64,000 bases of DNA from an uncultured Bacteroidia bacterium. Lineage in GTDB: Bacteria; Bacteroidota; Bacteroidia; NS11-12g; UBA9320. Below the pieces are notes generated by a model, which saw nothing but the letters and a program-made list of their open reading frames with translations, searched no databases and was not told where the DNA came from. The number at the start of each line of letters is the position of its first letter. The stretch's first letter is position 1. Positions 1-64,000 of this stretch are shown here, in pieces. The position numbers and the translations under genes were made by a program. The stretch covers positions 1-64,000 of the forward strand of contig CAJQIC010000016.1 in the NCBI GenBank assembly GCA_905478335.1, written 5' to 3'.

Positions 1-904
1 CTTACGATGCTTTGAAAATTGTTCAAGGCTTTGATTATACCTTTAAAAATAGCGAACGCATCGGTATTGTTGGGCCAAACGGAGTGGGAAGTCCACATTC
101 TTGAACATGCTATGTGGTATAGAAGAACCTGACTCCGGAAAAATAAACACAGGTGATACGGTTGTTTTTGGATACTACAATCAGCAAGGACTGGCGTTTG
201 AGCCAGAAATGAAAGTCATCGATGTACTGCGTGAATATGCTGAAGTGATTGAGTTGGGTGATGGTTCGAAACTAACGGCTTCACAGTTTCTAAATCACTT
301 TATGTTTCCGCCCAAGATGCAACACAATCCGGTTAGCAAATTAAGTGGGGGAGAGAAGCGCCGGTTGCATTTGATGACGGTGCTTATAAAGAATCCTAAT
401 TTTCTAATTTTAGATGAGCCTACCAACGATTTAGATTTGTTAACACTAAACAAACTAGAAGACTTCCTTTTGCAGTTTGGCGGGTGTTTGATTATTGTTT
501 CTCATGATAGATACTTCATGGACACGCTGGTAGATCATTTATTCATTTTTAAGGGAAAGGGAGAGATTAAAGATTTTAACGGTTCGTATCAAGACTATCA
601 AGCATACATTCAGGCTGAGCAAGAAGAAGCAAAGGTCGACGTAGAAGAAAAAACGGATTGGAAGAAAGATCAAAAAAAGGAAGAGGTTAAGACCAAATTA
701 ACGTTTAAAGAGCGTTTCGAATTTGAAGCCTTAGGTAAGGAGGTTGAAAGTTTGGAAGTTGAGAAAAAAGAATTGGAGGCCTTTATGATCAGCGGAGAAA
801 CGGATTATAATCTCTTGCAGGACAAAGCGCAACGTTTGGAATCAGTCATTCAAGAATTGGATGAAAAAGGCATGCGGTGGTTGGAACTGTCTGAGTTTGA
901 TTGA
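1..904 (+). pseudogene. ABC-F family ATPase (Uup-like), 3' part, frameshifted in Walker A
   Basis: The gene enters from the left edge. The frame from position 3 encodes the start of a second ABC domain up to GPNGVG, then runs into a stop at 102-104. The rest of the domain continues in another frame from about 92. The lysine codon of Walker A (GVGKST) has only two bases, at 90-91, so one A is missing from an A-run. Downstream are the ABC signature LSGGEKRRL, Walker B with FLILDEPTNDLD, the switch histidine in VSHDRYF, and a charged C-terminal coiled coil, as in Uup-type ABC-F proteins. These are soluble ribosome-associated ATPases. A single-base assembly error is as likely as a true mutation. 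If the base is restored, this is an ordinary ABC-F gene. Confidence 0.8.
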
Positions 905-993
905 TTAGTCTATGGATTAAACTAGTCCGATTGTCTATAACAATCCGCTAATCTTTTATTAAATATTAGGTTTAAATCTTTAATGAACGCAAC

Positions 994-1521
994 ATGAAAA
1001 GATTTGCAAACACACTAGTTATTGTTCTTTTAGGACTTTCGTCAATGTCTCAAGGTGTTAATGTACACAATCAGGTTTAAAATTCATCTCCGATTGGCGA
1101 CTTCCATTTTTGGATTGGTCAATGGAAAACAGAAGCAAGTGTTCCACCAACTTGGGATATTAAATTAGGCGTAGACAGCGTCAGGTACTTGCTTAACGGA
1201 ACGTTAATTGAAGAAGTTTTTACAAAAGATTCTGGTGTAAATTTTCAACGGGGGTATTTGTTTTATTTAAAAAGAGAGGGGCGACGGAGACATACGGTTT
1301 ACGATGTTAAATGGGGAGAATACTCTTTTTAACGTAACAAAGAAGGAGACGACTTGGTGCTCCATTCTGACCGGAAGAGTTCGCGGCTTGGTTAGCGTAA
1401 GGAAACATTCTACAATATCACGGACAAAACTTTTGATTATAAATGGGAAACTTCGAATGATGGTGGTGAATCTTGGACAGCTATGTGGAAGGTTCACTAT
1501 ACAAGGAAGGTCGATTCTTAA
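994..1521 (+). pseudogene. Secreted DUF1579-like protein, interrupted by three in-frame stops
   Basis: One frame of 176 codons runs from an ATG with a signal peptide (MKRFANTLVIVLLGLSSMSQ) to a TAA at 1519-1521. It is interrupted by TAA at 1078-1080, TAA at 1330-1332 and TAG at 1393-1395, with no frameshift. The readable stretches fit a DUF1579-like fold: FHFWIGQWKTEASV near the start, then YNITDKTFDYKWE and SNDGGESWTAMWKVHYTRK near the end. All three stops could arise from Gln codons by C-to-T changes. I infer a recently inactivated periplasmic or secreted protein of unknown function. The family assignment is from motif memory only. Confidence 0.7.
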
Positions 1522-1634
1522 AACAAAGGAGGTGAAGATGCCGAACACAAAAGAAATTGGCCTAAACTAAATCTGTCGGATAAAAAGTTATAATATGCGG
1601 CAATCTTAATTCAACAAAAAGTCAAAAATCTCAT

Positions 1635-3182
1635 ATGACAAAAAGCCCCAAAACATTTTTGAGTTATACTGCCGTACTTACTTTTTTTGTATTGGTTTGT
1701 GCCTCTTGCAACTCCAAAAAGCCTGAAACTGCTGCAACTGATTTCTGCGATAGTATTCATCGGAATGATTCAATAAGTTTAACCAGTGAACTTGAAGGCA
1801 TTTCTAACAAAATGGACTCATTAACAGGTGTTTATGTGCTTGAAGATGGCAGTGGTTCCATGGTAGCACGCGCATGGCTAAGTGAATATGCTGAAAAGAC
1901 TATCGACATTCAATACTTTATTTTTTCAATGGACAATGTTGGACTCATTGCTTGTGATTACTTAATTCGGGCCGCTGATCGCGGAGTGAAAGTAAGAATT
2001 ATTGTAGATGACATAATGGTTGGTGCCGACATACAAGATATACTTTCTTTTAATTCTCATGAAAACATATCGGTAAAGATTTACAACCCTGGTGTTAATC
2101 TTGGTAAGAACTTGTTTCAGAAGATTAAAACGTTCACAACAGATTTTAAATCTGCCAATCAAAGAATGCACAATAAAGCGTTTGTAGTGGATGGTAAACT
2201 TGTGATAACAGGTGGCCGAAATATTGCTGATGAATATTTTGATTATGACCATGAATATAATTTTAGAGATAGAGACATTCTTTTAATGGGGGAAGCTTCA
2301 AACCAAGTGAATCTTTCCTTTGAGGAATTCTGGGACAGTGATTTGAGTCAAAACGTAACGGATGTTATCGAAGAAGATAAAGAAACTACCTACCCTGAAA
2401 ATAGATTTGATGCACTCCACGAATATGCCTGCAATCCAGATAATTTTTGGCCACAAGTGAGAGAAAGAATTGCAAAATTACCAACGACATTTAAGTCAAT
2501 CTTAAACTCTGGAGATCTTGTTTGGTTAGACAGTATTGAATATATATCAGACGTTCCTGGTAAGAATGATAGTACCGGTTTAAACGGGGGAGGTGTGACA
2601 ACTTCGGCCCTCATTGAGCTGGTTAAAAAGGCCAAATACTCCATTGAGATTCAAACACCATACTTGATTACTTCCGAACTCAGTCGAAATCTATTCAAAG
2701 AAGCAGTTGAACGTGGTGTTAAAATCAGGATACTCACCAACAGCCTTGCATCAACGGACAATGTCGAAGCATTTAGCAGCTATCAATCTAGTCGAGAAGA
2801 ATTACTAGAAACAGGTGTGCGCATATTTGAGTTTCGTCCTGATGCGGCAGAGCGAACTAAAATAATGACTGGCGAGCTGCAGGAATCATTGGAACATAAA
2901 CCCGTTTTTGGGCTTCATGCAAAATCGATGGTTATTGACAATGAGATTACCGTAATTGGGACATTCAACCTTGATCCAAGAAGTGCAAACCTGAATACAG
3001 AATGTATAGTGGTTGTTCGATCTGACAAGGTTTCTGAGGGTGTCTTGGCAGGGATGGAAACGGAGTTTAGCGAAGGAAATTCTTGGGAAACCACCATGGA
3101 GTACAATCCAGATTCGGAAGTTAGTAGAGGCAAGCGTGTAAAAACATGGACACGAAAAATTATTCCACAAGAGATTTTGTAA
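1635..3182 (+). CDS. Phospholipase D-like lipoprotein (cardiolipin synthase ClsC-like)
   Basis: This 515-residue protein has a signal peptide ending near Cys25 (VCASC), so it is probably a lipoprotein, although the lipobox is not canonical. Two PLD catalytic HKD motifs are visible. The first begins at His179 (HNKAFVVDGK, followed by GGRN) and the second at His428 (HAKSMVIDNE, followed by GTFNLDPRS). Two complete HKD motifs make one bilobed active site in the PLD superfamily. The arrangement and the first-half motif VRIIVDDIMVG resemble ClsC/YmdC-type phosphatidyltransferases, which make cardiolipin, but a phospholipase or nuclease role cannot be excluded. It is followed by a hydrolase gene on the same strand after 43 nt. 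Confidence 0.85.
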   Translation: MTKSPKTFLSYTAVLTFFVLVCASCNSKKPETAATDFCDSIHRNDSISLTSELEGISNKMDSLTGVYVLEDGSGSMVARAWLSEYAEKTIDIQYFIFSMDNVGLIACDYLIRAADRGVKVRIIVDDIMVGADIQDILSFNSHENISVKIYNPGVNLGKNLFQKIKTFTTDFKSANQRMHNKAFVVDGKLVITGGRNIADEYFDYDHEYNFRDRDILLMGEASNQVNLSFEEFWDSDLSQNVTDVIEEDKETTYPENRFDALHEYACNPDNFWPQVRERIAKLPTTFKSILNSGDLVWLDSIEYISDVPGKNDSTGLNGGGVTTSALIELVKKAKYSIEIQTPYLITSELSRNLFKEAVERGVKIRILTNSLASTDNVEAFSSYQSSREELLETGVRIFEFRPDAAERTKIMTGELQESLEHKPVFGLHAKSMVIDNEITVIGTFNLDPRSANLNTECIVVVRSDKVSEGVLAGMETEFSEGNSWETTMEYNPDSEVSRGKRVKTWTRKIIPQEIL

Positions 3183-3225
3183 CTTAGCTTCCGAGCACAA
3201 TTCAACGGATTAATCTGAACTTAAA

Positions 3226-3906
3226 ATGAAAGAACCTCTTGTCCTTTTACATGGCGCATTAGGATGTAAAGACCAACTGGTCGACTTGGAATCTCGTCTC
3301 GAGTCTGTGTTTGAAGTCCATGCAATCAACTTTGAAGGCCATGGAGGAGTAGTGTCAAACAAAACATTGTCTATTGACTTATTTACGGGCAATGTCTTAG
3401 ACTATTGTGCTGCGAAAGGGCTTGAATCCATTGCCATATTTGGCTACAGTATGGGTGGATACGTAGCACTAAATCTAGCAGTAAGAAGACCAAACCTTGT
3501 AAACAAGATTTACACGTTGGGAACAAAATTTGATTGGAGCATGGAGTCCGCTCAAAAGGAAGTGAAGATGCTTAACCCAGAAAAAATTGAAGAAAAGGTG
3601 TCGCACTTTGCTAATCATTTAAAGCAACTTCACCATCCTCAAGATTGGCGGGCGATAATGACTAAAACCGCGGAAATGATGCTCAGTATGGCCAAAGGAG
3701 CGAAGTTGTTTGAACGTGATTTTAAACGAATAGAACAGCAAGTAGTAATAGGGATTGGTAGTCAAGATTATATGGTTACGTATGAGGAATCAGAACAGGT
3801 CGCAGCGATGCTGGTAAATGCCAAACTTGTGAGATTAGACGGTGTTCCACATCCGATTGAAAAAGTTGATGTAAGTGTTTTGGTGGATTATGTTTTACAG
3901 AACTAG
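3226..3906 (+). CDS. Alpha/beta hydrolase
   Basis: A cytoplasmic 226-residue alpha/beta hydrolase with no signal peptide. The catalytic triad can be read as Ser75 in the nucleophile elbow GYSMGG, Asp181 in GSQDY, and His209 in GVPHP. The oxyanion-side motif LLHGALG lies at residues 7-13. The length is typical of the small esterase/MhpC-like group. The substrate is unknown. The gene lies between the PLD lipoprotein and an acetyltransferase on the same strand, and the short spacers suggest cotranscription. Confidence 0.88.
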   Translation: MKEPLVLLHGALGCKDQLVDLESRLESVFEVHAINFEGHGGVVSNKTLSIDLFTGNVLDYCAAKGLESIAIFGYSMGGYVALNLAVRRPNLVNKIYTLGTKFDWSMESAQKEVKMLNPEKIEEKVSHFANHLKQLHHPQDWRAIMTKTAEMMLSMAKGAKLFERDFKRIEQQVVIGIGSQDYMVTYEESEQVAAMLVNAKLVRLDGVPHPIEKVDVSVLVDYVLQN

Positions 3907-3923
3907 CCAGAACAGTGTGTGAT

Positions 3924-4424
3924 ATGCAAATACGATTCAAACAAATAGTTGTTGACGATAAAGCAGCCGTTCTTGCATTATTCAAAAGATCTGCTGAGAA
4001 AATTAAGCGAATGCAGGTTAATCACTGGCAATATTGGAATAATCCACCTGCAGATAAGATCAAATGGGTCGAAGAAGGCATCCATAACAGCGAGTTCTTC
4101 TATATATTCGTTGAAGGTGTCAATGTCGGTATGGTTCGAATTCTTGACGAGGATTTACCCTATTGGGGCAGGCAAGATGAGAAAGCAAAGTATATTCACT
4201 CGTTAGTCGTTAGAGAACAATTTAACGGCAAAGGCATTGGTAACGCAGCGATAAAGGCTGTTGGGGCTATGGCACAAGAGAATAACTGCAAGTATATTCG
4301 GTTAGATGCCGATTCCGAAAATCCAAAACTCTGTGAATACTATGAAAATCAAGGATTCAAGAAGGTTGGGACAAAAACATTGACATTGTCTACCTATATT
4401 CTGTATCAGAAGGAACTGACCTGA
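3924..4424 (+). CDS. GNAT family N-acetyltransferase
   Basis: A GCN5-related acetyltransferase of about 166 residues that would transfer acetyl from acetyl-CoA to an amine. The acetyl-CoA loop region is seen as SLVVREQFNGKGIGNAAIK (the Q/RxxGxG/A-type motif), followed by RLDADSENPKLCEYYENQGFKKVG, the usual C-terminal end of the fold. An in-frame GTG lies 9 nt upstream at 3915. I prefer the ATG because it starts directly at the first beta strand (MQIRFKQIVV). The gene follows the hydrolase stop by 17 nt. The substrate cannot be inferred. Confidence 0.85.
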   Translation: MQIRFKQIVVDDKAAVLALFKRSAEKIKRMQVNHWQYWNNPPADKIKWVEEGIHNSEFFYIFVEGVNVGMVRILDEDLPYWGRQDEKAKYIHSLVVREQFNGKGIGNAAIKAVGAMAQENNCKYIRLDADSENPKLCEYYENQGFKKVGTKTLTLSTYILYQKELT

Positions 4425-4619
4425 AATGAGTGAGGTGTTTAGGCGTTCAATTGAGCCTTGCCGTACAAATCACTTTATTGTATTTTACCGTCGAACATAA
4501 ACGCTCATTCTATATACACGAAACGAGGAGGGCCAGTGTAGTTTATCAAAAATGACAGATGCAAGGAAAATTCACAGGTCTCTGGCTATTAAACCGTTAG
4601 TCGACTACTTCAATGGTAT

Positions 4620-4772
4620 TATGCCGTTACAAGCTCCAAAGGAACGGTTAAAATTCTTGCCAATGGAATGGAAGCACCCGAAGCAAATAGAGAGTTATTT
4701 GTATTAGAAAAAATAAAGGGTAGCTGGAAAATTGCACGATACATGTTTAATAAGACAGAACCCAAAGGATAG
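4620..4772 (+). pseudogene. C-terminal remnant of a DUF4440/SnoaL-like protein
   Basis: The frame from 4620 to the TAG at 4770-4772 reads YAVTSSKGTVKILANG, then ANRELFVLEKIKGSWKIARYMFNK. This is the typical last two beta strands of the DUF4440 (NTF2-like, ketosteroid-isomerase-fold) family. No upstream sequence in any frame supplies the N-terminal helices. A short open stretch from about 4552 (MTDARKIHRSLA) is in a different frame and does not resemble the family. I infer a 5'-deleted, non-functional fragment of about 50 codons. Confidence 0.6.
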
Positions 4773-4928
4773 TGCTATCACCCTTACAAGTGATATGTAT
4801 GATTGTTTGTTGACCTCGTATGGCTATGTTGTAAACGACTGGAGAGCCAAATAAGTAGGATAGAGAGTATTGGTAAAATTGGTAACAACGAATTATAGCT
4901 TGCACGTATTACTTATTTGATTTGTTCG

Positions 4929-5006
4929 AAGGCATGCACCATGGCAAAAGAACCAAACGACCATTGCCTAAACTAAAATTGATACTACTTCATACGTGCA
5001 TGCCTT
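4929..5006. repeat. 11-bp perfect inverted repeat flanking 56 bp
   Basis: AAGGCATGCAC at 4929-4939 is the exact reverse complement of GTGCATGCCTT at 4996-5006. The second arm continues into a T-run (TTTTTT) and ends 41 nt before the beta-lactamase start. With a 56-nt loop it is a poor terminator. It could be a regulator site or the scar of a lost element. Confidence 0.4.
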
Positions 5007-5047
5007 TTTTAGGAAACTTGGTTAAATTGTAGCCACATACAGCACAT

Positions 5048-5959
5048 ATGAATCCAACTTCTTTTTTGACTTTCGCTATTGTCTTATTTACAACAGTTAC
5101 GGCTTGCAATTTTAAAAGCAGAGAAGAACGCAAGAGTGCCCAAATGGAAGAACTGTCCGTCCTTGAGAATAAAATAGAAGAACTGGAGGATAGAATAGGG
5201 AATAAGACAACAAAACGAATCGATGTCAAAGGGTTTGGCGATATTATCGACAGCAACGACCTGAGCGGGTCAATCGTTTTTTTTGAAGAAAGTACGAATA
5301 CCTGGTTTAGTAACGATTTTGATTGGGCAGACAAGAGGAGACTACCTGCTTCCACGTTTAAAATTGTTAATTCTATTATTGGACTGGAAACCAACGTAGT
5401 CTCCGACACCGGCATACAGTTTAAATGGGATAGCAGTCAAGATCGACGAAAAATGTGGCGTAAAGACTTTGACTTACATGGGGCCTTTCATGCGTCTTGT
5501 TTACCTTGTTATCAAGAGCTGGCAACAAACGTTGGTTTGGAAACTATGCAGCAATATGTGGATCGACTATCCTATGGCGATATGATTGTGGATTCCAGTT
5601 CATTGGATAATTTCTGGATAAAGGGTGAATCAGGTGTTAGTCAGGTCGAACAAATCGACTTCTTGCAGCGGTTATATAATCACCAACTACCGGTCAGTGT
5701 TTCTACAATAGATAAAATGAAAAAGCTAATGGTTATTGATTCCAATGCCAACTACAAATTAAGTGGCAAAACGGGTTGGGGTTTTCACAATGACCAAGAT
5801 AATGGCTGGTTTGTGGGGTACATAGAAAAGGACGACAATACGTATTTCTTTGCCACAAATGTGACGCCAAAAGAAACGTTTAATATGTCTCTGTTTGCCA
5901 AGATGCGCAGCCTTGTGACCATGCAGGCATTTGAACTTTTAGGCACATTGCCTGACTAA
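5048..5959 (+). CDS. Class D beta-lactamase-like lipoprotein
   Basis: A 303-residue protein with a lipoprotein signal (lipobox VTAC, Cys20), a charged coiled-coil linker at about residues 24-52, then an OXA-like penicillin-interacting domain. Landmarks are the SxxK motif Ser102-Thr-Phe-Lys105 (PASTFK), YGD at 176-178 where class D usually has YGN, and KTG at 241-243 (SGKTGWG). The second motif, normally SxV, reads Ser150-Cys-Leu. The spacing of all motifs matches class D enzymes, which acylate on the motif-1 serine and hydrolyse beta-lactams. The membrane anchor and coiled coil are unusual. No BlaR1-like transmembrane protease is present, so it is an enzyme or binding protein, not the C-terminus of a sensor. 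Its neighbours give no functional hint. Confidence 0.88.
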   Translation: MNPTSFLTFAIVLFTTVTACNFKSREERKSAQMEELSVLENKIEELEDRIGNKTTKRIDVKGFGDIIDSNDLSGSIVFFEESTNTWFSNDFDWADKRRLPASTFKIVNSIIGLETNVVSDTGIQFKWDSSQDRRKMWRKDFDLHGAFHASCLPCYQELATNVGLETMQQYVDRLSYGDMIVDSSSLDNFWIKGESGVSQVEQIDFLQRLYNHQLPVSVSTIDKMKKLMVIDSNANYKLSGKTGWGFHNDQDNGWFVGYIEKDDNTYFFATNVTPKETFNMSLFAKMRSLVTMQAFELLGTLPD

Positions 5960-6136
5960 TTTCAGGATCTTATGGTTATTCTGGCTAGGTCCAACTTTAT
6001 TCAAGTAATAGAATGCTCGGATGATGCTCACTTTAGCTCTATCCAGTCTATTTTCTATACTCTATGTTCTTTTTTCTGTTGTACGGAGCAGAATAGCTGC
6101 CTACAATTTCCATTGGCTAGTAGCAAATTCTTATAT

Positions 6137-7066
6137 CTACCTTGCCGCCCGTGTCATTCGGTCATTTATAGCCTTCCCAATACCGACATCTGGTGCTTTA
6201 CAAATGGCAATTTCATTGCGTTCCGAATCATCTGCTTGACGTAATGCCGTAAATAATTGTTGAGCCATTTCGTCCAAGATGCTGGTGGGTGAGAGATTGA
6301 AGTCAAACAGGCCTTCACCATAACCTATCGTAAAAACGTTGTCTTGATTGAACTGCAATAATTCATAGGGTTGACCTACTAAATGAGTGGGTTTGCCTGT
6401 TGCATAATGCTTGTCGAGCTGACCGGGTGCAGAAGGGTTTGAGTTGTTTGAAATACTCACTTCTACAGATCCTACAACTTTTTCTATGGCTTCTTGATCA
6501 ATTCCGCCAAATCGTAAAATTTTAGGTACGTCCGTCTCAAACGAAACGATGGTTGATTCCAATCCTACGATGCATGGGCCACCATCAAGAATGTATTCAA
6601 TCTTGTTACCTAGTTGATCTTCTACATGCTGAGCCGTAGTTGGACTTACATAACTAAACGGGTTCGCACTTGGAGCAGCAAGAGGGAAGTCCAATGTGCT
6701 TAATAGGGCTTTGGTCATTTGGTGGCGTGGCATTCGCACACCAACGTACCGCAAACCGGAGGTAACAATATCGGGAACCAATCCTGACTTTGGGAGTATT
6801 AAAGTGAGAGGTCCTGGCCAGAAGGCGTCCATCAGTTCCAGTGCTTTTTTAGGAACATCAACGGTTAACTTATTAACCCAATCAACAGAGCTCACATGAA
6901 CTATTAACGGGTCGAAACTCGGACGATTCTTTGCCTTGTAAATAGTCAATACCGCATTTGTATGCAGCGCATTCGCTGCCAATCCATAAACCGTTTCTGT
7001 TGGTATAGCAACCAACTTGTCGGCCTCAAGCAGCTGTTTGGCAACCGATAGGTCGGTACCAATCAT
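6137..7066 (-). CDS. L-threonylcarbamoyladenylate synthase (Sua5 type)
   Basis: This enzyme makes threonylcarbamoyl-AMP from threonine, bicarbonate and ATP, the first step of t6A37 modification of ANN-decoding tRNAs. The YrdC domain fills the first two thirds, with the motifs PTETVYGLAANA, YKAKNRPSFDPLIVHV (KxR) and APSANPFSYVSPT. At 309 residues it is longer than TsaC, and it has a C-terminal domain after a PGQLDKHYAT linker, as in Sua5. It lies 3 nt behind the response-regulator gene on the same strand, so the two are probably cotranscribed. No key residue appears to be missing. Confidence 0.93.
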   Translation of the reverse strand: MIGTDLSVAKQLLEADKLVAIPTETVYGLAANALHTNAVLTIYKAKNRPSFDPLIVHVSSVDWVNKLTVDVPKKALELMDAFWPGPLTLILPKSGLVPDIVTSGLRYVGVRMPRHQMTKALLSTLDFPLAAPSANPFSYVSPTTAQHVEDQLGNKIEYILDGGPCIVGLESTIVSFETDVPKILRFGGIDQEAIEKVVGSVEVSISNNSNPSAPGQLDKHYATGKPTHLVGQPYELLQFNQDNVFTIGYGEGLFDFNLSPTSILDEMAQQLFTALRQADDSERNEIAICKAPDVGIGKAINDRMTRAAR

Positions 7067-7069
7067 AGG

Positions 7070-8431
7070 TTACTTTTTAGTACGTTTGAGTCCGTATTTG
7101 TCAATCTTGTTGTACAAGTGACTTCGTTGAATGTCAATCTCTGCAGCTGTTTTGGCCACATTCCATTTGTTCTTCTTCAACTTGGCATCAATAAACACTT
7201 TCTCTGCGTAGTCTTTGAAATCTTGGAATTTGTCAAACTGCTCAACGACATCTAAACTACTTGTTCGTCGACTTGCCGCGTTAGAGAAGTTCAAGACGTC
7301 TTCGCCTGTGATTTTATCGTCGCACAAAATGGTTAAACGCTCAATAACGTTACGCAGTTCACGAATGTTACCAGACCAACTGATCTTTTTTAGTTCTTGC
7401 ATAGCACTGGCGGCTAAAACCTTACGTGGCATGCCATTGTCTTCGCAAGTTTCATTGATAAACTTCTCAGCCAACAATGGGATATCGTCTGTACGCTCGT
7501 TTAAAGACGGTACATGGATAAGAATAACGCTGATTCGGTGGTATAAATCTTCTCGGAAGTTTCCTTCATCTATCTCTTTTCGCAGGTCTTTGTTTGTTGC
7601 GGCCACAATCCGAACGTCAACGTCCAAGTCTTTGTCGCCACCCACACGAGTAATTTTGTTTTCTTGTAAAGCACGTAATACTTTGGCTTGAGCCGATAAG
7701 CTCATGTCGCCAATTTCATCTAAGAATAAAGTGCCCTTATGTGCTTTTTCAAACTTACCACTACGCTGTTTGTGGGCAGAAGTAAACGATCCTTTCTCGT
7801 GACCAAATAACTCACTTTCAATTAGTTCCGACGGTATTGCGGCACAGTTTACTTCAACAAAGGCCTCTGAATGACGGTTTCCTTTTTCGTGAATCCATCT
7901 GGCAACCAGTTCCTTTCCTGTACCATTCTGACCCGTGATTAAAACCCTTGCATCTGTTGGAGCAACCTTTTCAATGGTATCCTTAATTTTTTTGATGGAT
8001 GGGCTTTCGCCAACCATTTCACGCGTTTTGGTGATTTTACGCTTGAGTACTTTAGTCTCAATGACCAAACTATTCTTCTCTGTTGCGTTACGAACAGTGA
8101 TCAGTAGCTTGTTTAAATCTGGTGGTTTAGAAATGAAATCGAAGGCACCTTTTTTGGTTGCTTCGAGCGCTGTTTCTATAGTGCCATGACCGGAAATCAT
8201 GATGAAGGGAAGTTCTGGAACCAATTCAGAAACCTTATCTAGTAGTTCGATGCCATCCATTCCTGGCATCTTGATATCACATAAGACAGCGTCGTAGTTA
8301 AACTTCTTGATTAAGTCAAACGCTTTTTTACCGTCTTCGGCTTCTTCTACTTCGTAGCTTTCGTATAAAAGAATCTCCTTAAGGGTTTCCCTGATACTCT
8401 TCTCATCGTCTACAATTAATACTCGTGGCAT
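7070..8431 (-). CDS. Sigma-54-dependent response regulator (NtrC family)
   Basis: This 453-residue regulator has three domains. The receiver domain has acidic pocket VDDE and phospho-acceptor Asp52 (CDIKMPGMDG), with the conserved Lys in SKPP. The AAA+ sigma-54 interaction domain spans about 140-370, with Walker A GQNGTGKE and Walker B GTLFLDEIGD. A Fis-type helix-turn-helix ends the protein (AAEIDIQRSHLYNKI). The GAFTGA loop that contacts sigma-54 reads GSFTSA, keeping the Phe and Thr. It would activate RpoN-dependent promoters in response to a histidine kinase that is not encoded nearby. Its ATG lies 19 nt after the end of RNase P RNA, so it may be reached by readthrough from rnpB. Confidence 0.95.
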   Translation of the reverse strand: MPRVLIVDDEKSIRETLKEILLYESYEVEEAEDGKKAFDLIKKFNYDAVLCDIKMPGMDGIELLDKVSELVPELPFIMISGHGTIETALEATKKGAFDFISKPPDLNKLLITVRNATEKNSLVIETKVLKRKITKTREMVGESPSIKKIKDTIEKVAPTDARVLITGQNGTGKELVARWIHEKGNRHSEAFVEVNCAAIPSELIESELFGHEKGSFTSAHKQRSGKFEKAHKGTLFLDEIGDMSLSAQAKVLRALQENKITRVGGDKDLDVDVRIVAATNKDLRKEIDEGNFREDLYHRISVILIHVPSLNERTDDIPLLAEKFINETCEDNGMPRKVLAASAMQELKKISWSGNIRELRNVIERLTILCDDKITGEDVLNFSNAASRRTSSLDVVEQFDKFQDFKDYAEKVFIDAKLKKNKWNVAKTAAEIDIQRSHLYNKIDKYGLKRTKK

Positions 8432-8450
8432 ATTTTCTATTTTAAAAAAA

Positions 8451-8834
8451 GGACAAACTTGTAAGCCGGGTTCTGTACCATGACCAAGGTCACGATGCCT
8501 ATCATTTATCTAGTCCTAATGTTGCCATCAGGATCAATCAACCTACCCTCCTTAGTTGCCGAAGCATTGAGCGGGCAGCTCTTATAACTAAGGTTTACTT
8601 GGTTTTTCAACATGCAAGGTTTGTACCGTTTCGATGTTGCCACCGAAAAGCGTGGTCTCTTACACCACGTTTTCACCATTCCCTGTCCTAAAACAGGATG
8701 TTATTTTCTGCTACACTCGCTGTCTTGCAGCCTTTCAACTGCAATCCCCCGAAGTTATCGGGGTGCATTGCCCTGCGTTGCCCGGACTTTCCTCGTAATC
8801 ACAAAAGTGAGCACGCGATAGACCCGTTTGTCCA
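8451..8834 (-). ncRNA. rnpB: RNase P RNA (bacterial type A)
   Basis: On the minus strand the sequence contains the universal rnpB blocks GAGGAAAGTCCGGGC near the 5' end and ACAGAACCCGGCTTAC near the 3' end. The termini GGACAAAC and GTTTGTCC pair as helix P1. The interior has the GGTAAACGG-like core variant GGCAACATCGAAACGG and a CCCCGA-TAAC-TTCGGGG hairpin. The 3' P1 strand is followed directly by seven T residues, giving an intrinsic-terminator-like end at about 8444-8450. The length of about 384 nt suits a type A RNA. The RNA is the catalytic subunit that cleaves 5' leaders from pre-tRNA. End positions are inferred from P1. Confidence 0.95.
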
Positions 8835-8873
8835 AGACAAAAGTAAATAAAATATGTACAAAATAATTGACGG

Positions 8874-9902
8874 TTAGTCGCCGCTATGCTTCAGTATGGC
8901 GTAAACCGGAAGGTGGTCACTATATCCGGCTAGATAGTTTTTGCCACCAAATGTTCGTAAAGGGAAGTTTTTATATTTTCCAGATGCTTGCTTTAGCCAC
9001 TTTTCGTCACGAATTTTAGCTGACTTTCCTACGTACTCCCATGATTTGCCGTCTAACAGGTTATCGTTCACCATTATTTGATCTAACATGTTCCAAGTAC
9101 CTCTAAAGCAATAACTACCTTTTTTCTTGTCATTAAGTCGACTCATAACGTTGAAAAGTTGTTCATTACTAATTGTTTTGTAATCGCCAGAAGTATTCAA
9201 TTCGGTCAAAACACTCTTGTTATCTGGTTCATCATTAAAATCCCCAACCACAACTACGTTGGCATTCGGTGTAAGTTTAACCAAACTATCTTTCAGGCGT
9301 TTTAGCGTTTTTGCCGCTTGTATACGCTTTGGTTCACTCTCTGCAAGACCTCCGCGTCGACTTGGCCAGTGATTCACAAAAAATAGAAAATCTTCGTCTC
9401 CCACAACACTTTTCATTTTGACCCACAAAATGTCTCTCGTTATTTGCTCAAATTCAGAAAGGTCTACCCATTGAACTCCGCTCTCTACAAGGGTCAATTT
9501 TTTAGGGTTATACATGGCCGCAACGTCAATACCTCTTGCGTCGCTACTTTCATAGTGGACGAGCTCGAATTTTAGTTTATTTAGTGGGTTTGTCGCTAAT
9601 AGATCTTCTACCACTGTTTTGTTTTCGACTTCACATAAGCCTAGAAAATCTGGAGCGTACTGACCATCAAAAGTGGTAATTACTTTGGCCAAGTTGTGTA
9701 ATTTAGTTTTATACTTTTCTGTATTCCATTGTCGGAATGAATCCGGTAAATATTCTCCATCATAGGTTTCAGGATCGTCTATCGTGTCGAATAGGTTTTC
9801 GACATTGTAGAATGCGACTCCCATATAATGTGGCTCTTTGCAAGACGAGTAAATCATTGCAACAACGAAACAAATGCCAAGTAAAAGTACTGTTTTGCGC
9901 AT
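8874..9902 (-). CDS. Endonuclease/exonuclease/phosphatase family lipoprotein
   Basis: A secreted EEP-fold phosphoesterase of about 342 residues. The start is the ATG at 9902, which gives a clean lipoprotein signal (MRKTVLLLGI, ending IYSSC). A longer form from 9917 adds five residues. Landmarks are YNVENLFD (first metal-binding Asn), GLCEVEN (catalytic Glu), VNHWPSRRGG, VVVGDFNDEP and the terminal GYSDHLPVY (catalytic Asp-His). Homologues in Bacteroidetes are annotated as endonuclease or exonuclease family lipoproteins that may release phosphate from extracellular nucleic acids or phosphodiesters. The exact substrate cannot be read from the sequence. It is transcribed toward rnpB. Confidence 0.9.
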   Translation of the reverse strand: MRKTVLLLGICFVVAMIYSSCKEPHYMGVAFYNVENLFDTIDDPETYDGEYLPDSFRQWNTEKYKTKLHNLAKVITTFDGQYAPDFLGLCEVENKTVVEDLLATNPLNKLKFELVHYESSDARGIDVAAMYNPKKLTLVESGVQWVDLSEFEQITRDILWVKMKSVVGDEDFLFFVNHWPSRRGGLAESEPKRIQAAKTLKRLKDSLVKLTPNANVVVVGDFNDEPDNKSVLTELNTSGDYKTISNEQLFNVMSRLNDKKKGSYCFRGTWNMLDQIMVNDNLLDGKSWEYVGKSAKIRDEKWLKQASGKYKNFPLRTFGGKNYLAGYSDHLPVYAILKHSGD

Positions 9903-10009
9903 TGTCCAAAAGTACAATTGTCAATCAAAATAGGCGATAAATGTTTCGTGTTTATGAATTAATAAATAACACATGGTATCGACTCACATTCAACCTGTAG
10001 TTTTGCGTT

Positions 10010-11386
10010 ATGACGTTGATAAAATCGATATCCGGATTTAGAGGAACTATAGGGGGAAAAGTAGGAGAAAACCTGACACCTATTGATACCGTAAAGTTTG
10101 CTGCAGCTTTTGCGACTTGGTTAAAAGACCAAGACAAAGGCAACACTATTGTTATTGGTAGGGATGCCAGAATTAGTGGTTCTATGATTTCGAGTTTGGT
10201 AACCAACACCTTAATTGGTATGGGGATGAATGTGATTGACTTAGGGTTAAGCACAACACCTACGGTGGAAATGGCAGTGCCTAGTTTAAAGGCAGCCGCA
10301 GGCATAATACTTACAGCAAGTCATAATCCGGCACAATGGAACGCCTTAAAATTGCTGAATAGTAAAGGGGAATTTATTAGCGCGGAAGATGGAAAAGAGT
10401 TGCTTCAAATTGCTGAAGGGGATGACATGACTTTTGCTGGTGTCAATGAGCTAGGCACTGTCATAGAAGACACTACATGGATTGAAAAACATATTGACGC
10501 TATTCTTGAATGCAGCGAGGTGGATCAGGATGCGATTGCAGCAGCAAATTTCAGCGTGGTTGTAGACGGTGTAAACAGTACCGGTGGCATCGCGATTCCA
10601 GCGGTTCTTAAACGTTTAGGCGTAACCGAAATTACAGAACTGTATTGTGATCCAACGGGCGATTTCCCGCACAACCCTGAACCACTAGCCGAAAATTTAA
10701 CGAAAATATCGGAAGTGGTAAAGTCGAAGAAGGCTGACCTAGGCATCGTTGTAGATCCAGATGTAGATAGGTTGTGTTTTGTTATGGAAAATGGAGACTT
10801 GTTTGGAGAGGAGTATACCTTGGTTGCAGTCTCTGATTATTTGTTGGGTATTCAACCAGGCAACACGGTTTCCAATTTGTCGAGTACCAGAGCACTGCGA
10901 GATGTCACTGAAAAACATGGAGGCAAATACACAGCCAGTGCTGTGGGCGAGGTGAATGTGGTTGATAAAATGAAAGAAACACAAGCTGTGATTGGTGGAG
11001 AAGGAAACGGCGGCGTGATTTGGCCAAAGCTTCATTACGGTAGAGATGCCCTTGCTGGTGTCGCTTTGTTTTTAAGTCACCTTGCTCAGAAAAAGTGTTC
11101 CATGACCGAATTGAAAGCTTCCTATCCTTTATATGAAATGTCAAAGAACAAAATAGAACTTACTCCTGACATGAATATTCCTGATATATTGAAACAAATG
11201 GGGGAGAAGTATGCCCACGAAGACACCAACACCGTAGACGGATTGAAGATAGAGTTTGCTGAAGAGTGGGTGCATCTTAGGGGCTCAAACACAGAGCCAA
11301 TTATTCGTATTTATGCAGAAAGCAAATCTGCTCAGAAAGCCCACGAATTGACCGAAAGGATAAAAGCGGAAGTATTAGCACCGTAG
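10010..11386 (+). CDS. glmM: Phosphoglucosamine mutase
   Basis: A 458-residue alpha-D-phosphohexomutase that interconverts glucosamine-6-phosphate and glucosamine-1-phosphate for UDP-GlcNAc, and so for peptidoglycan and LPS. The phospho-Ser104 lies in TASHNP, the metal loop is DPDVDRL, the sugar-binding loop is GEGNGG, and the phosphate-binding loop is RGSNTEPIIRIYAE. The N-terminal SGFRGTIGG is typical of the Bacteroidetes GlmM/ManB group, so a phosphomannomutase role is possible. A TAGTTTTG box at 9998-10005 fits the Bacteroidetes -7 consensus but would make the transcript nearly leaderless. The gene ends 1 nt from the convergent DUF5723 gene. Confidence 0.9.
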   Translation: MTLIKSISGFRGTIGGKVGENLTPIDTVKFAAAFATWLKDQDKGNTIVIGRDARISGSMISSLVTNTLIGMGMNVIDLGLSTTPTVEMAVPSLKAAAGIILTASHNPAQWNALKLLNSKGEFISAEDGKELLQIAEGDDMTFAGVNELGTVIEDTTWIEKHIDAILECSEVDQDAIAAANFSVVVDGVNSTGGIAIPAVLKRLGVTEITELYCDPTGDFPHNPEPLAENLTKISEVVKSKKADLGIVVDPDVDRLCFVMENGDLFGEEYTLVAVSDYLLGIQPGNTVSNLSSTRALRDVTEKHGGKYTASAVGEVNVVDKMKETQAVIGGEGNGGVIWPKLHYGRDALAGVALFLSHLAQKKCSMTELKASYPLYEMSKNKIELTPDMNIPDILKQMGEKYAHEDTNTVDGLKIEFAEEWVHLRGSNTEPIIRIYAESKSAQKAHELTERIKAEVLAP

Positions 11387-11387
11387 G

Positions 11388-12839
11388 CTAGTCTTTGTCT
11401 TTCTTTTTCTTGTCTTTCTTTTTTAGTTTCTTCTCGCCGCGACCGATGGTCACATTGATGCCAGTCCTCATGTTGATGGTATTCGCTTGTTTATGCGCAA
11501 ATAGGCCAATCAGGTTGTCGCTAACAAAATAGGTTTGAATTGGTCCAGCATTGAGGCTAAACCCTAATCCTGCGTTAACGATTGAATTGTTTGCCACTGA
11601 ATACGACAGCGATACACCCAACACCCTGGTTAATTTAGAGTTCCAACTTAACGTAATAGCTGGATCAAGGGTTTTCTTATAGACACTGCCATGCAAAAGA
11701 ACGCCAGCATTGTGATTCTTTGTGAAATTTAGATTTCCACCTACGTAAAACTGTGCAAATAAACCAGTTGTAAAAGACTCTGTGTTGTTGTTTAGTCTAA
11801 AGGTTGATTGTAATGTGTCACTCAATTTATTAAATGCGGTCTCTACGTCATCGCCGTCAAAATCAAGCGCGTTTTCAATGTTAAGACCCGTAAATTGATA
11901 CGTAGCACTAGGGTTTTCCGATTTCCAATTGTACGTGTTGGTATTCCATGTAATGCGGCCAAGGTTGGTAATACTTGCGCTCAATGTAAGGTTATTGTTG
12001 AGTTTGTATGTAGCTCCTAGATCTAACGCAACACCGTGATTACCACCTTTTAAAATAGAATTAACGGCATCTTGAAAGGTTAATGAATCAGAAAACTCAA
12101 AAGTCGAATCAAAAGTCGAATCAAAAGGTGATATAGAAGGAATACCGCTAAAAGAGTTTGCTGTATTAATTTGAATATCTGATTGCAAGTAGTAATCAAA
12201 GGTATTTGGGTCAGTCGTAAAGTTAAACGAACTCTCTTCAGTAGATACCGTAGCAATCCCTTTTATGAAATGGACCCGTCCACCTACGGTTAACTTGTCA
12301 TTCATTAGCTTGCGGCTATATCCAATGCCTACTTCTGCGTAAGACATCATATCTAAACCGAAACCAAAGTCGAACTCTCGATTAAGGTTTGCACCACCGT
12401 TTCCTTGGGCAACAAATTGGAAGAAATCGCCAGGAGCTGTAAATCTTACGTTATTAACCAGTGATGTGTTGAAGAAGAAATAGTTCTTTTTTACCTTAAA
12501 GCCGAATGAAAACAGATCAACGGAATTCGAAATAGATATGAAATTCTTTTTCTTAAATCCGTCTGTAAACTCTCCTAACATAAACGTCGTGTCTCCATTT
12601 TCATCTGGTCGGATAGCGTCAACCACGTCTCCAAGTTTGAAAGCTGAGAGCCCAAAATCAAAGTAGTTCGAAGAGATGCCTGGTAATCCTATAAAGACCT
12701 TTGCGTCGGATTGATTTGCAGGATTGACATAAAACTTTTGTGGAATTGGCTTCATGTTGTACAAGGTTAAATTGTTTTGTCCTTGCACTTGTATTAAACC
12801 TATCAGAGCGACAACCGAAGTAATAATTAATCTTTTCAT
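11388..12839 (-). CDS. DUF5723 family outer-membrane beta-barrel protein
   Basis: This 483-residue secreted protein has a signal peptide (MKRLIITSVVALIGLIQVQGQ). It then follows the pattern of DUF5723: LYNMKPIPQKFYVNPAN near residue 25 and LPGISSNYFDFG, then many alternating-hydrophobic beta strands. It ends with a lysine-rich tail (KKLKKKDKKKKDK), which is odd for an outer-membrane barrel and may face the periplasm. A small tandem repeat DSTFDSTF occurs where the DNA repeats AAAAGTCGAATC. It lies 3 nt behind a large lipoprotein gene, and the pair very likely forms an operon. Function is unknown; it is PorV/FadL-like only in general shape. Confidence 0.8.
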   Translation of the reverse strand: MKRLIITSVVALIGLIQVQGQNNLTLYNMKPIPQKFYVNPANQSDAKVFIGLPGISSNYFDFGLSAFKLGDVVDAIRPDENGDTTFMLGEFTDGFKKKNFISISNSVDLFSFGFKVKKNYFFFNTSLVNNVRFTAPGDFFQFVAQGNGGANLNREFDFGFGLDMMSYAEVGIGYSRKLMNDKLTVGGRVHFIKGIATVSTEESSFNFTTDPNTFDYYLQSDIQINTANSFSGIPSISPFDSTFDSTFEFSDSLTFQDAVNSILKGGNHGVALDLGATYKLNNNLTLSASITNLGRITWNTNTYNWKSENPSATYQFTGLNIENALDFDGDDVETAFNKLSDTLQSTFRLNNNTESFTTGLFAQFYVGGNLNFTKNHNAGVLLHGSVYKKTLDPAITLSWNSKLTRVLGVSLSYSVANNSIVNAGLGFSLNAGPIQTYFVSDNLIGLFAHKQANTINMRTGINVTIGRGEKKLKKKDKKKKDKD

Positions 12840-12842
12840 GGC

Positions 12843-14495
12843 TTACTTCGTTTCAAGATTAAATACCCCTTTGGCTTGTATACCTAATTTTACACTGATT
12901 CCATAGTCATTGAAAAACTTGACTTCAGGTTGCGGTGTGACACCCTTATAGGTGTTCAGGTTGGCTTTAATTAAGCCGAGTTTTGATTCCCTTATTTTGT
13001 CAAACCTTTCTTTGTTTAATGTGATGTCTAACGTGTAGATGGTTGGACCAGTAATTTTACCAGTACCATCAACTGCAGCGCTCCTTAATAAGAATGTATC
13101 ATCTTTAAAAAGAGAATCAATCGTTACATTATTTTCGTCTTGGAAATACAATTGAATGTCTACATCAAGTGGGAAGTCGTTTTCTAAAAAGAGTCGCAGC
13201 GTGACCTCATCCAGCTCTTCGACGTCGTCCAAATCAGTATAGGTGCTGTCTAATGATACTTCTCGACTTAAGGTAATGCCATCTGCGGATCCATGCAGCG
13301 GAATATCAATATCTACGCCAACTACAAGCTCGCTGTTATAGGTGATAAAATTACGATCAGTGGTTCCTGGTGGGTTTATCTGAGCACCGTATCCGTATAG
13401 CAAATACTCTGGCACATTACTTACGACATCGGCGATGTTACTGTTGTCTTTATTGAGTTCAAACGAATCCACCAAGGTTTCCCCTATTTGTTGTTTGTTT
13501 GGCGTTGGTATAACCAATGGGTCAGGGTAACCAGTAAGCGTAATCTTTCCTTTGGACTTAGAGAAACTAGAGAATTCACTAATTGTTGAATGTATTGGAA
13601 GTCCGTAAGAGTTTGATAATATTATCTTGATTCTCGGGTCGCCAATTCTGAACTCAATGTCTTGTAGTGAGGAATCTACACCTTTAAAAAGGTCCAGACG
13701 TAACGTGTCGGCTGCTTCAGGTGCGATGTCAGAAGGTTTCACCAAACCATATAAGACGTCATATTCGTTGTAAATGAAATCTGTTACAAAGCTTAGCTTG
13801 TCATCTGTGCTTATAGGGTTGTTGCCCACTTTAGTTACAGAGATTTTAAACTGTGCTAAAACTTGGTCAAAATCTTTGTCGCCACTTTTAGTCAGATCGA
13901 AAAACGAATTATTAAGATCCTTGTTTTGCTTGGAAACCACCGTCCCAGTTCCATCATAAGCCAAATCAAATGCATACTTCAACGGTAGGCCATTTTTTAC
14001 AATCTCAGGGATTGTGATGTCTACTTGAACATCATGTTGGATGTCTGACGTTAATTGCGTCATAACACCACAGGCACCCATGACAATACTGTCTATTTCG
14101 GCATTGTCAACACCAAAATTAAAGAGCGTAGTGAAGCTAACTTCCGTACTACTTGTGTTGTTTAGTTCGTTGATATGGAATTGTAATAATCCAAAAGAAC
14201 CGTCAAAGTGCTGCAACGGTATGCGCACAATTTCGTTGGCTTTTAAACTGGCTAATTCGTCGCGATAAACAACATGAAACAGGTTGTCATGATCTACCTC
14301 TACAAAAGCGGTTGAGCTTTCGTTAAAGAAATCACTTATGGTAACACGCGTATTAACCAGAGGCACTGCAATCGTAGGGTCCCACTGAACTTGCTCTACA
14401 CTGTCAATGGTTTTAAACGTTTCCTTAATGTCTTTAATGCAACCGGAAAAAACACCAGTAAATACAATTAAAATAAGTATTCTTGAAAGCCTCAT
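12843..14495 (-). CDS. Large lipoprotein of unknown function
   Basis: A 550-residue protein with a good lipoprotein signal (MRLSRILILIVFTGVFSGC). The rest is predicted beta-rich and acidic, with no catalytic motif that I recognise. An early stretch, WDPTIAVPLVNTRVTISDF, is typical of a group of Bacteroidetes lipoproteins encoded next to DUF5723 barrels. Only 3 nt separate its stop from the start of that barrel gene. I infer a surface or periplasmic partner of the barrel. No known domain can be named with confidence. Confidence 0.75.
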   Translation of the reverse strand: MRLSRILILIVFTGVFSGCIKDIKETFKTIDSVEQVQWDPTIAVPLVNTRVTISDFFNESSTAFVEVDHDNLFHVVYRDELASLKANEIVRIPLQHFDGSFGLLQFHINELNNTSSTEVSFTTLFNFGVDNAEIDSIVMGACGVMTQLTSDIQHDVQVDITIPEIVKNGLPLKYAFDLAYDGTGTVVSKQNKDLNNSFFDLTKSGDKDFDQVLAQFKISVTKVGNNPISTDDKLSFVTDFIYNEYDVLYGLVKPSDIAPEAADTLRLDLFKGVDSSLQDIEFRIGDPRIKIILSNSYGLPIHSTISEFSSFSKSKGKITLTGYPDPLVIPTPNKQQIGETLVDSFELNKDNSNIADVVSNVPEYLLYGYGAQINPPGTTDRNFITYNSELVVGVDIDIPLHGSADGITLSREVSLDSTYTDLDDVEELDEVTLRLFLENDFPLDVDIQLYFQDENNVTIDSLFKDDTFLLRSAAVDGTGKITGPTIYTLDITLNKERFDKIRESKLGLIKANLNTYKGVTPQPEVKFFNDYGISVKLGIQAKGVFNLETK

Positions 14496-14616
14496 GTCAA
14501 CTAGATTTGAAGACGCAAGTTACAGAATAGTCACTTTGTCCAAAAGGGTTGTTTACTATTTGTGGCAATCAAAAGACAAATAAATTTGACTGCCGGATAT
14601 TCAACATTACTAAGGT

Positions 14617-15567
14617 TTACATCACATGACCTTTCGCGCTTAAGTAGCGCTCAGCGTCCAAAGCTGCCATACAACCTGTACCTGCCGCTGTTACGGCTTG
14701 TCTGTAAATCTTGTCTTGCGCATCACCACAAGCAAAAACACCCTCTACATTTGTTTTGGCAGTACCTGGTTTGGCAATGATGTATCCTTGATCATCCATG
14801 TCTACAAAGTCTTTAAAAATCGCGGTGTTTGGTGTATGTCCAATCGCGACAAAGAAACCTTTCACTGGAATTTCTTTCTTTTCGTTGGTGATGTTATTGT
14901 GCACACGAACACCTTCTACCTCCATATCGCCCAAAATCTCGTCTGTTTCCGTGTTGAATAATACTTCAATATTCTCTGTGTTTTCAACCCGATGCTGCAT
15001 CGCTTTTGAGGCACGCATTTCATCACGACGAACCAACATGTATACTTTGTTGCAAATTTTTGATAGGTATGTAGCTTCTTCTGCTGCAGTATCTCCTGCG
15101 CCTACTATGGCTACATCCAAACCTCGGTAAAAGAAACCGTCACATACAGCACAAGCAGAAACTCCACTACCGTTTAAGCGTGTTTCACTTTCTATACCCA
15201 ACCACTTAGCTGAAGCACCTGTTGAAATAATAACAGATTCAGCTTCTATTTCGTGTTTGTCGTCGACCCACACTTTATGTGGTGCACCGTTTGAAAAATC
15301 TACCTTGGTAATCATTCCAAAACGGACATCGGTACCCAGTCGCACTGCTTGCTTTTTGAAATTGTCCATCATTTCAGGACCCATTATCCCATCTGGATAT
15401 CCAGGATAGTTTTCTACGTCTGTCGTTATGGTTAATTGTCCACCTGGCTGCATACCTTCATACAAAACAGGCTTCATATCTGCACGTGCTGCATATATGG
15501 CTGCCGTATATCCTGCAGGGCCACTTCCAATGATTAAACATTCTACTTTTTCGACGTTTTCTGACAT
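14617..15567 (-). CDS. trxB: Thioredoxin-disulfide reductase
   Basis: An NADPH-dependent flavoenzyme that reduces thioredoxin. It has the FAD-binding GSGPAGYTAAIYAA near the N-terminus, PGGQLTITTDVENYPG, the redox-active CAVC in the NADPH domain, the second Rossmann motif VGAGDTAAEEA, and the FAD motif VEGVFACGDAQD. I chose the ATG at 15567 (MSENVEKVE), which places the dinucleotide fold at the usual distance. An upstream ATG at 15585 would add six residues. It is divergent from the lipocalin-like gene. All expected motifs are intact. Confidence 0.95.
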   Translation of the reverse strand: MSENVEKVECLIIGSGPAGYTAAIYAARADMKPVLYEGMQPGGQLTITTDVENYPGYPDGIMGPEMMDNFKKQAVRLGTDVRFGMITKVDFSNGAPHKVWVDDKHEIEAESVIISTGASAKWLGIESETRLNGSGVSACAVCDGFFYRGLDVAIVGAGDTAAEEATYLSKICNKVYMLVRRDEMRASKAMQHRVENTENIEVLFNTETDEILGDMEVEGVRVHNNITNEKKEIPVKGFFVAIGHTPNTAIFKDFVDMDDQGYIIAKPGTAKTNVEGVFACGDAQDKIYRQAVTAAGTGCMAALDAERYLSAKGHVM

Positions 15568-15719
15568 TTCTAAAATTTTATGCAATTATACAATCAGGAG
15601 TCGCAAAAGTTGAAAGAAGTGGACAAACTGTCGATGATAAAAATCAATACATAAATAATTATTTTCGATAGTGACTTCAAACAACAATTCTTTTAATTTG
15701 GCACAACCATTAATTGTTT

Positions 15720-16160
15720 ATGACTAACACTAACCTTAATCACTTCGTTGTCATCCTGTTAACAGGATCATTTCTATTATTTGGTTGTAGCCAAGAGTAC
15801 ACTTCCGCTAGCCTTAATGGCAAGTGGCAGGTGACCAAAATGGTAGCAGATATGCCTGAATTAAAAGATTTGTCTCCTGCCATTATAAAAGCAGGAGAGG
15901 AGCTTGCACTATCGACGACGTATGAATTTAACGCAGATGGTTCAAGCATCGAGACATCAAATTATTATCCGGAAGGTATTCCTGGCAAATGGACATACAA
16001 CTCCGATAGCATGACGCTTAACCTTATCAGCACGGATGAAGCCATACCAAGTGAATCGTATTATACGGTGGCGTTTCACAGTAAACGCAAAATGACGTTA
16101 CTCCAGAATTATCAGGAAATGGGTAGTTTGAAAATGGAATTGGTAAGATTGAAGAAGTAA
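15720..16160 (+). CDS. Lipocalin-like lipoprotein
   Basis: A small lipoprotein of about 146 residues with signal and lipobox LLFGC. The mature part starts with LNGKWQVTKM and continues through TTYEFNADGS and GIPGKWTYNSDSMTLNL. This is the pattern of the lipocalin-like beta-barrel proteins that are common in Bacteroidetes. An ATG 6 nt upstream at 15714 is also possible. The stop is 2 nt before the RDD gene start, so the two are probably cotranscribed. The ligand is unknown. Confidence 0.75.
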   Translation: MTNTNLNHFVVILLTGSFLLFGCSQEYTSASLNGKWQVTKMVADMPELKDLSPAIIKAGEELALSTTYEFNADGSSIETSNYYPEGIPGKWTYNSDSMTLNLISTDEAIPSESYYTVAFHSKRKMTLLQNYQEMGSLKMELVRLKK

Positions 16161-16162
16161 CA

Positions 16163-16840
16163 ATGAGTAATGTTGCCTATTTTATTGAGAAGTTCAAGAC
16201 TAAAAGTAAAGAAGAATTACAACAAATTGTCGAGCAACCTGCGCATTATCAAAATGATGCATTAATAGCTGCCAAACAGCTACTTGCAGATCTTGGTGCC
16301 TACGTAAACATGGAGCCTGAGACAATTATTGAAGAGGAAACTCCAAAACATGCCGCATCAGTAGACAATTTAATTGTATCGCGCCAAATGAGATTAATTC
16401 ATTACGTGATAGATTATGTAGTGTTGCAGGTGCTAACCGTAGCTTCAATGGCATTGATCAATCTGTCTTACGAGCTCACTGGAATTTATTATCAAACGAC
16501 GCTTTTTGCCCCACTAGACATTGCCAACTATTTTGTACTATTCTTCTTGTATTACCTGTTGTTAGAGCATTACGGTCAGATTACCATTGGGAAACTGATT
16601 ACGAAAACCATGGTGGTAGACGAGATGGGCTATGAACCTAGTTTTTCAGAATCATTGTACCGTACCTTATCTCGTTTTATACCATTTGAAGCTTTTAGTT
16701 GTCTAAGAAAACCAAGTAGAGGGTGGCACGATACGTTGTCAGGCACGTACGTAATTGAAAGGAGAAATCTTGATCGGTTTAGAAAAAGATTGGGAGGCGT
16801 GAGCGCAGAAGACCACTTGGTCGATAGTGGATCTGAATAA
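16163..16840 (+). CDS. RDD family membrane protein
   Basis: A 225-residue protein with an amphipathic cytoplasmic N-terminus of about 75 residues (KTKSKEELQQIVEQ, then ALIAAKQLLADLG), followed by an RDD domain with three predicted membrane segments. The domain shows the conserved elements MRLIHYVIDY, TIGKLITKTMVVDE and SRFIPFEAFS, and ends with GWHDTLSGTYVIER. RDD proteins are poorly defined, and some act in ion transport or membrane assembly. A paralogue lies at 40739-41359 with a different N-terminus. It is 2 nt behind the lipocalin-like gene. Confidence 0.85.
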   Translation: MSNVAYFIEKFKTKSKEELQQIVEQPAHYQNDALIAAKQLLADLGAYVNMEPETIIEEETPKHAASVDNLIVSRQMRLIHYVIDYVVLQVLTVASMALINLSYELTGIYYQTTLFAPLDIANYFVLFFLYYLLLEHYGQITIGKLITKTMVVDEMGYEPSFSESLYRTLSRFIPFEAFSCLRKPSRGWHDTLSGTYVIERRNLDRFRKRLGGVSAEDHLVDSGSE

Positions 16841-16938
16841 GGTGAAAAATTGCGCAAATGGCGTTCAGAAGTTCTCATGACATTTCATTCAATCTTAAAG
16901 ACGATATTTGCTCGATTTTGTAGTATAATAAGTCACGT

Positions 16939-19900
16939 ATGTATAAAAAGATTTACCTATTAGCAGTCATCACTCTGCTTGCCAACACAGTATTTGCTCA
17001 GTTCATCGATAGTAAAACAGAGGTTGTGAAGCAAGCATTCATCACCACATACAACTTTGAGTCATCAGACTTAGTCAATGTCGAAACGACGGATGATTAC
17101 ATAGATAAAAAAACAGGATTCAACCACATTTACTTACGTCAGCAGTTTGATAAAAAGCCAATTTTTAACGCTGTTGCTAATGCCGTTATACATAAAGGTG
17201 TTGTAAGTCATGTATCTAAAGGATTTCAGACAGACTTAAACAGTATGCCAGTTGACCGGGATTTTACTGTTAATGCAAATCAGGCATTTACGTCATTTTT
17301 GAAGTCAGAAAACTTGCTAGATAATGAGGCATATGCATTTGATTTAAACCAAGTAGGTTCATCGTTGGTTTGGATTGATTCTACTGCCGATGAGGTGCCA
17401 ACTAAAGTTGAGCAAGGATTCTATTTAGATAACAATGTAATAAAATCATGTTATTTCATTCAATACTACAGTCCAGAACCCGAACACATGTGGAATGCTT
17501 TTGTTAGCGCTTCTTCTGGACAAGTAATCATGAAGTCCGATTTAATTGTAAGGTGCAGCTTTGATTCTCATCAAAATTGTACACATGGCGTTACGCTTGG
17601 CGGACCACTTCCAAACATATCTCAAGTAAATAAAGTAGAACGTATACAAGCCGATGCCAGTTATCAAGTGTTTGACTTTCCTCTTGAAAGTCCTAATCAC
17701 GGGAATAGAACGGTAGTTGAAGATCCTGCTGATTCGGAGTCTTCACCTTTTGGGTGGCACGACGATAACGGAGTTGCAGGAGCTGAATATACCATTACTA
17801 GAGGAAACAATGTTTGGGCACAAGATGATTTAAATGGTAACAACGGTACGGGTTATAGCCCAGAGGGTGGATCGGGCCTAACCTTTGCTGCAGACTTTGA
17901 TGTCAACCAATCAGCGACAAAATATATCGATGCGTCTATTATAAACCTGTTCTACTGGAATAATTTAATGCATGATGTTTTTTACATGTATGGATTTGAC
18001 GAGGAATCTGGAAACTTTCAAGAGAACAACTACGGAAACGGTGGTCAAGGAAGTGATTACGTATTTGCCGATGCACAAGATGGTACAGGAACTAACAACG
18101 CCAACTTTAATGCCATGGTTGATGGTCAAAACCCAAGAATGCAAATGTATTTGTGGGGAAATGGAAGTACCATAGAAGATTACTTTCAAATAGACGAACC
18201 GGCTTCTATCGCTCGAAAATATGGATCTGCACCAGCGTCAATTGGAGGTAACTTAACCAAAACTCCAGTTAAAGGTGAGTTGGTACTTGTCGATGATGGT
18301 ACCGCCAATGGTTCAGAAGGGTGTAACGCACTGACCAATAATACTTCTTTGAATGGTAATATTGCCGTGTTTGATCGTGGTAATTGCTCATTTGTGTCTA
18401 AGATTACAAAAGCACAGAATGCCGGTGCTATAGGTGTTATTGTGATTAACAACGTAGGTACTGCACCAATTGCGATGAGAGGCAACGGTGCTGGCGCTCT
18501 CACCATTCCTGCGATTATGATATCACAAGCCAATGGCAACACGATTAAAGCAAGAATGGCTCTAGAATCGGTAGAAGGATCGATGTATGATTCGTCTCGC
18601 ATTGAAGGTAATTTTAGAGATAGTGATTTTGATAACGGTGTAATTGTTCACGAATACACACACGGAATTAGCGTCCGGTTGACAGGTGGGCCTAGTAATA
18701 GTGCTTGTCTTCAGTCAAATAGATACCAAGAGCAAATGGGCGAAGGGTGGAGTGACTTTTTGGGACTGATTATGACCCAACAAAAAGATGATTTACCAGA
18801 AAAGCGAAGAGGCATTGGAACGTATTCTAGTGGTCAACCAACAAATGGAAGAGGAATTCGTGTTTATCCATATTCAACAAGCTTTGCTGTTAATCCTGTT
18901 ACTTACGACGATATTAAAAGTGCTCAATTCACTGTACCACACGGTGTTGGAAGTGTTTGGTGTTCTATGTTATGGGACCTACACTGGGCACTTATTCTTG
19001 AATATGGATACGATGAAGATATTTATCGTGGAACTGGTGGAAACAACCTCTCCATGCGCTTGGTTTTGGAAGCAATGAAACTTCAACCTTGTGGGCCAGG
19101 TTTTGTCGATGGACGGGATGCCATTCTAAAAGCGGATGAATTGCTGAATGGCGGCAAAAACAAGAAACTCATATGGACCACTTTTGCAAAGCGCGGATTA
19201 GGCTATAGTGCAGATCAAGGTGCATCTAGCAGTCGAGCTGATGGATCAGAAGCATTTGATCTTCCTCCATTTCTTGATAATTATAGTATTCACAAAACGG
19301 CAGTAAAGAGCGCTCTTTCTAACGAAACCATTGACTATACCATAAAAGTTGTTAATCGTGGTGGAGAGAATCTTCCAGAAATTGAAGTATTTGATAGCCT
19401 AGGACAAGAAGCTGAGTTTGTTACTTCTGATGGTAGATGTGATATCAATTTCAATGAAGCCAATAACACGTTTACCTTAACAATAAATGACCTAAACGCT
19501 GGTGACAGCGTAGAATGTGGCTATTCGGTTAAGGTGAACAAAGATGCTGGAGGGAAGTTGGTGTGGCTTGATAATGTAGAGCAAGACACGGCAAATTGGA
19601 CACCAACAGTAGATGAAGGTTCTATTCGTTGGTTAAGAACCCAGTCCGAGTCAAACAGTGGCTTTTTTAGTTGGTTCATCCAAAACATTGGAATTAGTTC
19701 AGATGGTTGGTTGGAAAACACGTTTGACCTGACAGAAATGGCAAATCCTAACCTAATCTTTTCGCATTATTACAATACAGAAGGCGCTAATGATGGTGCT
19801 GTTGTTGAGATATTGGTCAATGGTGACTGGGTTGATTTAGGGGATAAAATGATTTTAAATGGTTACAACTCAACGATAGACCCAAATAATACGAGTCGTA

Positions 19901-20433
19901 TCGCTGGAAGACAAGCTTTCTCTGGTAACTCTAATGGGTTTATCCAAACCAATATTGATTTGAGTTTTTATCAAGGAAATGTTGTCAATATCCGTTTCCG
20001 AATGGTGTCTGATCCTGCTGTAGGTGCGAGGGGATGGTACATCGATGATGTGGCCTTGTGGAATAGGTTTACATTATTGTCAAACGTTGCTTCGGCCAGC
20101 GTTGATGGTGATGCGGTGTTCGATTTAACGCAAACCGAAATTATCAAGTCAGATCTGCTAGACACGATTGTTGTTCCGATCATTGATGTAAATGAATTGA
20201 TTCAAGTATTCCCGAACCCTATTGTTACCGACTTCACTCTAAAATTTGAGTCTAAAATTGATCGATCAATAGACCTTAATATTTTTAACGCAACAGGTCA
20301 AGATATTTGGTCTGGTACCATTAAGTCCAATAATGACTTGATAATACCTGCCAATCATTTAGCCGCTGGAGCTTATTATTTAGAGGTGTCTGATGCAGAT
20401 AAAGTCCGCATTTTCAAGTTGTTAAAGCAATAA
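16939..20433 (+). CDS. M36 (fungalysin) metallopeptidase with PA domain and T9SS sorting domain
   Basis: A 1164-residue secreted zinc protease. In order it has a signal peptide (MYKKIYLLAVITLLANTVFAQ), an FTP-like propeptide, the N-terminal M36 region, and a PA insert at about 440-535 (NIAVFDRGNCSFVSKI). The zinc site HEYTH is at 571-575, with the third ligand Glu602 in GEGWSDF. Then follow a DUF11-like segment (VVNRGGENLPEIEVFDS), a beta-sandwich ending in RGWYIDDVALW, and a C-terminal T9SS type A sorting domain starting VFPNP. Fungalysins degrade extracellular proteins. The architecture says it is exported through the outer membrane by the PorSS/T9SS and probably cleaved or anchored there. 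Confidence 0.93.
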   Translation: MYKKIYLLAVITLLANTVFAQFIDSKTEVVKQAFITTYNFESSDLVNVETTDDYIDKKTGFNHIYLRQQFDKKPIFNAVANAVIHKGVVSHVSKGFQTDLNSMPVDRDFTVNANQAFTSFLKSENLLDNEAYAFDLNQVGSSLVWIDSTADEVPTKVEQGFYLDNNVIKSCYFIQYYSPEPEHMWNAFVSASSGQVIMKSDLIVRCSFDSHQNCTHGVTLGGPLPNISQVNKVERIQADASYQVFDFPLESPNHGNRTVVEDPADSESSPFGWHDDNGVAGAEYTITRGNNVWAQDDLNGNNGTGYSPEGGSGLTFAADFDVNQSATKYIDASIINLFYWNNLMHDVFYMYGFDEESGNFQENNYGNGGQGSDYVFADAQDGTGTNNANFNAMVDGQNPRMQMYLWGNGSTIEDYFQIDEPASIARKYGSAPASIGGNLTKTPVKGELVLVDDGTANGSEGCNALTNNTSLNGNIAVFDRGNCSFVSKITKAQNAGAIGVIVINNVGTAPIAMRGNGAGALTIPAIMISQANGNTIKARMALESVEGSMYDSSRIEGNFRDSDFDNGVIVHEYTHGISVRLTGGPSNSACLQSNRYQEQMGEGWSDFLGLIMTQQKDDLPEKRRGIGTYSSGQPTNGRGIRVYPYSTSFAVNPVTYDDIKSAQFTVPHGVGSVWCSMLWDLHWALILEYGYDEDIYRGTGGNNLSMRLVLEAMKLQPCGPGFVDGRDAILKADELLNGGKNKKLIWTTFAKRGLGYSADQGASSSRADGSEAFDLPPFLDNYSIHKTAVKSALSNETIDYTIKVVNRGGENLPEIEVFDSLGQEAEFVTSDGRCDINFNEANNTFTLTINDLNAGDSVECGYSVKVNKDAGGKLVWLDNVEQDTANWTPTVDEGSIRWLRTQSESNSGFFSWFIQNIGISSDGWLENTFDLTEMANPNLIFSHYYNTEGANDGAVVEILVNGDWVDLGDKMILNGYNSTIDPNNTSRIAGRQAFSGNSNGFIQTNIDLSFYQGNVVNIRFRMVSDPAVGARGWYIDDVALWNRFTLLSNVASASVDGDAVFDLTQTEIIKSDLLDTIVVPIIDVNELIQVFPNPIVTDFTLKFESKIDRSIDLNIFNATGQDIWSGTIKSNNDLIIPANHLAAGAYYLEVSDADKVRIFKLLKQ

Positions 20434-20613
20434 GAAAGCGCTACTGAAGTTAATTACTACCTGCATACATTGATACAGTCGGGTAGCACATGCTATAGAT
20501 TGCGAGATCTTGCATCGGAGTTATTGGCTTACGTTCTGCAAAAATGCTCTCCCCTGAAGTTCGTAGGACTGTTTGATGTAACCTATTTATTATCACATTT
20601 TTAGTAAATTCGT

Positions 20614-23600
20614 ATGTTGATCAAAAGTATGTCGAGTAAATCCATCAAATACATGTTGATGAAATTAATAGTTGTATTAATTTCTGTACTGTGTTCTACA
20701 GTATCGGGTTTCGGGCAATCAAAAGTTAATATAACCTCCAAAATTCCCAGCGCTATTGGGATTTGTGGTGCTTCACAGAAGGTCGAGATTGATGTAAGAA
20801 ACATTACAACAGGCAGTGTTTCAGCCATATCTGTTACGCTCACATTACCCACAGGTATGCATTACGAAAAAGGTTCTGTTTCCGGAACTGGTGTATCGGA
20901 AAAGTCGACTACAAATCTTCAAAAACCAGAATTCAATTTACCGAACCTAGCCATAACTGGCAATTCTACGTTTGCCGTAGAAATTATCGCAGATTGTGAC
21001 CTTACCGGTTTTTTAACCAGCGGTGGGATTCCGACGATAACCGCAGTTTGTTACTATTCTGGTGGTTCAGTAACACACAAATCACTTCCGTTGTCGGTCA
21101 ATCAACCTTCAATCAACGTGAGTAGTATTTCTAATCAATATATATCTGCTTCGCTTGGAGAATTGTTTATACGCAAATTGACAATCACCAACGGCGGTAA
21201 AGGTGGCGTGAAACGTTTGGTTGTGGAACAAACCTTTGGTTCTGGACTTAACATCGTTGGCGTTTTAGGAGGGGATGTGGTAAAAGTCGGGTCTAAGTAT
21301 ACATCAACCATTGATACTTCACATATTAAGCTAGTTGGAGATAAAGATATTTATTTAGAGAATGGCGAATCCATTGAGATTATAGACTCGGTAATTGTTA
21401 ATGGTTGTAATGCTTTAGCGCAAAGTATAAAACTGTCTTGGGGTTGCAACAATAAGACTTGTAAAACGCTCTCGTATAATGCTCAAGTGAGCCTTAAAAG
21501 TAAAGCGCCGAATCTTGTGTTTAAGCCTTCAGCAACAATCAATACGTGTTACGATGATGCCCTTCCTTCGAAAGCACAATTGATGATTGTGAATGCAGGA
21601 GACGACACTGCACGAAACACTAAAGTATCTATATTCCAAACAGCCAATACGCGTTTTTGGGGAGGCAACCGTTCGGCAATTGACACATCTTCATTGGTTA
21701 CGAAGATTGGTAAATCGGGTCGTGCTTTTCAAGCGAACATAACCAAAGTGAGGTTGAACCTAAATAGAGGAGCCTTGGCTTGTTTGGGCTCACGGCCCAT
21801 CGCGGCTATGGATATCGTCTTACCAATTATTCTGCCAGGAGACACTATTTATATGGATTGGAATAGCGTTTCGTGCTGTACCAATAATTGTATAGGAGCT
21901 GTGTATGCACATCGTTGGAATTTTAGCGCAACCTATGAAGATCAATGCCAGAAAACGATTACAAAAGCCGAAACAAGAGGGTCGTATGGCCTATATCATA
22001 ACTTAAGATTGACGAGTTTTGTGCCTACAGACATTGTAGATAAAGACACAGCGAAGCTAATTTTTACGGTTACTACGGGAAGTTTGGTCGGCATTTCTGC
22101 TAAGTCGGTTTTAGACGTGTATTGCGAGCTTCCGGCAGGAATAAAACATTCTTTAAACAAAAATGACATTGAATTTCGCACCCATGCTGGAGGAAAATGG
22201 ACTCCGAATTCGGTGCAAATGGTTGGTGATAGTTTACACGCTCAATTTAAAGGCGTGCCTTCTATAACCCTAGTTCGGTCAGACTTGATCGTTAAGCTTA
22301 TAGGGGACTGCTCCAATGCCAGTTCAAATAAATCGCAACCCATATCCTTGTTTATAAATTACACACCTAACGCTACCTGCACCAACAGTTGTGTCTTTAA
22401 GAACTTGTGTTATACTGGAAACATAAAAGTACACTGTGACAATAGTTGTGCTTCTGGTTTAAAGTTTGGTGACTTTAACATGCAACGTATCAGTTACGGT
22501 TTGCCAGACAACAATAATGATGGCATTGCCGATGGTACGGGCAGTGTTGATTTGGATAAGATTCGTACAGAACGCGTTATGTATGGCGACACCCTGCTGT
22601 CTGTATTTAAAGGTAAAATCAATCGACAAGGGTCAATTACAACGTGGACAAGATTGACGGCCACTTCGACTATTCCATACGGTCGTTACTTAGAAGTAGC
22701 TGACGCACGCGTTAGGATATTAAGACGGGGTAAGCAGTTGTATTCATGTGATGGAATTAAAACAACGAGTACATCAGTCGGTATTAATCGCACATTTAAG
22801 TTTGACTTAGGTGTTCCGAATCTCATCGCATCTAGATGTCCATTGTATAGCGGATTTACTTACGCAACCACCGATAGCGTGGAGTTATATGTCAAATATG
22901 TTGTAGCCACCAATCCGGGCAATTTTTATAGAGAAATTAAGGTTGAAAGTGACTTCTACTTGCACAACACACCGAACCCGGCTTCGTATCAGAAATACCA
23001 ATGTGACAGTTTCTCTGGCAACTTCCAGTTGGTAGGGTCATACTTTACAAACTGTTGTAGAGGTGTATATTCTGCCAATAGTTGTGGTGAAATTACAGTT
23101 ACTCAAAATTATTACTTAAGCGTCGGTAATTGTTGTAACAACTATCGTGGTGGTAATATGTTTCCGAGTGAATATAGGGCATGGGCCAAACCAAATAAGT
23201 TAATTATAATTCCACCAGTTGGCTTCGACGTGGTACATACAAGGTTGTACGACTACAGAACTGCAGGAACAGGGAAGTCAGCATGGCAATATGCCGATAC
23301 AATAAAGCTATCTAGGCAGTTAGGCGATACTCTGGAATATGATATTGGGCAATTGTACGAAGACAAGGGCGGTAACTTTAAGATTAGTGATGATGGCTTT
23401 CTAGGGGTCTGGTATTGCAAACTTCGACCAAATTGTTTAGCTAAAAATGGTATGTCCATGGTGCAATATGGCATGGAGTTTCAGCAGCTGGGATTCCTCG
23501 GCAATCAGCTAGAACGACACTACTCTACGACCCATAATGATCAAATCGTTTACGAAAAACCAGAATTAAACTTAAACACGCTTTCTGACTTGGTCAACGC

Positions 23601-26600
23601 TGATTCGGATACGGCTGTTTGGCAGATTGTTGTGGACAACAGCTCAGCAAAGTCTAACTCCAATAACATTTGGATTGCAGCGGCTAACAATGGCAACACG
23701 ACTATCACATCGGTGGTTGATGTGGCTACAGGTAAGGCCGTTAAACAAGTCAACGGCATTTTTCAACTTGGTGATTTGAAGGCCCAAAGAAGTGCGAACT
23801 TTTTAATAAAGGCGACGTATAAAACCTGCGATAGAGATAGTTTTGTTTTGTCTTTAGGTAACGACTGCGATGGGTATCCAAAAAGCCTCTCCTCGGCCAG
23901 ATGTGTTGATTTACAAAAAACACTTTCCTATATACCTCAAAACACGTTACTCACCCCTTCAATAACCAAACAAGACACAATCATCGACTTATGTGCTTTT
24001 ACAGACTTTGAAATTGAAGTGAAAAACCTATCCAACGCACGGGCATTCAACCTGTATGTAGACCTCTTTTTACAAGCTGGTATCATTTTGAAAGATACGG
24101 CATATTTGTTTTTGCCTGGTTCTTCCGATTCGATCACACTACTTAATCCAATTAGTCTTCGTGGAGGAACGTACCGGTGGGAAGTGAGTAAATACAGTAC
24201 ATACCTGTCTGCCGAAGGTTTGGCTGGTGTGACTTCGACGTCAGTAAATTCCTACAGAATTAAATGCACCGTAAGTACAGATTGTGATTACGTGAGTTCA
24301 ACATACTTCTTGGCCCGTCCTGGTGGTCGGTTACGTTGTGGAGACCCGGTGTTAAGTAACTATGCCGCAAGTAAACCGATTGATATAAAGGGCATAACCA
24401 AACCGTATTTTAGTTATATCGAATTTGATAAAAAACCTATTGATATCTGTAATTATGATGGAGATGGTCAGTTTCGATTTATAAATTTAGGCCCAGATAC
24501 TACAGGAGTAAATGACTATATCCAGTTGCTGTTGCCCGACGGTATTTATGTAGACACAACCTATTTGGCTAGTTTTTACAACGGACCACAGCAAAAGCCT
24601 TCGGTTAAACAAGGGTTAAAATATACCGGTTTGTGGGAAGTGCCTAGTGGTATAGCGGTAGGTGACTCCATGGTGTTTAAATATAGGACATACGTTGACC
24701 CAGCAACGTTAGACTGCGGGAGTACACAAATTATTGCACAAGCCGTGGTGTTACAACCCGCCTTATGTGTGAAAGACAGTACGTACTGCGACATTAATGT
24801 TAGTACAAGTAACGACCTACAACTAGACTCCATAAAAAAAGGAATTTATCAGGTTCTTATAAAAAATGCCGAGAGTATTGCTTCACTTTCTGGTGAGTCT
24901 ATTCGTTTGAATTATGCTGTTTCTAACACAGGTAGCACGAAAGAATTGGGCACCTTAATGCAAGTGAAAATTGTTGTTGATACCAACGGTAACAACAAGT
25001 TGGATGCAGGAGAGCCTGTTATTGCACGTGATTCCATATGGCGCTCTATAAGTACAGGCCAGCAAATACTTGATTCTATGCAGTTTGTTGTTGCCAGTCG
25101 AGACGTTTGTAATTTACTGGTGGTCATTGATAGCACAAATTGTGTGTGTTCTCAAACCTATCAGCATATAGGTACGGTGAACCTGAAAAACGCGGGTAGA
25201 GATACAACTGTATGTTCCAGAACCGATGTGACTATCGGAACAGAACCCATGCCAGGCGTTACGTATCGGTGGACAACCAATACTTATATTCTTGAACCAG
25301 ACAGCAGCGAAACGGTGTTTAACGCTGTAAATAAATTTACGCAAGACGCTGAATATAGATTGTTGCTAGAAACGGATAGGGGTCAATGTACTTCTACAGA
25401 TACGGCATACATCACTTTGCATCCAGCGATGTTTTTAGACCTCCAAGATACCATAGACATATGTGCTGGTGAGCGTGTCATTGTAGGAGAAGTCCCTACA
25501 GGTGGTGTCGGATTTAAGACGTATGCATGGTCGCCAACGGATAGTTTGCAACGATCTACAAGTGTTAAAACATGGGCAAATCCAACCACGTCTACGAACT
25601 ATACCATCACAATAACGGATTCCAAATTTTGCCAAATCTCAGATTCAACTCAAATAGTTGTGCATCAAATTCCAACAGCTAGATTGAGCATTCAAGATAC
25701 CTGTGTAGGCATTGGTTACACCATTGGTCATCAATCTGTTATTGCCGACATAGGCTTGGATACTGTTCAATATATGCTGGCCAATAAAGACACGTTTGTA
25801 AACACAGTTCCTGAGTTTATTCCAACAAGTGATAGCCTATTTGAGATACAACTATTAATTCGAGATAGTTTTGGCTGTACAAGCGCTGACACTCAGTTTG
25901 CGAAGCCATATCCGTTACCTGTATCGGACTTCTTAGTTCAAGATATTTGCCAATATGATTCTGTTAAAGCAACAAACACGTCGGTCATTAAATCGGGCGG
26001 ATTATCGTACAAATGGCTCATAAACAACAAGCAATTTGCTGACTTGAATTTAGCCTATGCAGAAAACAGTTTTGGTTTTTATCCGATAGACCTTGAAGCC
26101 ACATCTGATAGAGGTTGTACAGATATTCATCGCGATACGATAACCATTCATGAAAAACCGATTCTAGACCTTAATTCTGGGAATCTTTGTTTGGGCGATT
26201 CTTCAAAGTTCAAAACACAGGTGAACTCAACGTCGGGTGTGTACATAAATTCTTTTGCTTGGGACATGGGTGATGGTGCTGTGTTTAGTTCGCAAGGGGA
26301 TACAAATTATGTATATGGATCTGCGGGCCAATACACTGCTGTCGTTAGAATTACGTCAGACAAAGGTTGCAAGGATACAAGTAGGGTAGACGTTGTTGTG
26401 AACCCTAACCCAGTTGCTAGTTTTACGATTTCAAACGCTTGTTTCGGTGATTCTATCATTTTAAACGAGTCAAGTACGGTGGGCACGGGCGTTTTGGTTA
26501 ACAGGTATTGGGATGTTGGAACAGGGTTTATTTCTGGACCTCAGCGTAATGCAGTTTTATTTGGCTCAGCTGGTTTGCACAATATTCAGCTCGTCAGTGA

Positions 26601-27900
26601 ATCAGATAGTGGATGTGTCGATACAAGTATCGTAAAGCAAGCTCATGTTAAGTATACCGAGAAACCAAACTTGACGACATATGGCAATTGTGCTGAATCA
26701 GCAATCGATTTTGAAATGACACCCGTACAAACTGACTCGATTTCCGATGTGATTTGGGATATTACACCAAATACAATAACCGGAGGGACAAGACTAGACC
26801 AACAGGTGTTTGCGAATCCAGGAGTATATACGATTGGCATGACCTTAAACTTTGTGAATGGTTGTGTAACGGATTCTCAGTTTACAATTACCATCGACCC
26901 AAAACCAATTGCACAATTTACATGGCTGACACCTTGTGACGATAACTTGGTGCGTTTTACCTCTACGTCTACTACTTCGACAGGATCCTTGGTAAGCTTT
27001 GATTATGATTTTGGAGACGGAAACTCGTCCAATACCGAAAATAGTAATACGTTGTATGCAGCGTTAGGAACATACAATACTGAACTTATCGTGTCTAATA
27101 GTTACAATTGTTACGACACGGTTAGTCAAGACGTGATAGTCGATCATATAGTGCGACCTCAATTTGATCTGGAAGATATTTGTGTGTATGATTCGCAGAT
27201 GGTTAAACAGACCATTGAAGACTTAATAACACCAATTTCTTCGATTGAATGGGACATGGGGAACGGTCAACGTATAACTGGGCAGGATAGTTTTAGGTAC
27301 GTGTATCAAAACCCAGGAACCTATAAGATTACTATGCAGGTGGAAACAAATCCAAACTGCTTGTATTCAGCCACCAAAACGATAGACGTGCATGATTTGC
27401 CAACAGCAGGATTTTTTATGAGCCCAGAACGCGTAGATGTGGTTAACAGTGAAGTTGAGTTTACCTCCAATGCCATTGACGCGGTTACCTATCAATATGA
27501 TTTCTCGCATGGGTTTAGTTCCACAGAAAAAGACTTTATGTATCGCTTCCCTGATACGGCTACCTATAACATCACACAAACTGTAACAAACCAGTACGGC
27601 TGTAAAGATTCATTTACGGCAGAAATTATCATCGATTTTGTAGTTAATATATTGATCCCTAGTGCTTTTCATCCAAACAATGACGCGATAAACAACACTT
27701 TTTCACCGCAAGGATTAGGAATAGGTCGTTACGAAATGAAGGTATACAACAGATGGGGAGAGCAAATTTATACGACCACCGAAAGTGAAGCGTGGGACGC
27801 CGAAAATGCCATTAGTGGTACATACTTCTACTTGATTACGGTGTATGATTATCAAGATAAACCGCATTACTATAATGGCACCGTTTTATTGGTGAAATAG
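20614..27900 (+). CDS. Giant multi-PKD/Ig surface protein with CHU_C (T9SS type B) C-terminus
   Basis: A 2428-residue secreted protein. A signal peptide lies before GFGQS. Residues of about 40-1500 are Cys-rich and include DUF11-like repeats (VEIDVRNITTGSVSAISVTLTLP). About ten tandem Ig/PKD modules of roughly 82 residues follow. Their core tryptophan or tyrosine strands lie near residues 1549, 1636, 1717, 1798, 1882, 1964, 2045, 2130, 2210 and 2294, for example AWDMGDGAVF and DYDFGDGNSS. Most modules carry one Cys near the start and one in a GCxDT-like end. The C-terminus from about 2350 (PSAFHPNNDAINNTF, then VYNRWGEQIY) is the gliding-motility-associated CHU_C domain. I infer a T9SS-exported adhesin or structural surface filament. 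No enzymatic motif was seen. Confidence 0.9.
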   Translation: MLIKSMSSKSIKYMLMKLIVVLISVLCSTVSGFGQSKVNITSKIPSAIGICGASQKVEIDVRNITTGSVSAISVTLTLPTGMHYEKGSVSGTGVSEKSTTNLQKPEFNLPNLAITGNSTFAVEIIADCDLTGFLTSGGIPTITAVCYYSGGSVTHKSLPLSVNQPSINVSSISNQYISASLGELFIRKLTITNGGKGGVKRLVVEQTFGSGLNIVGVLGGDVVKVGSKYTSTIDTSHIKLVGDKDIYLENGESIEIIDSVIVNGCNALAQSIKLSWGCNNKTCKTLSYNAQVSLKSKAPNLVFKPSATINTCYDDALPSKAQLMIVNAGDDTARNTKVSIFQTANTRFWGGNRSAIDTSSLVTKIGKSGRAFQANITKVRLNLNRGALACLGSRPIAAMDIVLPIILPGDTIYMDWNSVSCCTNNCIGAVYAHRWNFSATYEDQCQKTITKAETRGSYGLYHNLRLTSFVPTDIVDKDTAKLIFTVTTGSLVGISAKSVLDVYCELPAGIKHSLNKNDIEFRTHAGGKWTPNSVQMVGDSLHAQFKGVPSITLVRSDLIVKLIGDCSNASSNKSQPISLFINYTPNATCTNSCVFKNLCYTGNIKVHCDNSCASGLKFGDFNMQRISYGLPDNNNDGIADGTGSVDLDKIRTERVMYGDTLLSVFKGKINRQGSITTWTRLTATSTIPYGRYLEVADARVRILRRGKQLYSCDGIKTTSTSVGINRTFKFDLGVPNLIASRCPLYSGFTYATTDSVELYVKYVVATNPGNFYREIKVESDFYLHNTPNPASYQKYQCDSFSGNFQLVGSYFTNCCRGVYSANSCGEITVTQNYYLSVGNCCNNYRGGNMFPSEYRAWAKPNKLIIIPPVGFDVVHTRLYDYRTAGTGKSAWQYADTIKLSRQLGDTLEYDIGQLYEDKGGNFKISDDGFLGVWYCKLRPNCLAKNGMSMVQYGMEFQQLGFLGNQLERHYSTTHNDQIVYEKPELNLNTLSDLVNADSDTAVWQIVVDNSSAKSNSNNIWIAAANNGNTTITSVVDVATGKAVKQVNGIFQLGDLKAQRSANFLIKATYKTCDRDSFVLSLGNDCDGYPKSLSSARCVDLQKTLSYIPQNTLLTPSITKQDTIIDLCAFTDFEIEVKNLSNARAFNLYVDLFLQAGIILKDTAYLFLPGSSDSITLLNPISLRGGTYRWEVSKYSTYLSAEGLAGVTSTSVNSYRIKCTVSTDCDYVSSTYFLARPGGRLRCGDPVLSNYAASKPIDIKGITKPYFSYIEFDKKPIDICNYDGDGQFRFINLGPDTTGVNDYIQLLLPDGIYVDTTYLASFYNGPQQKPSVKQGLKYTGLWEVPSGIAVGDSMVFKYRTYVDPATLDCGSTQIIAQAVVLQPALCVKDSTYCDINVSTSNDLQLDSIKKGIYQVLIKNAESIASLSGESIRLNYAVSNTGSTKELGTLMQVKIVVDTNGNNKLDAGEPVIARDSIWRSISTGQQILDSMQFVVASRDVCNLLVVIDSTNCVCSQTYQHIGTVNLKNAGRDTTVCSRTDVTIGTEPMPGVTYRWTTNTYILEPDSSETVFNAVNKFTQDAEYRLLLETDRGQCTSTDTAYITLHPAMFLDLQDTIDICAGERVIVGEVPTGGVGFKTYAWSPTDSLQRSTSVKTWANPTTSTNYTITITDSKFCQISDSTQIVVHQIPTARLSIQDTCVGIGYTIGHQSVIADIGLDTVQYMLANKDTFVNTVPEFIPTSDSLFEIQLLIRDSFGCTSADTQFAKPYPLPVSDFLVQDICQYDSVKATNTSVIKSGGLSYKWLINNKQFADLNLAYAENSFGFYPIDLEATSDRGCTDIHRDTITIHEKPILDLNSGNLCLGDSSKFKTQVNSTSGVYINSFAWDMGDGAVFSSQGDTNYVYGSAGQYTAVVRITSDKGCKDTSRVDVVVNPNPVASFTISNACFGDSIILNESSTVGTGVLVNRYWDVGTGFISGPQRNAVLFGSAGLHNIQLVSESDSGCVDTSIVKQAHVKYTEKPNLTTYGNCAESAIDFEMTPVQTDSISDVIWDITPNTITGGTRLDQQVFANPGVYTIGMTLNFVNGCVTDSQFTITIDPKPIAQFTWLTPCDDNLVRFTSTSTTSTGSLVSFDYDFGDGNSSNTENSNTLYAALGTYNTELIVSNSYNCYDTVSQDVIVDHIVRPQFDLEDICVYDSQMVKQTIEDLITPISSIEWDMGNGQRITGQDSFRYVYQNPGTYKITMQVETNPNCLYSATKTIDVHDLPTAGFFMSPERVDVVNSEVEFTSNAIDAVTYQYDFSHGFSSTEKDFMYRFPDTATYNITQTVTNQYGCKDSFTAEIIIDFVVNILIPSAFHPNNDAINNTFSPQGLGIGRYEMKVYNRWGEQIYTTTESEAWDAENAISGTYFYLITVYDYQDKPHYYNGTVLLVK

Positions 27901-27953
27901 GTCAATCATTTGAAATCAGAAGCAATATATTCGCACATAAACGTTATTAACTC

Positions 27954-28352
27954 ATGACATTAAAACACCTATTTGTTTCAGCCTTAATTGTATTCGCATT
28001 TCAATCACATGGTCAAACACAACTTTATGGTACGTGGACTGCTCACTGTTCGGTGGAAGGCAGTAAGAACCAAAAAAGCATTAAAACATCAAGTTTGTGT
28101 CCGCTGAAACAAACCTCAGATTCTTCAGTATCGATATCTAGCATTCAATTGAAAGTTGACTCGACACATCTTACTTTTGGAAATGACAAAAATGGTATTA
28201 CGTACGTAAAACGACCGAATAACAATGCAATCTCTTTCGTAAAAGATCGAACACCATATAGTTTCGAAATACTTGGAACAACGTCTGAAAAATATATGAT
28301 ATTGAAAGGGTATGACGGGCAAATGTTATTGTTGGAGAGAAAGGAAGACTAG
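27954..28352 (+). CDS. Small secreted protein of unknown function
   Basis: A 132-residue protein with a signal peptide (MTLKHLFVSALIVFAFQSHGQ). It is followed by QLYGTWTAHCSVEG, suggesting a lipocalin-like small beta barrel that starts with GxW. Two cysteines (TAHC and SSLC) could pair. The gene is 53 nt downstream of the giant surface protein on the same strand and could be transcribed with it. I do not recognise a named family. Confidence 0.65.
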   Translation: MTLKHLFVSALIVFAFQSHGQTQLYGTWTAHCSVEGSKNQKSIKTSSLCPLKQTSDSSVSISSIQLKVDSTHLTFGNDKNGITYVKRPNNNAISFVKDRTPYSFEILGTTSEKYMILKGYDGQMLLLERKED

Positions 28353-28494
28353 TGCATTTTATTCCTATGGCGTTTTAGATTGCCTTTTTTCTTTTTAAAC
28401 AAATGAATGAATTCAATCAATTTTAAATAAAGTTTACAGAACGGAGCCCGGTGGGTGAATTGCGTAAAAGTCTATAGTATTTAACGTTAGACCA

Positions 28495-28958
28495 TTGAAA
28501 ATACTAAAAACCAACAAGTTAACAGAATCTCAAAAACAGTATGCAAGGGCCTTGTGGAACAAAGAGTACCCAAAAACCTTGTTTCATGATACACAAAAAG
28601 TTTCGATGCCTATCTGAGTTTTTTAGAGCTCGTTAACCACTATTTTGTTGAAATGGACAATTTATCCGTAGGTTGGTTCATGGATCTTATGAGGCAAGGT
28701 CAAAAATAGTTTGCCATTATCATAGATCAATTATCTCAAAGCCTTGGTGCAGGTCAAAAGGTTTTAGAATACCTCAAGACGCATAATGAAAGCTTAAATG
28801 GATGGGTAATCAAAGAAGAGTCACGTTATGTTAAAAAAGATGGTTCACCATATCCTTTGCCACTTTCTAAATATCTTAAACACGGATTTGAAATTTGTAC
28901 AGGAGAATTATTGGTCACCGACAAAATCAATGCGGTCAAAGTGATTTGGCGTAGATGA
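28495..28958 (+). pseudogene. Broken GNAT-like acetyltransferase
   Basis: The sequence reads LKILKTNKLTESQKQYARALWNKEYPK up to HDTQ, then must shift by one base in an A-run near 28592-28597 to continue as KSFDAYLSFLELVNHYF. A TAG at 28707-28709 then interrupts a position where related proteins have Trp (expected KWFAII). The last part (GWVIKEESRYVKKDGSPYPLPLSKYLKHGFEI) is a typical end of this small Bacteroidetes acetyltransferase group. One missing base and one nonsense change are enough to explain the loss. I also see no good ATG at the start, because the apparent first codon is TTG. Confidence 0.7.
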
Positions 28959-28966
28959 GTTTAGTT

Positions 28967-29003
28967 AAAAAAAAGTCCCGTTAATCAATGACTAACAGGA
29001 CTT
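28967..29003 (-). terminator. Intrinsic terminator of the SusC/SusD operon
   Basis: On the minus strand, AAGTCCTGTTA pairs with TAACGGGACTT (11 bp with one T-G pair) around a 9-nt loop and is followed by eight T residues. It lies 22 nt after the stop of the last gene of the operon. Confidence 0.85.
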
Positions 29004-29025
29004 AGGTACATATAAAAGAACTTGT

Positions 29026-29535
29026 TTAATAGTCGTCGTCTCCGAAACCGGTTCTGCCGTGTCCTGAGATTTCATAAATGATACCAGGGTCGTCAGCAAA
29101 CTCCACTTCGAAGTAAATACTGTCTACCTGAACGCCAGTCTTTGACCGACCGCCATCAGGTATGACTTGTCCTTTAGTAACACGAACTTTAATGTCGTAT
29201 CCTTCTACCAAGTTGGTCAAACTATCTGTGGCATTGGATAATCCGAATGTTTTAGAATCAACATTCATGGGCGCCTTCACCTGGAAATCCCAGAAATTAG
29301 CTTGATCGTTTAAAAACAGTTCCTTACCGTCTGCTGCTGCAGTGGTTGAAGTTAGGAAAGTTTGATACCCTAATCCATAGATATCAACTCCATCTACTGT
29401 ATACCTTACGTACCATTCGCCAGCTAATTCGCTACCAGGAAGTACCGTAGGTTCGTACTCTCCCCAATCGTCACATGCTGTGAACGTAAAGGCAATTGCA
29501 CTTATTAGTAATATTGATTTGAGTTTTATTTTCAT
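29026..29535 (-). CDS. Lipid-binding-hydrolase-like lipoprotein of the SusC/D operon
   Basis: A 169-residue lipoprotein with signal MKIKLKSILLISAIAFTF ending FTAC. The ATG at 29535 is preferred, because the longer frame adds 23 residues that destroy the signal peptide. The mature part shows LAGEWYVRYTVDG and TFGLSNATDSL, then a beta-rich end. It resembles the small Bacteroidetes lipoprotein family called lipid-binding putative hydrolase (PF12888), which is found as the last gene of SusC/D operons. Its function is not established. It is 17 nt downstream of the DUF5012-like gene. Confidence 0.75.
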   Translation of the reverse strand: MKIKLKSILLISAIAFTFTACDDWGEYEPTVLPGSELAGEWYVRYTVDGVDIYGLGYQTFLTSTTAAADGKELFLNDQANFWDFQVKAPMNVDSKTFGLSNATDSLTNLVEGYDIKVRVTKGQVIPDGGRSKTGVQVDSIYFEVEFADDPGIIYEISGHGRTGFGDDDY

Positions 29536-29552
29536 TGTGATTTTTCCTTTAT

Positions 29553-30284
29553 TTAAAATGCCACTTGAGTTAATGTTACGTCGAAGTCGTATCCAACGTC
29601 CCAAGTAGTTACAAAATTGATTGTTTTAGCTGCAGCGTCAACGGTGAATCCTGCAACGGCACATGCACCACCAAATGTTTTTACGCCGAAATCGGTAATT
29701 GTAAAATCGTTGGTCGCAATATCGTTAGCCGTTACTTTCATGCCAGGAGCAATATAGTTTGCACCATATCCCCGTCCCATGTTGTAGTACCCACCAATTC
29801 CATCAGATAACTCATAAGTTCCATCAGCATTTTTCCAAACGATGATGTACGACATATCTGTGTATTGCGGACTTGCAGATCCATTACGAACAACTGTTGA
29901 AGTATAAATTCCTTCAAGAGAAGTGGTAAGGTCCGCATTGTTGACAACCATTACGGTTCTTTCAACAGTTCCTGCGAATCCATCTTTGTTTGTAGCTGAG
30001 TAAGTAATGTGGTACTCGTCCGATGTGTTTACGTCAAGCGCTCCACCTGTGTAGACACCTTCAGAACTTGATGTAACATCAATCTCACTACCAGCTTCTG
30101 TGGCTGTTACGCCAGGATCCGTAAAAGCGTCTCCGAGTTGGTGTATGATGAATGCATCACCATTTATTGTGAAATCAGGATAATTTGTAACACGAGAGAT
30201 AGACTCCGAGTCGTCTTTACATCCTACAAAGCATACGGCCAACAGCGATAATAAGATTAAGGGTTTTATAGATATATTTTTCAT
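29553..30284 (-). CDS. DUF5011/DUF5012-type lipoprotein of the SusC/D operon
   Basis: A 243-residue lipoprotein with signal ending VCFVGC. An Ig-like DUF5011-type domain follows (FTDPGVTATEAGSEID, then GFAGTVERTVMVV). Then comes a C-terminal beta-rich part (GIYTSTVVRNGSA, then DGIGGYYNMGRGYG) like that of surface lipoproteins in glycan or peptide utilisation loci. It lies 18 nt after the SusD gene. I infer a surface-exposed accessory ligand-binding protein. The family name is from memory of the motif. Confidence 0.75.
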   Translation of the reverse strand: MKNISIKPLILLSLLAVCFVGCKDDSESISRVTNYPDFTINGDAFIIHQLGDAFTDPGVTATEAGSEIDVTSSSEGVYTGGALDVNTSDEYHITYSATNKDGFAGTVERTVMVVNNADLTTSLEGIYTSTVVRNGSASPQYTDMSYIIVWKNADGTYELSDGIGGYYNMGRGYGANYIAPGMKVTANDIATNDFTITDFGVKTFGGACAVAGFTVDAAAKTINFVTTWDVGYDFDVTLTQVAF

Positions 30285-30302
30285 TTTAACTGTATTAAAT
30301 TA

Positions 30303-31760
30303 TTATTTACTCCACCATACTTTTTCACCAATTCCGCCAACTACTTGACTTGGTGTGTTTGTGCTACGTGATACTTCAACATCTGGGAATAACAAACGTT
30401 TCGGTCCTTTACCAGGAGATAAAACAGAGCCGATGGAAATTGTTAATTCTCCAGGATCCCCAATGCCTGTAGCATATTTTGGATAACCCGTTCTGTTCAT
30501 TTCAAAGAATGCTTCAAGGTTTTGGCTGTTGCACATCGCAACCCATTTTTGAAGCATGATTTGTTCCCATTGCTCATCCATGGTTCCACCTGAATTATAT
30601 TCATAAGCACCACCAGTGCCATGGTATGTTGCTGATCCAGGAACACCTAACATATTGAAAGAAGCGTCAATACCAGCGTCATAAGCTGCTTTTGCTCCGG
30701 AGCCCCCGTTAAAACGAAGGTTAGCCTCTGCAATTAAGAAGTTCACTTCAGCAAGCGTAAAGAAATAAACAGGGTGCGTAGCGGTAATGTTTGGTGTAGC
30801 TAAATCTCCGAAGCTAATGTCGCGGTTTGCGAAATCACCTTGTTCTTTTGCTACCCATTGACCCGTACCACCTTGAACAAACAAAGCGTCTATTCTATCA
30901 TCTGTATTATCAACTAAGTATTTTAATATGCTGTTACTTGCTGCTTGGTTTACACCTCCAAGTCTATCGACTTGTATTTCGTAATACGGGTTACGTTTGT
31001 TCTGCTCATCTGCAAAAGCCGTCATCATAGCGTCTTGCGTGATAAAGTTATTGGCAGCAACTAAAGCTTGAATCGCCGCTTGGTCACCTTGAGGTGTTGC
31101 AGATTGTCTCATATGAATACGTAGCTTTAATGTATTCGCGAAACCAATCCATTGCGACATGTCGCCACCAAAAACCAAGTCGTCAGCACCTGGTGTTGTT
31201 CCTGGTGTGCTTGCCTGCATATCCATAGCGTCATCAATAGACTTTAACAAACCTGTATAGATGGCGCTACCTTTATCCCATTTAGGCGTGAAGTTGGCAT
31301 CTAAACCACCTAAAGCATCAGAATATGGCACTTCGTCATACAAATCTGCCATGAAATGGTAACCATACGCTTGAACAAGCGTTGCAATCAAGTAGTAGTT
31401 ACCTTCTCCGTCAGCCATTGCTTTGTTTCGGATGGTTTCCAGGTCATTGATGCCACCAGCATAAATGTCTGTCCATTGTCTATCGAAAAAGTCAGCCGTG
31501 ATGTTGTATTCGTCAATGTCTTCATATTGACCTGCATCAGGACTTTGTGTGTAGTATTGAGACCAAAACCCGCCAAGGTTGAAGTATGATCCACCCACTT
31601 GAATACCAACAGATGATATACCAACTGGAAGGATTAGATCTAACGTTGCATCGGTAGGATTGTTAGGATCATCATTGATGTCTAAATAGTCCTTGCAACC
31701 CGCAAATAGCAATAAGGCAGCTACTGCGATTGTATTATATTTATTAAAAATCTTTTTCAT
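30303..31760 (-). CDS. SusD/RagB family outer-membrane lipoprotein
   Basis: A nutrient-binding lipoprotein of about 485 residues that caps a SusC channel. It has lipobox LLFAGC, then KDYLDINDDPNNPTDA, the standard N-terminus of the SusD-like group (PF12771), and TPR-like helices such as NYYLIATLVQAYGYHFMADLYDEVPYSDAL (shown in part). The ATG at 31760 gives the better signal peptide. An ATG at 31770-31772 overlaps the SusC stop by one base and adds four residues. Translational coupling with SusC is likely in either case. The ligand is unknown. Confidence 0.92.
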   Translation of the reverse strand: MKKIFNKYNTIAVAALLLFAGCKDYLDINDDPNNPTDATLDLILPVGISSVGIQVGGSYFNLGGFWSQYYTQSPDAGQYEDIDEYNITADFFDRQWTDIYAGGINDLETIRNKAMADGEGNYYLIATLVQAYGYHFMADLYDEVPYSDALGGLDANFTPKWDKGSAIYTGLLKSIDDAMDMQASTPGTTPGADDLVFGGDMSQWIGFANTLKLRIHMRQSATPQGDQAAIQALVAANNFITQDAMMTAFADEQNKRNPYYEIQVDRLGGVNQAASNSILKYLVDNTDDRIDALFVQGGTGQWVAKEQGDFANRDISFGDLATPNITATHPVYFFTLAEVNFLIAEANLRFNGGSGAKAAYDAGIDASFNMLGVPGSATYHGTGGAYEYNSGGTMDEQWEQIMLQKWVAMCNSQNLEAFFEMNRTGYPKYATGIGDPGELTISIGSVLSPGKGPKRLLFPDVEVSRSTNTPSQVVGGIGEKVWWSK

Positions 31761-31771
31761 TCTGTTAAACA

Positions 31772-34700
31772 TTAAAAATTAGCTCTTAAAGCAATTGAAA
31801 TAGAACGTGTCGTTGGGTTTGCACTAAATTCACCAAAACCAGCTTGAACACCCGTACCAAAAGTAGATACTTCAGGATCAATAAATTGATTGTCTGTTGG
31901 TGTGAATAACAATAGGTTTCTTCCGATTACACTAACTGTCATGTTGTATGCTTTGATTTTATCAGCATATTTAGATGGAATCTTGTAACTAATCACAAGG
32001 TCACGCAGTTTAACAAAAGACTTATCGATTACGTTTTGTCTGTCAAAAGCAACCGCTCTGTGGTAGTCATCCATGTGTGCCGGATCAACTGCAGTCAAGT
32101 TTTCGGTATAACTGAATGTTCCGTCACCGTTGTCAATTTCATTTACAGAACCTGGAACAATAAATGCCTTACGGTTGTTGTAGGTAGTTTTAACACTGTT
32201 TCCAGTAAAGTGGCTAATATCTGAAGTTCTTGAGAACATCAAACCACCTTTTCTGATATCAAAGTTGAAACCTAGTCCGAAACCTTTCCATGTAAAGTTA
32301 TTAGAGAAGCCCATGATGAAGTCATACTGAGAATTACCGTAGTATTCTTTTTCAGTTGCAGCAACAGGAACACCGTTCGCATCTACTACTGTCTTCTCTT
32401 CGCCGTTTACCATTACAGTTCGCGCTACACTACCTTCAAATACACCGATAGGCTCGCCTTCAACTGCGAAATAACCGACAGTTGATAATCCACCTAATGC
32501 AAATTTCTCAACTCCATCCGCTAAAGAAACAACTTTGTTTCTGTTGTTTGTGAAATTGAGGGAAGAAGTCCAGTTGAAACCACTTCTTTTTTCTGATTTT
32601 ATAATTTTACCAGTAATAAGTAGTTCAAAACCTTTGTTCTCAACTTCTGCAACGTTTGCGTATTGTGAGGTATAACCCGACGCCGGAGACAATGGTACAA
32701 CAAAGATTTGGTCTTTGGTGTTTCGTTGATAATAAGTAACGTCTACTATAAGTCTGTGGTTTAAGAATCTTAAATCACTACCAATCTCAAACTCTGTTGT
32801 AATTTCTGGTTGAAGGCCTGGGTTACCTAAGGTATTACCAACTTCGAAACCGTTAATATTTCCAGGGATAGGGAAAAGGTATTCTCTAAATGGTTGATCA
32901 ATAGAACCAGCAACATATACTGGCTTAGTGATGTAAACAGGTGCATCATTACCCGTTTGACCCACACCAATTCTCAACTTAGCAAAGTTTAATGTTTTCT
33001 GTGCCTTCTTAGACAAGAACTCAGAGAATATCCAGCTTAAGTTAGCTGATGGGTAAGTAAATGTATTGTTGTCTTTTGGTAGGGTAGAAGAAGCGTCTCT
33101 TCTTACACCTATGTTTAAGAACATATATCCTTTATAGTCAAACGTACCCTGAAAAAATGTTCCAACCAAACGTCTCAATGAATTCGCTTGACTAATCACT
33201 GGCGTAGCAGAGCTGTTTTTCAAGTTGTAGAAACCAGCGATGTCTAAGCCAGCAACACTTGAATACAGTGAACTAGTAGACCTTTCGTTCACGTTTAACC
33301 CAACAAAACCGTTGAAAGCTAAATCGTCTGTAAGCTGGTTTTCGTAGCTTAATAATACATCGTGGTTGAATTGGTGTGCATTGTACTTATAGTTACTCAC
33401 GAAACCTGGATCATCAACACTACCACTGTTTACACCTTCTGGCAATAGTATTGCCCGGTAGATATCAGAATTCGAATAGTTTAAATCATACCCAAATCTG
33501 TAAAGTAAATTCCAGTGGTTTTTAATTTTCGCCGAAGCCTGCACATTACCAAACAGTTTGTCAGTTTCTGACGTATTGCTGTTTTCGTTAATGCTATGGT
33601 ATGGGTTTGTGACACCGTATGCGGTAAAATATGTTTCTGGAGCATAAAACTTAGCCGTATAGTCTTCCATATCCGTGATTTTAAGGTCACCAGGAATCTG
33701 CATCAAGTTATTAATCACTGTTCCACCTTGTCCGGTAGGAACAAAACTGTTTTGCGTTGCGGCGTAGTTCATAGAACTAGATAATGTTAACCATCCTACT
33801 TTACGTGAGCCTCTTAACGCCACTGAGTTACGTTTGAATTTATCTACGTCTGTAGGCATAATTCCGTCTTGTTCAAAATTGGCATAAGACAAATAGAAAG
33901 TAGATTTATCGTTACCTCCGCTTAAAGAAACGTGGTTATTACGCGCTAATCCAGTTTCAAAGAAATTATTCAAGTTGTTCTCAACAGGGCTAAATTCTTT
34001 TAGTAATTGAGAATTATCAACCACTCTACCCCAAACACGATCAGAATTATCATATTCTGGTCCCCACGATCCGTTTTCATCTAACCAGTTGTTTCCATCC
34101 CAACCTTGACCAAATTGATCTTGGAAGTTAGGTGTTCTTAGAACTCTAGAGAATGTGTAGTTGCCTGAGTAAGTCACCCCAAAGCGCTTCTTTTGGCCGG
34201 GAGCGGCAAAACCAGATTTTTTAGTGGTAATAATGATCGCACCGTTGGCTGCACGTGAACCGTAAAGTGCTGTTGCGGCAGAACCTTTTAAGATGTTCAT
34301 TGATTCAACGTCTTCCGGGTTCACAGCGTTTGCGCCATTACCAAAGTCAAAACCAGCGTTTAATGCATCTCCACCGGCTGAAGATGTAGAGTTAATACTT
34401 ACATTGGTCATTGGTACACCATCAATAACGAATAACGGTTGGTTGCCCTGTGTCATTGAACTGATACCCCTAATAAGGATCCGAGTAGAAGCTCCAGGGT
34501 CTGTAGAACTCTGTGAGATGTTAACCCCTGCAACTTTTCCTTGTAAAGAATTAAGAATACTTCTTTCACCAGATTCTGTTAACTCTTTAGCTTTTACCTG
34601 AGTCACAGCAAATCCAAGCGATTTAACTTCTTTTTTAACACCAATAGCGGTTACAACCGTTTCTCCGAGGTCAAATAAGGCCTCTTTCATGGAAACATTG

Positions 34701-34981
34701 ACCACATTAGCCGTTGTCAATGTCACGGTTTCGGTCTCAAAACCGACAAAAAGAAATTGAAGTTCATTTTTCCCAGCTGGTACATTCATAGAGTACCTTC
34801 CATCTGAGGTGGTCACTGTGGCTACTTCTGTGCCTGTAACCAAGACACTTACTCCTCCAAGAGGAATGTTACCATCTAACGTTGAAACTGCTCCGCTTAC
34901 GGTCCGACTTTGTCCATAGGAAAAGTGGGCCAAACACACAGCAGTTACAGCAAGTAGATACTTGTAAAGTTTTAATTTCAT
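31772..34981 (-). CDS. SusC/RagA family TonB-dependent outer-membrane receptor
   Basis: A 1069-residue outer-membrane transporter. In order it has a signal peptide (ending AHFSYGQ), a carboxypeptidase-D regulatory-like domain at about 25-100 (GGVSVLVTGTEVATVTTSDGRYSMNVPAG, shown in part), the SusC TonB-box region (ETVVTAIGVKKEVKSLGFAV), a plug with LQGKVAGVNI and RILIRGISS, and a 22-strand barrel ending with an aromatic residue (SIALRANF). It imports oligomers together with its SusD partner using TonB energy. No ECF sigma or anti-sigma gene is adjacent, and no glycosidase, so the substrate class is open. Confidence 0.95.
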   Translation of the reverse strand: MKLKLYKYLLAVTAVCLAHFSYGQSRTVSGAVSTLDGNIPLGGVSVLVTGTEVATVTTSDGRYSMNVPAGKNELQFLFVGFETETVTLTTANVVNVSMKEALFDLGETVVTAIGVKKEVKSLGFAVTQVKAKELTESGERSILNSLQGKVAGVNISQSSTDPGASTRILIRGISSMTQGNQPLFVIDGVPMTNVSINSTSSAGGDALNAGFDFGNGANAVNPEDVESMNILKGSAATALYGSRAANGAIIITTKKSGFAAPGQKKRFGVTYSGNYTFSRVLRTPNFQDQFGQGWDGNNWLDENGSWGPEYDNSDRVWGRVVDNSQLLKEFSPVENNLNNFFETGLARNNHVSLSGGNDKSTFYLSYANFEQDGIMPTDVDKFKRNSVALRGSRKVGWLTLSSSMNYAATQNSFVPTGQGGTVINNLMQIPGDLKITDMEDYTAKFYAPETYFTAYGVTNPYHSINENSNTSETDKLFGNVQASAKIKNHWNLLYRFGYDLNYSNSDIYRAILLPEGVNSGSVDDPGFVSNYKYNAHQFNHDVLLSYENQLTDDLAFNGFVGLNVNERSTSSLYSSVAGLDIAGFYNLKNSSATPVISQANSLRRLVGTFFQGTFDYKGYMFLNIGVRRDASSTLPKDNNTFTYPSANLSWIFSEFLSKKAQKTLNFAKLRIGVGQTGNDAPVYITKPVYVAGSIDQPFREYLFPIPGNINGFEVGNTLGNPGLQPEITTEFEIGSDLRFLNHRLIVDVTYYQRNTKDQIFVVPLSPASGYTSQYANVAEVENKGFELLITGKIIKSEKRSGFNWTSSLNFTNNRNKVVSLADGVEKFALGGLSTVGYFAVEGEPIGVFEGSVARTVMVNGEEKTVVDANGVPVAATEKEYYGNSQYDFIMGFSNNFTWKGFGLGFNFDIRKGGLMFSRTSDISHFTGNSVKTTYNNRKAFIVPGSVNEIDNGDGTFSYTENLTAVDPAHMDDYHRAVAFDRQNVIDKSFVKLRDLVISYKIPSKYADKIKAYNMTVSVIGRNLLLFTPTDNQFIDPEVSTFGTGVQAGFGEFSANPTTRSISIALRANF

Positions 34982-35033
34982 ACTGTTTTATACTTAATTA
35001 CTATGTAAATTAAACGTTAAATTAACGTAAAGT

Positions 35034-35061
35034 CAACATTACTGTGACATTAATTTTCAAA
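35034..35061 (-). promoter_or_regulatory. Possible promoter of the SusC operon
   Basis: On the minus strand TTTG (35058-35061) is followed after 16 nt by TAATGTTG (35034-35041). This is close to the Bacteroidetes -33 TTTG / -7 TAnnTTTG pattern, with one mismatch and slightly short spacing. It lies 53-80 nt upstream of the SusC start. Confidence 0.3.
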
Positions 35062-35227
35062 GAATGGGAGACTTATGATGGATAGTGTCCCGAATATTTT
35101 GAGGCACGGCGCGTCTTAGCGACTGAAACTAGTCTTTTTAAAAAAAAGATTTAAAAACGATTTATCGAAGTTCAAATTGCGCTAACAGTGATGAAAAACG
35201 GTTCCTCATTGGTCTGTCGCAGTCGAT

Positions 35228-35938
35228 TTAATCTTGCCCTATTGTGCTATTTTTTTCATATTTCATGAATATGATTCGACCAGTCAGCAAATCCAATTGA
35301 TTGTGAAGGTTCCCTGTTTTTTTGATTTTGGTCATTATCCACAATAAGGGATACAATGCCATAAGCAGGAGCGAGGTAGTTTGACGCTTGTCAAACGCGA
35401 AAGTCGCACGTTTAAATCCACGTTTTACAGCGAGATAGTCATATTGGTCTAAGGTCAAAGACGCAACATGTTGTAAACCATCATAATTTGTTATTTCTAG
35501 TGGTTTAAAACTGTAAAAGAAACCAGTAAATAGATACCTTATTCTTGATTTCAGACTTAACACGTTAGGTGTTGAGATATACACTGAACCCCCTTTTTTT
35601 AGGATGCGATTTGATTCTTCAAAAAACACTTCATGATCTTGAATATGCTCCATGATTTCCATGGCTACAATGGCATCGAAACTACTGTCTTTAAATGGCA
35701 GGTGTTCCGTAACGTTCGCTTTTTTACATGCTACTTTGTCGTAGTAAAAGATTTCAGGAAATAAGTCGCATGCGCTAACATCGTAACCCGCCTCATATAA
35801 TTTCTTTGTAAATGCACCATGCCCTGCACCACAGTCTAGTACCTTTATTTTTTCACCATTCGTATTTTCTACGAAATATGGCCAAAAAGCCTGATGAATG
35901 CCTGGAATCGAAATCGGGACAATGTTTTTTTCAGACAT
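35228..35938 (-). CDS. SAM-dependent class I methyltransferase
   Basis: A 236-residue Rossmann methyltransferase. Motif I is VLDCGAGHGAFT, the acidic residue after beta 2 is in VSACDLFPE, motif post-I to IV contains LPFKDSSFDAIVAMEIMEHI, and the catalytic-side ISTPNVLSLKSRIRYL follows. The C-terminal half has a hydrophobic stretch (LLLMALYPLLWIM) that may associate with the membrane. Similar enzymes act in cell-surface glycan or lipid modification, or are UbiE/Coq5-like. The substrate is unknown. It is 1 nt downstream of parC and probably cotranscribed. Confidence 0.88.
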   Translation of the reverse strand: MSEKNIVPISIPGIHQAFWPYFVENTNGEKIKVLDCGAGHGAFTKKLYEAGYDVSACDLFPEIFYYDKVACKKANVTEHLPFKDSSFDAIVAMEIMEHIQDHEVFFEESNRILKKGGSVYISTPNVLSLKSRIRYLFTGFFYSFKPLEITNYDGLQHVASLTLDQYDYLAVKRGFKRATFAFDKRQTTSLLLMALYPLLWIMTKIKKTGNLHNQLDLLTGRIIFMKYEKNSTIGQD

Positions 35939-35939
35939 A

Positions 35940-38636
35940 TTACAGCAAGTTTATTTGATCACCGGTGGTGAATTTTTTATCGTCGTCTTCTGAATCTGGT
36001 TCGGGTTTCGAGGATTTGGTCTCCTTATCCGTGGCAAGTGCTTCTGGTTCAGAATTGGTAATTGTTTCCTTATCAACTGACTCCTCAATTGTTTCGGTTG
36101 GAACGACCACTGTTGGCTCTTCAACCAATTCTTCAGCCACCTCTACATCGGTTATTTTGACAAACTGTTCGTAAGTCAATTTATTGCCTGTAGACTTCCA
36201 GCCTTTAATGTCGATAAAGTCTCGAAGTACAATTTCTTCTTCCGTTTTTTCTTTCTTGTCATTTTTCGTAGCGAGCAAAATAGCAGCGTTAGGCTTTGTA
36301 GACACATAGGTCAGACTAGAATTACGTCCTTCGTTGATGAAGTAGAATTTCTTACCAACCGTGCTGGTTTCTACATTAAACCGCTTGACGTAATGTGTTT
36401 TTTGCTTGGCATCATAATGGATGGCTGATATTGTTTTGTTCGCATTGAATTTTTCAATAAGAAGCACATCTTTAGGGTCATAATGGTTCGTAAGCTCATG
36501 ACTGGTGAGTTGGTAGTCTCCACTTCTGTATATAACCAAAATCAAATCATCTGTATGAAAACTTCCAAGCAAGACACCTCTGCTATCAACATTTAGACGG
36601 CCAATGGCTGGTTCGTACCAAATGTCACGACCACCAATCGTTGATTTACCTTTTTGTTTTAACTCCACCTTGCGCAATCGATACTTACTCACAGTATTAC
36701 CCTGAGAAGCTCGACCCTTTATGGCTAAGTCGGCGAAGTCAAACTCGTACACTTTCTTTCTGGCCTTGGCCAGTCCATGCAGATAAATAGTGACCGTTTC
36801 TGCCTCACCATTAGGATTGGCACTGAAATACTGCACCTTAGACTTGTCGTTTTTACCTACGTTGTACGGTTTGTCACGGGTTATGGAGTTAACGTTAAAT
36901 CGTTTGGCAAAGGTTTTACCTGAAACCCCATCCGTATAGACGCAGTTGTATACCTTCCTGTCATCGCCTTTGCGCCAAACCGATACATGAATTATGTTTT
37001 TACCAAAAAAGGCTTTAGCGCTTACTTTACTTACGGTGTAATTCCCATCTGCCGTAAAAACGATAATGTCGTCAATATCAGAGCAGTCGCTGATGTACGC
37101 ATCTTTTTTAAGGCTTGTTCCTACAAATCCTTCGTCAATATTGGCGTATAGTTTTTCGTTGGCTACAGCAACCGTAGCGGCCTGAATGTCTCCAAATTGA
37201 CGCTCCTCGGTTCTGCGCTCTTTGCCTTTACCGTACTTCTTAAGTAGGTTTTTAAAATAGGCAATTGCATAATCGGTAAGGTTTTCTAGATGATGTTTGA
37301 CCTCCGCCAATTCATCTTCTATGCCTTTAAGTAACTCGTCCGCTTTAAACGAATCAAACTTACTGATGCGTTTGATTTTAATTTCAGTAAGTCTTACGAT
37401 GTCTTCCTGAGTAACTTCCCGATTTAATAATTTTTTAAACGGGTCTAAACCTTTGTCTATGGCAGAAAGGACACCTTCCCAAGTGGTTTCTTCCTCAATG
37501 TCTCTATAAATCCTTTCTTCAATAAATATCTTTTCAAGTGAGCTAAAGTGCCACTTCTCTTCTAACTCCCCTTTTCTAATTTCGAGCTCTTGACGCAATA
37601 AATCACGGGTGTTCTCTGTATTTATTTTAAGAATTTCATCTACGGATAAAAAATGGGGTTTGTTGTCTACAATAACGCAGGCATTTGGACTAATAGAAAC
37701 TTCACAATTGGTGAATGCATAGAGTGCATCAATGGTTTTATCAGCTGAAATGCCGGGAGCCAAGTGGACCTCGATTTCAAGTTCTTTCGCTGTATTATCT
37801 ACAACCTTTTTAATCTTAATCTTACCCTTGTCATTCGCCTTTATTATGCTGTCAATAACCGACGTCGTGGTCTGTCCATAAGGTATTTCACGAATGAGGA
37901 TGGTCTTTTTGTCTTGCTCTTCAATACGTGCACGAACTTTAATTTTACCGCCTCTACATCCTGAGTTATAGTCTGAAAAGTCAGCCATACCACCAGTTGG
38001 AAAGTCGGGAACGAGCGTTGTGGTCTTACCTTTGAGAACAGCAATGCTTCCATTAATCAATTCCACAAAATTGTGTGGCATAATTTTGGTCGACAAACCG
38101 ACGGCAATTCCTTCTACACCTTGTGCAAGAAGAAGAGGGAATTTCATTGGTAGGGTTATGGGTTCATTCTTACGACCATCGTAAGATTTTTGCCATTCGG
38201 TAGTTTGCTTATTAAAGGCTACTTCCAGCGCAAACTTGGTCAGCCTCGCTTCAATATACCTTGGTGCAGCTGCTCGATCACCTGTACGAATGTCGCCCCA
38301 GTTTCCTTGCGTGTCGATTAACAAGTCTTTCTGGCCTAGGTTAACTATTGCATCACCGATAGACGCATCCCCATGAGGATGGTACTGCATGGTGTTGCCA
38401 ATGATGTTTGCTACTTTGTTATAGCGTCCATCATCCATTTCCTTCATGCTGTGCAAGATTCTTCGCTGAACGGGCTTTAAACCATCTTCAATATTTGGAA
38501 CTGCACGTTCCAGAATAACATATGAAGCGTAATCTAAAAACCAATCCTTAAACATGCCTTTTAAGGCACGTTCAGTAGCTTCCTCTCCCTCAGGTACGTT
38601 ATTCTCCTCGTTATCTACTGTATTTTCTTCTGACAT
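35940..38636 (-). CDS. parC: DNA topoisomerase IV subunit A
   Basis: The 898-residue DNA-cleaving subunit. The active-site Tyr127 is in AAPRYIEARL. The QRDR loop reads HPHGDASIGD, with Ala91 at the position equivalent to GyrA Ser83 and Asp95 conserved. A central coiled-coil gate region and a C-terminal beta-pinwheel follow, and then an acidic, Ser/Glu-rich tail from about 840 to the end (GDQINLL). The tail is common in Bacteroidetes ParC proteins. With ParE it decatenates daughter chromosomes. It is cotranscribed with parE (31 nt upstream), which supports topoisomerase IV rather than gyrase. Confidence 0.93.
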   Translation of the reverse strand: MSEENTVDNEENNVPEGEEATERALKGMFKDWFLDYASYVILERAVPNIEDGLKPVQRRILHSMKEMDDGRYNKVANIIGNTMQYHPHGDASIGDAIVNLGQKDLLIDTQGNWGDIRTGDRAAAPRYIEARLTKFALEVAFNKQTTEWQKSYDGRKNEPITLPMKFPLLLAQGVEGIAVGLSTKIMPHNFVELINGSIAVLKGKTTTLVPDFPTGGMADFSDYNSGCRGGKIKVRARIEEQDKKTILIREIPYGQTTTSVIDSIIKANDKGKIKIKKVVDNTAKELEIEVHLAPGISADKTIDALYAFTNCEVSISPNACVIVDNKPHFLSVDEILKINTENTRDLLRQELEIRKGELEEKWHFSSLEKIFIEERIYRDIEEETTWEGVLSAIDKGLDPFKKLLNREVTQEDIVRLTEIKIKRISKFDSFKADELLKGIEDELAEVKHHLENLTDYAIAYFKNLLKKYGKGKERRTEERQFGDIQAATVAVANEKLYANIDEGFVGTSLKKDAYISDCSDIDDIIVFTADGNYTVSKVSAKAFFGKNIIHVSVWRKGDDRKVYNCVYTDGVSGKTFAKRFNVNSITRDKPYNVGKNDKSKVQYFSANPNGEAETVTIYLHGLAKARKKVYEFDFADLAIKGRASQGNTVSKYRLRKVELKQKGKSTIGGRDIWYEPAIGRLNVDSRGVLLGSFHTDDLILVIYRSGDYQLTSHELTNHYDPKDVLLIEKFNANKTISAIHYDAKQKTHYVKRFNVETSTVGKKFYFINEGRNSSLTYVSTKPNAAILLATKNDKKEKTEEEIVLRDFIDIKGWKSTGNKLTYEQFVKITDVEVAEELVEEPTVVVPTETIEESVDKETITNSEPEALATDKETKSSKPEPDSEDDDKKFTTGDQINLL

Positions 38637-38667
38637 TACTTTATCTTCCTAATCAATCTAACATCAA

Positions 38668-40527
38668 TTACGCCGCTTGCATTTCGTCTTCAAGTGCTTC
38701 AAGTTCTACTTTTAAGTTTTCAATAATAAACTCTTGTCGTTCTGGCGTGTTTTTGCCCATAAAATATTCCAATAGCTTAGGTATAGATGTTTCTTCATTT
38801 AAGATTATTGGCTCTAATCTGATATTTTCTCCAATAAAGTTACCAAACTCATCTGGTGATATCTCTCCTAGCCCTTTGAATCTTGTTATTTCTGGGTTAG
38901 AAAGTTTATTGATTGCGGCAATTCTTTCTTCTTCACTATAGCAATAGATCGTTTCCTTTTTGTTTCTTACCCTAAATAACGGAGTATCTAAGATATAAAC
39001 GTGTCCGCCACGAACGAGATCCGGAAAAAACTGTAGAAAGAATGTCAGCATAAGCAAACGTATATGCATACCGTCAACGTCGGCATCAGTTGCAATGACC
39101 ACGTTGTTGTACCTCAAATTGTCAATACCTTCTTCGATATTTAACGCGTGTTGCAGCAGATTGAATTCTTCATTTTCGTATACGACCTTTTTGCTTAAAC
39201 CATAACAGTTTAGCGGCTTTCCTCTTAAACTAAAAACGGCTTGAGTTTCGACTTTTCTACTTTTGGTAATGGATCCACTGGCAGAGTCTCCCTCTGTAAT
39301 AAATAAAGTCGTTTCCAGTCTACTTTCCTTTTTTTCATCGCCTAAATGTACCTTACAATCCCGCAATTTTTTGTTGTGTAAGTTGGCTTTCTTAGCGCGT
39401 TCCTTGGCGATTTTACGTACACCGGCCATATCCTTACGTTCACGCTCTGATTGCTGAATACGCTTTAAGATGGCGTCCGCGGTTTGAGGGTTTTTGTGCA
39501 GATAGTTGTCAAGGCGCGTTTTAATAAAGTCACCTATAAATGCTTTTATACTTGGCCCGTCTGGTCCAACATCCGTACTTCCAAGTTTTGTTTTGGTCTG
39601 TGATTCAAATACAGGTTCTTGAACCCGCACACTTATTGCGGTTACAATTGATGCACGTATATCGCTAGGTTCAAAATTTTTGCCATAAAAGTCACGTAAT
39701 GTTCTTACCAGACTCTCTTTATACGCGTTTAAATGCGTTCCGCCTTGTGTGGTATGCTGTCCGTTTACAAAACTGTAGTAATCTTCACCATAATGACTGT
39801 CGTGGGTCAGTGCCAGTTCAATATCATCGCCTTTGAGGTGAATGATTGGGTACCGCAATTGATCTTCATTGGACTTCCTATTCAATAAGTCAAGTAATCC
39901 GTTTTTGGAAAAGTAGCGTTTGCCGTTAAACCAGATACTAAGGCCTGCGTTGAGGTATACATAGTTCCAGATTTGGTTTTCTACAAAATCATTGATGAAC
40001 TTGTAATTTTTGAAGACCCCAGAATCCGCAGTGAATGAGGTAAATGTACCGTTGGGTTCATCCGTTTTGATATCTTCTTCGTTGGTCAGGACACCGTATT
40101 CGAAATCAACCAATTTTGACATGCCGTCTCTAAAAGATTGCACTCTAAAATTCTCTGAAAGCGCATTTACGGCCTTTGTTCCAACACCGTTTAGACCAAC
40201 TGACTTTTGAAATGCTTTTGAATCATACTTGCCTCCAGTATTTATTTTCGAAACACATTCGATTACCTTACCTAAAGGAATGCCGCGACCATAATCTCTA
40301 ATCCGGACTTCCCGTTGATCTATGTCAATTTCAATTTTATTGCCATTGCCCATAACAAACTCATCAATAGAGTTGTCGAGTATTTCTTTCAGCAATACAT
40401 ATATACCATCGTCAGCCGCTGACCCATTACCAAGCTTACCAATGTACATACCTGGTCGTAAACGTATGTGTTCACGCCAATCAAGGGACTTAATACTGTC
40501 TTCGTTATAAATGATTTCTTTCGCCAA
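38668..40527 (-). CDS. parE: DNA topoisomerase IV subunit B
   Basis: The 619-residue ATPase subunit. The GHKL ATP site appears as [10 protein letters not shown] and DYGRGIPLG, with the second-loop [12 protein letters not shown]. The QTKTKLGS transducer motif lies mid-protein, and the TOPRIM domain has TEGDSASGS and DADVDGMHI. The apparent start is TTG at 40527 ([10 protein letters not shown]). I see no in-frame ATG just upstream. The protein is of normal length for ParE. It is followed by parC on the same strand. Confidence 0.94.
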
Positions 40528-40684
40528 AATGCTATGATTAATAGAACTTCCGAAAATATAAATATGGCTTATGATTGTAGTGTGGATAGTGGTTTACTTA
40601 TAAACAAGTTGTTCAAATTCATGTTAAACCCCTTTCCAAATGCGAAGCAGAACTTGCGATAAAATATACAACCACCAGATTAAC

Positions 40685-40706
40685 AGGTAGATATGGCCTT
40701 CTACCT
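40685..40706. other. Hairpin between the RDD gene and parE
   Basis: AGGTAGA at 40685-40691 pairs with TCTACCT at 40700-40706 around an 8-nt loop. There is no T-run on either side, so it is not a classic intrinsic terminator. It lies behind the RDD gene, which ends at 40739. Confidence 0.3.
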
Positions 40707-40738
40707 TGATATTACAAAAATGAGTACATTTTTATTGA

Positions 40739-41359
40739 TTAGAAACGATCTAAAACATCGTTGTCATCTTCATAGAGCACATTGTTTTTTGATACAACAC
40801 GTGTTCCACTTATTGTGTCGTGCCAGCCAACGCCGTTAAGGAATAGAAATGAAAAAGCATTGAAGGGTATTAATCGAGAAAAACTGCGTGCAACTATTTT
40901 ATCTGTGGTTGGTTTGCTTCCATCTTCCAACACCACCATAGTATCCGTAACCATTTTACCTATTGTTTTCCCTGTTGTAGATTCGAGTAACACATAATAG
41001 CCAACAACTAAGATTATACGCAAAAGGAAAGCTCCTGGACCTTCTAACAGGCCGCTCGAAATTCCATTGAATAGAACGACGTAGTACAAAACGGTGTGAA
41101 TAATGCCATCTATAAAATAGTTCGCAAAGCGTGTTCCGGCCGAAACTGGCGTCACCTTGCCAGATGGCTGAGTGATTTTGTGGCTATGCTTGCGCTCAAA
41201 GTCCCGCGTTATTTGCTTAACGTCTTCTTGATAGTCAACACAAGTTTCGTTAAACGTTGGTGGACGCTTCGTTAATCCGCAAATGATGCCGACGTCAGAG
41301 CTAAAGCTGCGATTTTTACATACCTTACAAAAGGCTAGTTTTTCTTGTTGGGAAAGCAT
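40739..41359 (-). CDS. RDD family membrane protein with Cys-rich N-terminus
   Basis: A 206-residue RDD protein. The N-terminus carries four cysteines in a CxxC-x12-C-x13-C pattern (FCKVCKN, GIICGLT, NETCVDY) that could bind a metal. A linker and then the RDD domain follow, with AGTRFANYFIDG, TGKTIGKMVTDTMVVLEDG, SRLIPFNAFSFL and GWHDTISGTRVV. It is a paralogue of 16163-16840, with a similar domain and a different N-terminal extension. A role as a membrane scaffold or transporter is a guess. Confidence 0.85.
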   Translation of the reverse strand: MLSQQEKLAFCKVCKNRSFSSDVGIICGLTKRPPTFNETCVDYQEDVKQITRDFERKHSHKITQPSGKVTPVSAGTRFANYFIDGIIHTVLYYVVLFNGISSGLLEGPGAFLLRIILVVGYYVLLESTTGKTIGKMVTDTMVVLEDGSKPTTDKIVARSFSRLIPFNAFSFLFLNGVGWHDTISGTRVVSKNNVLYEDDNDVLDRF

Positions 41360-41443
41360 TTGGTTTAAGTTTCGGTAAACGTATAAAATAACGGAGAGAC
41401 ACCCATGAATAGGTTTAAAAAAATTATTACATCTTTGATTCTC

Positions 41444-42637
41444 ATGAAAAAGATAGGAATAACAACAATACTTGCCATAACAGCTGGCTTGACTTATGCG
41501 CAGTCATGGACTCAATTGAATTCAGTGCCGACTCGCTTAACCTTCCCTGTAGTTGACGTCATTGACGGAAATATTCATGTTGTAGGAGGAGGTGGTGTAA
41601 ATGGGGCAACAGGTCTCCATCTTCGGTATTCACCATCCAGCGATAGCTGGGATACGCTTGCACCGGTTCCGTATTTGGCGCAGCAACCCGGTGGAGGAGT
41701 GGTTAACGGTAAACTTCATTATTTCGGAGGAGGTTACCCAAACAGTGGTACGCGCCTTGACGACCATTATGCGTATAATCCATCGACAAATTCGTGGTCT
41801 AAACTGCCTCAGATACCTATTAAACGCGTTATTCATAAAACAGCTGTTTTGGGTGATAGCATTTATGTGCTCAGTGGCCAACCCGACAAAAAACGTGTTG
41901 ACGTATTTAATGCCGTAACCAACAGATGGACACAATACAATGATTTGCCTGACAATAACTTCTGGTACAGTGGAATGACCACATACAAAGACAAAATATA
42001 CCGTTTTGGTGGTGGCGGCAGCATATCCGCCACAGATGCAGCTCATGCATATGATCCCAATAGTGATTCATGGTCGAGTTTAAGCGCCCTTCCCAATTCC
42101 CTGCATGCGCCTGATGCCGAAGTTATAGGAGATTCGATTTATATCGTGGGCGGATATGCTAGCGGTCGATATTTAGGTGGTACTTGGATATATGATGTGG
42201 CTAAGGATGCATACACACAAGGGCCTTATCTAAATTCAGCCCGTTCTTACCATAATCTAGTCCGTGTTGGCGATTGTATCTATAGTATCGGTGGAAACAA
42301 TAGCAGTAACGCAGATAGTGTGGCAGTAAGTGTATTGCGTTTTTGTAGCGGAGATGATTTTGCTAATGTCAAGGAAGAAACGCATACAGTGAGTCCGCTA
42401 AACATTTTTGCAACATCTAATGAACTGCACATTTCAGCACAGATAAATAGTGATAAACGGATTCATATTGACATCATTAATATTTCTGGACAAACGATTC
42501 ATGAAGCTGACTATAATTTTAATACAGACAGAAAGGTTGTAATTGGACTTGATCAGTTTGACGTAACGCCCGGTCTTTACGTTTGTCGAGTCCAACAGGG
42601 CGCTGTGCAATTGCAAACTAAATTTGTAATTAATTAA
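41444..42637 (+). CDS. Kelch-repeat secreted protein with T9SS sorting domain
   Basis: This protein of about 397 residues has signal peptide MKKIGITTILAITAGLTYAQ. The ATG at 41444 is therefore preferred over the ATG at 41405, which would add 13 residues. It carries several Kelch blades marked by GG pairs (VVGGGGVNGATG, YFGGGYPNSG, RFGGGGSISA, IVGGYASGRY, SIGGNNSSN), which together make a beta-propeller. The C-terminal region, from about residue 330, reads IHIDIINISGQTI and PGLYVCRVQ, a T9SS type A sorting domain. I infer a surface-bound or secreted binding protein. No catalytic residues were identified. Confidence 0.88.
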   Translation: MKKIGITTILAITAGLTYAQSWTQLNSVPTRLTFPVVDVIDGNIHVVGGGGVNGATGLHLRYSPSSDSWDTLAPVPYLAQQPGGGVVNGKLHYFGGGYPNSGTRLDDHYAYNPSTNSWSKLPQIPIKRVIHKTAVLGDSIYVLSGQPDKKRVDVFNAVTNRWTQYNDLPDNNFWYSGMTTYKDKIYRFGGGGSISATDAAHAYDPNSDSWSSLSALPNSLHAPDAEVIGDSIYIVGGYASGRYLGGTWIYDVAKDAYTQGPYLNSARSYHNLVRVGDCIYSIGGNNSSNADSVAVSVLRFCSGDDFANVKEETHTVSPLNIFATSNELHISAQINSDKRIHIDIINISGQTIHEADYNFNTDRKVVIGLDQFDVTPGLYVCRVQQGAVQLQTKFVIN

Positions 42638-42671
42638 GACCGATTATAGACTATAAGATTTCGTCAACCAA

Positions 42672-42695
42672 TTTGCATTTGACGTGTTATTTTTG
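42672..42695 (+). promoter_or_regulatory. Possible promoter of the ferritin gene
   Basis: TATTTTTG at 42688-42695 matches the Bacteroidetes -7 consensus TAnnTTTG and lies 18 nt before the ferritin ATG. A TTTG at 42672-42675 is present upstream, but the 12-nt gap is shorter than the usual spacing. Confidence 0.3.
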
Positions 42696-42713
42696 AAATA
42701 AGAACGATAGGAA

Positions 42714-43220
42714 ATGATATCAAAAAAAGTAGAAACCGCATTAAACGACCAAATTAAAAAGGAAGCAACGAGTTCACAGTTTTATCTAGCCATGGCTTCA
42801 TGGGCTGAAACTCAAGGTTTTAATGGGATAGCAACGTTTTTATATACGCATAGCGACGAAGAACGTATGCACATGTTAAAGCTCGTTAAGTTTGTGAACG
42901 AAAGGGGAGGAGTAGCAATAATTCCTGCATTGGATGCACCTCCAGTTGAATTTAACTCCATTACCTATGTTTTTGAAGAATTGCTTAACCACGAAGTAAT
43001 GGTTACAGAAAGCATTAACAATGTGGTAGATGTGTGCTTAAACGAAAAGGACTATACAACACACAATTTTATGCAGTGGTATGTGTCTGAACAAATTGAG
43101 GAGGAAGCCTTAGCGCGTACGATTAATGACAAGCTAAAAATGATTGGAACGGACAAAGGTGGATTATATCTGTTCGATCGAGACTTAGAAACGATGGCTG
43201 GTACCACCGGAGAGGAGTAG
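42714..43220 (+). CDS. ftnA: Ferritin (non-haem, FtnA type)
   Basis: A 168-residue iron-storage protein forming a 24-mer shell in the cytoplasm. The four-helix bundle has ferroxidase-centre residues in the order KKEATSSQFYLAM (Glu), HSDEERMHM (Glu and His), LNHEVMVTESI (Glu) and SEQIEEEALA (Gln, Glu). The length matches prokaryotic ferritins rather than bacterioferritin, since no haem-ligand Met is evident. It ends 5 nt from the convergent YchF gene. All centre residues appear present. Confidence 0.93.
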   Translation: MISKKVETALNDQIKKEATSSQFYLAMASWAETQGFNGIATFLYTHSDEERMHMLKLVKFVNERGGVAIIPALDAPPVEFNSITYVFEELLNHEVMVTESINNVVDVCLNEKDYTTHNFMQWYVSEQIEEEALARTINDKLKMIGTDKGGLYLFDRDLETMAGTTGEE

Positions 43221-43225
43221 GTTGA

Positions 43226-44317
43226 TTAAACGTTAAAACGGAAGTGCATAATGTCTCCGTCTTTAACCACATACTCTTTGCCTTCAACACGTAGTTTACC
43301 AACTTCACGGCACGCCGCTTCAGAACCATGTTCTACAAAGTCGTCGTAAGCCATGACTTCAGCTCGAATAAATCCTTTTTCAAAATCAGTGTGAATTACG
43401 CCTGCAGCCTGAGGCGCTTTGATCCCTTCAGTAATTGTCCATGCGCGTACTTCTTTTTCTCCTGCAGTGAAATACGTACAGTAGTTTAGTAAGTGATATG
43501 CCGACTTTATTAGCCGTCCAACGCCACTTACTTCTAACCCCATCTCTTCTAAAAACATTATTTGATCATCGCGTTCCATGGTAGCAATGTCTGCTTCTAT
43601 GGCTGCGCTTATAAATAATATTTCTGCATTCTCATCAATAGATGCGGTCAGCTGTTTGGTGTAGTGGTTGCCTGATATTACTGAAGCTTCGTCTACATTA
43701 CATACATACATCACCGGTTTGGAAGTTATCAATTGGAAGGTCTCCATTAATTCCAATTCATCCGACTCCATATCCAGGCTTCTAATGGATTTTCCGCTTT
43801 CTAAGTGAGCTGTTGCTTTTTCAATTAATTCAACCTGTTTGGCCGCTGATTTGTCACCTGATTTTGCAATTTTATGCAGTTTTTGCATTCTTGTTTCAAG
43901 CGTTTCAAGATCTTTTAACTGAAGCTCCGTGTCGATAATTTCTTTGTCTCTAACAGGATCAATAGTAACATCAACGTGAATAATATTGGGGTCGTCAAAA
44001 CAACGAACAACATGTATAATGGCATTGGTGTTTCGAATATTAGCTAGAAACTGATTACCTAAGCCCTCGCCTTTACTAGCCCCTTTTACAAGGCCAGCGA
44101 TGTCAACTATTTCGATCGTTGTTGGCATAACACGCTCTGGATTGACCAACGATTCTAATTTCCACAACCTGTCGTCGGGTACGGTAATGGTTCCAACATT
44201 AGGTTCTATCGTACAAAACGGAAAGTTTGCACTCTGCGCTTGTGCGTTACTTAAACAATTAAAAAGTGTTGATTTACCTACGTTCGGCAGGCCAACGATA
44301 CCAGCTTGTAATGCCAT
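43226..44317 (-). CDS. ychF: Redox-regulated P-loop NTPase YchF (Obg family)
   Basis: A 363-residue OBG-type NTPase that binds ribosomes and in many bacteria prefers ATP. Walker A is GLPNVGKSTLFN near the N-terminus. Switch II is DIAGLVKGASKGEGLGNQFL, and the G4-like position is CNVDEAS, with no NKxD as expected for YchF. The C-terminal TGS domain ends KEYVVKDGDIMHFRFNV. All family hallmarks are present and the length is exact. Confidence 0.96.
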   Translation of the reverse strand: MALQAGIVGLPNVGKSTLFNCLSNAQAQSANFPFCTIEPNVGTITVPDDRLWKLESLVNPERVMPTTIEIVDIAGLVKGASKGEGLGNQFLANIRNTNAIIHVVRCFDDPNIIHVDVTIDPVRDKEIIDTELQLKDLETLETRMQKLHKIAKSGDKSAAKQVELIEKATAHLESGKSIRSLDMESDELELMETFQLITSKPVMYVCNVDEASVISGNHYTKQLTASIDENAEILFISAAIEADIATMERDDQIMFLEEMGLEVSGVGRLIKSAYHLLNYCTYFTAGEKEVRAWTITEGIKAPQAAGVIHTDFEKGFIRAEVMAYDDFVEHGSEAACREVGKLRVEGKEYVVKDGDIMHFRFNV

Positions 44318-44406
44318 GAATTAACTCTTAAAATAAGGCTGCAAGTTTAGCGATAATTTTCAGGAAAATTGAGATGAAATAATCTCATTCGTCACCGACG
44401 TTTATT

Positions 44407-44976
44407 CTAGTTTTTCTTCACATATTCCGTTAGAATAACAATCTGTTGGTCATTTACTCGGCCTTCTATATGGTCGGTGTTGTCTGCTACTAGTTTAATG
44501 TTTCTTACTGCAGTGCCACGTTTAGCCGTAAAATTGGCACCTTTAACATTTAAGTTCTTTATTAAAGTAACACTGTCCCCGCTTTTGAGTGCTGTACCGT
44601 TGCTATCTCTATGAATAACTTCTGTGCCGTCAGAAACCCCTCGTTTGGCCCAGTTTAGTTCATCATCTTCCATATACATCATCTCAATCAAATCAACAGG
44701 CCAACCCTCACTGCGAAGCTGGTTTAGCATTCTCCAGGCCACCACCTTAACCGCAGTCACTTCGCTCCACATGCTGTCGTTTAAACATCGCCAATGATTG
44801 GGATCTACCGCGTTTTCATCCTCGAGTTGCGTTTTACAATTTTCGCAAACAGCCACGCAGTTTTCAGCAATTCCTTCAGTTTTAGGTGCTACCAAATACG
44901 ACGCTATTTCTGCGTTGGAACCACATAGCTCACAACTGTTGTTACTTCTTGATTTTAAGTCTTCTATAAGGCTCAT
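44407..44976 (-). CDS. PhnA/YjdM domain protein
   Basis: A 189-residue cytoplasmic protein with an N-terminal zinc-ribbon-like region (SCELCGSN, VCENCKTQL). Its C-terminal PhnA domain reads SGDSVTLIKNLNVKGANFTAKRG (shown in part), then VRNIKLV and HIEGRVNDQQIVILTEYVKK. The historical link to phosphonate use is weak, and the biochemical role is unknown. It is divergent from the transglutaminase-like gene. Confidence 0.88.
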   Translation of the reverse strand: MSLIEDLKSRSNNSCELCGSNAEIASYLVAPKTEGIAENCVAVCENCKTQLEDENAVDPNHWRCLNDSMWSEVTAVKVVAWRMLNQLRSEGWPVDLIEMMYMEDDELNWAKRGVSDGTEVIHRDSNGTALKSGDSVTLIKNLNVKGANFTAKRGTAVRNIKLVADNTDHIEGRVNDQQIVILTEYVKKN

Positions 44977-45057
44977 AAGTGCTTATTTGTGGCGAAAGTA
45001 GGCAACATTATTTATTTGAATGGATTAGATTTGGCAAAAGCAAAATTTCTGAAATAC

Positions 45058-45933
45058 ATGACCAGACTTTTTTTGTATTCAATCCTTTCGATTACCTGTT
45101 TGGTATCAGTCAGTTCTTGTCGTTATTTAGAGGAAAAGCAACAAGAAAGTGATGCAAAGATTGATAGCACGTCGTTTAGACAGCAGCTGTTAGAAGGAAG
45201 AATCGAACCTGTCAATACCGAGGTGATGAAGCATTTACTTCAAATGAGGAATATTCTACCCAAGCCAATCACTATACCCGTGAATACATTTGAAAGGGAA
45301 AATCCGATCACTGGAGCGGTTGCCATAAAAGACCCGTGTTATGATAATCCAGAAAGAAAAAAAGTGCTTGATGGGTGTGATTATACCTCAACATTAGTAA
45401 GAAATACAGCGATCCAAATTGCTGCAAATAATCCAGGGCCCTATAATATTGGACAGCTATGCGATCTATTTGATTACACGTTGAAAAACTGGACGTATAT
45501 AAACGACCCCATCATGTTCAATTATGTGGCAAAAGCATCTGAGTCTATTGAGCAAAACTATACCGGAGATTGCGACGACTTTGCCGTGCTTATAGGGTCG
45601 ATGATTATGTCTATTGGTGGTGAAGTTAGGCTCAACTATGCCTGGAACGATTCTGCAGGTCATGCATTTGTAGAAGCCAACTTAGGACGGATACCGTTAA
45701 GTTCTATTAAGCATTACATAAGACAGCGGTATTGGTTAAATTTTAATGAAACGGTTTACCTGAGAAGGGATTTGAAAACACAAAATGTTTGGTTAAATAT
45801 GGATTGGTTTGCCAAACATCCTGGAGGGCCATACTATGGTCACGACCATGGCATACGGTTTTTTATCGCATACCGGCACTGTGAGTCATTTGAGGTGAAT
45901 ACAGATGGACAGATTAAGGTTTTTGACCATTAA
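45058..45933 (+). CDS. Transglutaminase-like lipoprotein
   Basis: This protein of about 291 residues has lipoprotein signal MTRLFLYSILSITCLVSV ending SSC. The ATG at 45058 is chosen because the longer frame from 44989 buries the signal peptide. The mature part contains a transglutaminase-like core with catalytic Cys in GDCDDFAVLIGSMI and catalytic His in AGHAFVEANLG. The third residue is probably the Asp of NMDW near the end. The fold also serves as a cysteine protease or as an inactive scaffold. Substrate unknown. It ends directly against the convergent desaturase gene. Confidence 0.82.
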   Translation: MTRLFLYSILSITCLVSVSSCRYLEEKQQESDAKIDSTSFRQQLLEGRIEPVNTEVMKHLLQMRNILPKPITIPVNTFERENPITGAVAIKDPCYDNPERKKVLDGCDYTSTLVRNTAIQIAANNPGPYNIGQLCDLFDYTLKNWTYINDPIMFNYVAKASESIEQNYTGDCDDFAVLIGSMIMSIGGEVRLNYAWNDSAGHAFVEANLGRIPLSSIKHYIRQRYWLNFNETVYLRRDLKTQNVWLNMDWFAKHPGGPYYGHDHGIRFFIAYRHCESFEVNTDGQIKVFDH

Positions 45934-46689
45934 TCAGCGTGCGTCAGGAACTGTATTTGTCGCTACCTTTTTGAGTTTTATAAAGCCGACTGCGTGTAAG
46001 ACCCTCATAATAAGATAAGTGGGGTCGATCTCAAACCAACGTACGCCAAAATTCGCATTAGAACCATTTTTGTGATGGTTGTTGTGATAGGCTTCACCCA
46101 TCATCAAGAAGTCAAACGGCAATAGGTTTTTTGATGTGTCTTTTAACTTGAAGTTTACGTAGCCGTATATGTGTGCATACCAGTTAATAATTACACCATG
46201 TATTGGTGCCATAAAAAAGGCAATAGGAAGGAATAACCATTGCCACCACGCGGTAACAAAAAAGGCAAAGAAGGTTACGTAAACTGCTGCCCAAGCAAGC
46301 CTAGAAATACGAGAACTGGCCATTTTGTCAAACCATAGCCATTGCGGGACGTTCTTTGTAAACTTTTCATCAACTTGAACCAACTGTTTGTTTATTTCTT
46401 GGTATTTGTTTTTTGTTCGCCACATCATGGCAAGCAACGATTTGTCAAACTTCGGTGAATGTGGATCTTTTTCAGTATCAGCATAAGCATGATGCATACG
46501 GTGCATTATGCCGTAACCATAAGCACTTAAATAATTAGCTCCTTGAAAAATCCATGTTAACACAAAAACAACTTTTTCAGCTGGTTTGGACATGGTATAC
46601 ATTTGATGTGCTGCATATCTATGAAGGAAGAATGTCTGAAAAAACAATCCTCCATACCACAAAATGAGCATGAATATAATTACGGTCAT
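45934..46689 (-). CDS. Acyl-CoA / fatty acid desaturase
   Basis: A 251-residue membrane-bound di-iron desaturase with the three histidine boxes HRYAAH, HRMHHAY and HNNHH, plus hydrophobic helices. It introduces a cis double bond, probably at delta-9, into acyl chains and thus adjusts membrane fluidity. The N-terminus lacks the longer front segment seen in some delta-9 desaturases, but the boxes are complete. It follows queE by 47 nt and is probably cotranscribed with folD and queE. Confidence 0.92.
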   Translation of the reverse strand: MTVIIFMLILWYGGLFFQTFFLHRYAAHQMYTMSKPAEKVVFVLTWIFQGANYLSAYGYGIMHRMHHAYADTEKDPHSPKFDKSLLAMMWRTKNKYQEINKQLVQVDEKFTKNVPQWLWFDKMASSRISRLAWAAVYVTFFAFFVTAWWQWLFLPIAFFMAPIHGVIINWYAHIYGYVNFKLKDTSKNLLPFDFLMMGEAYHNNHHKNGSNANFGVRWFEIDPTYLIMRVLHAVGFIKLKKVATNTVPDAR

Positions 46690-46736
46690 TTATTACTTTT
46701 TTTATCCTGTTTATTATGGATTGTTCATCGACGTAG

Positions 46737-47333
46737 TTAATCTACGCCTATATATTTATGTGTCTGAAGGCATATGTGCCAATCAGTGTTTTCTAATACA
46801 AAGTCTACAATTAAAGGGTGCATTTGTTCATTTTTACTCCATTCTGGTTGCAAAAAAAGTAAACAGTTGTTGTTGACTTCTTTTTGAAATGATTTTGCCC
46901 ATTCAAAATCAGATTTGTTAAACACCACCACTTTTAATTCGTTTGCCATCTGTGCACAGGAATCAACAGGGGCTTTAAATTTTTTTGGACTGAAGGTTAC
47001 CCAGTCAAAAGAACCTTTAAGTGGGTGCGCACCTGAAGTTTCGATATGAACACGTTTTCCCGTTTTTTGGATTGCTGATGTCAATGCAGTTAAATCATAC
47101 ATCGCAGGTTCTCCGCCTGTGATAACAACAATGTTGCAAGGATAATTGGCCGCCTCTTCCGCCAATTCTTCTGGCGTCAAAAGTGGATAACCCTCTGCAT
47201 CCCAACTCTCTTTTACATCACACCAAACACACCCAACATCACATCCTGCCAGACGAATGAAATACGCTGCATGTCCGGTATATTTTCCTTCACCTTGAAT
47301 GGTGTAGAACCGTTCCATTACAGGCAGTTTCAT
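46737..47333 (-). CDS. queE: 7-carboxy-7-deazaguanine synthase
   Basis: A radical-SAM enzyme that converts 6-carboxytetrahydropterin to 7-carboxy-7-deazaguanine on the way to queuosine tRNA modification. The 198-residue protein has the variant cluster motif CDVGCVWCD and the QueE N-terminus YTIQGEGKYTGHAAYFIRL. The motif VITGGEPAMYD is the glycine-rich SAM contact. No other queuosine gene is adjacent. It starts 1 nt after folD ends. Confidence 0.93.
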   Translation of the reverse strand: MKLPVMERFYTIQGEGKYTGHAAYFIRLAGCDVGCVWCDVKESWDAEGYPLLTPEELAEEAANYPCNIVVITGGEPAMYDLTALTSAIQKTGKRVHIETSGAHPLKGSFDWVTFSPKKFKAPVDSCAQMANELKVVVFNKSDFEWAKSFQKEVNNNCLLFLQPEWSKNEQMHPLIVDFVLENTDWHICLQTHKYIGVD

Positions 47334-47334
47334 A

Positions 47335-48210
47335 CTAATTGCTAAACTTAAGGTTGTGTGACTTCAATGTGTTTTGCATCAAACCAATTATTGTCATTGG
47401 TCCAACACCTCCAGGTACAGGAGTAATGTATCCAGCCACTTGCTCTGCAGATTCAAATTCAACATCTCCTTTTAATACATAACCTCTTGGTGTGTCAGCA
47501 TCGACGCGCGTAATGCCAACGTCAATTACAGTCGCTCCAGGTTTTACCATATCGCCTGTAACAAACTCAGGTATGCCTAAGGCAACAATTAAAATGTCGG
47601 CAGATTTTGCGTAAGAAGCCAAATCTACCGTTCTGCTGTGACACAAGGTTACTGTGCAGTTTCCAGGATTTCCACTTCGAGACATTAGGATGCTCATAGG
47701 ACGACCTACTATATTACTTCTTCCAATAACCACGCAATGCTTGCCACTGGTTTCAATTTCGTACCTTTCTAGTAATTGGATAATGCCGTAAGGCGTAGCG
47801 CTAATAAAGGTGTCTTGTCCTTTTGTAAGTCTTCCTACACTTACATCATGAAAGCCATCAACATCTTTAGTTGGGTCAATTGCTTGAGTCACCTTATGCT
47901 CAGAAATATGTTTAGGAAGTGGTAATTGCACGATTAAACCATCAATACCGTCGTCGTTATTAATTTCTTCTATTTTAGCAAGTACGTCTTCCTCAGAAGT
48001 TGATTCTGGTAAACGTATAAGCGTAGAGCTAAATCCTACCTTTTCACATGCCAATTCTTTGTTTTTGACATAGGTTTTACTTGCACCATCTTCGCCAACC
48101 AATATGGCCACCAAGTGTGGCGGTCTTACGCCTTTGTTTACAATAGCTGTAACCTCTTCCACTATTTCAACTTTTATCTGATCTGCGACCTGTTTTCCTT
48201 TTAGTAACAT
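47335..48210 (-). CDS. folD: Bifunctional methylenetetrahydrofolate dehydrogenase/cyclohydrolase
   Basis: A one-carbon enzyme of about 291 residues that interconverts methylene- and formyl-tetrahydrofolate. Seen are TYVKNKELACEKVG with the catalytic Lys and Tyr (YxxxK), QLPLPKHI, VDGFHDVSVGRL, the NADP motif GRSNIVGRPMS, and PVPGGVGPMTI. The ATG at 48210 is preferred, since a longer frame from 48246 adds a 12-residue stretch not expected in FolD. It heads the operon folD-queE-desaturase. Confidence 0.95.
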   Translation of the reverse strand: MLLKGKQVADQIKVEIVEEVTAIVNKGVRPPHLVAILVGEDGASKTYVKNKELACEKVGFSSTLIRLPESTSEEDVLAKIEEINNDDGIDGLIVQLPLPKHISEHKVTQAIDPTKDVDGFHDVSVGRLTKGQDTFISATPYGIIQLLERYEIETSGKHCVVIGRSNIVGRPMSILMSRSGNPGNCTVTLCHSRTVDLASYAKSADILIVALGIPEFVTGDMVKPGATVIDVGITRVDADTPRGYVLKGDVEFESAEQVAGYITPVPGGVGPMTIIGLMQNTLKSHNLKFSN

Positions 48211-48325
48211 AGTTGTCAATCTAATTTTGTCGGCAAAAGTAGGCATATAGGAATAACTACGTTTACTATTCCAACGAATTAATGAGCTACTTTGTACTTA
48301 CATTTATTGCAAGCGCGTTGTATAT

Positions 48326-49027
48326 ATGATTAAACGAATAGCGTATATATTTTTACTGGTTTTTTTGGTCTTCATTTCTGTAATGGAAATGGGCTGTCGG
48401 AAGAATGCAATTGAACCAAAATCGAATGACTTTGGGTACGGATATTTTCCGTTGAGTGTTGGAAGTACCTGGATTTACCAAGTGGACTCTATAGACTATG
48501 ATGCGTTTGGAAAAACCATTGATACGTTTCGGTTTCTGGTCAAACACCAAATTGTTGATAGCATTGTAGACAACCAAGGCGTGCGTGGGAGCATTGTAGA
48601 AGTGTCTCGCACAGATTCATTAACTGGCCCATTTGTCTTTGATCGAAACATGGTGAAAAGAATCACAGAATTCAGAGCTGAGGTATTAGATTCTAATGTT
48701 CGTGTTATAAACTTGGTATTCCCACCGACCTTGTACAAGTACTGGGATGCCAATGTATTCAACACAAAAGACAAAGAAGAATATGAAATTTTAGAAGAAA
48801 TATCGACCGAAATTATTGATACTACACAGTATATGAATACCTTGCACGTTGTTCAACGCGATGAGGCATTCAAAACACTGCGCAACTTCGGTATTGAAAA
48901 ATACGCAAAGGACAAGGGATTGATTTACGCAAGACAAATATTTTGGACAAAAAAAGCCATAGGGGATACCACTGAAATTCCTGAAGGTTATGATTACACC
49001 TATACACTAAAGTCGTTTGAAAAATAA
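48326..49027 (+). CDS. Paralogous lipoprotein 1 of a four-gene coupled cluster
   Basis: A 233-residue lipoprotein with signal MIKRIAYIFLLVFLVF ending EMGC. The hallmark near residue 40 is GYGYFPLSVGSTWIYQVDSI, followed by DTFRF. The same hallmark recurs in the next three genes, so they form a family. The middle has FPPTLYKYWDANVF, shared with gene 4 as FPVKARVFWDGNQL. The last 11 nt overlap the start of gene 2. I do not recognise the family. I infer a periplasmic or outer-membrane beta-rich protein. No catalytic residues are evident. Confidence 0.8.
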   Translation: MIKRIAYIFLLVFLVFISVMEMGCRKNAIEPKSNDFGYGYFPLSVGSTWIYQVDSIDYDAFGKTIDTFRFLVKHQIVDSIVDNQGVRGSIVEVSRTDSLTGPFVFDRNMVKRITEFRAEVLDSNVRVINLVFPPTLYKYWDANVFNTKDKEEYEILEEISTEIIDTTQYMNTLHVVQRDEAFKTLRNFGIEKYAKDKGLIYARQIFWTKKAIGDTTEIPEGYDYTYTLKSFEK

Positions 49028-49676
49028 AGTCGTTATAAGCTTATTATTTGGATTGGTTGTCAGCCTGGTGTTTATGTCTTGTGAAAAAGATATTGCCATA
49101 CCACGGTATTCGAGTTTTGGCGATGATTATCTGAAGATAAAGGAAGGAACAACGTGGTTGTATCAGATTGATTCAGTAAAAGTGGATTTGATTGACCCTA
49201 TACAGCATCACATGTATTATCAGAAAGAAGTGGTCAGTAAGGTTGAGATTACGCAACGTAACGCAACCTATACCATTGACGTCTATCGGAGCCACGATTT
49301 AGCATTAGATTACAAAAAGACCGAGGTGTATACGCTTCAACTATATAATGACCGAGTTGTTCATATGGGCAACGACTACAACATTATCGCTTTAACTAAC
49401 CCTTTAGAAGCAGGTACCAAGTGGTATAATCTGAACAGTACTTGTTTAAATGCGCAATCTGTCATTGATGAACATTTGGATCAATACACACACAATGCAC
49501 AAACCTATTATGACATCATGGATGTGACTCATTATGACTATCACCATAATGATATTTCTCAGTCCCATAGGTCGTATTATGGCAAGGAGGTAGGCTTGAT
49601 TTATGAGATGCGTTACGATCGTTTAAGAAATTCAAAAACGACTATAACAAAATCGCTTTTATCCTATGCGTATTAA
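49017..49676 (+). CDS. Paralogous lipoprotein 2 of a four-gene coupled cluster
   Basis: A 219-residue lipoprotein with signal ending FMSC, followed by EKDIAIPRYSSFGDDYL. The hallmark is KEGTTWLYQIDSV. It starts with TTG at 49017, inside the end of gene 1. The closest relative is gene 3, which shares EKDVAIP, a TGCYYNQ-like middle (here NSTCLNAQ), and C-terminal GKEVGLIYEMRYDRLRNS. Its last 11 nt overlap gene 3. The TTG start and nested arrangement suggest that translation depends on termination of gene 1. Function unknown. Confidence 0.8.
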   Translation: MKNKVVISLLFGLVVSLVFMSCEKDIAIPRYSSFGDDYLKIKEGTTWLYQIDSVKVDLIDPIQHHMYYQKEVVSKVEITQRNATYTIDVYRSHDLALDYKKTEVYTLQLYNDRVVHMGNDYNIIALTNPLEAGTKWYNLNSTCLNAQSVIDEHLDQYTHNAQTYYDIMDVTHYDYHHNDISQSHRSYYGKEVGLIYEMRYDRLRNSKTTITKSLLSYAY

Positions 49677-50334
49677 AAATGCATTTGGGTTGCTTCTGGT
49701 TTGTTTATTGTTTGTCTCTTGCGAGAAGGATGTTGCCATACCTCAATACATCGGGTTTGCAGACAATTATTTGTCGATGAGAGTGGGTTCGGTATGGGTG
49801 TATCAAGTTGATTCTGTTTACAGAGAAACCGCGAGACCTGACAAGGTTAAACAATATTTTGAAAAGCACGTAATTGTTGATTCTGTGTTAGACAAGCGCA
49901 TATTAACATACCGTATAGAGGTTTTACGGAGTGATTTTATTGATACTGATTTCGAGAATTTCCGTAACTACGAAATTCTGTTGACAGACAGTACAGCGAC
50001 ATACAGAGGTCCAAAATTGACGTACCTCATGCTTAAAAAACCAATGGCATTGAATCAAAAATGGCACAACGGGCATACAGGTTGTTATTACAACCAGGGT
50101 AAGGTGATTGACCACCAATTAGAAAAGGAGTTAGGCGGAGAAGTTTTCCAAGACGTACTTGAAATTGAGCATTGTTCATTTTATGTATTTGACCAAAACC
50201 ATGGTCATCGTGGCATATATGGCAGAAATGTAGGACTAGTTCAAGAATATTTTTATAGTGGTACATATAACCGACTTGCCCGTAGTTCGACGTTAAATTC
50301 TACCTTACGAACACTACAGACATATGAATATTAA
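49666..50334 (+). CDS. Paralogous lipoprotein 3 of a four-gene coupled cluster
   Basis: A 222-residue lipoprotein with signal MRIKNAFGLLLVCLLFVSC and EKDVAIPQYIGFADNYL. The hallmark is VGSVWVYQVDSV. Two cysteines (TGCYYNQ and EHCSFYV) and a His-rich NHGHRGIYGRNVGLVQE are near the C-terminus and correspond to a similar stretch in gene 2. The ATG at 49666 lies within the last codons of gene 2 (TATGCGTATTAA). The last 11 nt overlap gene 4 in the same way. It is closest to gene 2, suggesting a local duplication. Function unknown. Confidence 0.8.
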   Translation: MRIKNAFGLLLVCLLFVSCEKDVAIPQYIGFADNYLSMRVGSVWVYQVDSVYRETARPDKVKQYFEKHVIVDSVLDKRILTYRIEVLRSDFIDTDFENFRNYEILLTDSTATYRGPKLTYLMLKKPMALNQKWHNGHTGCYYNQGKVIDHQLEKELGGEVFQDVLEIEHCSFYVFDQNHGHRGIYGRNVGLVQEYFYSGTYNRLARSSTLNSTLRTLQTYEY

Positions 50335-50971
50335 ATATATCTTTTTGTTTGTCATTATTTCTTCTTGTAGAGAAGTAGAAGAACCTACAAGCATTGGATA
50401 TGATTACTTTCCACTTGCCATAGACAATGAATGGATATACAAAGTCGATTCTATTCATTTTGACGATTTCACGCAGCAAGTTGACACATATTCCTATTGG
50501 AGAAAGGAAGTAATAACCAGCATAGCAGACATTACCAGCGAAACAGATCGATATTATGTCGATGTTTTATTCCGAACCGATTCTACAAACTGGCAGTATG
50601 TTCAAACCATGTTGGTCTATAAAAACGACATCCGGGCAGTGCGTTCAGTAAACAATCAACCCATTGTTCATCTTTTATTTCCGGTGAAAGCAAGGGTGTT
50701 CTGGGATGGCAATCAACTGAACAATTTGCCAGAAGATCGATTTCGGTATATCGATACACATAAAAGTAAAGCTACGTTGCTTGACTCATTTGCAAACACC
50801 GTGTTTGTTCAGCAAGCATTTGATACGTCCATCATAGAGGATGACATACGCTGGGAATTGTTTGCTGAAAATGTTGGCTTGGCCGAAAGACAAATTGTTT
50901 CAATAGAAAAACAGCAAGGAAAGCGCAAAGGCTTTGATTTGCGTTGGACGTTAAATTCATTTACTAAATAA
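50324..50971 (+). CDS. Paralogous lipoprotein 4 of a four-gene coupled cluster
   Basis: A 215-residue lipoprotein with a short signal (MNIKYIFLFVIISSC). The hallmark is GYDYFPLAIDNEWIYKVDSI, then DTYSYW. It is more like gene 1 than genes 2 and 3, as shown by the shared FFPL-type hallmark, VFWDGNQL, and C-terminal RWTLNSFTK compared with YTLKSFEK. The ATG lies in the end of gene 3 (ATGAATATTAA). The S8 peptidase gene starts 7 nt after its stop. Function unknown. Confidence 0.8.
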   Translation: MNIKYIFLFVIISSCREVEEPTSIGYDYFPLAIDNEWIYKVDSIHFDDFTQQVDTYSYWRKEVITSIADITSETDRYYVDVLFRTDSTNWQYVQTMLVYKNDIRAVRSVNNQPIVHLLFPVKARVFWDGNQLNNLPEDRFRYIDTHKSKATLLDSFANTVFVQQAFDTSIIEDDIRWELFAENVGLAERQIVSIEKQQGKRKGFDLRWTLNSFTK

Positions 50972-50978
50972 ATATAAG

Positions 50979-52658
50979 GTGAGGATATTTACAGGAGTAC
51001 TCTTAGTTGTTATGTCGACTTTGAGCTATGCAGGATCTAAAACTACATACCATTTTTTTGTTCAATTTCATGATAAGGGGCTTAACTACGTCGAGATAAA
51101 TAAACCTGATTCCTTTTTGTCTGCAAGGGCGTTAGAACGAAGAAGTCGATTAGACATACCGGTAGATTCCTTTGATTTACCCGTGACCGAAGCATATATA
51201 AACAACATTCGAAAACCCTCCATTCAAGTGCGGTATGTTTCCAAATGGCTTAACGGCGCAGTCATTTCTACTGCTTCTATGGATACAGCATGGCGTTTAA
51301 AGATTAAGTTTTTTGTAGACGATGTGGTGTATTTGGGCAAAAGCATAGAAAAAACGAACAGGTCTGGAAGACAGGAGGAGTTGGCTCAGAACGATTCGTT
51401 TAAGAATCAATATGGAGATGGTTATCGACAGTTAGACATGCTAAAAGGAACCGATTTGCACAAAGCGGGGTTTCTTGGAGAAAATATGATAATTGCCGTT
51501 TTTGACGCAGGTTTTCGCAAAGTGAATGAACTGAGCTTGTTTGCAGAATTGTTTAAAAATGAGCAAGTTATCTACACAAAAGACCTGGTTGACCTAGAAA
51601 GGAATGTGTACGACGATGACGATCACGGACTGCATGTATTTGGCTGTATGGCAGCCAACAAACCTTCTAAGATGATAGGAGCGGCACCTGCTGCAGAGTA
51701 CGTATTGATTCGCACAGAGTCTAATACATATGAAACTTGGTTGGAGGAACTGAATTGGGTGCGCGCCGCTGAAATTGCAGATTCAATGGGCGTTGACGTG
51801 ATTAATTCATCTTTGGGTTACAACCATTTCGATGAAAAACGCTTAAATCATTCTCATGCGGATTTAGATGGTAAAACAACATACATCAGTCGAGGAGCAG
51901 CCATTGCAGCCACACGTGGTATGCTTGTGGTCAATTCTGCGGGTAACGATGGGAACAAAAGTTGGGGGAAGCTGGACTTTCCTGCTGATGTCGAAGACAT
52001 ACTTGTCGTAGGAGCGGTGGATCATAGTTTAGATGCACCAGCTTTTAGCTCGCCAGGCCCAACATCAGATTTCAGAATTAAACCGGATGTTGCTGCTTTG
52101 GGCAAGCAAACCTTCGTTGCAACGACGTATGGTATTGGTACTGGATACGGAACGTCGTATTCTTCTCCGATTATCGCAGGCTTGGCTGCGTCCTTGTGGG
52201 GTGCCAATACGACACTTACACCGCTGGAAGTCAAGGAGATAATAAAGCGTAGTGGCCATTTGTTCTATAACCCAGACAACGTCATTGGCTATGGTGTACC
52301 AGATTTTGATTTGGCTTTAAAAATGACTGGGAAACATCCCTCATTTGATTATGCAACAAGGCAGCTTATAAGCTTCAGTAAAACATCATATGCGCATGAA
52401 GAATCGGTAAGTATCTATGCGCCTAGCCATACGAAAGGGTATTGTGCTGTCAAGCAGCAAAGACGATTCCTGTTTTTCAAATACTATAAAACACGGTCCA
52501 CATCCGAGTGTTCAATAGGCAGTAAAGGTTTTGGAAGAATGCATGTGTTGCTGTATAACATTCCAAATGGTAAAAAAGTAACGCTATCTTTTTATGCCGA
52601 AAACGAAGAAGGGGAGAAGACGATAATTCAAGAGATGCAGGGCAAATTGAGTGATTAG
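50979..52658 (+). CDS. S8 family (subtilisin-like) serine peptidase
   Basis: A 559-residue secreted protease that starts with GTG at 50979, 7 nt after lipoprotein 4. It has signal peptide MRIFTGVLLVVMSTLSYA, then a prodomain-like part (FLSARALERRSRLDIPV). The subtilase triad follows in the order Asp (VFDAGF), His (DDDHGLHVFG) and Ser (GTSYSSPIIAG), with the oxyanion Asn in NSAGNDG. The first Asp is in DAG rather than the usual DTG/DSG. The C-terminal beta region (SFYAENEEGEKTI) lacks a clear T9SS sorting signal. Operon position suggests a link with the four lipoproteins, perhaps as their processor or as a partner. This is inference. Confidence 0.9.
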   Translation: MRIFTGVLLVVMSTLSYAGSKTTYHFFVQFHDKGLNYVEINKPDSFLSARALERRSRLDIPVDSFDLPVTEAYINNIRKPSIQVRYVSKWLNGAVISTASMDTAWRLKIKFFVDDVVYLGKSIEKTNRSGRQEELAQNDSFKNQYGDGYRQLDMLKGTDLHKAGFLGENMIIAVFDAGFRKVNELSLFAELFKNEQVIYTKDLVDLERNVYDDDDHGLHVFGCMAANKPSKMIGAAPAAEYVLIRTESNTYETWLEELNWVRAAEIADSMGVDVINSSLGYNHFDEKRLNHSHADLDGKTTYISRGAAIAATRGMLVVNSAGNDGNKSWGKLDFPADVEDILVVGAVDHSLDAPAFSSPGPTSDFRIKPDVAALGKQTFVATTYGIGTGYGTSYSSPIIAGLAASLWGANTTLTPLEVKEIIKRSGHLFYNPDNVIGYGVPDFDLALKMTGKHPSFDYATRQLISFSKTSYAHEESVSIYAPSHTKGYCAVKQQRRFLFFKYYKTRSTSECSIGSKGFGRMHVLLYNIPNGKKVTLSFYAENEEGEKTIIQEMQGKLSD

Positions 52659-55600
52659 TTCTTAATCACTTTTTGCCAGATAAATTCGTTGTCAATTTCG
52701 ATTTTAAACCAATAAAAACCAGAAACAAGGTGGGTTACGTCAACCTCAACTGACTTGCTGTATTTTACGTCTATGGACTCAATCATTTTGCCGCTTGCAC
52801 CAAACACTTCAACCGATTGAATCGAATTGTTTTGGGAAGAAATGAATAGGTAATCATCCGTAGGATTTGGGTATAGTTGTATGCCATACGATTGAATCAT
52901 AGGTGCTGAGCTATGATAATCAACTACAAATGAGCCTTTTATGGTGTCATTGGACTTTACTTGATCAATACCTAGTCTGCTAATCAAATACATGTCGTAA
53001 GTTCCAGGAGTTGTAGGTTCAAAAGTGCTGTCGAATCCAACAATTTCAGAACCAGCTGAATCAAGTGAAATATTTCTATTTGAATTGTACAGCTGTGTGT
53101 TATTCAACATAATAACAAACGAGACACCAAATTCATTTGGTTGAGCGCTGTCTCCTAAGTTTTGGAATTGTCCTTTTGGTGCATAGGTTCTATTCGCAAA
53201 AACAAGGGAATCTATTTCTGGATATACAAAGGCCACGGGGGCAATGTCGTTTTGTAGAGAAACAAAGAAATCGCGCTCTAATTCATTGTCTGAAACAATT
53301 TCATCATCCACGTTTTGAATCGTTACCTTCATCTTTATTTTGCCGGTAATCAAAGGCACAAAAGGCAAAGGTTTAATCTCGATAGATGTTTCAGATTGTA
53401 AGACAGTTATAGAGTCAGAAATGCGATACACTTCAGAACCATTGTTATCAAACGTTACGGTGTAATAAACAGGGTTGCTAATATCATTTAAGCCCGAGTT
53501 AACAATACTAAATGAAGGGAATACCGTATCAATATTCAGTTGATACACTTGATTAAGCGTAGGTGCGTTAATATCCCCCAAGGAAATCGAATTTTTTGCT
53601 GATGCATTAAAGTTTGTCTTTAATGTATCATTGCTTGCTTCACCGTCTGTTGGAAGTTTAATAAAACATACCGCGTTATACGCATCCTTGATGTTAAAGA
53701 ATACAAACTCCGGGAATCTTACGTCGGTACGATTATCGATGGCCAGCGTGCTTCCTAAAGTAGTTGAATCATAATATACCTCAGCTCCTGTAGAATTAAC
53801 TATGCGATAAAACAATTGAGCAGTGGCAGGAACAATGGTGTTGCCCGTATTTACAACAGATACTTTAGGACTTATCGTATCACCCCTTAAGTATAAAGAA
53901 TCCTTAACAGGGTCCTTTATGGCTACCAATGCAAGGTCCGTCTTTGTTTTAATAAAGAACTGCGTAGAAATCCGATCATTTGTCGTGTCTTGATCACCAG
54001 CAATCCAAGTCTTCGCATCAAATGTTAAAGTCTGCGCGTTGTTTGGGACTTTAAAGTCTTTAAACAGTGCTTGTATTGTGCTGAACTTAGGAAGAGGTCG
54101 TATAACCGTATCCCGATAAATCACCGAACCAGATTCATCAGTTATTGCGCACGTGACAACAGTGGAGTCTTGGTCACCCAATCCAAAATTTCGGTAATTT
54201 AGATAAGGCCGGAAGACTTGATTTCTTTCGTAAATAGAACTGTCTCTTGGGCGTATCACAGAAACAATCCCTAAGTCGTTGCTTCTAACAACTTCGACCG
54301 TGACGCGAGCAGTGTCATTGACAGGAAAACTATCAATGGTGTTCCAGCAGAAGACTTCAAATATTACGTCACCAGCAAAAGGTATAGTAACAGAATCGAA
54401 GGCAAGGATTTGACTTCCTCCGCCTAGCAGGCTGATTGTTTGGGTTTGCTCTTTGGCTATGTTGGTGTCTTGCCGAATTCTTGAGGTAACGCGTATATTA
54501 GATTGATCTCTCGATCCAAAGTTTACCATCCGTACCGTAGGACTGACTTTATCTTTGTTTAGCTCATAGCGTGTGCCTGCAACGGGTTCAAAGAAACTCT
54601 CCACCTGTATATCGTAATTTACATAAATGCTGAAATCGATGGCTAGGCTGTCGTTTTCAACCGCAAGATCTCCCGACAACTTGGTGTACACCAGCATACG
54701 CAAATCGCCATAATTTCCTAAAGAAAATGGTTTGTCAAATGTAATTTCTATACTATCCTCAGCGTCGAGTGTGATAATCTTAATGCTCTTGTATATCACA
54801 TTATTGAACTGGTCAAGAACTTCGCAAACAACATCAAACGGATTGTTTTGATCTCTTACGCCATAATTATACACGATGGCTTTTGGCCTTACGCTATCAC
54901 CAATGCTGAATTCAAACGTATCTAAATCTGATGGATAAGTAATGCCTAGTACTGCTACGTCATGTGCAATTTGGATTCTAGGCTGAATATCAAAATTAAA
55001 GTCAAATCCCGGTGAAAAAGACGTCCAGTTTGTGTCTCTTGCAGGTGCAGCAAAATAAAACACCCCAGGCCTAACGGGGGTTTCAGCTTCATAGTTGAAA
55101 GCAATATTCTGTGTGCCTAGCTGACGAATTCCCACAAAATAACCGTCTCGAACTTGCACTTTAGGTAAGACAGGTTGGATATATTGACCTCCATTACTCA
55201 ATAATGTATCTGACGTGTATATTTCCTTTCCAGGTCCACCATTGGAATCTTCTTGCCATATACCAAGCATAAACGGTTGGCCAGACGACGAGAAACCAAT
55301 CTTAATCTGATTAATGTAGTTACTATCGGTATAGTATTTTGCAATAAAATCACCAGAACTTCCATTAAACCCAATGCCAAACGCGGCATTTGTAACGAAG
55401 GGATTGTTATGGCTTAGTACGTTGTGTGAAATCTTTCTTACAAAAACGGTGGTGTCATCTAAGTTATACGGATCGCCAACACTGCGTACGGTTAAAGTAT
55501 CAACGCCTTTGTTCTTAGGTTTGTAAGTATGTGAAAACAGCATTTTGTCACTGAAGGTAGCCAATGTATCTACATATACGGTATCCCTGAAAGTATTGGC

Positions 55601-56425
55601 GCCTGTTACGGCTATTTCAAATGGATGGTTGTAGAGTGCTTTTTTACCTGTATTGCGCACCGTAAATTTAATCGTATCAATTGGCGCCATCAAAAGCGCA
55701 AGCTCGCCTAAAGCGTATACATTGTTTACCGCAGCATTGGCATCATACCTTGGATAATGTATCCGTATAGATGGTTTACGTACTTGTGTAAATACAGTCG
55801 TATCAGGTGCTTGATTGATACCGAAGATGTATTTGGTTTCATCATTGGAAACAAATCCGGTGACGCTGAAGTTGTTTTCATACGCCCACAATGGAATTAG
55901 ACCTACTGGTTGTGCCGCATTTTGATAAAACTCTACAAATATTTTGAGGTGACTTCCCTGTGTCGTATCAAAAACGAATAAAGAGTCAAAGACAAACGGC
56001 TTGTAACCCGTTGTTGCGTCTACTATGGACTGTATCGACCCGTCGAATACCTTTTTTACGCCGGACTTACTGGTTTCTGTCGACCAACTTTGAATGTTAC
56101 CTGCACCAAAGTCTGCAGAGTCCGACATCCCGATAAACATTTTGAAATTCGGTGATCCTGCATACACAGAGGTATTGGTCTTAAAAAATTCTATCATTCG
56201 GATAGAATCACCATGGGCCAAATCTCCTAGTGTTGATGCTGGGTAAATATACGCGTGTCTGCTAAAGGCGTTGGCACTATCCGTTCTGCAAACCATTGGG
56301 CCGTATGTATTACTGGTAAAAGTCACCGGGCCAATCGTCGTGTACTGAGCGGTAGATTCTTGCCACGTCAGTAGAAGGGTTGACAGGATGAAAATATTAC
56401 GGATACTACGGTAAATCAGGATCAT
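52655..56425 (-). CDS. Large T9SS-sorted protein with six CARDB/Ig-like repeats
   Basis: A 1256-residue secreted protein. After a signal peptide (before QYTTIGPVTF) comes a region of about 450 residues with a jelly-roll or metal-independent beta pattern. Six repeats of about 114 residues then begin near residues 487, 601, 717, 828, 942 and 1056. Each opens with an aliphatic strand such as DLALVAIKDP or DIQVESFFEP, followed by a proline-containing strand (GDTISPKVSVVNTGN), like CARDB or other Ig domains. Three repeats carry GxxDQ(S/N/D). From about 1175 there is a T9SS type A sorting domain (YPNPTDDYLF). It ends 4 nt inside the convergent S8 gene. Probably a surface adhesin or stalk. Confidence 0.85.
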   Translation of the reverse strand: MILIYRSIRNIFILSTLLLTWQESTAQYTTIGPVTFTSNTYGPMVCRTDSANAFSRHAYIYPASTLGDLAHGDSIRMIEFFKTNTSVYAGSPNFKMFIGMSDSADFGAGNIQSWSTETSKSGVKKVFDGSIQSIVDATTGYKPFVFDSLFVFDTTQGSHLKIFVEFYQNAAQPVGLIPLWAYENNFSVTGFVSNDETKYIFGINQAPDTTVFTQVRKPSIRIHYPRYDANAAVNNVYALGELALLMAPIDTIKFTVRNTGKKALYNHPFEIAVTGANTFRDTVYVDTLATFSDKMLFSHTYKPKNKGVDTLTVRSVGDPYNLDDTTVFVRKISHNVLSHNNPFVTNAAFGIGFNGSSGDFIAKYYTDSNYINQIKIGFSSSGQPFMLGIWQEDSNGGPGKEIYTSDTLLSNGGQYIQPVLPKVQVRDGYFVGIRQLGTQNIAFNYEAETPVRPGVFYFAAPARDTNWTSFSPGFDFNFDIQPRIQIAHDVAVLGITYPSDLDTFEFSIGDSVRPKAIVYNYGVRDQNNPFDVVCEVLDQFNNVIYKSIKIITLDAEDSIEITFDKPFSLGNYGDLRMLVYTKLSGDLAVENDSLAIDFSIYVNYDIQVESFFEPVAGTRYELNKDKVSPTVRMVNFGSRDQSNIRVTSRIRQDTNIAKEQTQTISLLGGGSQILAFDSVTIPFAGDVIFEVFCWNTIDSFPVNDTARVTVEVVRSNDLGIVSVIRPRDSSIYERNQVFRPYLNYRNFGLGDQDSTVVTCAITDESGSVIYRDTVIRPLPKFSTIQALFKDFKVPNNAQTLTFDAKTWIAGDQDTTNDRISTQFFIKTKTDLALVAIKDPVKDSLYLRGDTISPKVSVVNTGNTIVPATAQLFYRIVNSTGAEVYYDSTTLGSTLAIDNRTDVRFPEFVFFNIKDAYNAVCFIKLPTDGEASNDTLKTNFNASAKNSISLGDINAPTLNQVYQLNIDTVFPSFSIVNSGLNDISNPVYYTVTFDNNGSEVYRISDSITVLQSETSIEIKPLPFVPLITGKIKMKVTIQNVDDEIVSDNELERDFFVSLQNDIAPVAFVYPEIDSLVFANRTYAPKGQFQNLGDSAQPNEFGVSFVIMLNNTQLYNSNRNISLDSAGSEIVGFDSTFEPTTPGTYDMYLISRLGIDQVKSNDTIKGSFVVDYHSSAPMIQSYGIQLYPNPTDDYLFISSQNNSIQSVEVFGASGKMIESIDVKYSKSVEVDVTHLVSGFYWFKIEIDNEFIWQKVIKN

Positions 56426-56528
56426 TAAATCAAAAATAACCTAAAATTAAACGCTAAATGACTGCTCGCCAAATAATGATTTTGTTTTTACTATCCATAT
56501 GTCATGAGAAACAAGTATCCTTGAATCT

Positions 56529-58568
56529 ATGACGAATCATTTGCGTTCAGATAATGGAAATGCCAACGACTTGGTCAACGAAACAAGTCCATATTTACTT
56601 CAACACGCCTATAACCCAGTACAATGGAAACCATGGAATGACGATACCTTATTGCTGGCCAAAGAGGCTAATAAACCAATCTTAGTTTCTATTGGCTATT
56701 CCGCTTGTCACTGGTGTCATGTAATGGAGCATGAAAGTTTTGAAGATGACGATGTGGCCAAGATAATGAACGCACATTTTATCTGCATTAAAGTGGATAG
56801 GGAAGAACGACCTGATGTTGACCAATTGTATATGAATGCAGCTCAACTTATTACAGGTGGTGGTTGGCCGTTAAATTGCTTTGCGTTTCCCGATGGGAGG
56901 CCGTTTTATGCTGGCACGTATTATCAAAAAGACAAATGGTTACAATTGTTAGAGACTATACAGAGAGAATGGGAGGAAAACCGTGATAAGCTGAAAGATT
57001 ATGCCGATAAGTTGTTACAAGGAATCAAATCTAGCTCCACAATAGAACGTGTGGATGGTTTCGTTAGTAACAAGGAAGCTGTCATGGAATTGGTTGATCA
57101 GTCTGTCAGCAATTGGGCCAAAACATTTGACCATATAGAAGGCGGGACCAACAGGGCACCCAAATTCCCGCTGCCCAACAACTATCAATTTCTGCGGGAG
57201 TATGCGGTGATGAGAAACAATAAACCCTTAGAGCGTTATGTTGACCTTACCCTAACCAAAATGGCTCGTGGTGGTATTTACGATCAAATTGGAGGCGGTT
57301 TTGCAAGATATGCCGTCGACAACAAATGGAAGGTGCCACATTTTGAAAAAATGCTATACGACAATGGGCAGCTACTTGAACTCTACGCTGACTCTTACCG
57401 GAATTCAAACAATGCCGAGTACCTGCAAGTCATTCATCAAACAATAACATTCCTTACAACCGAACTTTTAGGACCAGATGGTTTGTTTTATTCTGCATAT
57501 GACGCTGATAGCGATGGGGTTGAAGGAAAATATTATGTCTGGACAATAGACGAGATAAACAATCTGTTTCCCATCGACGCTGAAATGGTCAAGTCTTACT
57601 TTGGATTGAATGAACGTGGCTATTGGGAAGGAAACATATTCATATTATGCAGAACGTCTAACCGTGAAATTGAAGAAGCTTTTGACTTAAATGCAGGTGA
57701 ATTAGAAACCAAAGTGAATGCAGCCATCAACGTGCTATTAGACGAAAGAAGCAAGCGCATCAAACCAGGGTTAGACGACAAATGCTTAACCAATTGGAAT
57801 GCATTAACGGTGAGTGGATTGTGTGCCGCATATCGTGCGACAAGTAAGGATGCGTATCGACAACAAGCACGCGACACAATGGCTTCGATATTGCAACATC
57901 AGCTGCAAGAAAACGGCAGCTTGTTGCACAGTTACAAAAATGGGAAGTCTACCATCAACGGATTTTTAGAAGATTATGCTGCTGTTGTTAAGGCCTTATT
58001 AGACCTTTATTCTGTCTCCCATAATGTAGATTATGCCCTGCAAGCAAAGCAACTCGCTGATTACACGCTCAATCACTTTTACAATGACGGCGCAATGATG
58101 TTTCAATTCACAGAGCACAAAGCGAATGACCTTGTGGCTAAGCAAACTGATTACTTTGATAACGTCATTCCGTCTTCAAACAGCATCATGTGTAGAAACT
58201 TGCTCACTTTAAGTCAGCTTTTTCTCGATGTGAGGTACAGAAGTATCTCTTTAGAGATGTTAGACCTTATTGCCCCTCGGGTGTCTCAGTACGGCTCGGG
58301 CTTTAGTAATTGGATGTTGGCCATTCTAGATGCTTTTGGTGATGCGAAAGAAGTTGTTGTCGTAGGAGATGATGCTGTGTCATTTGCCAACGCTATAGAT
58401 CAAAAAAGAAAATCCAATTGGCTTTTAGTAGCCAGTGTTAGGGGAGAAGGTCTACCTGTTGTGGAAGGCAGATGGCAAGAAGGGAAAACACTCATTTATG
58501 TTTGTGAGAACAATGCCTGTCTTGAACCAGTTGAGTCGGTTGAGGCGGCCTTAAAGTTACTTGCATAA
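56529..58568 (+). CDS. Thioredoxin-domain-containing DUF255 protein (YyaL/SPATA20 family)
   Basis: A 679-residue cytoplasmic protein. The N-terminal thioredoxin-like domain starts [17 protein letters not shown] and carries CHWCH (active-site-like CxxC) in [14 protein letters not shown], then [14 protein letters not shown]. The C-terminal two thirds form an (alpha/alpha)6-barrel-like, glycoside-hydrolase-like region ([13 protein letters not shown], then [17 protein letters not shown]). The family is widely conserved from bacteria to animals, but its function is not established. All family hallmarks are intact. It is divergent from the large T9SS gene. Confidence 0.93.
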
Positions 58569-58594
58569 AAAAAGCGCTCATTGCTGAGCGCTTT
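58567..58594 (-). terminator. Intrinsic terminator of the S46 peptidase gene
   Basis: AAAGCGCTCA and TGAGCGCTTT form a perfect 10-bp stem (58571-58594) around TTGC. On the minus strand it is followed by seven T residues, fitting termination of the S46 gene that ends at 58615. On the plus strand it may also help end the DUF255 gene, but the T-run there is weak. Confidence 0.8.
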
Positions 58595-58614
58595 GAATAT
58601 TGTTTATTAGCATG

Positions 58615-60768
58615 TTATTTAATAACAGTCATTTCTTCAACTAAATGTCCTGCTCCTGAGAATACGTCAATTACCCATAAAGTGTAACGAATATCAACAG
58701 ATATTGTGCGTTGTAATTCAGGCTCAAAAGCGATATCACCACTCATTGCCTCCCAGTTGCCATCAAACGCCGTACCAATCAAGTGACCGTCAGCATTGAT
58801 TACAGGACTACCGGAGTTACCGCCAGTAATGTCATTGTTAGATAAGAAGCAAATGTGTAAATCACCGTCTTTGTCAGCATAGTTACCATATGTTCTGCTT
58901 TTGGCTAAGTCTACAAATCGCTCAGGCAAATCGAATTCAATGTCTCCTGGGACATACTTTTCTAAAACCCCGTCCATAGTAGTGAAGTAGTCATAATGTA
59001 CTGCGTCTGCAGGGTAATAATCTTTCACAGAACCGTAAGTAAGACGCATGGTGCTATTTGCATCAGATGCATAAGCCTTGTTCGGGTTCATTTCCTTTAA
59101 TCCTTTAACATATAAACGTTTTGCTTTTGATAATGACTCATTAGATGCCATAATCGATGGAACAACGACAGCACGATAATGGTTGATAAACATAGACATC
59201 ATCTTGTACATTGGATCCTTTTTAAGCTTTTTAACGTTCACTTTATTCAAGAATGCGTTCGTTTTAGCTTTGTCTACAAACATTGATTTTTTGAAAATAG
59301 ACGCTGCCATTTTATCAAAATCACCTTTGTACTTGGCCACCATTTTTAAGAAATCGGCTGGTTGCTGACTTTTAGGAATGTCATTGCTATAGTGCATCAA
59401 CATGGCCGCACAAACTTCTTGATCTAATTCCTTGATGTAATCTTTATAATGTCCGTCAACCTTTCCTTTTAAACCTTCAGCCATTGCGTTAAGCTCTTCG
59501 TCGGTTAGTTTCGGATTCGTTAAACCGCTAAATCGGTAGGAGTAAATCAAAGACTCAATGCCTATAATGGCTTCTTCAACAAGGTAAACTTGAGACATTT
59601 TGTTTTGGTGTAACGTGTTAAAGCCTTGTTCGTAAAGCGATATAACATTGCCATATTGCGCTTTGCGCTCTGGTGTTGCGTTCGCCCATGTATTAAATGC
59701 TTTCTCTTCCGCTTTTTTACGGTCAGCGATTTTAAGTCTTTTTAAGCCGCGTGTTTGGCCCATAAAGTTCTTCCAGTAATTACTAACACCAGCGTACTTA
59801 GAGGCATACTTCAATTTGTTAGACTCGTTCATAGACATGTACTTTTCGTAAATGTCTAATTTTTCTCTACGTACTTTAACACGTGCAGGAAATTCTTTCT
59901 CTGTTGCGAAATTGATTCCATAAGACGTCAAATAACGATCCGTGCTACCTGGGTAACCAAAAATCATGGCGAAATCACCTTCTTTTACCCCTTTGGTTGA
60001 TACAGGTAGATGGTGTTTAGGTGTGTAAGGCACATTGTCTTCACTGTATTCAGCTGGCTCGTTGTTTTCATTTGCGTAAATTCTAAACATAGAGAAATCG
60101 CATGTATGTCTTGGCCACATCCAGTTGTCCGTTTCACCACCAAATTTCCCAAGTGATTGAGGAGGAGTTCCAACCAATCTTACGTCAGGGAAAGTTTGAT
60201 AAATGAAAACATAATAATTGTTTCCTTCAAAAAACACCTTAACCTGTGCACTGATGTGTGCTTTTTCGTCGGTGTATTCTTTTTGAATAGTAGACATTCT
60301 TTTTTGAATTTTAGCTGATCGATCAGCTAGACTCATGTCATCCGTTAAACCTTCTGTGATGTCAGCAGTAACATCTTCAATGCGCTTTAAGAAAGACACA
60401 GAGAAACCGGCAGCTAATTCATTTTTCTTTTCTTTAGCCCAAAATCCACGTTCTAAGTAATTTTTTTCTCCTGCTGAACTCAAACTTTGAATGGCGTTAA
60501 ACCCACAGTGGTGATTGGTTAAGATTAACCCTTGTGATGATATCACTTCACCCGTGCAAAATCCGCGTCCTAAACGCACAATAGCGTCTTTTAAACTCGA
60601 ATTGTTTACATCGTAAATTTGCTCAGGCGTTAGTTTTACGCCTAAACGCACCATTTCGTCATACGCTTGACCTTGAATTAAATGTGGTAACCACATTCCT
60701 TCATCCGCTTTTGCTTTAATACCAAACCCTACAATTAATAAGGCCAATACCAGGTAAATTCTCTTCAT
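58615..60768 (-). CDS. S46 family dipeptidyl-peptidase, DPP7-like
   Basis: A 717-residue secreted serine exopeptidase with signal peptide MKRIYLVLALLIVGFGIKAKA. The S46 catalytic His region is TNHHCGFNAI (His86/87), and the nucleophile Ser652 is in GGNSGSPV. The specificity residue after the serine is Gly670 in FDGNWEAMSG, equivalent to the glycine that gives DPP7 its preference for hydrophobic P1 residues. The chymotrypsin-like double barrel and the inserted helical domain are of the usual length. It would release N-terminal dipeptides from extracellular or periplasmic peptides. A second S46 gene with Arg at this position lies just upstream on the same strand. Confidence 0.92.
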   Translation of the reverse strand: MKRIYLVLALLIVGFGIKAKADEGMWLPHLIQGQAYDEMVRLGVKLTPEQIYDVNNSSLKDAIVRLGRGFCTGEVISSQGLILTNHHCGFNAIQSLSSAGEKNYLERGFWAKEKKNELAAGFSVSFLKRIEDVTADITEGLTDDMSLADRSAKIQKRMSTIQKEYTDEKAHISAQVKVFFEGNNYYVFIYQTFPDVRLVGTPPQSLGKFGGETDNWMWPRHTCDFSMFRIYANENNEPAEYSEDNVPYTPKHHLPVSTKGVKEGDFAMIFGYPGSTDRYLTSYGINFATEKEFPARVKVRREKLDIYEKYMSMNESNKLKYASKYAGVSNYWKNFMGQTRGLKRLKIADRKKAEEKAFNTWANATPERKAQYGNVISLYEQGFNTLHQNKMSQVYLVEEAIIGIESLIYSYRFSGLTNPKLTDEELNAMAEGLKGKVDGHYKDYIKELDQEVCAAMLMHYSNDIPKSQQPADFLKMVAKYKGDFDKMAASIFKKSMFVDKAKTNAFLNKVNVKKLKKDPMYKMMSMFINHYRAVVVPSIMASNESLSKAKRLYVKGLKEMNPNKAYASDANSTMRLTYGSVKDYYPADAVHYDYFTTMDGVLEKYVPGDIEFDLPERFVDLAKSRTYGNYADKDGDLHICFLSNNDITGGNSGSPVINADGHLIGTAFDGNWEAMSGDIAFEPELQRTISVDIRYTLWVIDVFSGAGHLVEEMTVIK

Positions 60769-60929
60769 TTTATTATTGATATTATTTCAACTATTTAATC
60801 AGTGCACGAAAATAAGGGATTAGGCGTCTCGGTGAAACCAATAAGACACATGAACACTTTTATTCGATAATCAGTGCCTTTGCGGCTGTTCATGTATGAT
60901 ACGATTCTATGAGGTGCTAATCCATGTGG

Positions 60930-63062
60930 CTATAAGTCAACACCCAATTCGTCTAATACAGCGTCGGCTCCACTAACGTATTTCATTACATAAAGTACGT
61001 AACGAATGTCGACACCAATAGACCTACTATATGATTCATTCCATTCGAAGTCATTGATTGTTGCTGAAAAAGCACGATCAAAATTGACTCCTACCAACTC
61101 GCCTCTTGCATTCAGAATAGGGCTACCGCTATTCCCACCGGTTGTATCCAGATTGTATAGTATTCCTACCACTACTTGCCCTTTGGTTGGATGTTTTAAG
61201 TTGTCGTTCGCATTAACGGTCTTGAATTTTTCCAGAATGTTTTCTGGCATATAGTAATCTCCAGACGGCTGTGCTTTTTCCAAAATCCCATCTATTGTTG
61301 TAAAGGGATCGTTGTTTACGGCATCACTAGGACTATAGCCTTTTACATATCCATACGTTAAACGTAAGGTGGCGTTGGCATCAGGAATGAAGTTTCCTCC
61401 AGTATGTTTTTGTTTGATGTCGGCTAAGCGTGGCATAAGGGCGTCTAACTCAGCGCTAATATCAACCCAATCGCTTCGCATCGCAGACACTTGAGGAGCG
61501 AAAATGGCCGCTAAGTCTTGAATTTTGTCTTTTGCTTTTATGAATTTCTTTGGATTGTTTTCTATCCAATCTAATGTCTTTGCTTTATTGGCATATTTGC
61601 TTTTGTTCCAAAGTTTAGCCACAGCTGCAATCATCTCCTTTTTTGATGGATTATTAAGATTCAGGTAAGCCAAAGCCTTATCCGCTCTGCCATCTCCAGA
61701 TTTGTATATTCTGTACAACAACGAACCAAATAAGGTGTAATCCATTTCTGTCGAAACGACGCGGTATCCTGATTTTACCCGTTTCATCAGTTTTTCGCTG
61801 TTGTCTAACCAGTTCTTTCTTTCTGATTTCTCTTGCGCATCGTATTCGGCTTTAAGCGAATTTCTCATGTGCGCTGCAAAATACATACCCGACGCAGAAT
61901 ACATTTGATTAAGTAAAATGTAATCATCAGCCATGGCGTTTTTACGCTTATACAATTCAGCAATACGTGGAATCACATTGTCATCAGCAGGATCTCCGTT
62001 GGCTAAAGCAAACTGCTGTAGCTTGTCTTGCACTTCAAAGCGATTCTCAAGAATAGACGTTCTTCTTAACCCTTGCATCTTCCCTTTAAAGTTTTTTGTC
62101 GTATTACTTAAAGACGCAATCGTACTGGCATATTGCAGTTCTTTGGCTACGCTGCCTTTGGCATCTTGTTTTAAAAGCGCAATTCGTTCGTCGAACCAAG
62201 AAGAGATAAGAGGCAACAAGTGATCGTTTTGATACGTAAGGTATTGTGCTGGGAAATGACGATAGGTGCTTCCGGGATATCCCAAAACAAAGACAAAGTC
62301 GTTTTCTTGTGTGCCATTGACATCTATCTTGAGGTGTCTTTCTGGTTTGTATGGCTTTCCATTTTCGTAGGCACGTACAACACTAAAGTCACCATTATGA
62401 CGCGGCCAAATCCAATTGTCCGTTTCACCACCAAACTTGCCCACTGCTTTAGGTGGCACGTACACCAAACGTACATCATTTAACATTTTGTAACGAAACA
62501 GTGTGTAGTATTTCCCAACAAACATCTCAGAAATTTCGATCTTAAGATCTGGATACGCTTCTTTTTCCGCTTCTGTGATGGCCTTAATGTTATTCTCAAT
62601 TTTTTGCTGCTGTTCTTCAGGAGCAGATTTTGGATCAACATCTTTCAACACACGATCGCTAACGTCATCAAAAGAAAGCGTGATTTTACAAGGTAAAGAC
62701 GTTTTGATTTCTTCCGCCTCATTCTTTGCATAAAAGCCGTTTTCCAAATAATTATGTTCAGGAGAACTTGCAGAGGCTACAGCACCAAAAACACAATGGT
62801 GGTTGGTAATAATCAATCCTTTCTCAGAAATGAAGGACCCTGTGCAACCCCCAAGCCTTACTAAAGCGTTGGTTAATCCAATTTTACCTGGTTGGTAAAT
62901 ATCGGACTGAGCCATTTCCAAACCAGCCTTTTTCAAATCAAGGCTACCAAGCTGCGCAAGAGGATACATGCCTTCTTCCTTGTTGTCGGGGGTGAAGGCT
63001 AAAAAGCTAAGCGTTAAAACAAATGCAGCAATTTTGCCGTACCTTAAAGTGTTTAGTTTCAT
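60930..63062 (-). CDS. S46 family dipeptidyl-peptidase, DPP11-like
   Basis: An S46 peptidase of about 710 residues. I use the ATG at 63062 (MKLNTLRYGKIAAFV), which gives a good signal peptide and does not overlap the upstream ABC gene. A frame from 63077 adds five residues and overlaps it by 8 nt. Catalytic His is in TNHHCVFGA and the nucleophile Ser in GGNSGSPI. The specificity position reads Arg in NFDRAFSATI, the residue that in DPP11 selects Asp or Glu at P1. Together with the Gly form at 58615-60768 it would cover acidic and hydrophobic dipeptides. Confidence 0.9.
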   Translation of the reverse strand: MKLNTLRYGKIAAFVLTLSFLAFTPDNKEEGMYPLAQLGSLDLKKAGLEMAQSDIYQPGKIGLTNALVRLGGCTGSFISEKGLIITNHHCVFGAVASASSPEHNYLENGFYAKNEAEEIKTSLPCKITLSFDDVSDRVLKDVDPKSAPEEQQQKIENNIKAITEAEKEAYPDLKIEISEMFVGKYYTLFRYKMLNDVRLVYVPPKAVGKFGGETDNWIWPRHNGDFSVVRAYENGKPYKPERHLKIDVNGTQENDFVFVLGYPGSTYRHFPAQYLTYQNDHLLPLISSWFDERIALLKQDAKGSVAKELQYASTIASLSNTTKNFKGKMQGLRRTSILENRFEVQDKLQQFALANGDPADDNVIPRIAELYKRKNAMADDYILLNQMYSASGMYFAAHMRNSLKAEYDAQEKSERKNWLDNSEKLMKRVKSGYRVVSTEMDYTLFGSLLYRIYKSGDGRADKALAYLNLNNPSKKEMIAAVAKLWNKSKYANKAKTLDWIENNPKKFIKAKDKIQDLAAIFAPQVSAMRSDWVDISAELDALMPRLADIKQKHTGGNFIPDANATLRLTYGYVKGYSPSDAVNNDPFTTIDGILEKAQPSGDYYMPENILEKFKTVNANDNLKHPTKGQVVVGILYNLDTTGGNSGSPILNARGELVGVNFDRAFSATINDFEWNESYSRSIGVDIRYVLYVMKYVSGADAVLDELGVDL

Positions 63063-63069
63063 AAAAGTG

Positions 63070-63801
63070 TTATTCAAAGTAGGAGGCGTTAATAAATGAT
63101 TTAAGTTCTGGGTTGTCTGCAGTCCTTACTTCACTTTTTTTGCCTTCCCACCATTTGTTTCCTTCGTATATAAATATGATGTGATCACCAATATCAAATA
63201 CGGTTTTCATATCATGGGTATTAATCACAGTGGTCATCTGAAACTCTTCTGTAATTTCTTGAAGTAATTCGTCTATTACTCTAGAAGTGACCGGATCAAG
63301 TCCAGAGTTGGGTTCATCACAAAACAAATACTTGATATCTAATGAAATAGCTCGGGCAATTCCAACGCGTTTTTTCATTCCTCCACTGATCTCTGCAGGA
63401 AACTTAGCGTTGATTCCTTCAAGGTGCACTTGCTCTAAACAAAAATCTACACGCTCACGTCTTTCGGCTGGTGTCATATCGGTGAACATTTTTAGTGGAA
63501 ACTCAATATTTTCCTCGACCGTATAACTGTCAAACAGCGCATTGCCTTGAAACAACATGCCAATCTCCCGACGAACATCTCGCGTCTCTTTGTTACCTAA
63601 TTTATGGAAGTCTCGACCATCGTAAATGATTTGACCTTGGGTTGGAGTTAACAAACCAACCATACACTTCATTAGAACGCTTTTTCCGCCACCACTAGCC
63701 CCAATAATAAGATTGGTTCTTCCAGGTTTAAATTGCGTACTTATGCCTTTTAACACGGCAAGATCGTCAAACGATTTATGTAAATCTAAAAGTTCGATCA
63801 T
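63070..63801 (-). CDS. ABC transporter ATP-binding protein, MlaF-like
   Basis: A 243-residue ABC ATPase. Walker A is GASGGGKSVLMKCM, the signature is SGGMKKRVGIARAI, Walker B is YLFCDEPNSGLD, and the switch His is in VINTHDMK. KSVLMKC and the CDEPNSGLDPVTS motif are typical of the Mla/MCE retrograde phospholipid transporters, which move lipids between outer and inner membranes. The following permease gene supports this. The start (ATG at 63801) lies 1 nt from the permease stop. Confidence 0.92.
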   Translation of the reverse strand: MIELLDLHKSFDDLAVLKGISTQFKPGRTNLIIGASGGGKSVLMKCMVGLLTPTQGQIIYDGRDFHKLGNKETRDVRREIGMLFQGNALFDSYTVEENIEFPLKMFTDMTPAERRERVDFCLEQVHLEGINAKFPAEISGGMKKRVGIARAISLDIKYLFCDEPNSGLDPVTSRVIDELLQEITEEFQMTTVINTHDMKTVFDIGDHIIFIYEGNKWWEGKKSEVRTADNPELKSFINASYFE

Positions 63802-63802
63802 G

Positions 63803-64000
63803 TTATAATAGCAACTGGGTTAAGAGGTAATCTGAAAATAAAATGAGAACGGCACTGTATACAACAGCCTTAGTACTGCTGCTGCCTACCTCTAACGCAC
63901 CACCTTCGGTTTTGTAACCGTGATACGAAGACACCGATGTAATGATAAAGGCGTAAACGAATGCTTTAATCAATGAGAAAGCCAGGTTAAATGGTAAGAA
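63803..64000 (-). CDS. MlaE-like ABC permease, C-terminal part (cut by window edge)
   Basis: The minus-strand frame from the right edge reads FLPFNLAFSLIKAFVYAFII, then SSYHGYKTEGGALEVGSSSTKAVVYSA (split here for length), and ends LLTQLLL at the stop 63803-63805. GYKTEGGA-VG is the conserved C-terminal motif of MlaE/MCE permeases, followed by the last membrane helix. The N-terminal part lies outside the window. It is followed at once by the MlaF-like ATPase and forms an operon with it. Confidence 0.88.
   Translation of the reverse strand, partial: FLPFNLAFSLIKAFVYAFIITSVSSYHGYKTEGGALEVGSSSTKAVVYSAVLILFSDYLLTQLLL

Follow-up and report, generated by a model that had tools for sequence, protein, structure and literature searches.

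Four paralogous lipoprotein genes upstream of an S8 subtilase gene in an uncultured Bacteroidia bacterium: a conserved gene neighbourhood with a possible dentilisin-like role

Four small lipoprotein genes that overlap end to end and lead into a gene for an S8 protease raise the question of whether the lipoproteins act with the protease or only lie beside it. The block is in a window of 64,000 nt from an uncultured Bacteroidia bacterium, and its five genes are all on the plus strand. Gene 1 (48326..49027) is the first array copy and encodes a lipoprotein of 233 aa. It is followed by two lipoprotein paralogues, gene 2 (49017..49676; 219 aa, TTG start) and gene 3 (49666..50334; 222 aa), and by the S8-proximal lipoprotein, gene 4 (50324..50971; 215 aa). 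The S8 subtilase gene (50979..52658; 559 aa, GTG start) begins 7 nt past the gene 4 stop. These details agree with an earlier note on this DNA, which had described four lipoprotein ORFs of 215–233 aa that share W(I/L/V)Y(Q/K)(V/I)DS, found here in 4/4, and an S8 gene 7 nt downstream of gene 4, the ORF of which is intact. There are no copies of the family in this genome beyond the array's four. Divergent from gene 1, on the minus strand, is a gene that we take from its sequence to be of the folD type (47335..48246); next to it is a presumed queE-type gene (46737–47333). The two are the usual left neighbours, and the gene order is the same at most loci of the order. Scans of the block for consensus promoters and terminators gave no more matches than in shuffled sequences, and neither tandem DNA repeats nor Rfam families were found in it.

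The junctions between the lipoprotein genes are plus-strand overlaps of 11 nt: gene 1/gene 2 at 49017..49027 (tTTGaaaaaTAA), gene 2/gene 3 at 49666..49676 (tATGcgtatTAA) and gene 3/gene 4 at 50324..50334 (tATGaatatTAA). The ORF coordinates confirm the three exact overlaps previously noted, two of which (junctions 2 and 3) have TATGnnTATTAAA in common. A rough ORF set of the window has 29 co-directional neighbours; six of these overlap, and an overlap of 11 nt is present only at the array's three junctions. Prokaryote overlaps are mostly of 4 nt (about 45%) and 1 nt (about 15%) in a nonredundant survey (PMC3887535), and three equal overlaps of 11 nt therefore need explaining. The TTG-start junction (tTTGaaaaaTAA or near variants) is also found in three relatives of the same genus (G001, G003 and G004), in G008 of genus g5 and in G014, G028 and G033 of genus g10, and ATG-start versions are present in G001 and G004. 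The 11-nt overlap thus spans three genera (g1, g5 and g10); overlaps in family f2 are mostly of 4 nt. The simplest reading of these sequences is that the equal overlaps represent one ancestral junction that was copied in tandem duplication, and the three junctions then no longer count as having independently reached the same spacing. This weakens the earlier view of the uniform spacing as a sign of translational coupling, and it shows how identical array junctions can arise by duplication copying and not by repeated selection for coupling. Coupling is nevertheless plausible: the overlap geometry is compatible with it, and overlapping genes are enriched among complex subunits and often show coupling (PMC10666635).

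The four lipoproteins are paralogues, as pairwise z-scores of the mature domains (6.3–23.3) exceed those of shuffled sequences. Genes 2 and 3 have 31% identity (z 23), genes 1 and 4 have 32% (z 16), and the remaining pairs 22–28%. In a tree of 48 family members, the clade that holds genes 2 and 3 also takes in the middle genes from G001 and G004; it has 100/100 support and is limited to this genus. Gene 2 is 81% identical to its G001 counterpart; gene 3 is absent from G001 and its closest relative is the middle gene of G004. Orthologs of gene 1 are present in 4/4 relatives of the same genus; those of gene 4 are in G001, G002 and G004, and G003 has a cut-off copy. Genes 2 and 3 thus represent a genus-restricted expansion, and genes 1 and 4 are older in the genus. 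The nested duplication proposed from the pairwise similarities holds for genes 2 and 3 but not for genes 1 and 4, both of which are old. A sister pairing of the gene 1 and gene 4 types is disfavoured: a tree constrained to put them in one clade is worse by 10 log units (p-AU 0.053). The penalty is 1.4 log units (p-AU 0.42) when gene 4 is grouped with the second copies from genera g5 and g10, and gene 4 may be descended from such a second copy. As a line of descent, the array grew from an older two-copy block via further duplication within the genus. When codons are compared with those of G001, genes 1 and 4 (dN/dS 0.06–0.07) and S8 (0.02) prove to be under purifying selection, with the larger dS values near saturation; silent sites of gene 2 are saturated in this comparison.

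The lipoprotein family had not been recognised when the array was first described, and neither Pfam nor NCBIfam has a model that covers it: scans with the four proteins give only scattered matches at chance level. Similar scans of 65 collected members show nothing beyond chance and no inhibitor match, a profile search of PDB sequences matched no chain, and no description of the family or of its S8 pairing was found in the literature. In the order, 70/97 genomes have a lipoprotein match at E<0.01; in a completeness-filtered set the match is present at 1e-10 in 45/65 genomes, usually in one or two copies; G001 has three, and this genome alone has four. A search of 396 genomes of the phylum gives full-length matches (E<1e-19) only within the same class, which outside the order are at 33 loci in families f4, f7, f9, f10, f11 and f12. 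Weaker matches (E above 1e-19) are mostly to the N-terminal part only, and the proteins concerned have YFPLxxGNxWxY and YAKxIGLV elements. Alignment of the array family to this broader set by hhalign gives a probability of 99% (E=2.7e-18, 194 aligned columns). The array family is therefore, by sequence comparison, a branch of a broad Bacteroidota lipoprotein set for which no Pfam model was found. The two are alike in the lipobox, the N-terminal motif and a C-terminal Y-x-K-x-I-G-L element, but the array family has its own VDS extension and the S8 linkage, and the broad set is widespread outside the class. The W-x-Y hallmark of the earlier note is thus partly generic, because the related lipoproteins of the broad set also carry it in YFPLxxGNxWxY; the full-length family remains distinct.

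Linkage of this family to S8 was followed at 39 loci of the order, of which 38 are readable, as L036 ends before the next gene. S8 is downstream on the same strand at 34/38, a count that includes L062, where another small ORF is located between the lipoprotein and S8. The four exceptions are all in genus g3, which keeps the lipoprotein without S8 at the locus. Left neighbours in the order are mostly the folD- and queE-type genes. Elsewhere in the class, 20/33 lipoprotein loci (E<1e-19) adjoin this type of S8, which adds five further families, and 13/33 have no neighbouring S8. In total the lipoprotein adjoins S8 in seven families with differing left neighbours, so the two genes move together. 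At L054, for example, these neighbours are ubiE-, porT-like, tgt- and LptF/LptG-type genes, the last directly upstream, and upstream genes at other loci are similar in length to the LptF/LptG-type gene. The earlier proposal of a paralogous family linked to S8 is upheld by these counts, since the genes are neither scattered nor unlinked. An S8-anchored survey of public genomes shows the lipoprotein next door upstream at 32/80 S8 loci, including 15/15 in Hymenobacteraceae, 0/10 in Prolixibacteraceae and 0/5 in Saprospiraceae. S8 without the lipoprotein is found in many Bacteroidales (mostly so), in Saprospiraceae and in f6, f5 and f13 genomes. A gene of ~265 aa before S8 in Bacteroidales was considered as a diverged lipoprotein and rejected, as it encodes a MORN_2 protein. 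In the sister family f2, 30/30 genomes with no or weak lipoprotein match also have no S8 match at 1e-20; these absences are for the most part those of entire genera (g11, g15, g16 and g19) and so represent few evolutionary events. The order of lipoprotein(s) and S8 is an old and real conserved gene neighbourhood, because many Bacteroidota have this pairing, and the link is not absolute. A lipoprotein family without an existing model accompanies one particular subtilase over much of class Bacteroidia, and its presence with S8 in genera that can be cultured, Hymenobacter and Pontibacter among them, makes the partnership directly testable.

The protease is a member of peptidase family S8, with a PF00082 domain (E=4.3e-36) and the Asp/His/Ser triad (D176, H216 and S393). 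The catalytic residues Asp176/His216/Asn323/Ser393 are invariant in 24 orthologs. The protein consists of a signal peptide, an N-terminal pro-domain, the catalytic domain and a C-terminal beta domain; the structural model has a disordered linker after the pro-domain, and the C-terminal domain is less certain. The model matches the folds of pro-Tk-SP and pro-subtilisin E. As in these, the protease has its own pro-domain, so an external folding inhibitor would be unnecessary. The genome's two other S8 paralogues have no such lipoprotein neighbour.

All four array proteins have an N-terminal hydrophobic segment and a lipobox Cys that is invariant in the 65 members. In gene 1 the lipobox has an atypical Glu at -3 (EMGC); its Cys is the one invariant in the family. 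The AF2 model of gene 1 (mean pLDDT 91) shows a signal helix at 2–22 and then about a dozen beta strands. Its top solved fold neighbour is the Parabacteroides distasonis lipoprotein BDI_3050 (PDB 4fvs; E=5e-6, probability 1.00), with weaker LolA-like, LmcA-like and lipovitellin neighbours. The 4fvs and LolA/LmcA-like folds are the best matches of the model, but their TM-scores are about 0.4 or less, with no PDB sequence match, and for LolA a Foldseek probability of up to 0.99 is accompanied by a TM-score of about 0.3. The predicted fold is thus all-beta and weakly LolA-like, and with TM-scores this low a lipid-binding role is a hint only. Export of surface lipoproteins in Bacteroidota is associated with a signal (LES) following the Cys, C-X-K-(D/E)2-X (PMC5080379). 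None of the four array proteins has the K-(D/E)2 motif at this position (RKNAI, EKDIA, EKDVA and REVEE), and the surface location entertained in the earlier note is not borne out, although the motif was defined in other species and so is no firm guide here. A minority of family members in other genera do have it.

A possible precedent for such a block is dentilisin of Treponema denticola. It is encoded by a lipoprotein-lipoprotein-subtilase operon, prcB-prcA-prtP, where PrcB, a lipoprotein of roughly 23 kDa, interacts with the dentilisin protease and is needed for PrtP; PrcB is reported to have no homologues beyond oral treponemes (PMC8167434). In both systems a subtilase gene follows small lipoprotein gene(s) within a single operon, or here an operon-like block. 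In dentilisin, PrtP itself carries an acyl group and PrcA is a 70-kDa protein that undergoes cleavage, whereas the loci described here carry between one and four paralogues from a single small family, next to an S8 protease whose signal peptide is of the plain type. The likeness would be one of arrangement and not of descent, and dentilisin is the closest working analogy found.

By this analogy, the array lipoproteins may be outer-membrane, periplasm-facing partners of the co-encoded S8 protease, a reading to which we give a probability of roughly 0.42. The array would be an operon-like block of outer-membrane lipoproteins, with translational coupling giving near-equal synthesis of its proteins. 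These would have a ligand-binding beta-sheet fold and serve as membrane-anchored partners of the secreted subtilase; in complex with S8, they could bind, stabilise or position it and its substrates, probably at the periplasmic face of the outer membrane. Paralogy, purifying selection, ancient linkage and an intact protease that brings its own pro-domain are established. In favour of this reading are the S8 adjacency at 34/38 and 20/33 lipoprotein loci and at 32/80 S8 loci, the co-absence in f2 although sprA is nearly always present, the lack of such a neighbour at the two other S8 paralogues, the low dN/dS, the enrichment of overlapping genes among complex subunits, the dentilisin operon and the fold neighbours. 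Several observations count against a partnership, i.e., the co-loss in f2 may represent few events, g3 and 13/33 loci keep the lipoprotein without S8, S8 stands without the lipoprotein in many genomes of Bacteroidales, Saprospiraceae, f6, f5 and f13, and the fold matches have TM-scores of about 0.4 or less. A more elaborate version is doubtful: a Bacteroidota counterpart of dentilisin, in which a multi-lipoprotein subtilase complex is anchored at the outer membrane and tandemly duplicated lipoproteins, with a groove in their beta-sheet fold, offer hydrophobic or acylated substrates to the protease, each paralogue widening the range.

Lipoprotein and S8 each occur alone in some lineages, and because of this there is a substantial chance that the lipoproteins have a separate task in envelope maintenance (for example one related to lipid or LPS, as in LolA/LolB-like proteins) and that S8 is a long-standing but functionally loose neighbour. 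The lipoproteins kept without S8 in g3 and at the 13 class loci fit such a role, as do the LptF/LptG-type gene directly upstream in L054, the upstream genes of similar length at other loci and the weak likeness of the beta-sheet fold to LolA and LmcA. However, the co-absence with S8 in f2 argues for more than chance linkage, and the adjacency to S8 persists in seven families with differing left neighbours.

The same linkage and co-absence would also be seen if the lipoproteins were substrates, decoys or inhibitors that keep S8 silent in the envelope, and divergence of the paralogues to 22–32% identity would be expected if their targets differ. This is improbable in that S8 has a pro-domain of its own, the usual chaperone and inhibitor in such proteases (pro-subtilisin and pro-Tk-SP are examples), and 0/65 members match a Pfam or NCBIfam inhibitor. 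Little more can be said for a diversifying, adhesin- or antigen-like array displayed at the surface, for which the protease would be a processing enzyme on the cell exterior. The lineage-specific expansion (four copies here compared with one to three in relatives) and the K-(D/E)2 motif in some members of other genera are consistent with it, but the motif is in 0/4 of the window proteins, and dN/dS is low in the measurable genes, which makes display of this kind unlikely. The partnership with S8 remains the preferred reading.

Loss of the lipoprotein and S8 together does not track loss of the type IX secretion system (T9SS), an explanation that is rejected since sprA, a T9SS gene, is found in 94/97 genomes, with 64/64 among the good ones. 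The window S8 has no C-terminal sorting domain (PF18962-like, YPNP) by Pfam or NCBIfam, and its orthologs in the order are likewise without a YPNP-type T9SS domain. In this they differ from T9SS-exported Bacteroidota S8 peptidases, which are related at ortholog level (30–69% identity) and several of which end in this domain, namely orthologs L104, L105, L108, L109, L115, L121 and L123 from other families.

The lipoprotein family is not always accompanied by an S8 gene. The lipoprotein is retained at four loci of genus g3, which belongs to the same order (L039, L044, L046 and L053), and S8 is absent at the same locus. Genus g3 is a natural case bearing on whether the lipoprotein function is independent of S8.

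The gene preceding S8 also varies. At Bacteroidales-type loci it encodes a MORN_2-repeat protein and not a lipoprotein (positions 5088–5879 in L142, 5133–5936 in L150 and 795–1625 in L137). Locus L104 has both, in the consecutive order MORN_2, lipoprotein, S8. In L158 the lipoprotein and S8 are separated by an additional lipoprotein-like ORF (positions 4937–5680), which has no match in Pfam. In L054 (positions 3409–9990), ubiE, porT-like, tgt and LptF/LptG-type genes are immediately upstream of a lipoprotein-lipoprotein-S8 arrangement.

Some S8-proximal copies from the sister family f2 have export motifs of the CKKDE/CRKDE type (second copies in L061, L064, L066 and L067); in contrast, the window copies do not.

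The genome of the window has two additional S8 paralogues (L204, positions 5565–7085; L205, positions 5704–7365), and neither is flanked by a member of the lipoprotein family. One of the two overlaps the end of an 868-aa gene that appears mutS-like.

Beyond the window S8 gene is a large T9SS-type cargo gene of 1256 aa (positions 52655–56425, minus strand; Por_Secre_tail, E = 7e-12). The two genes are tail-to-tail with a 4 nt overlap, and this neighbour is also found at many loci of the family.
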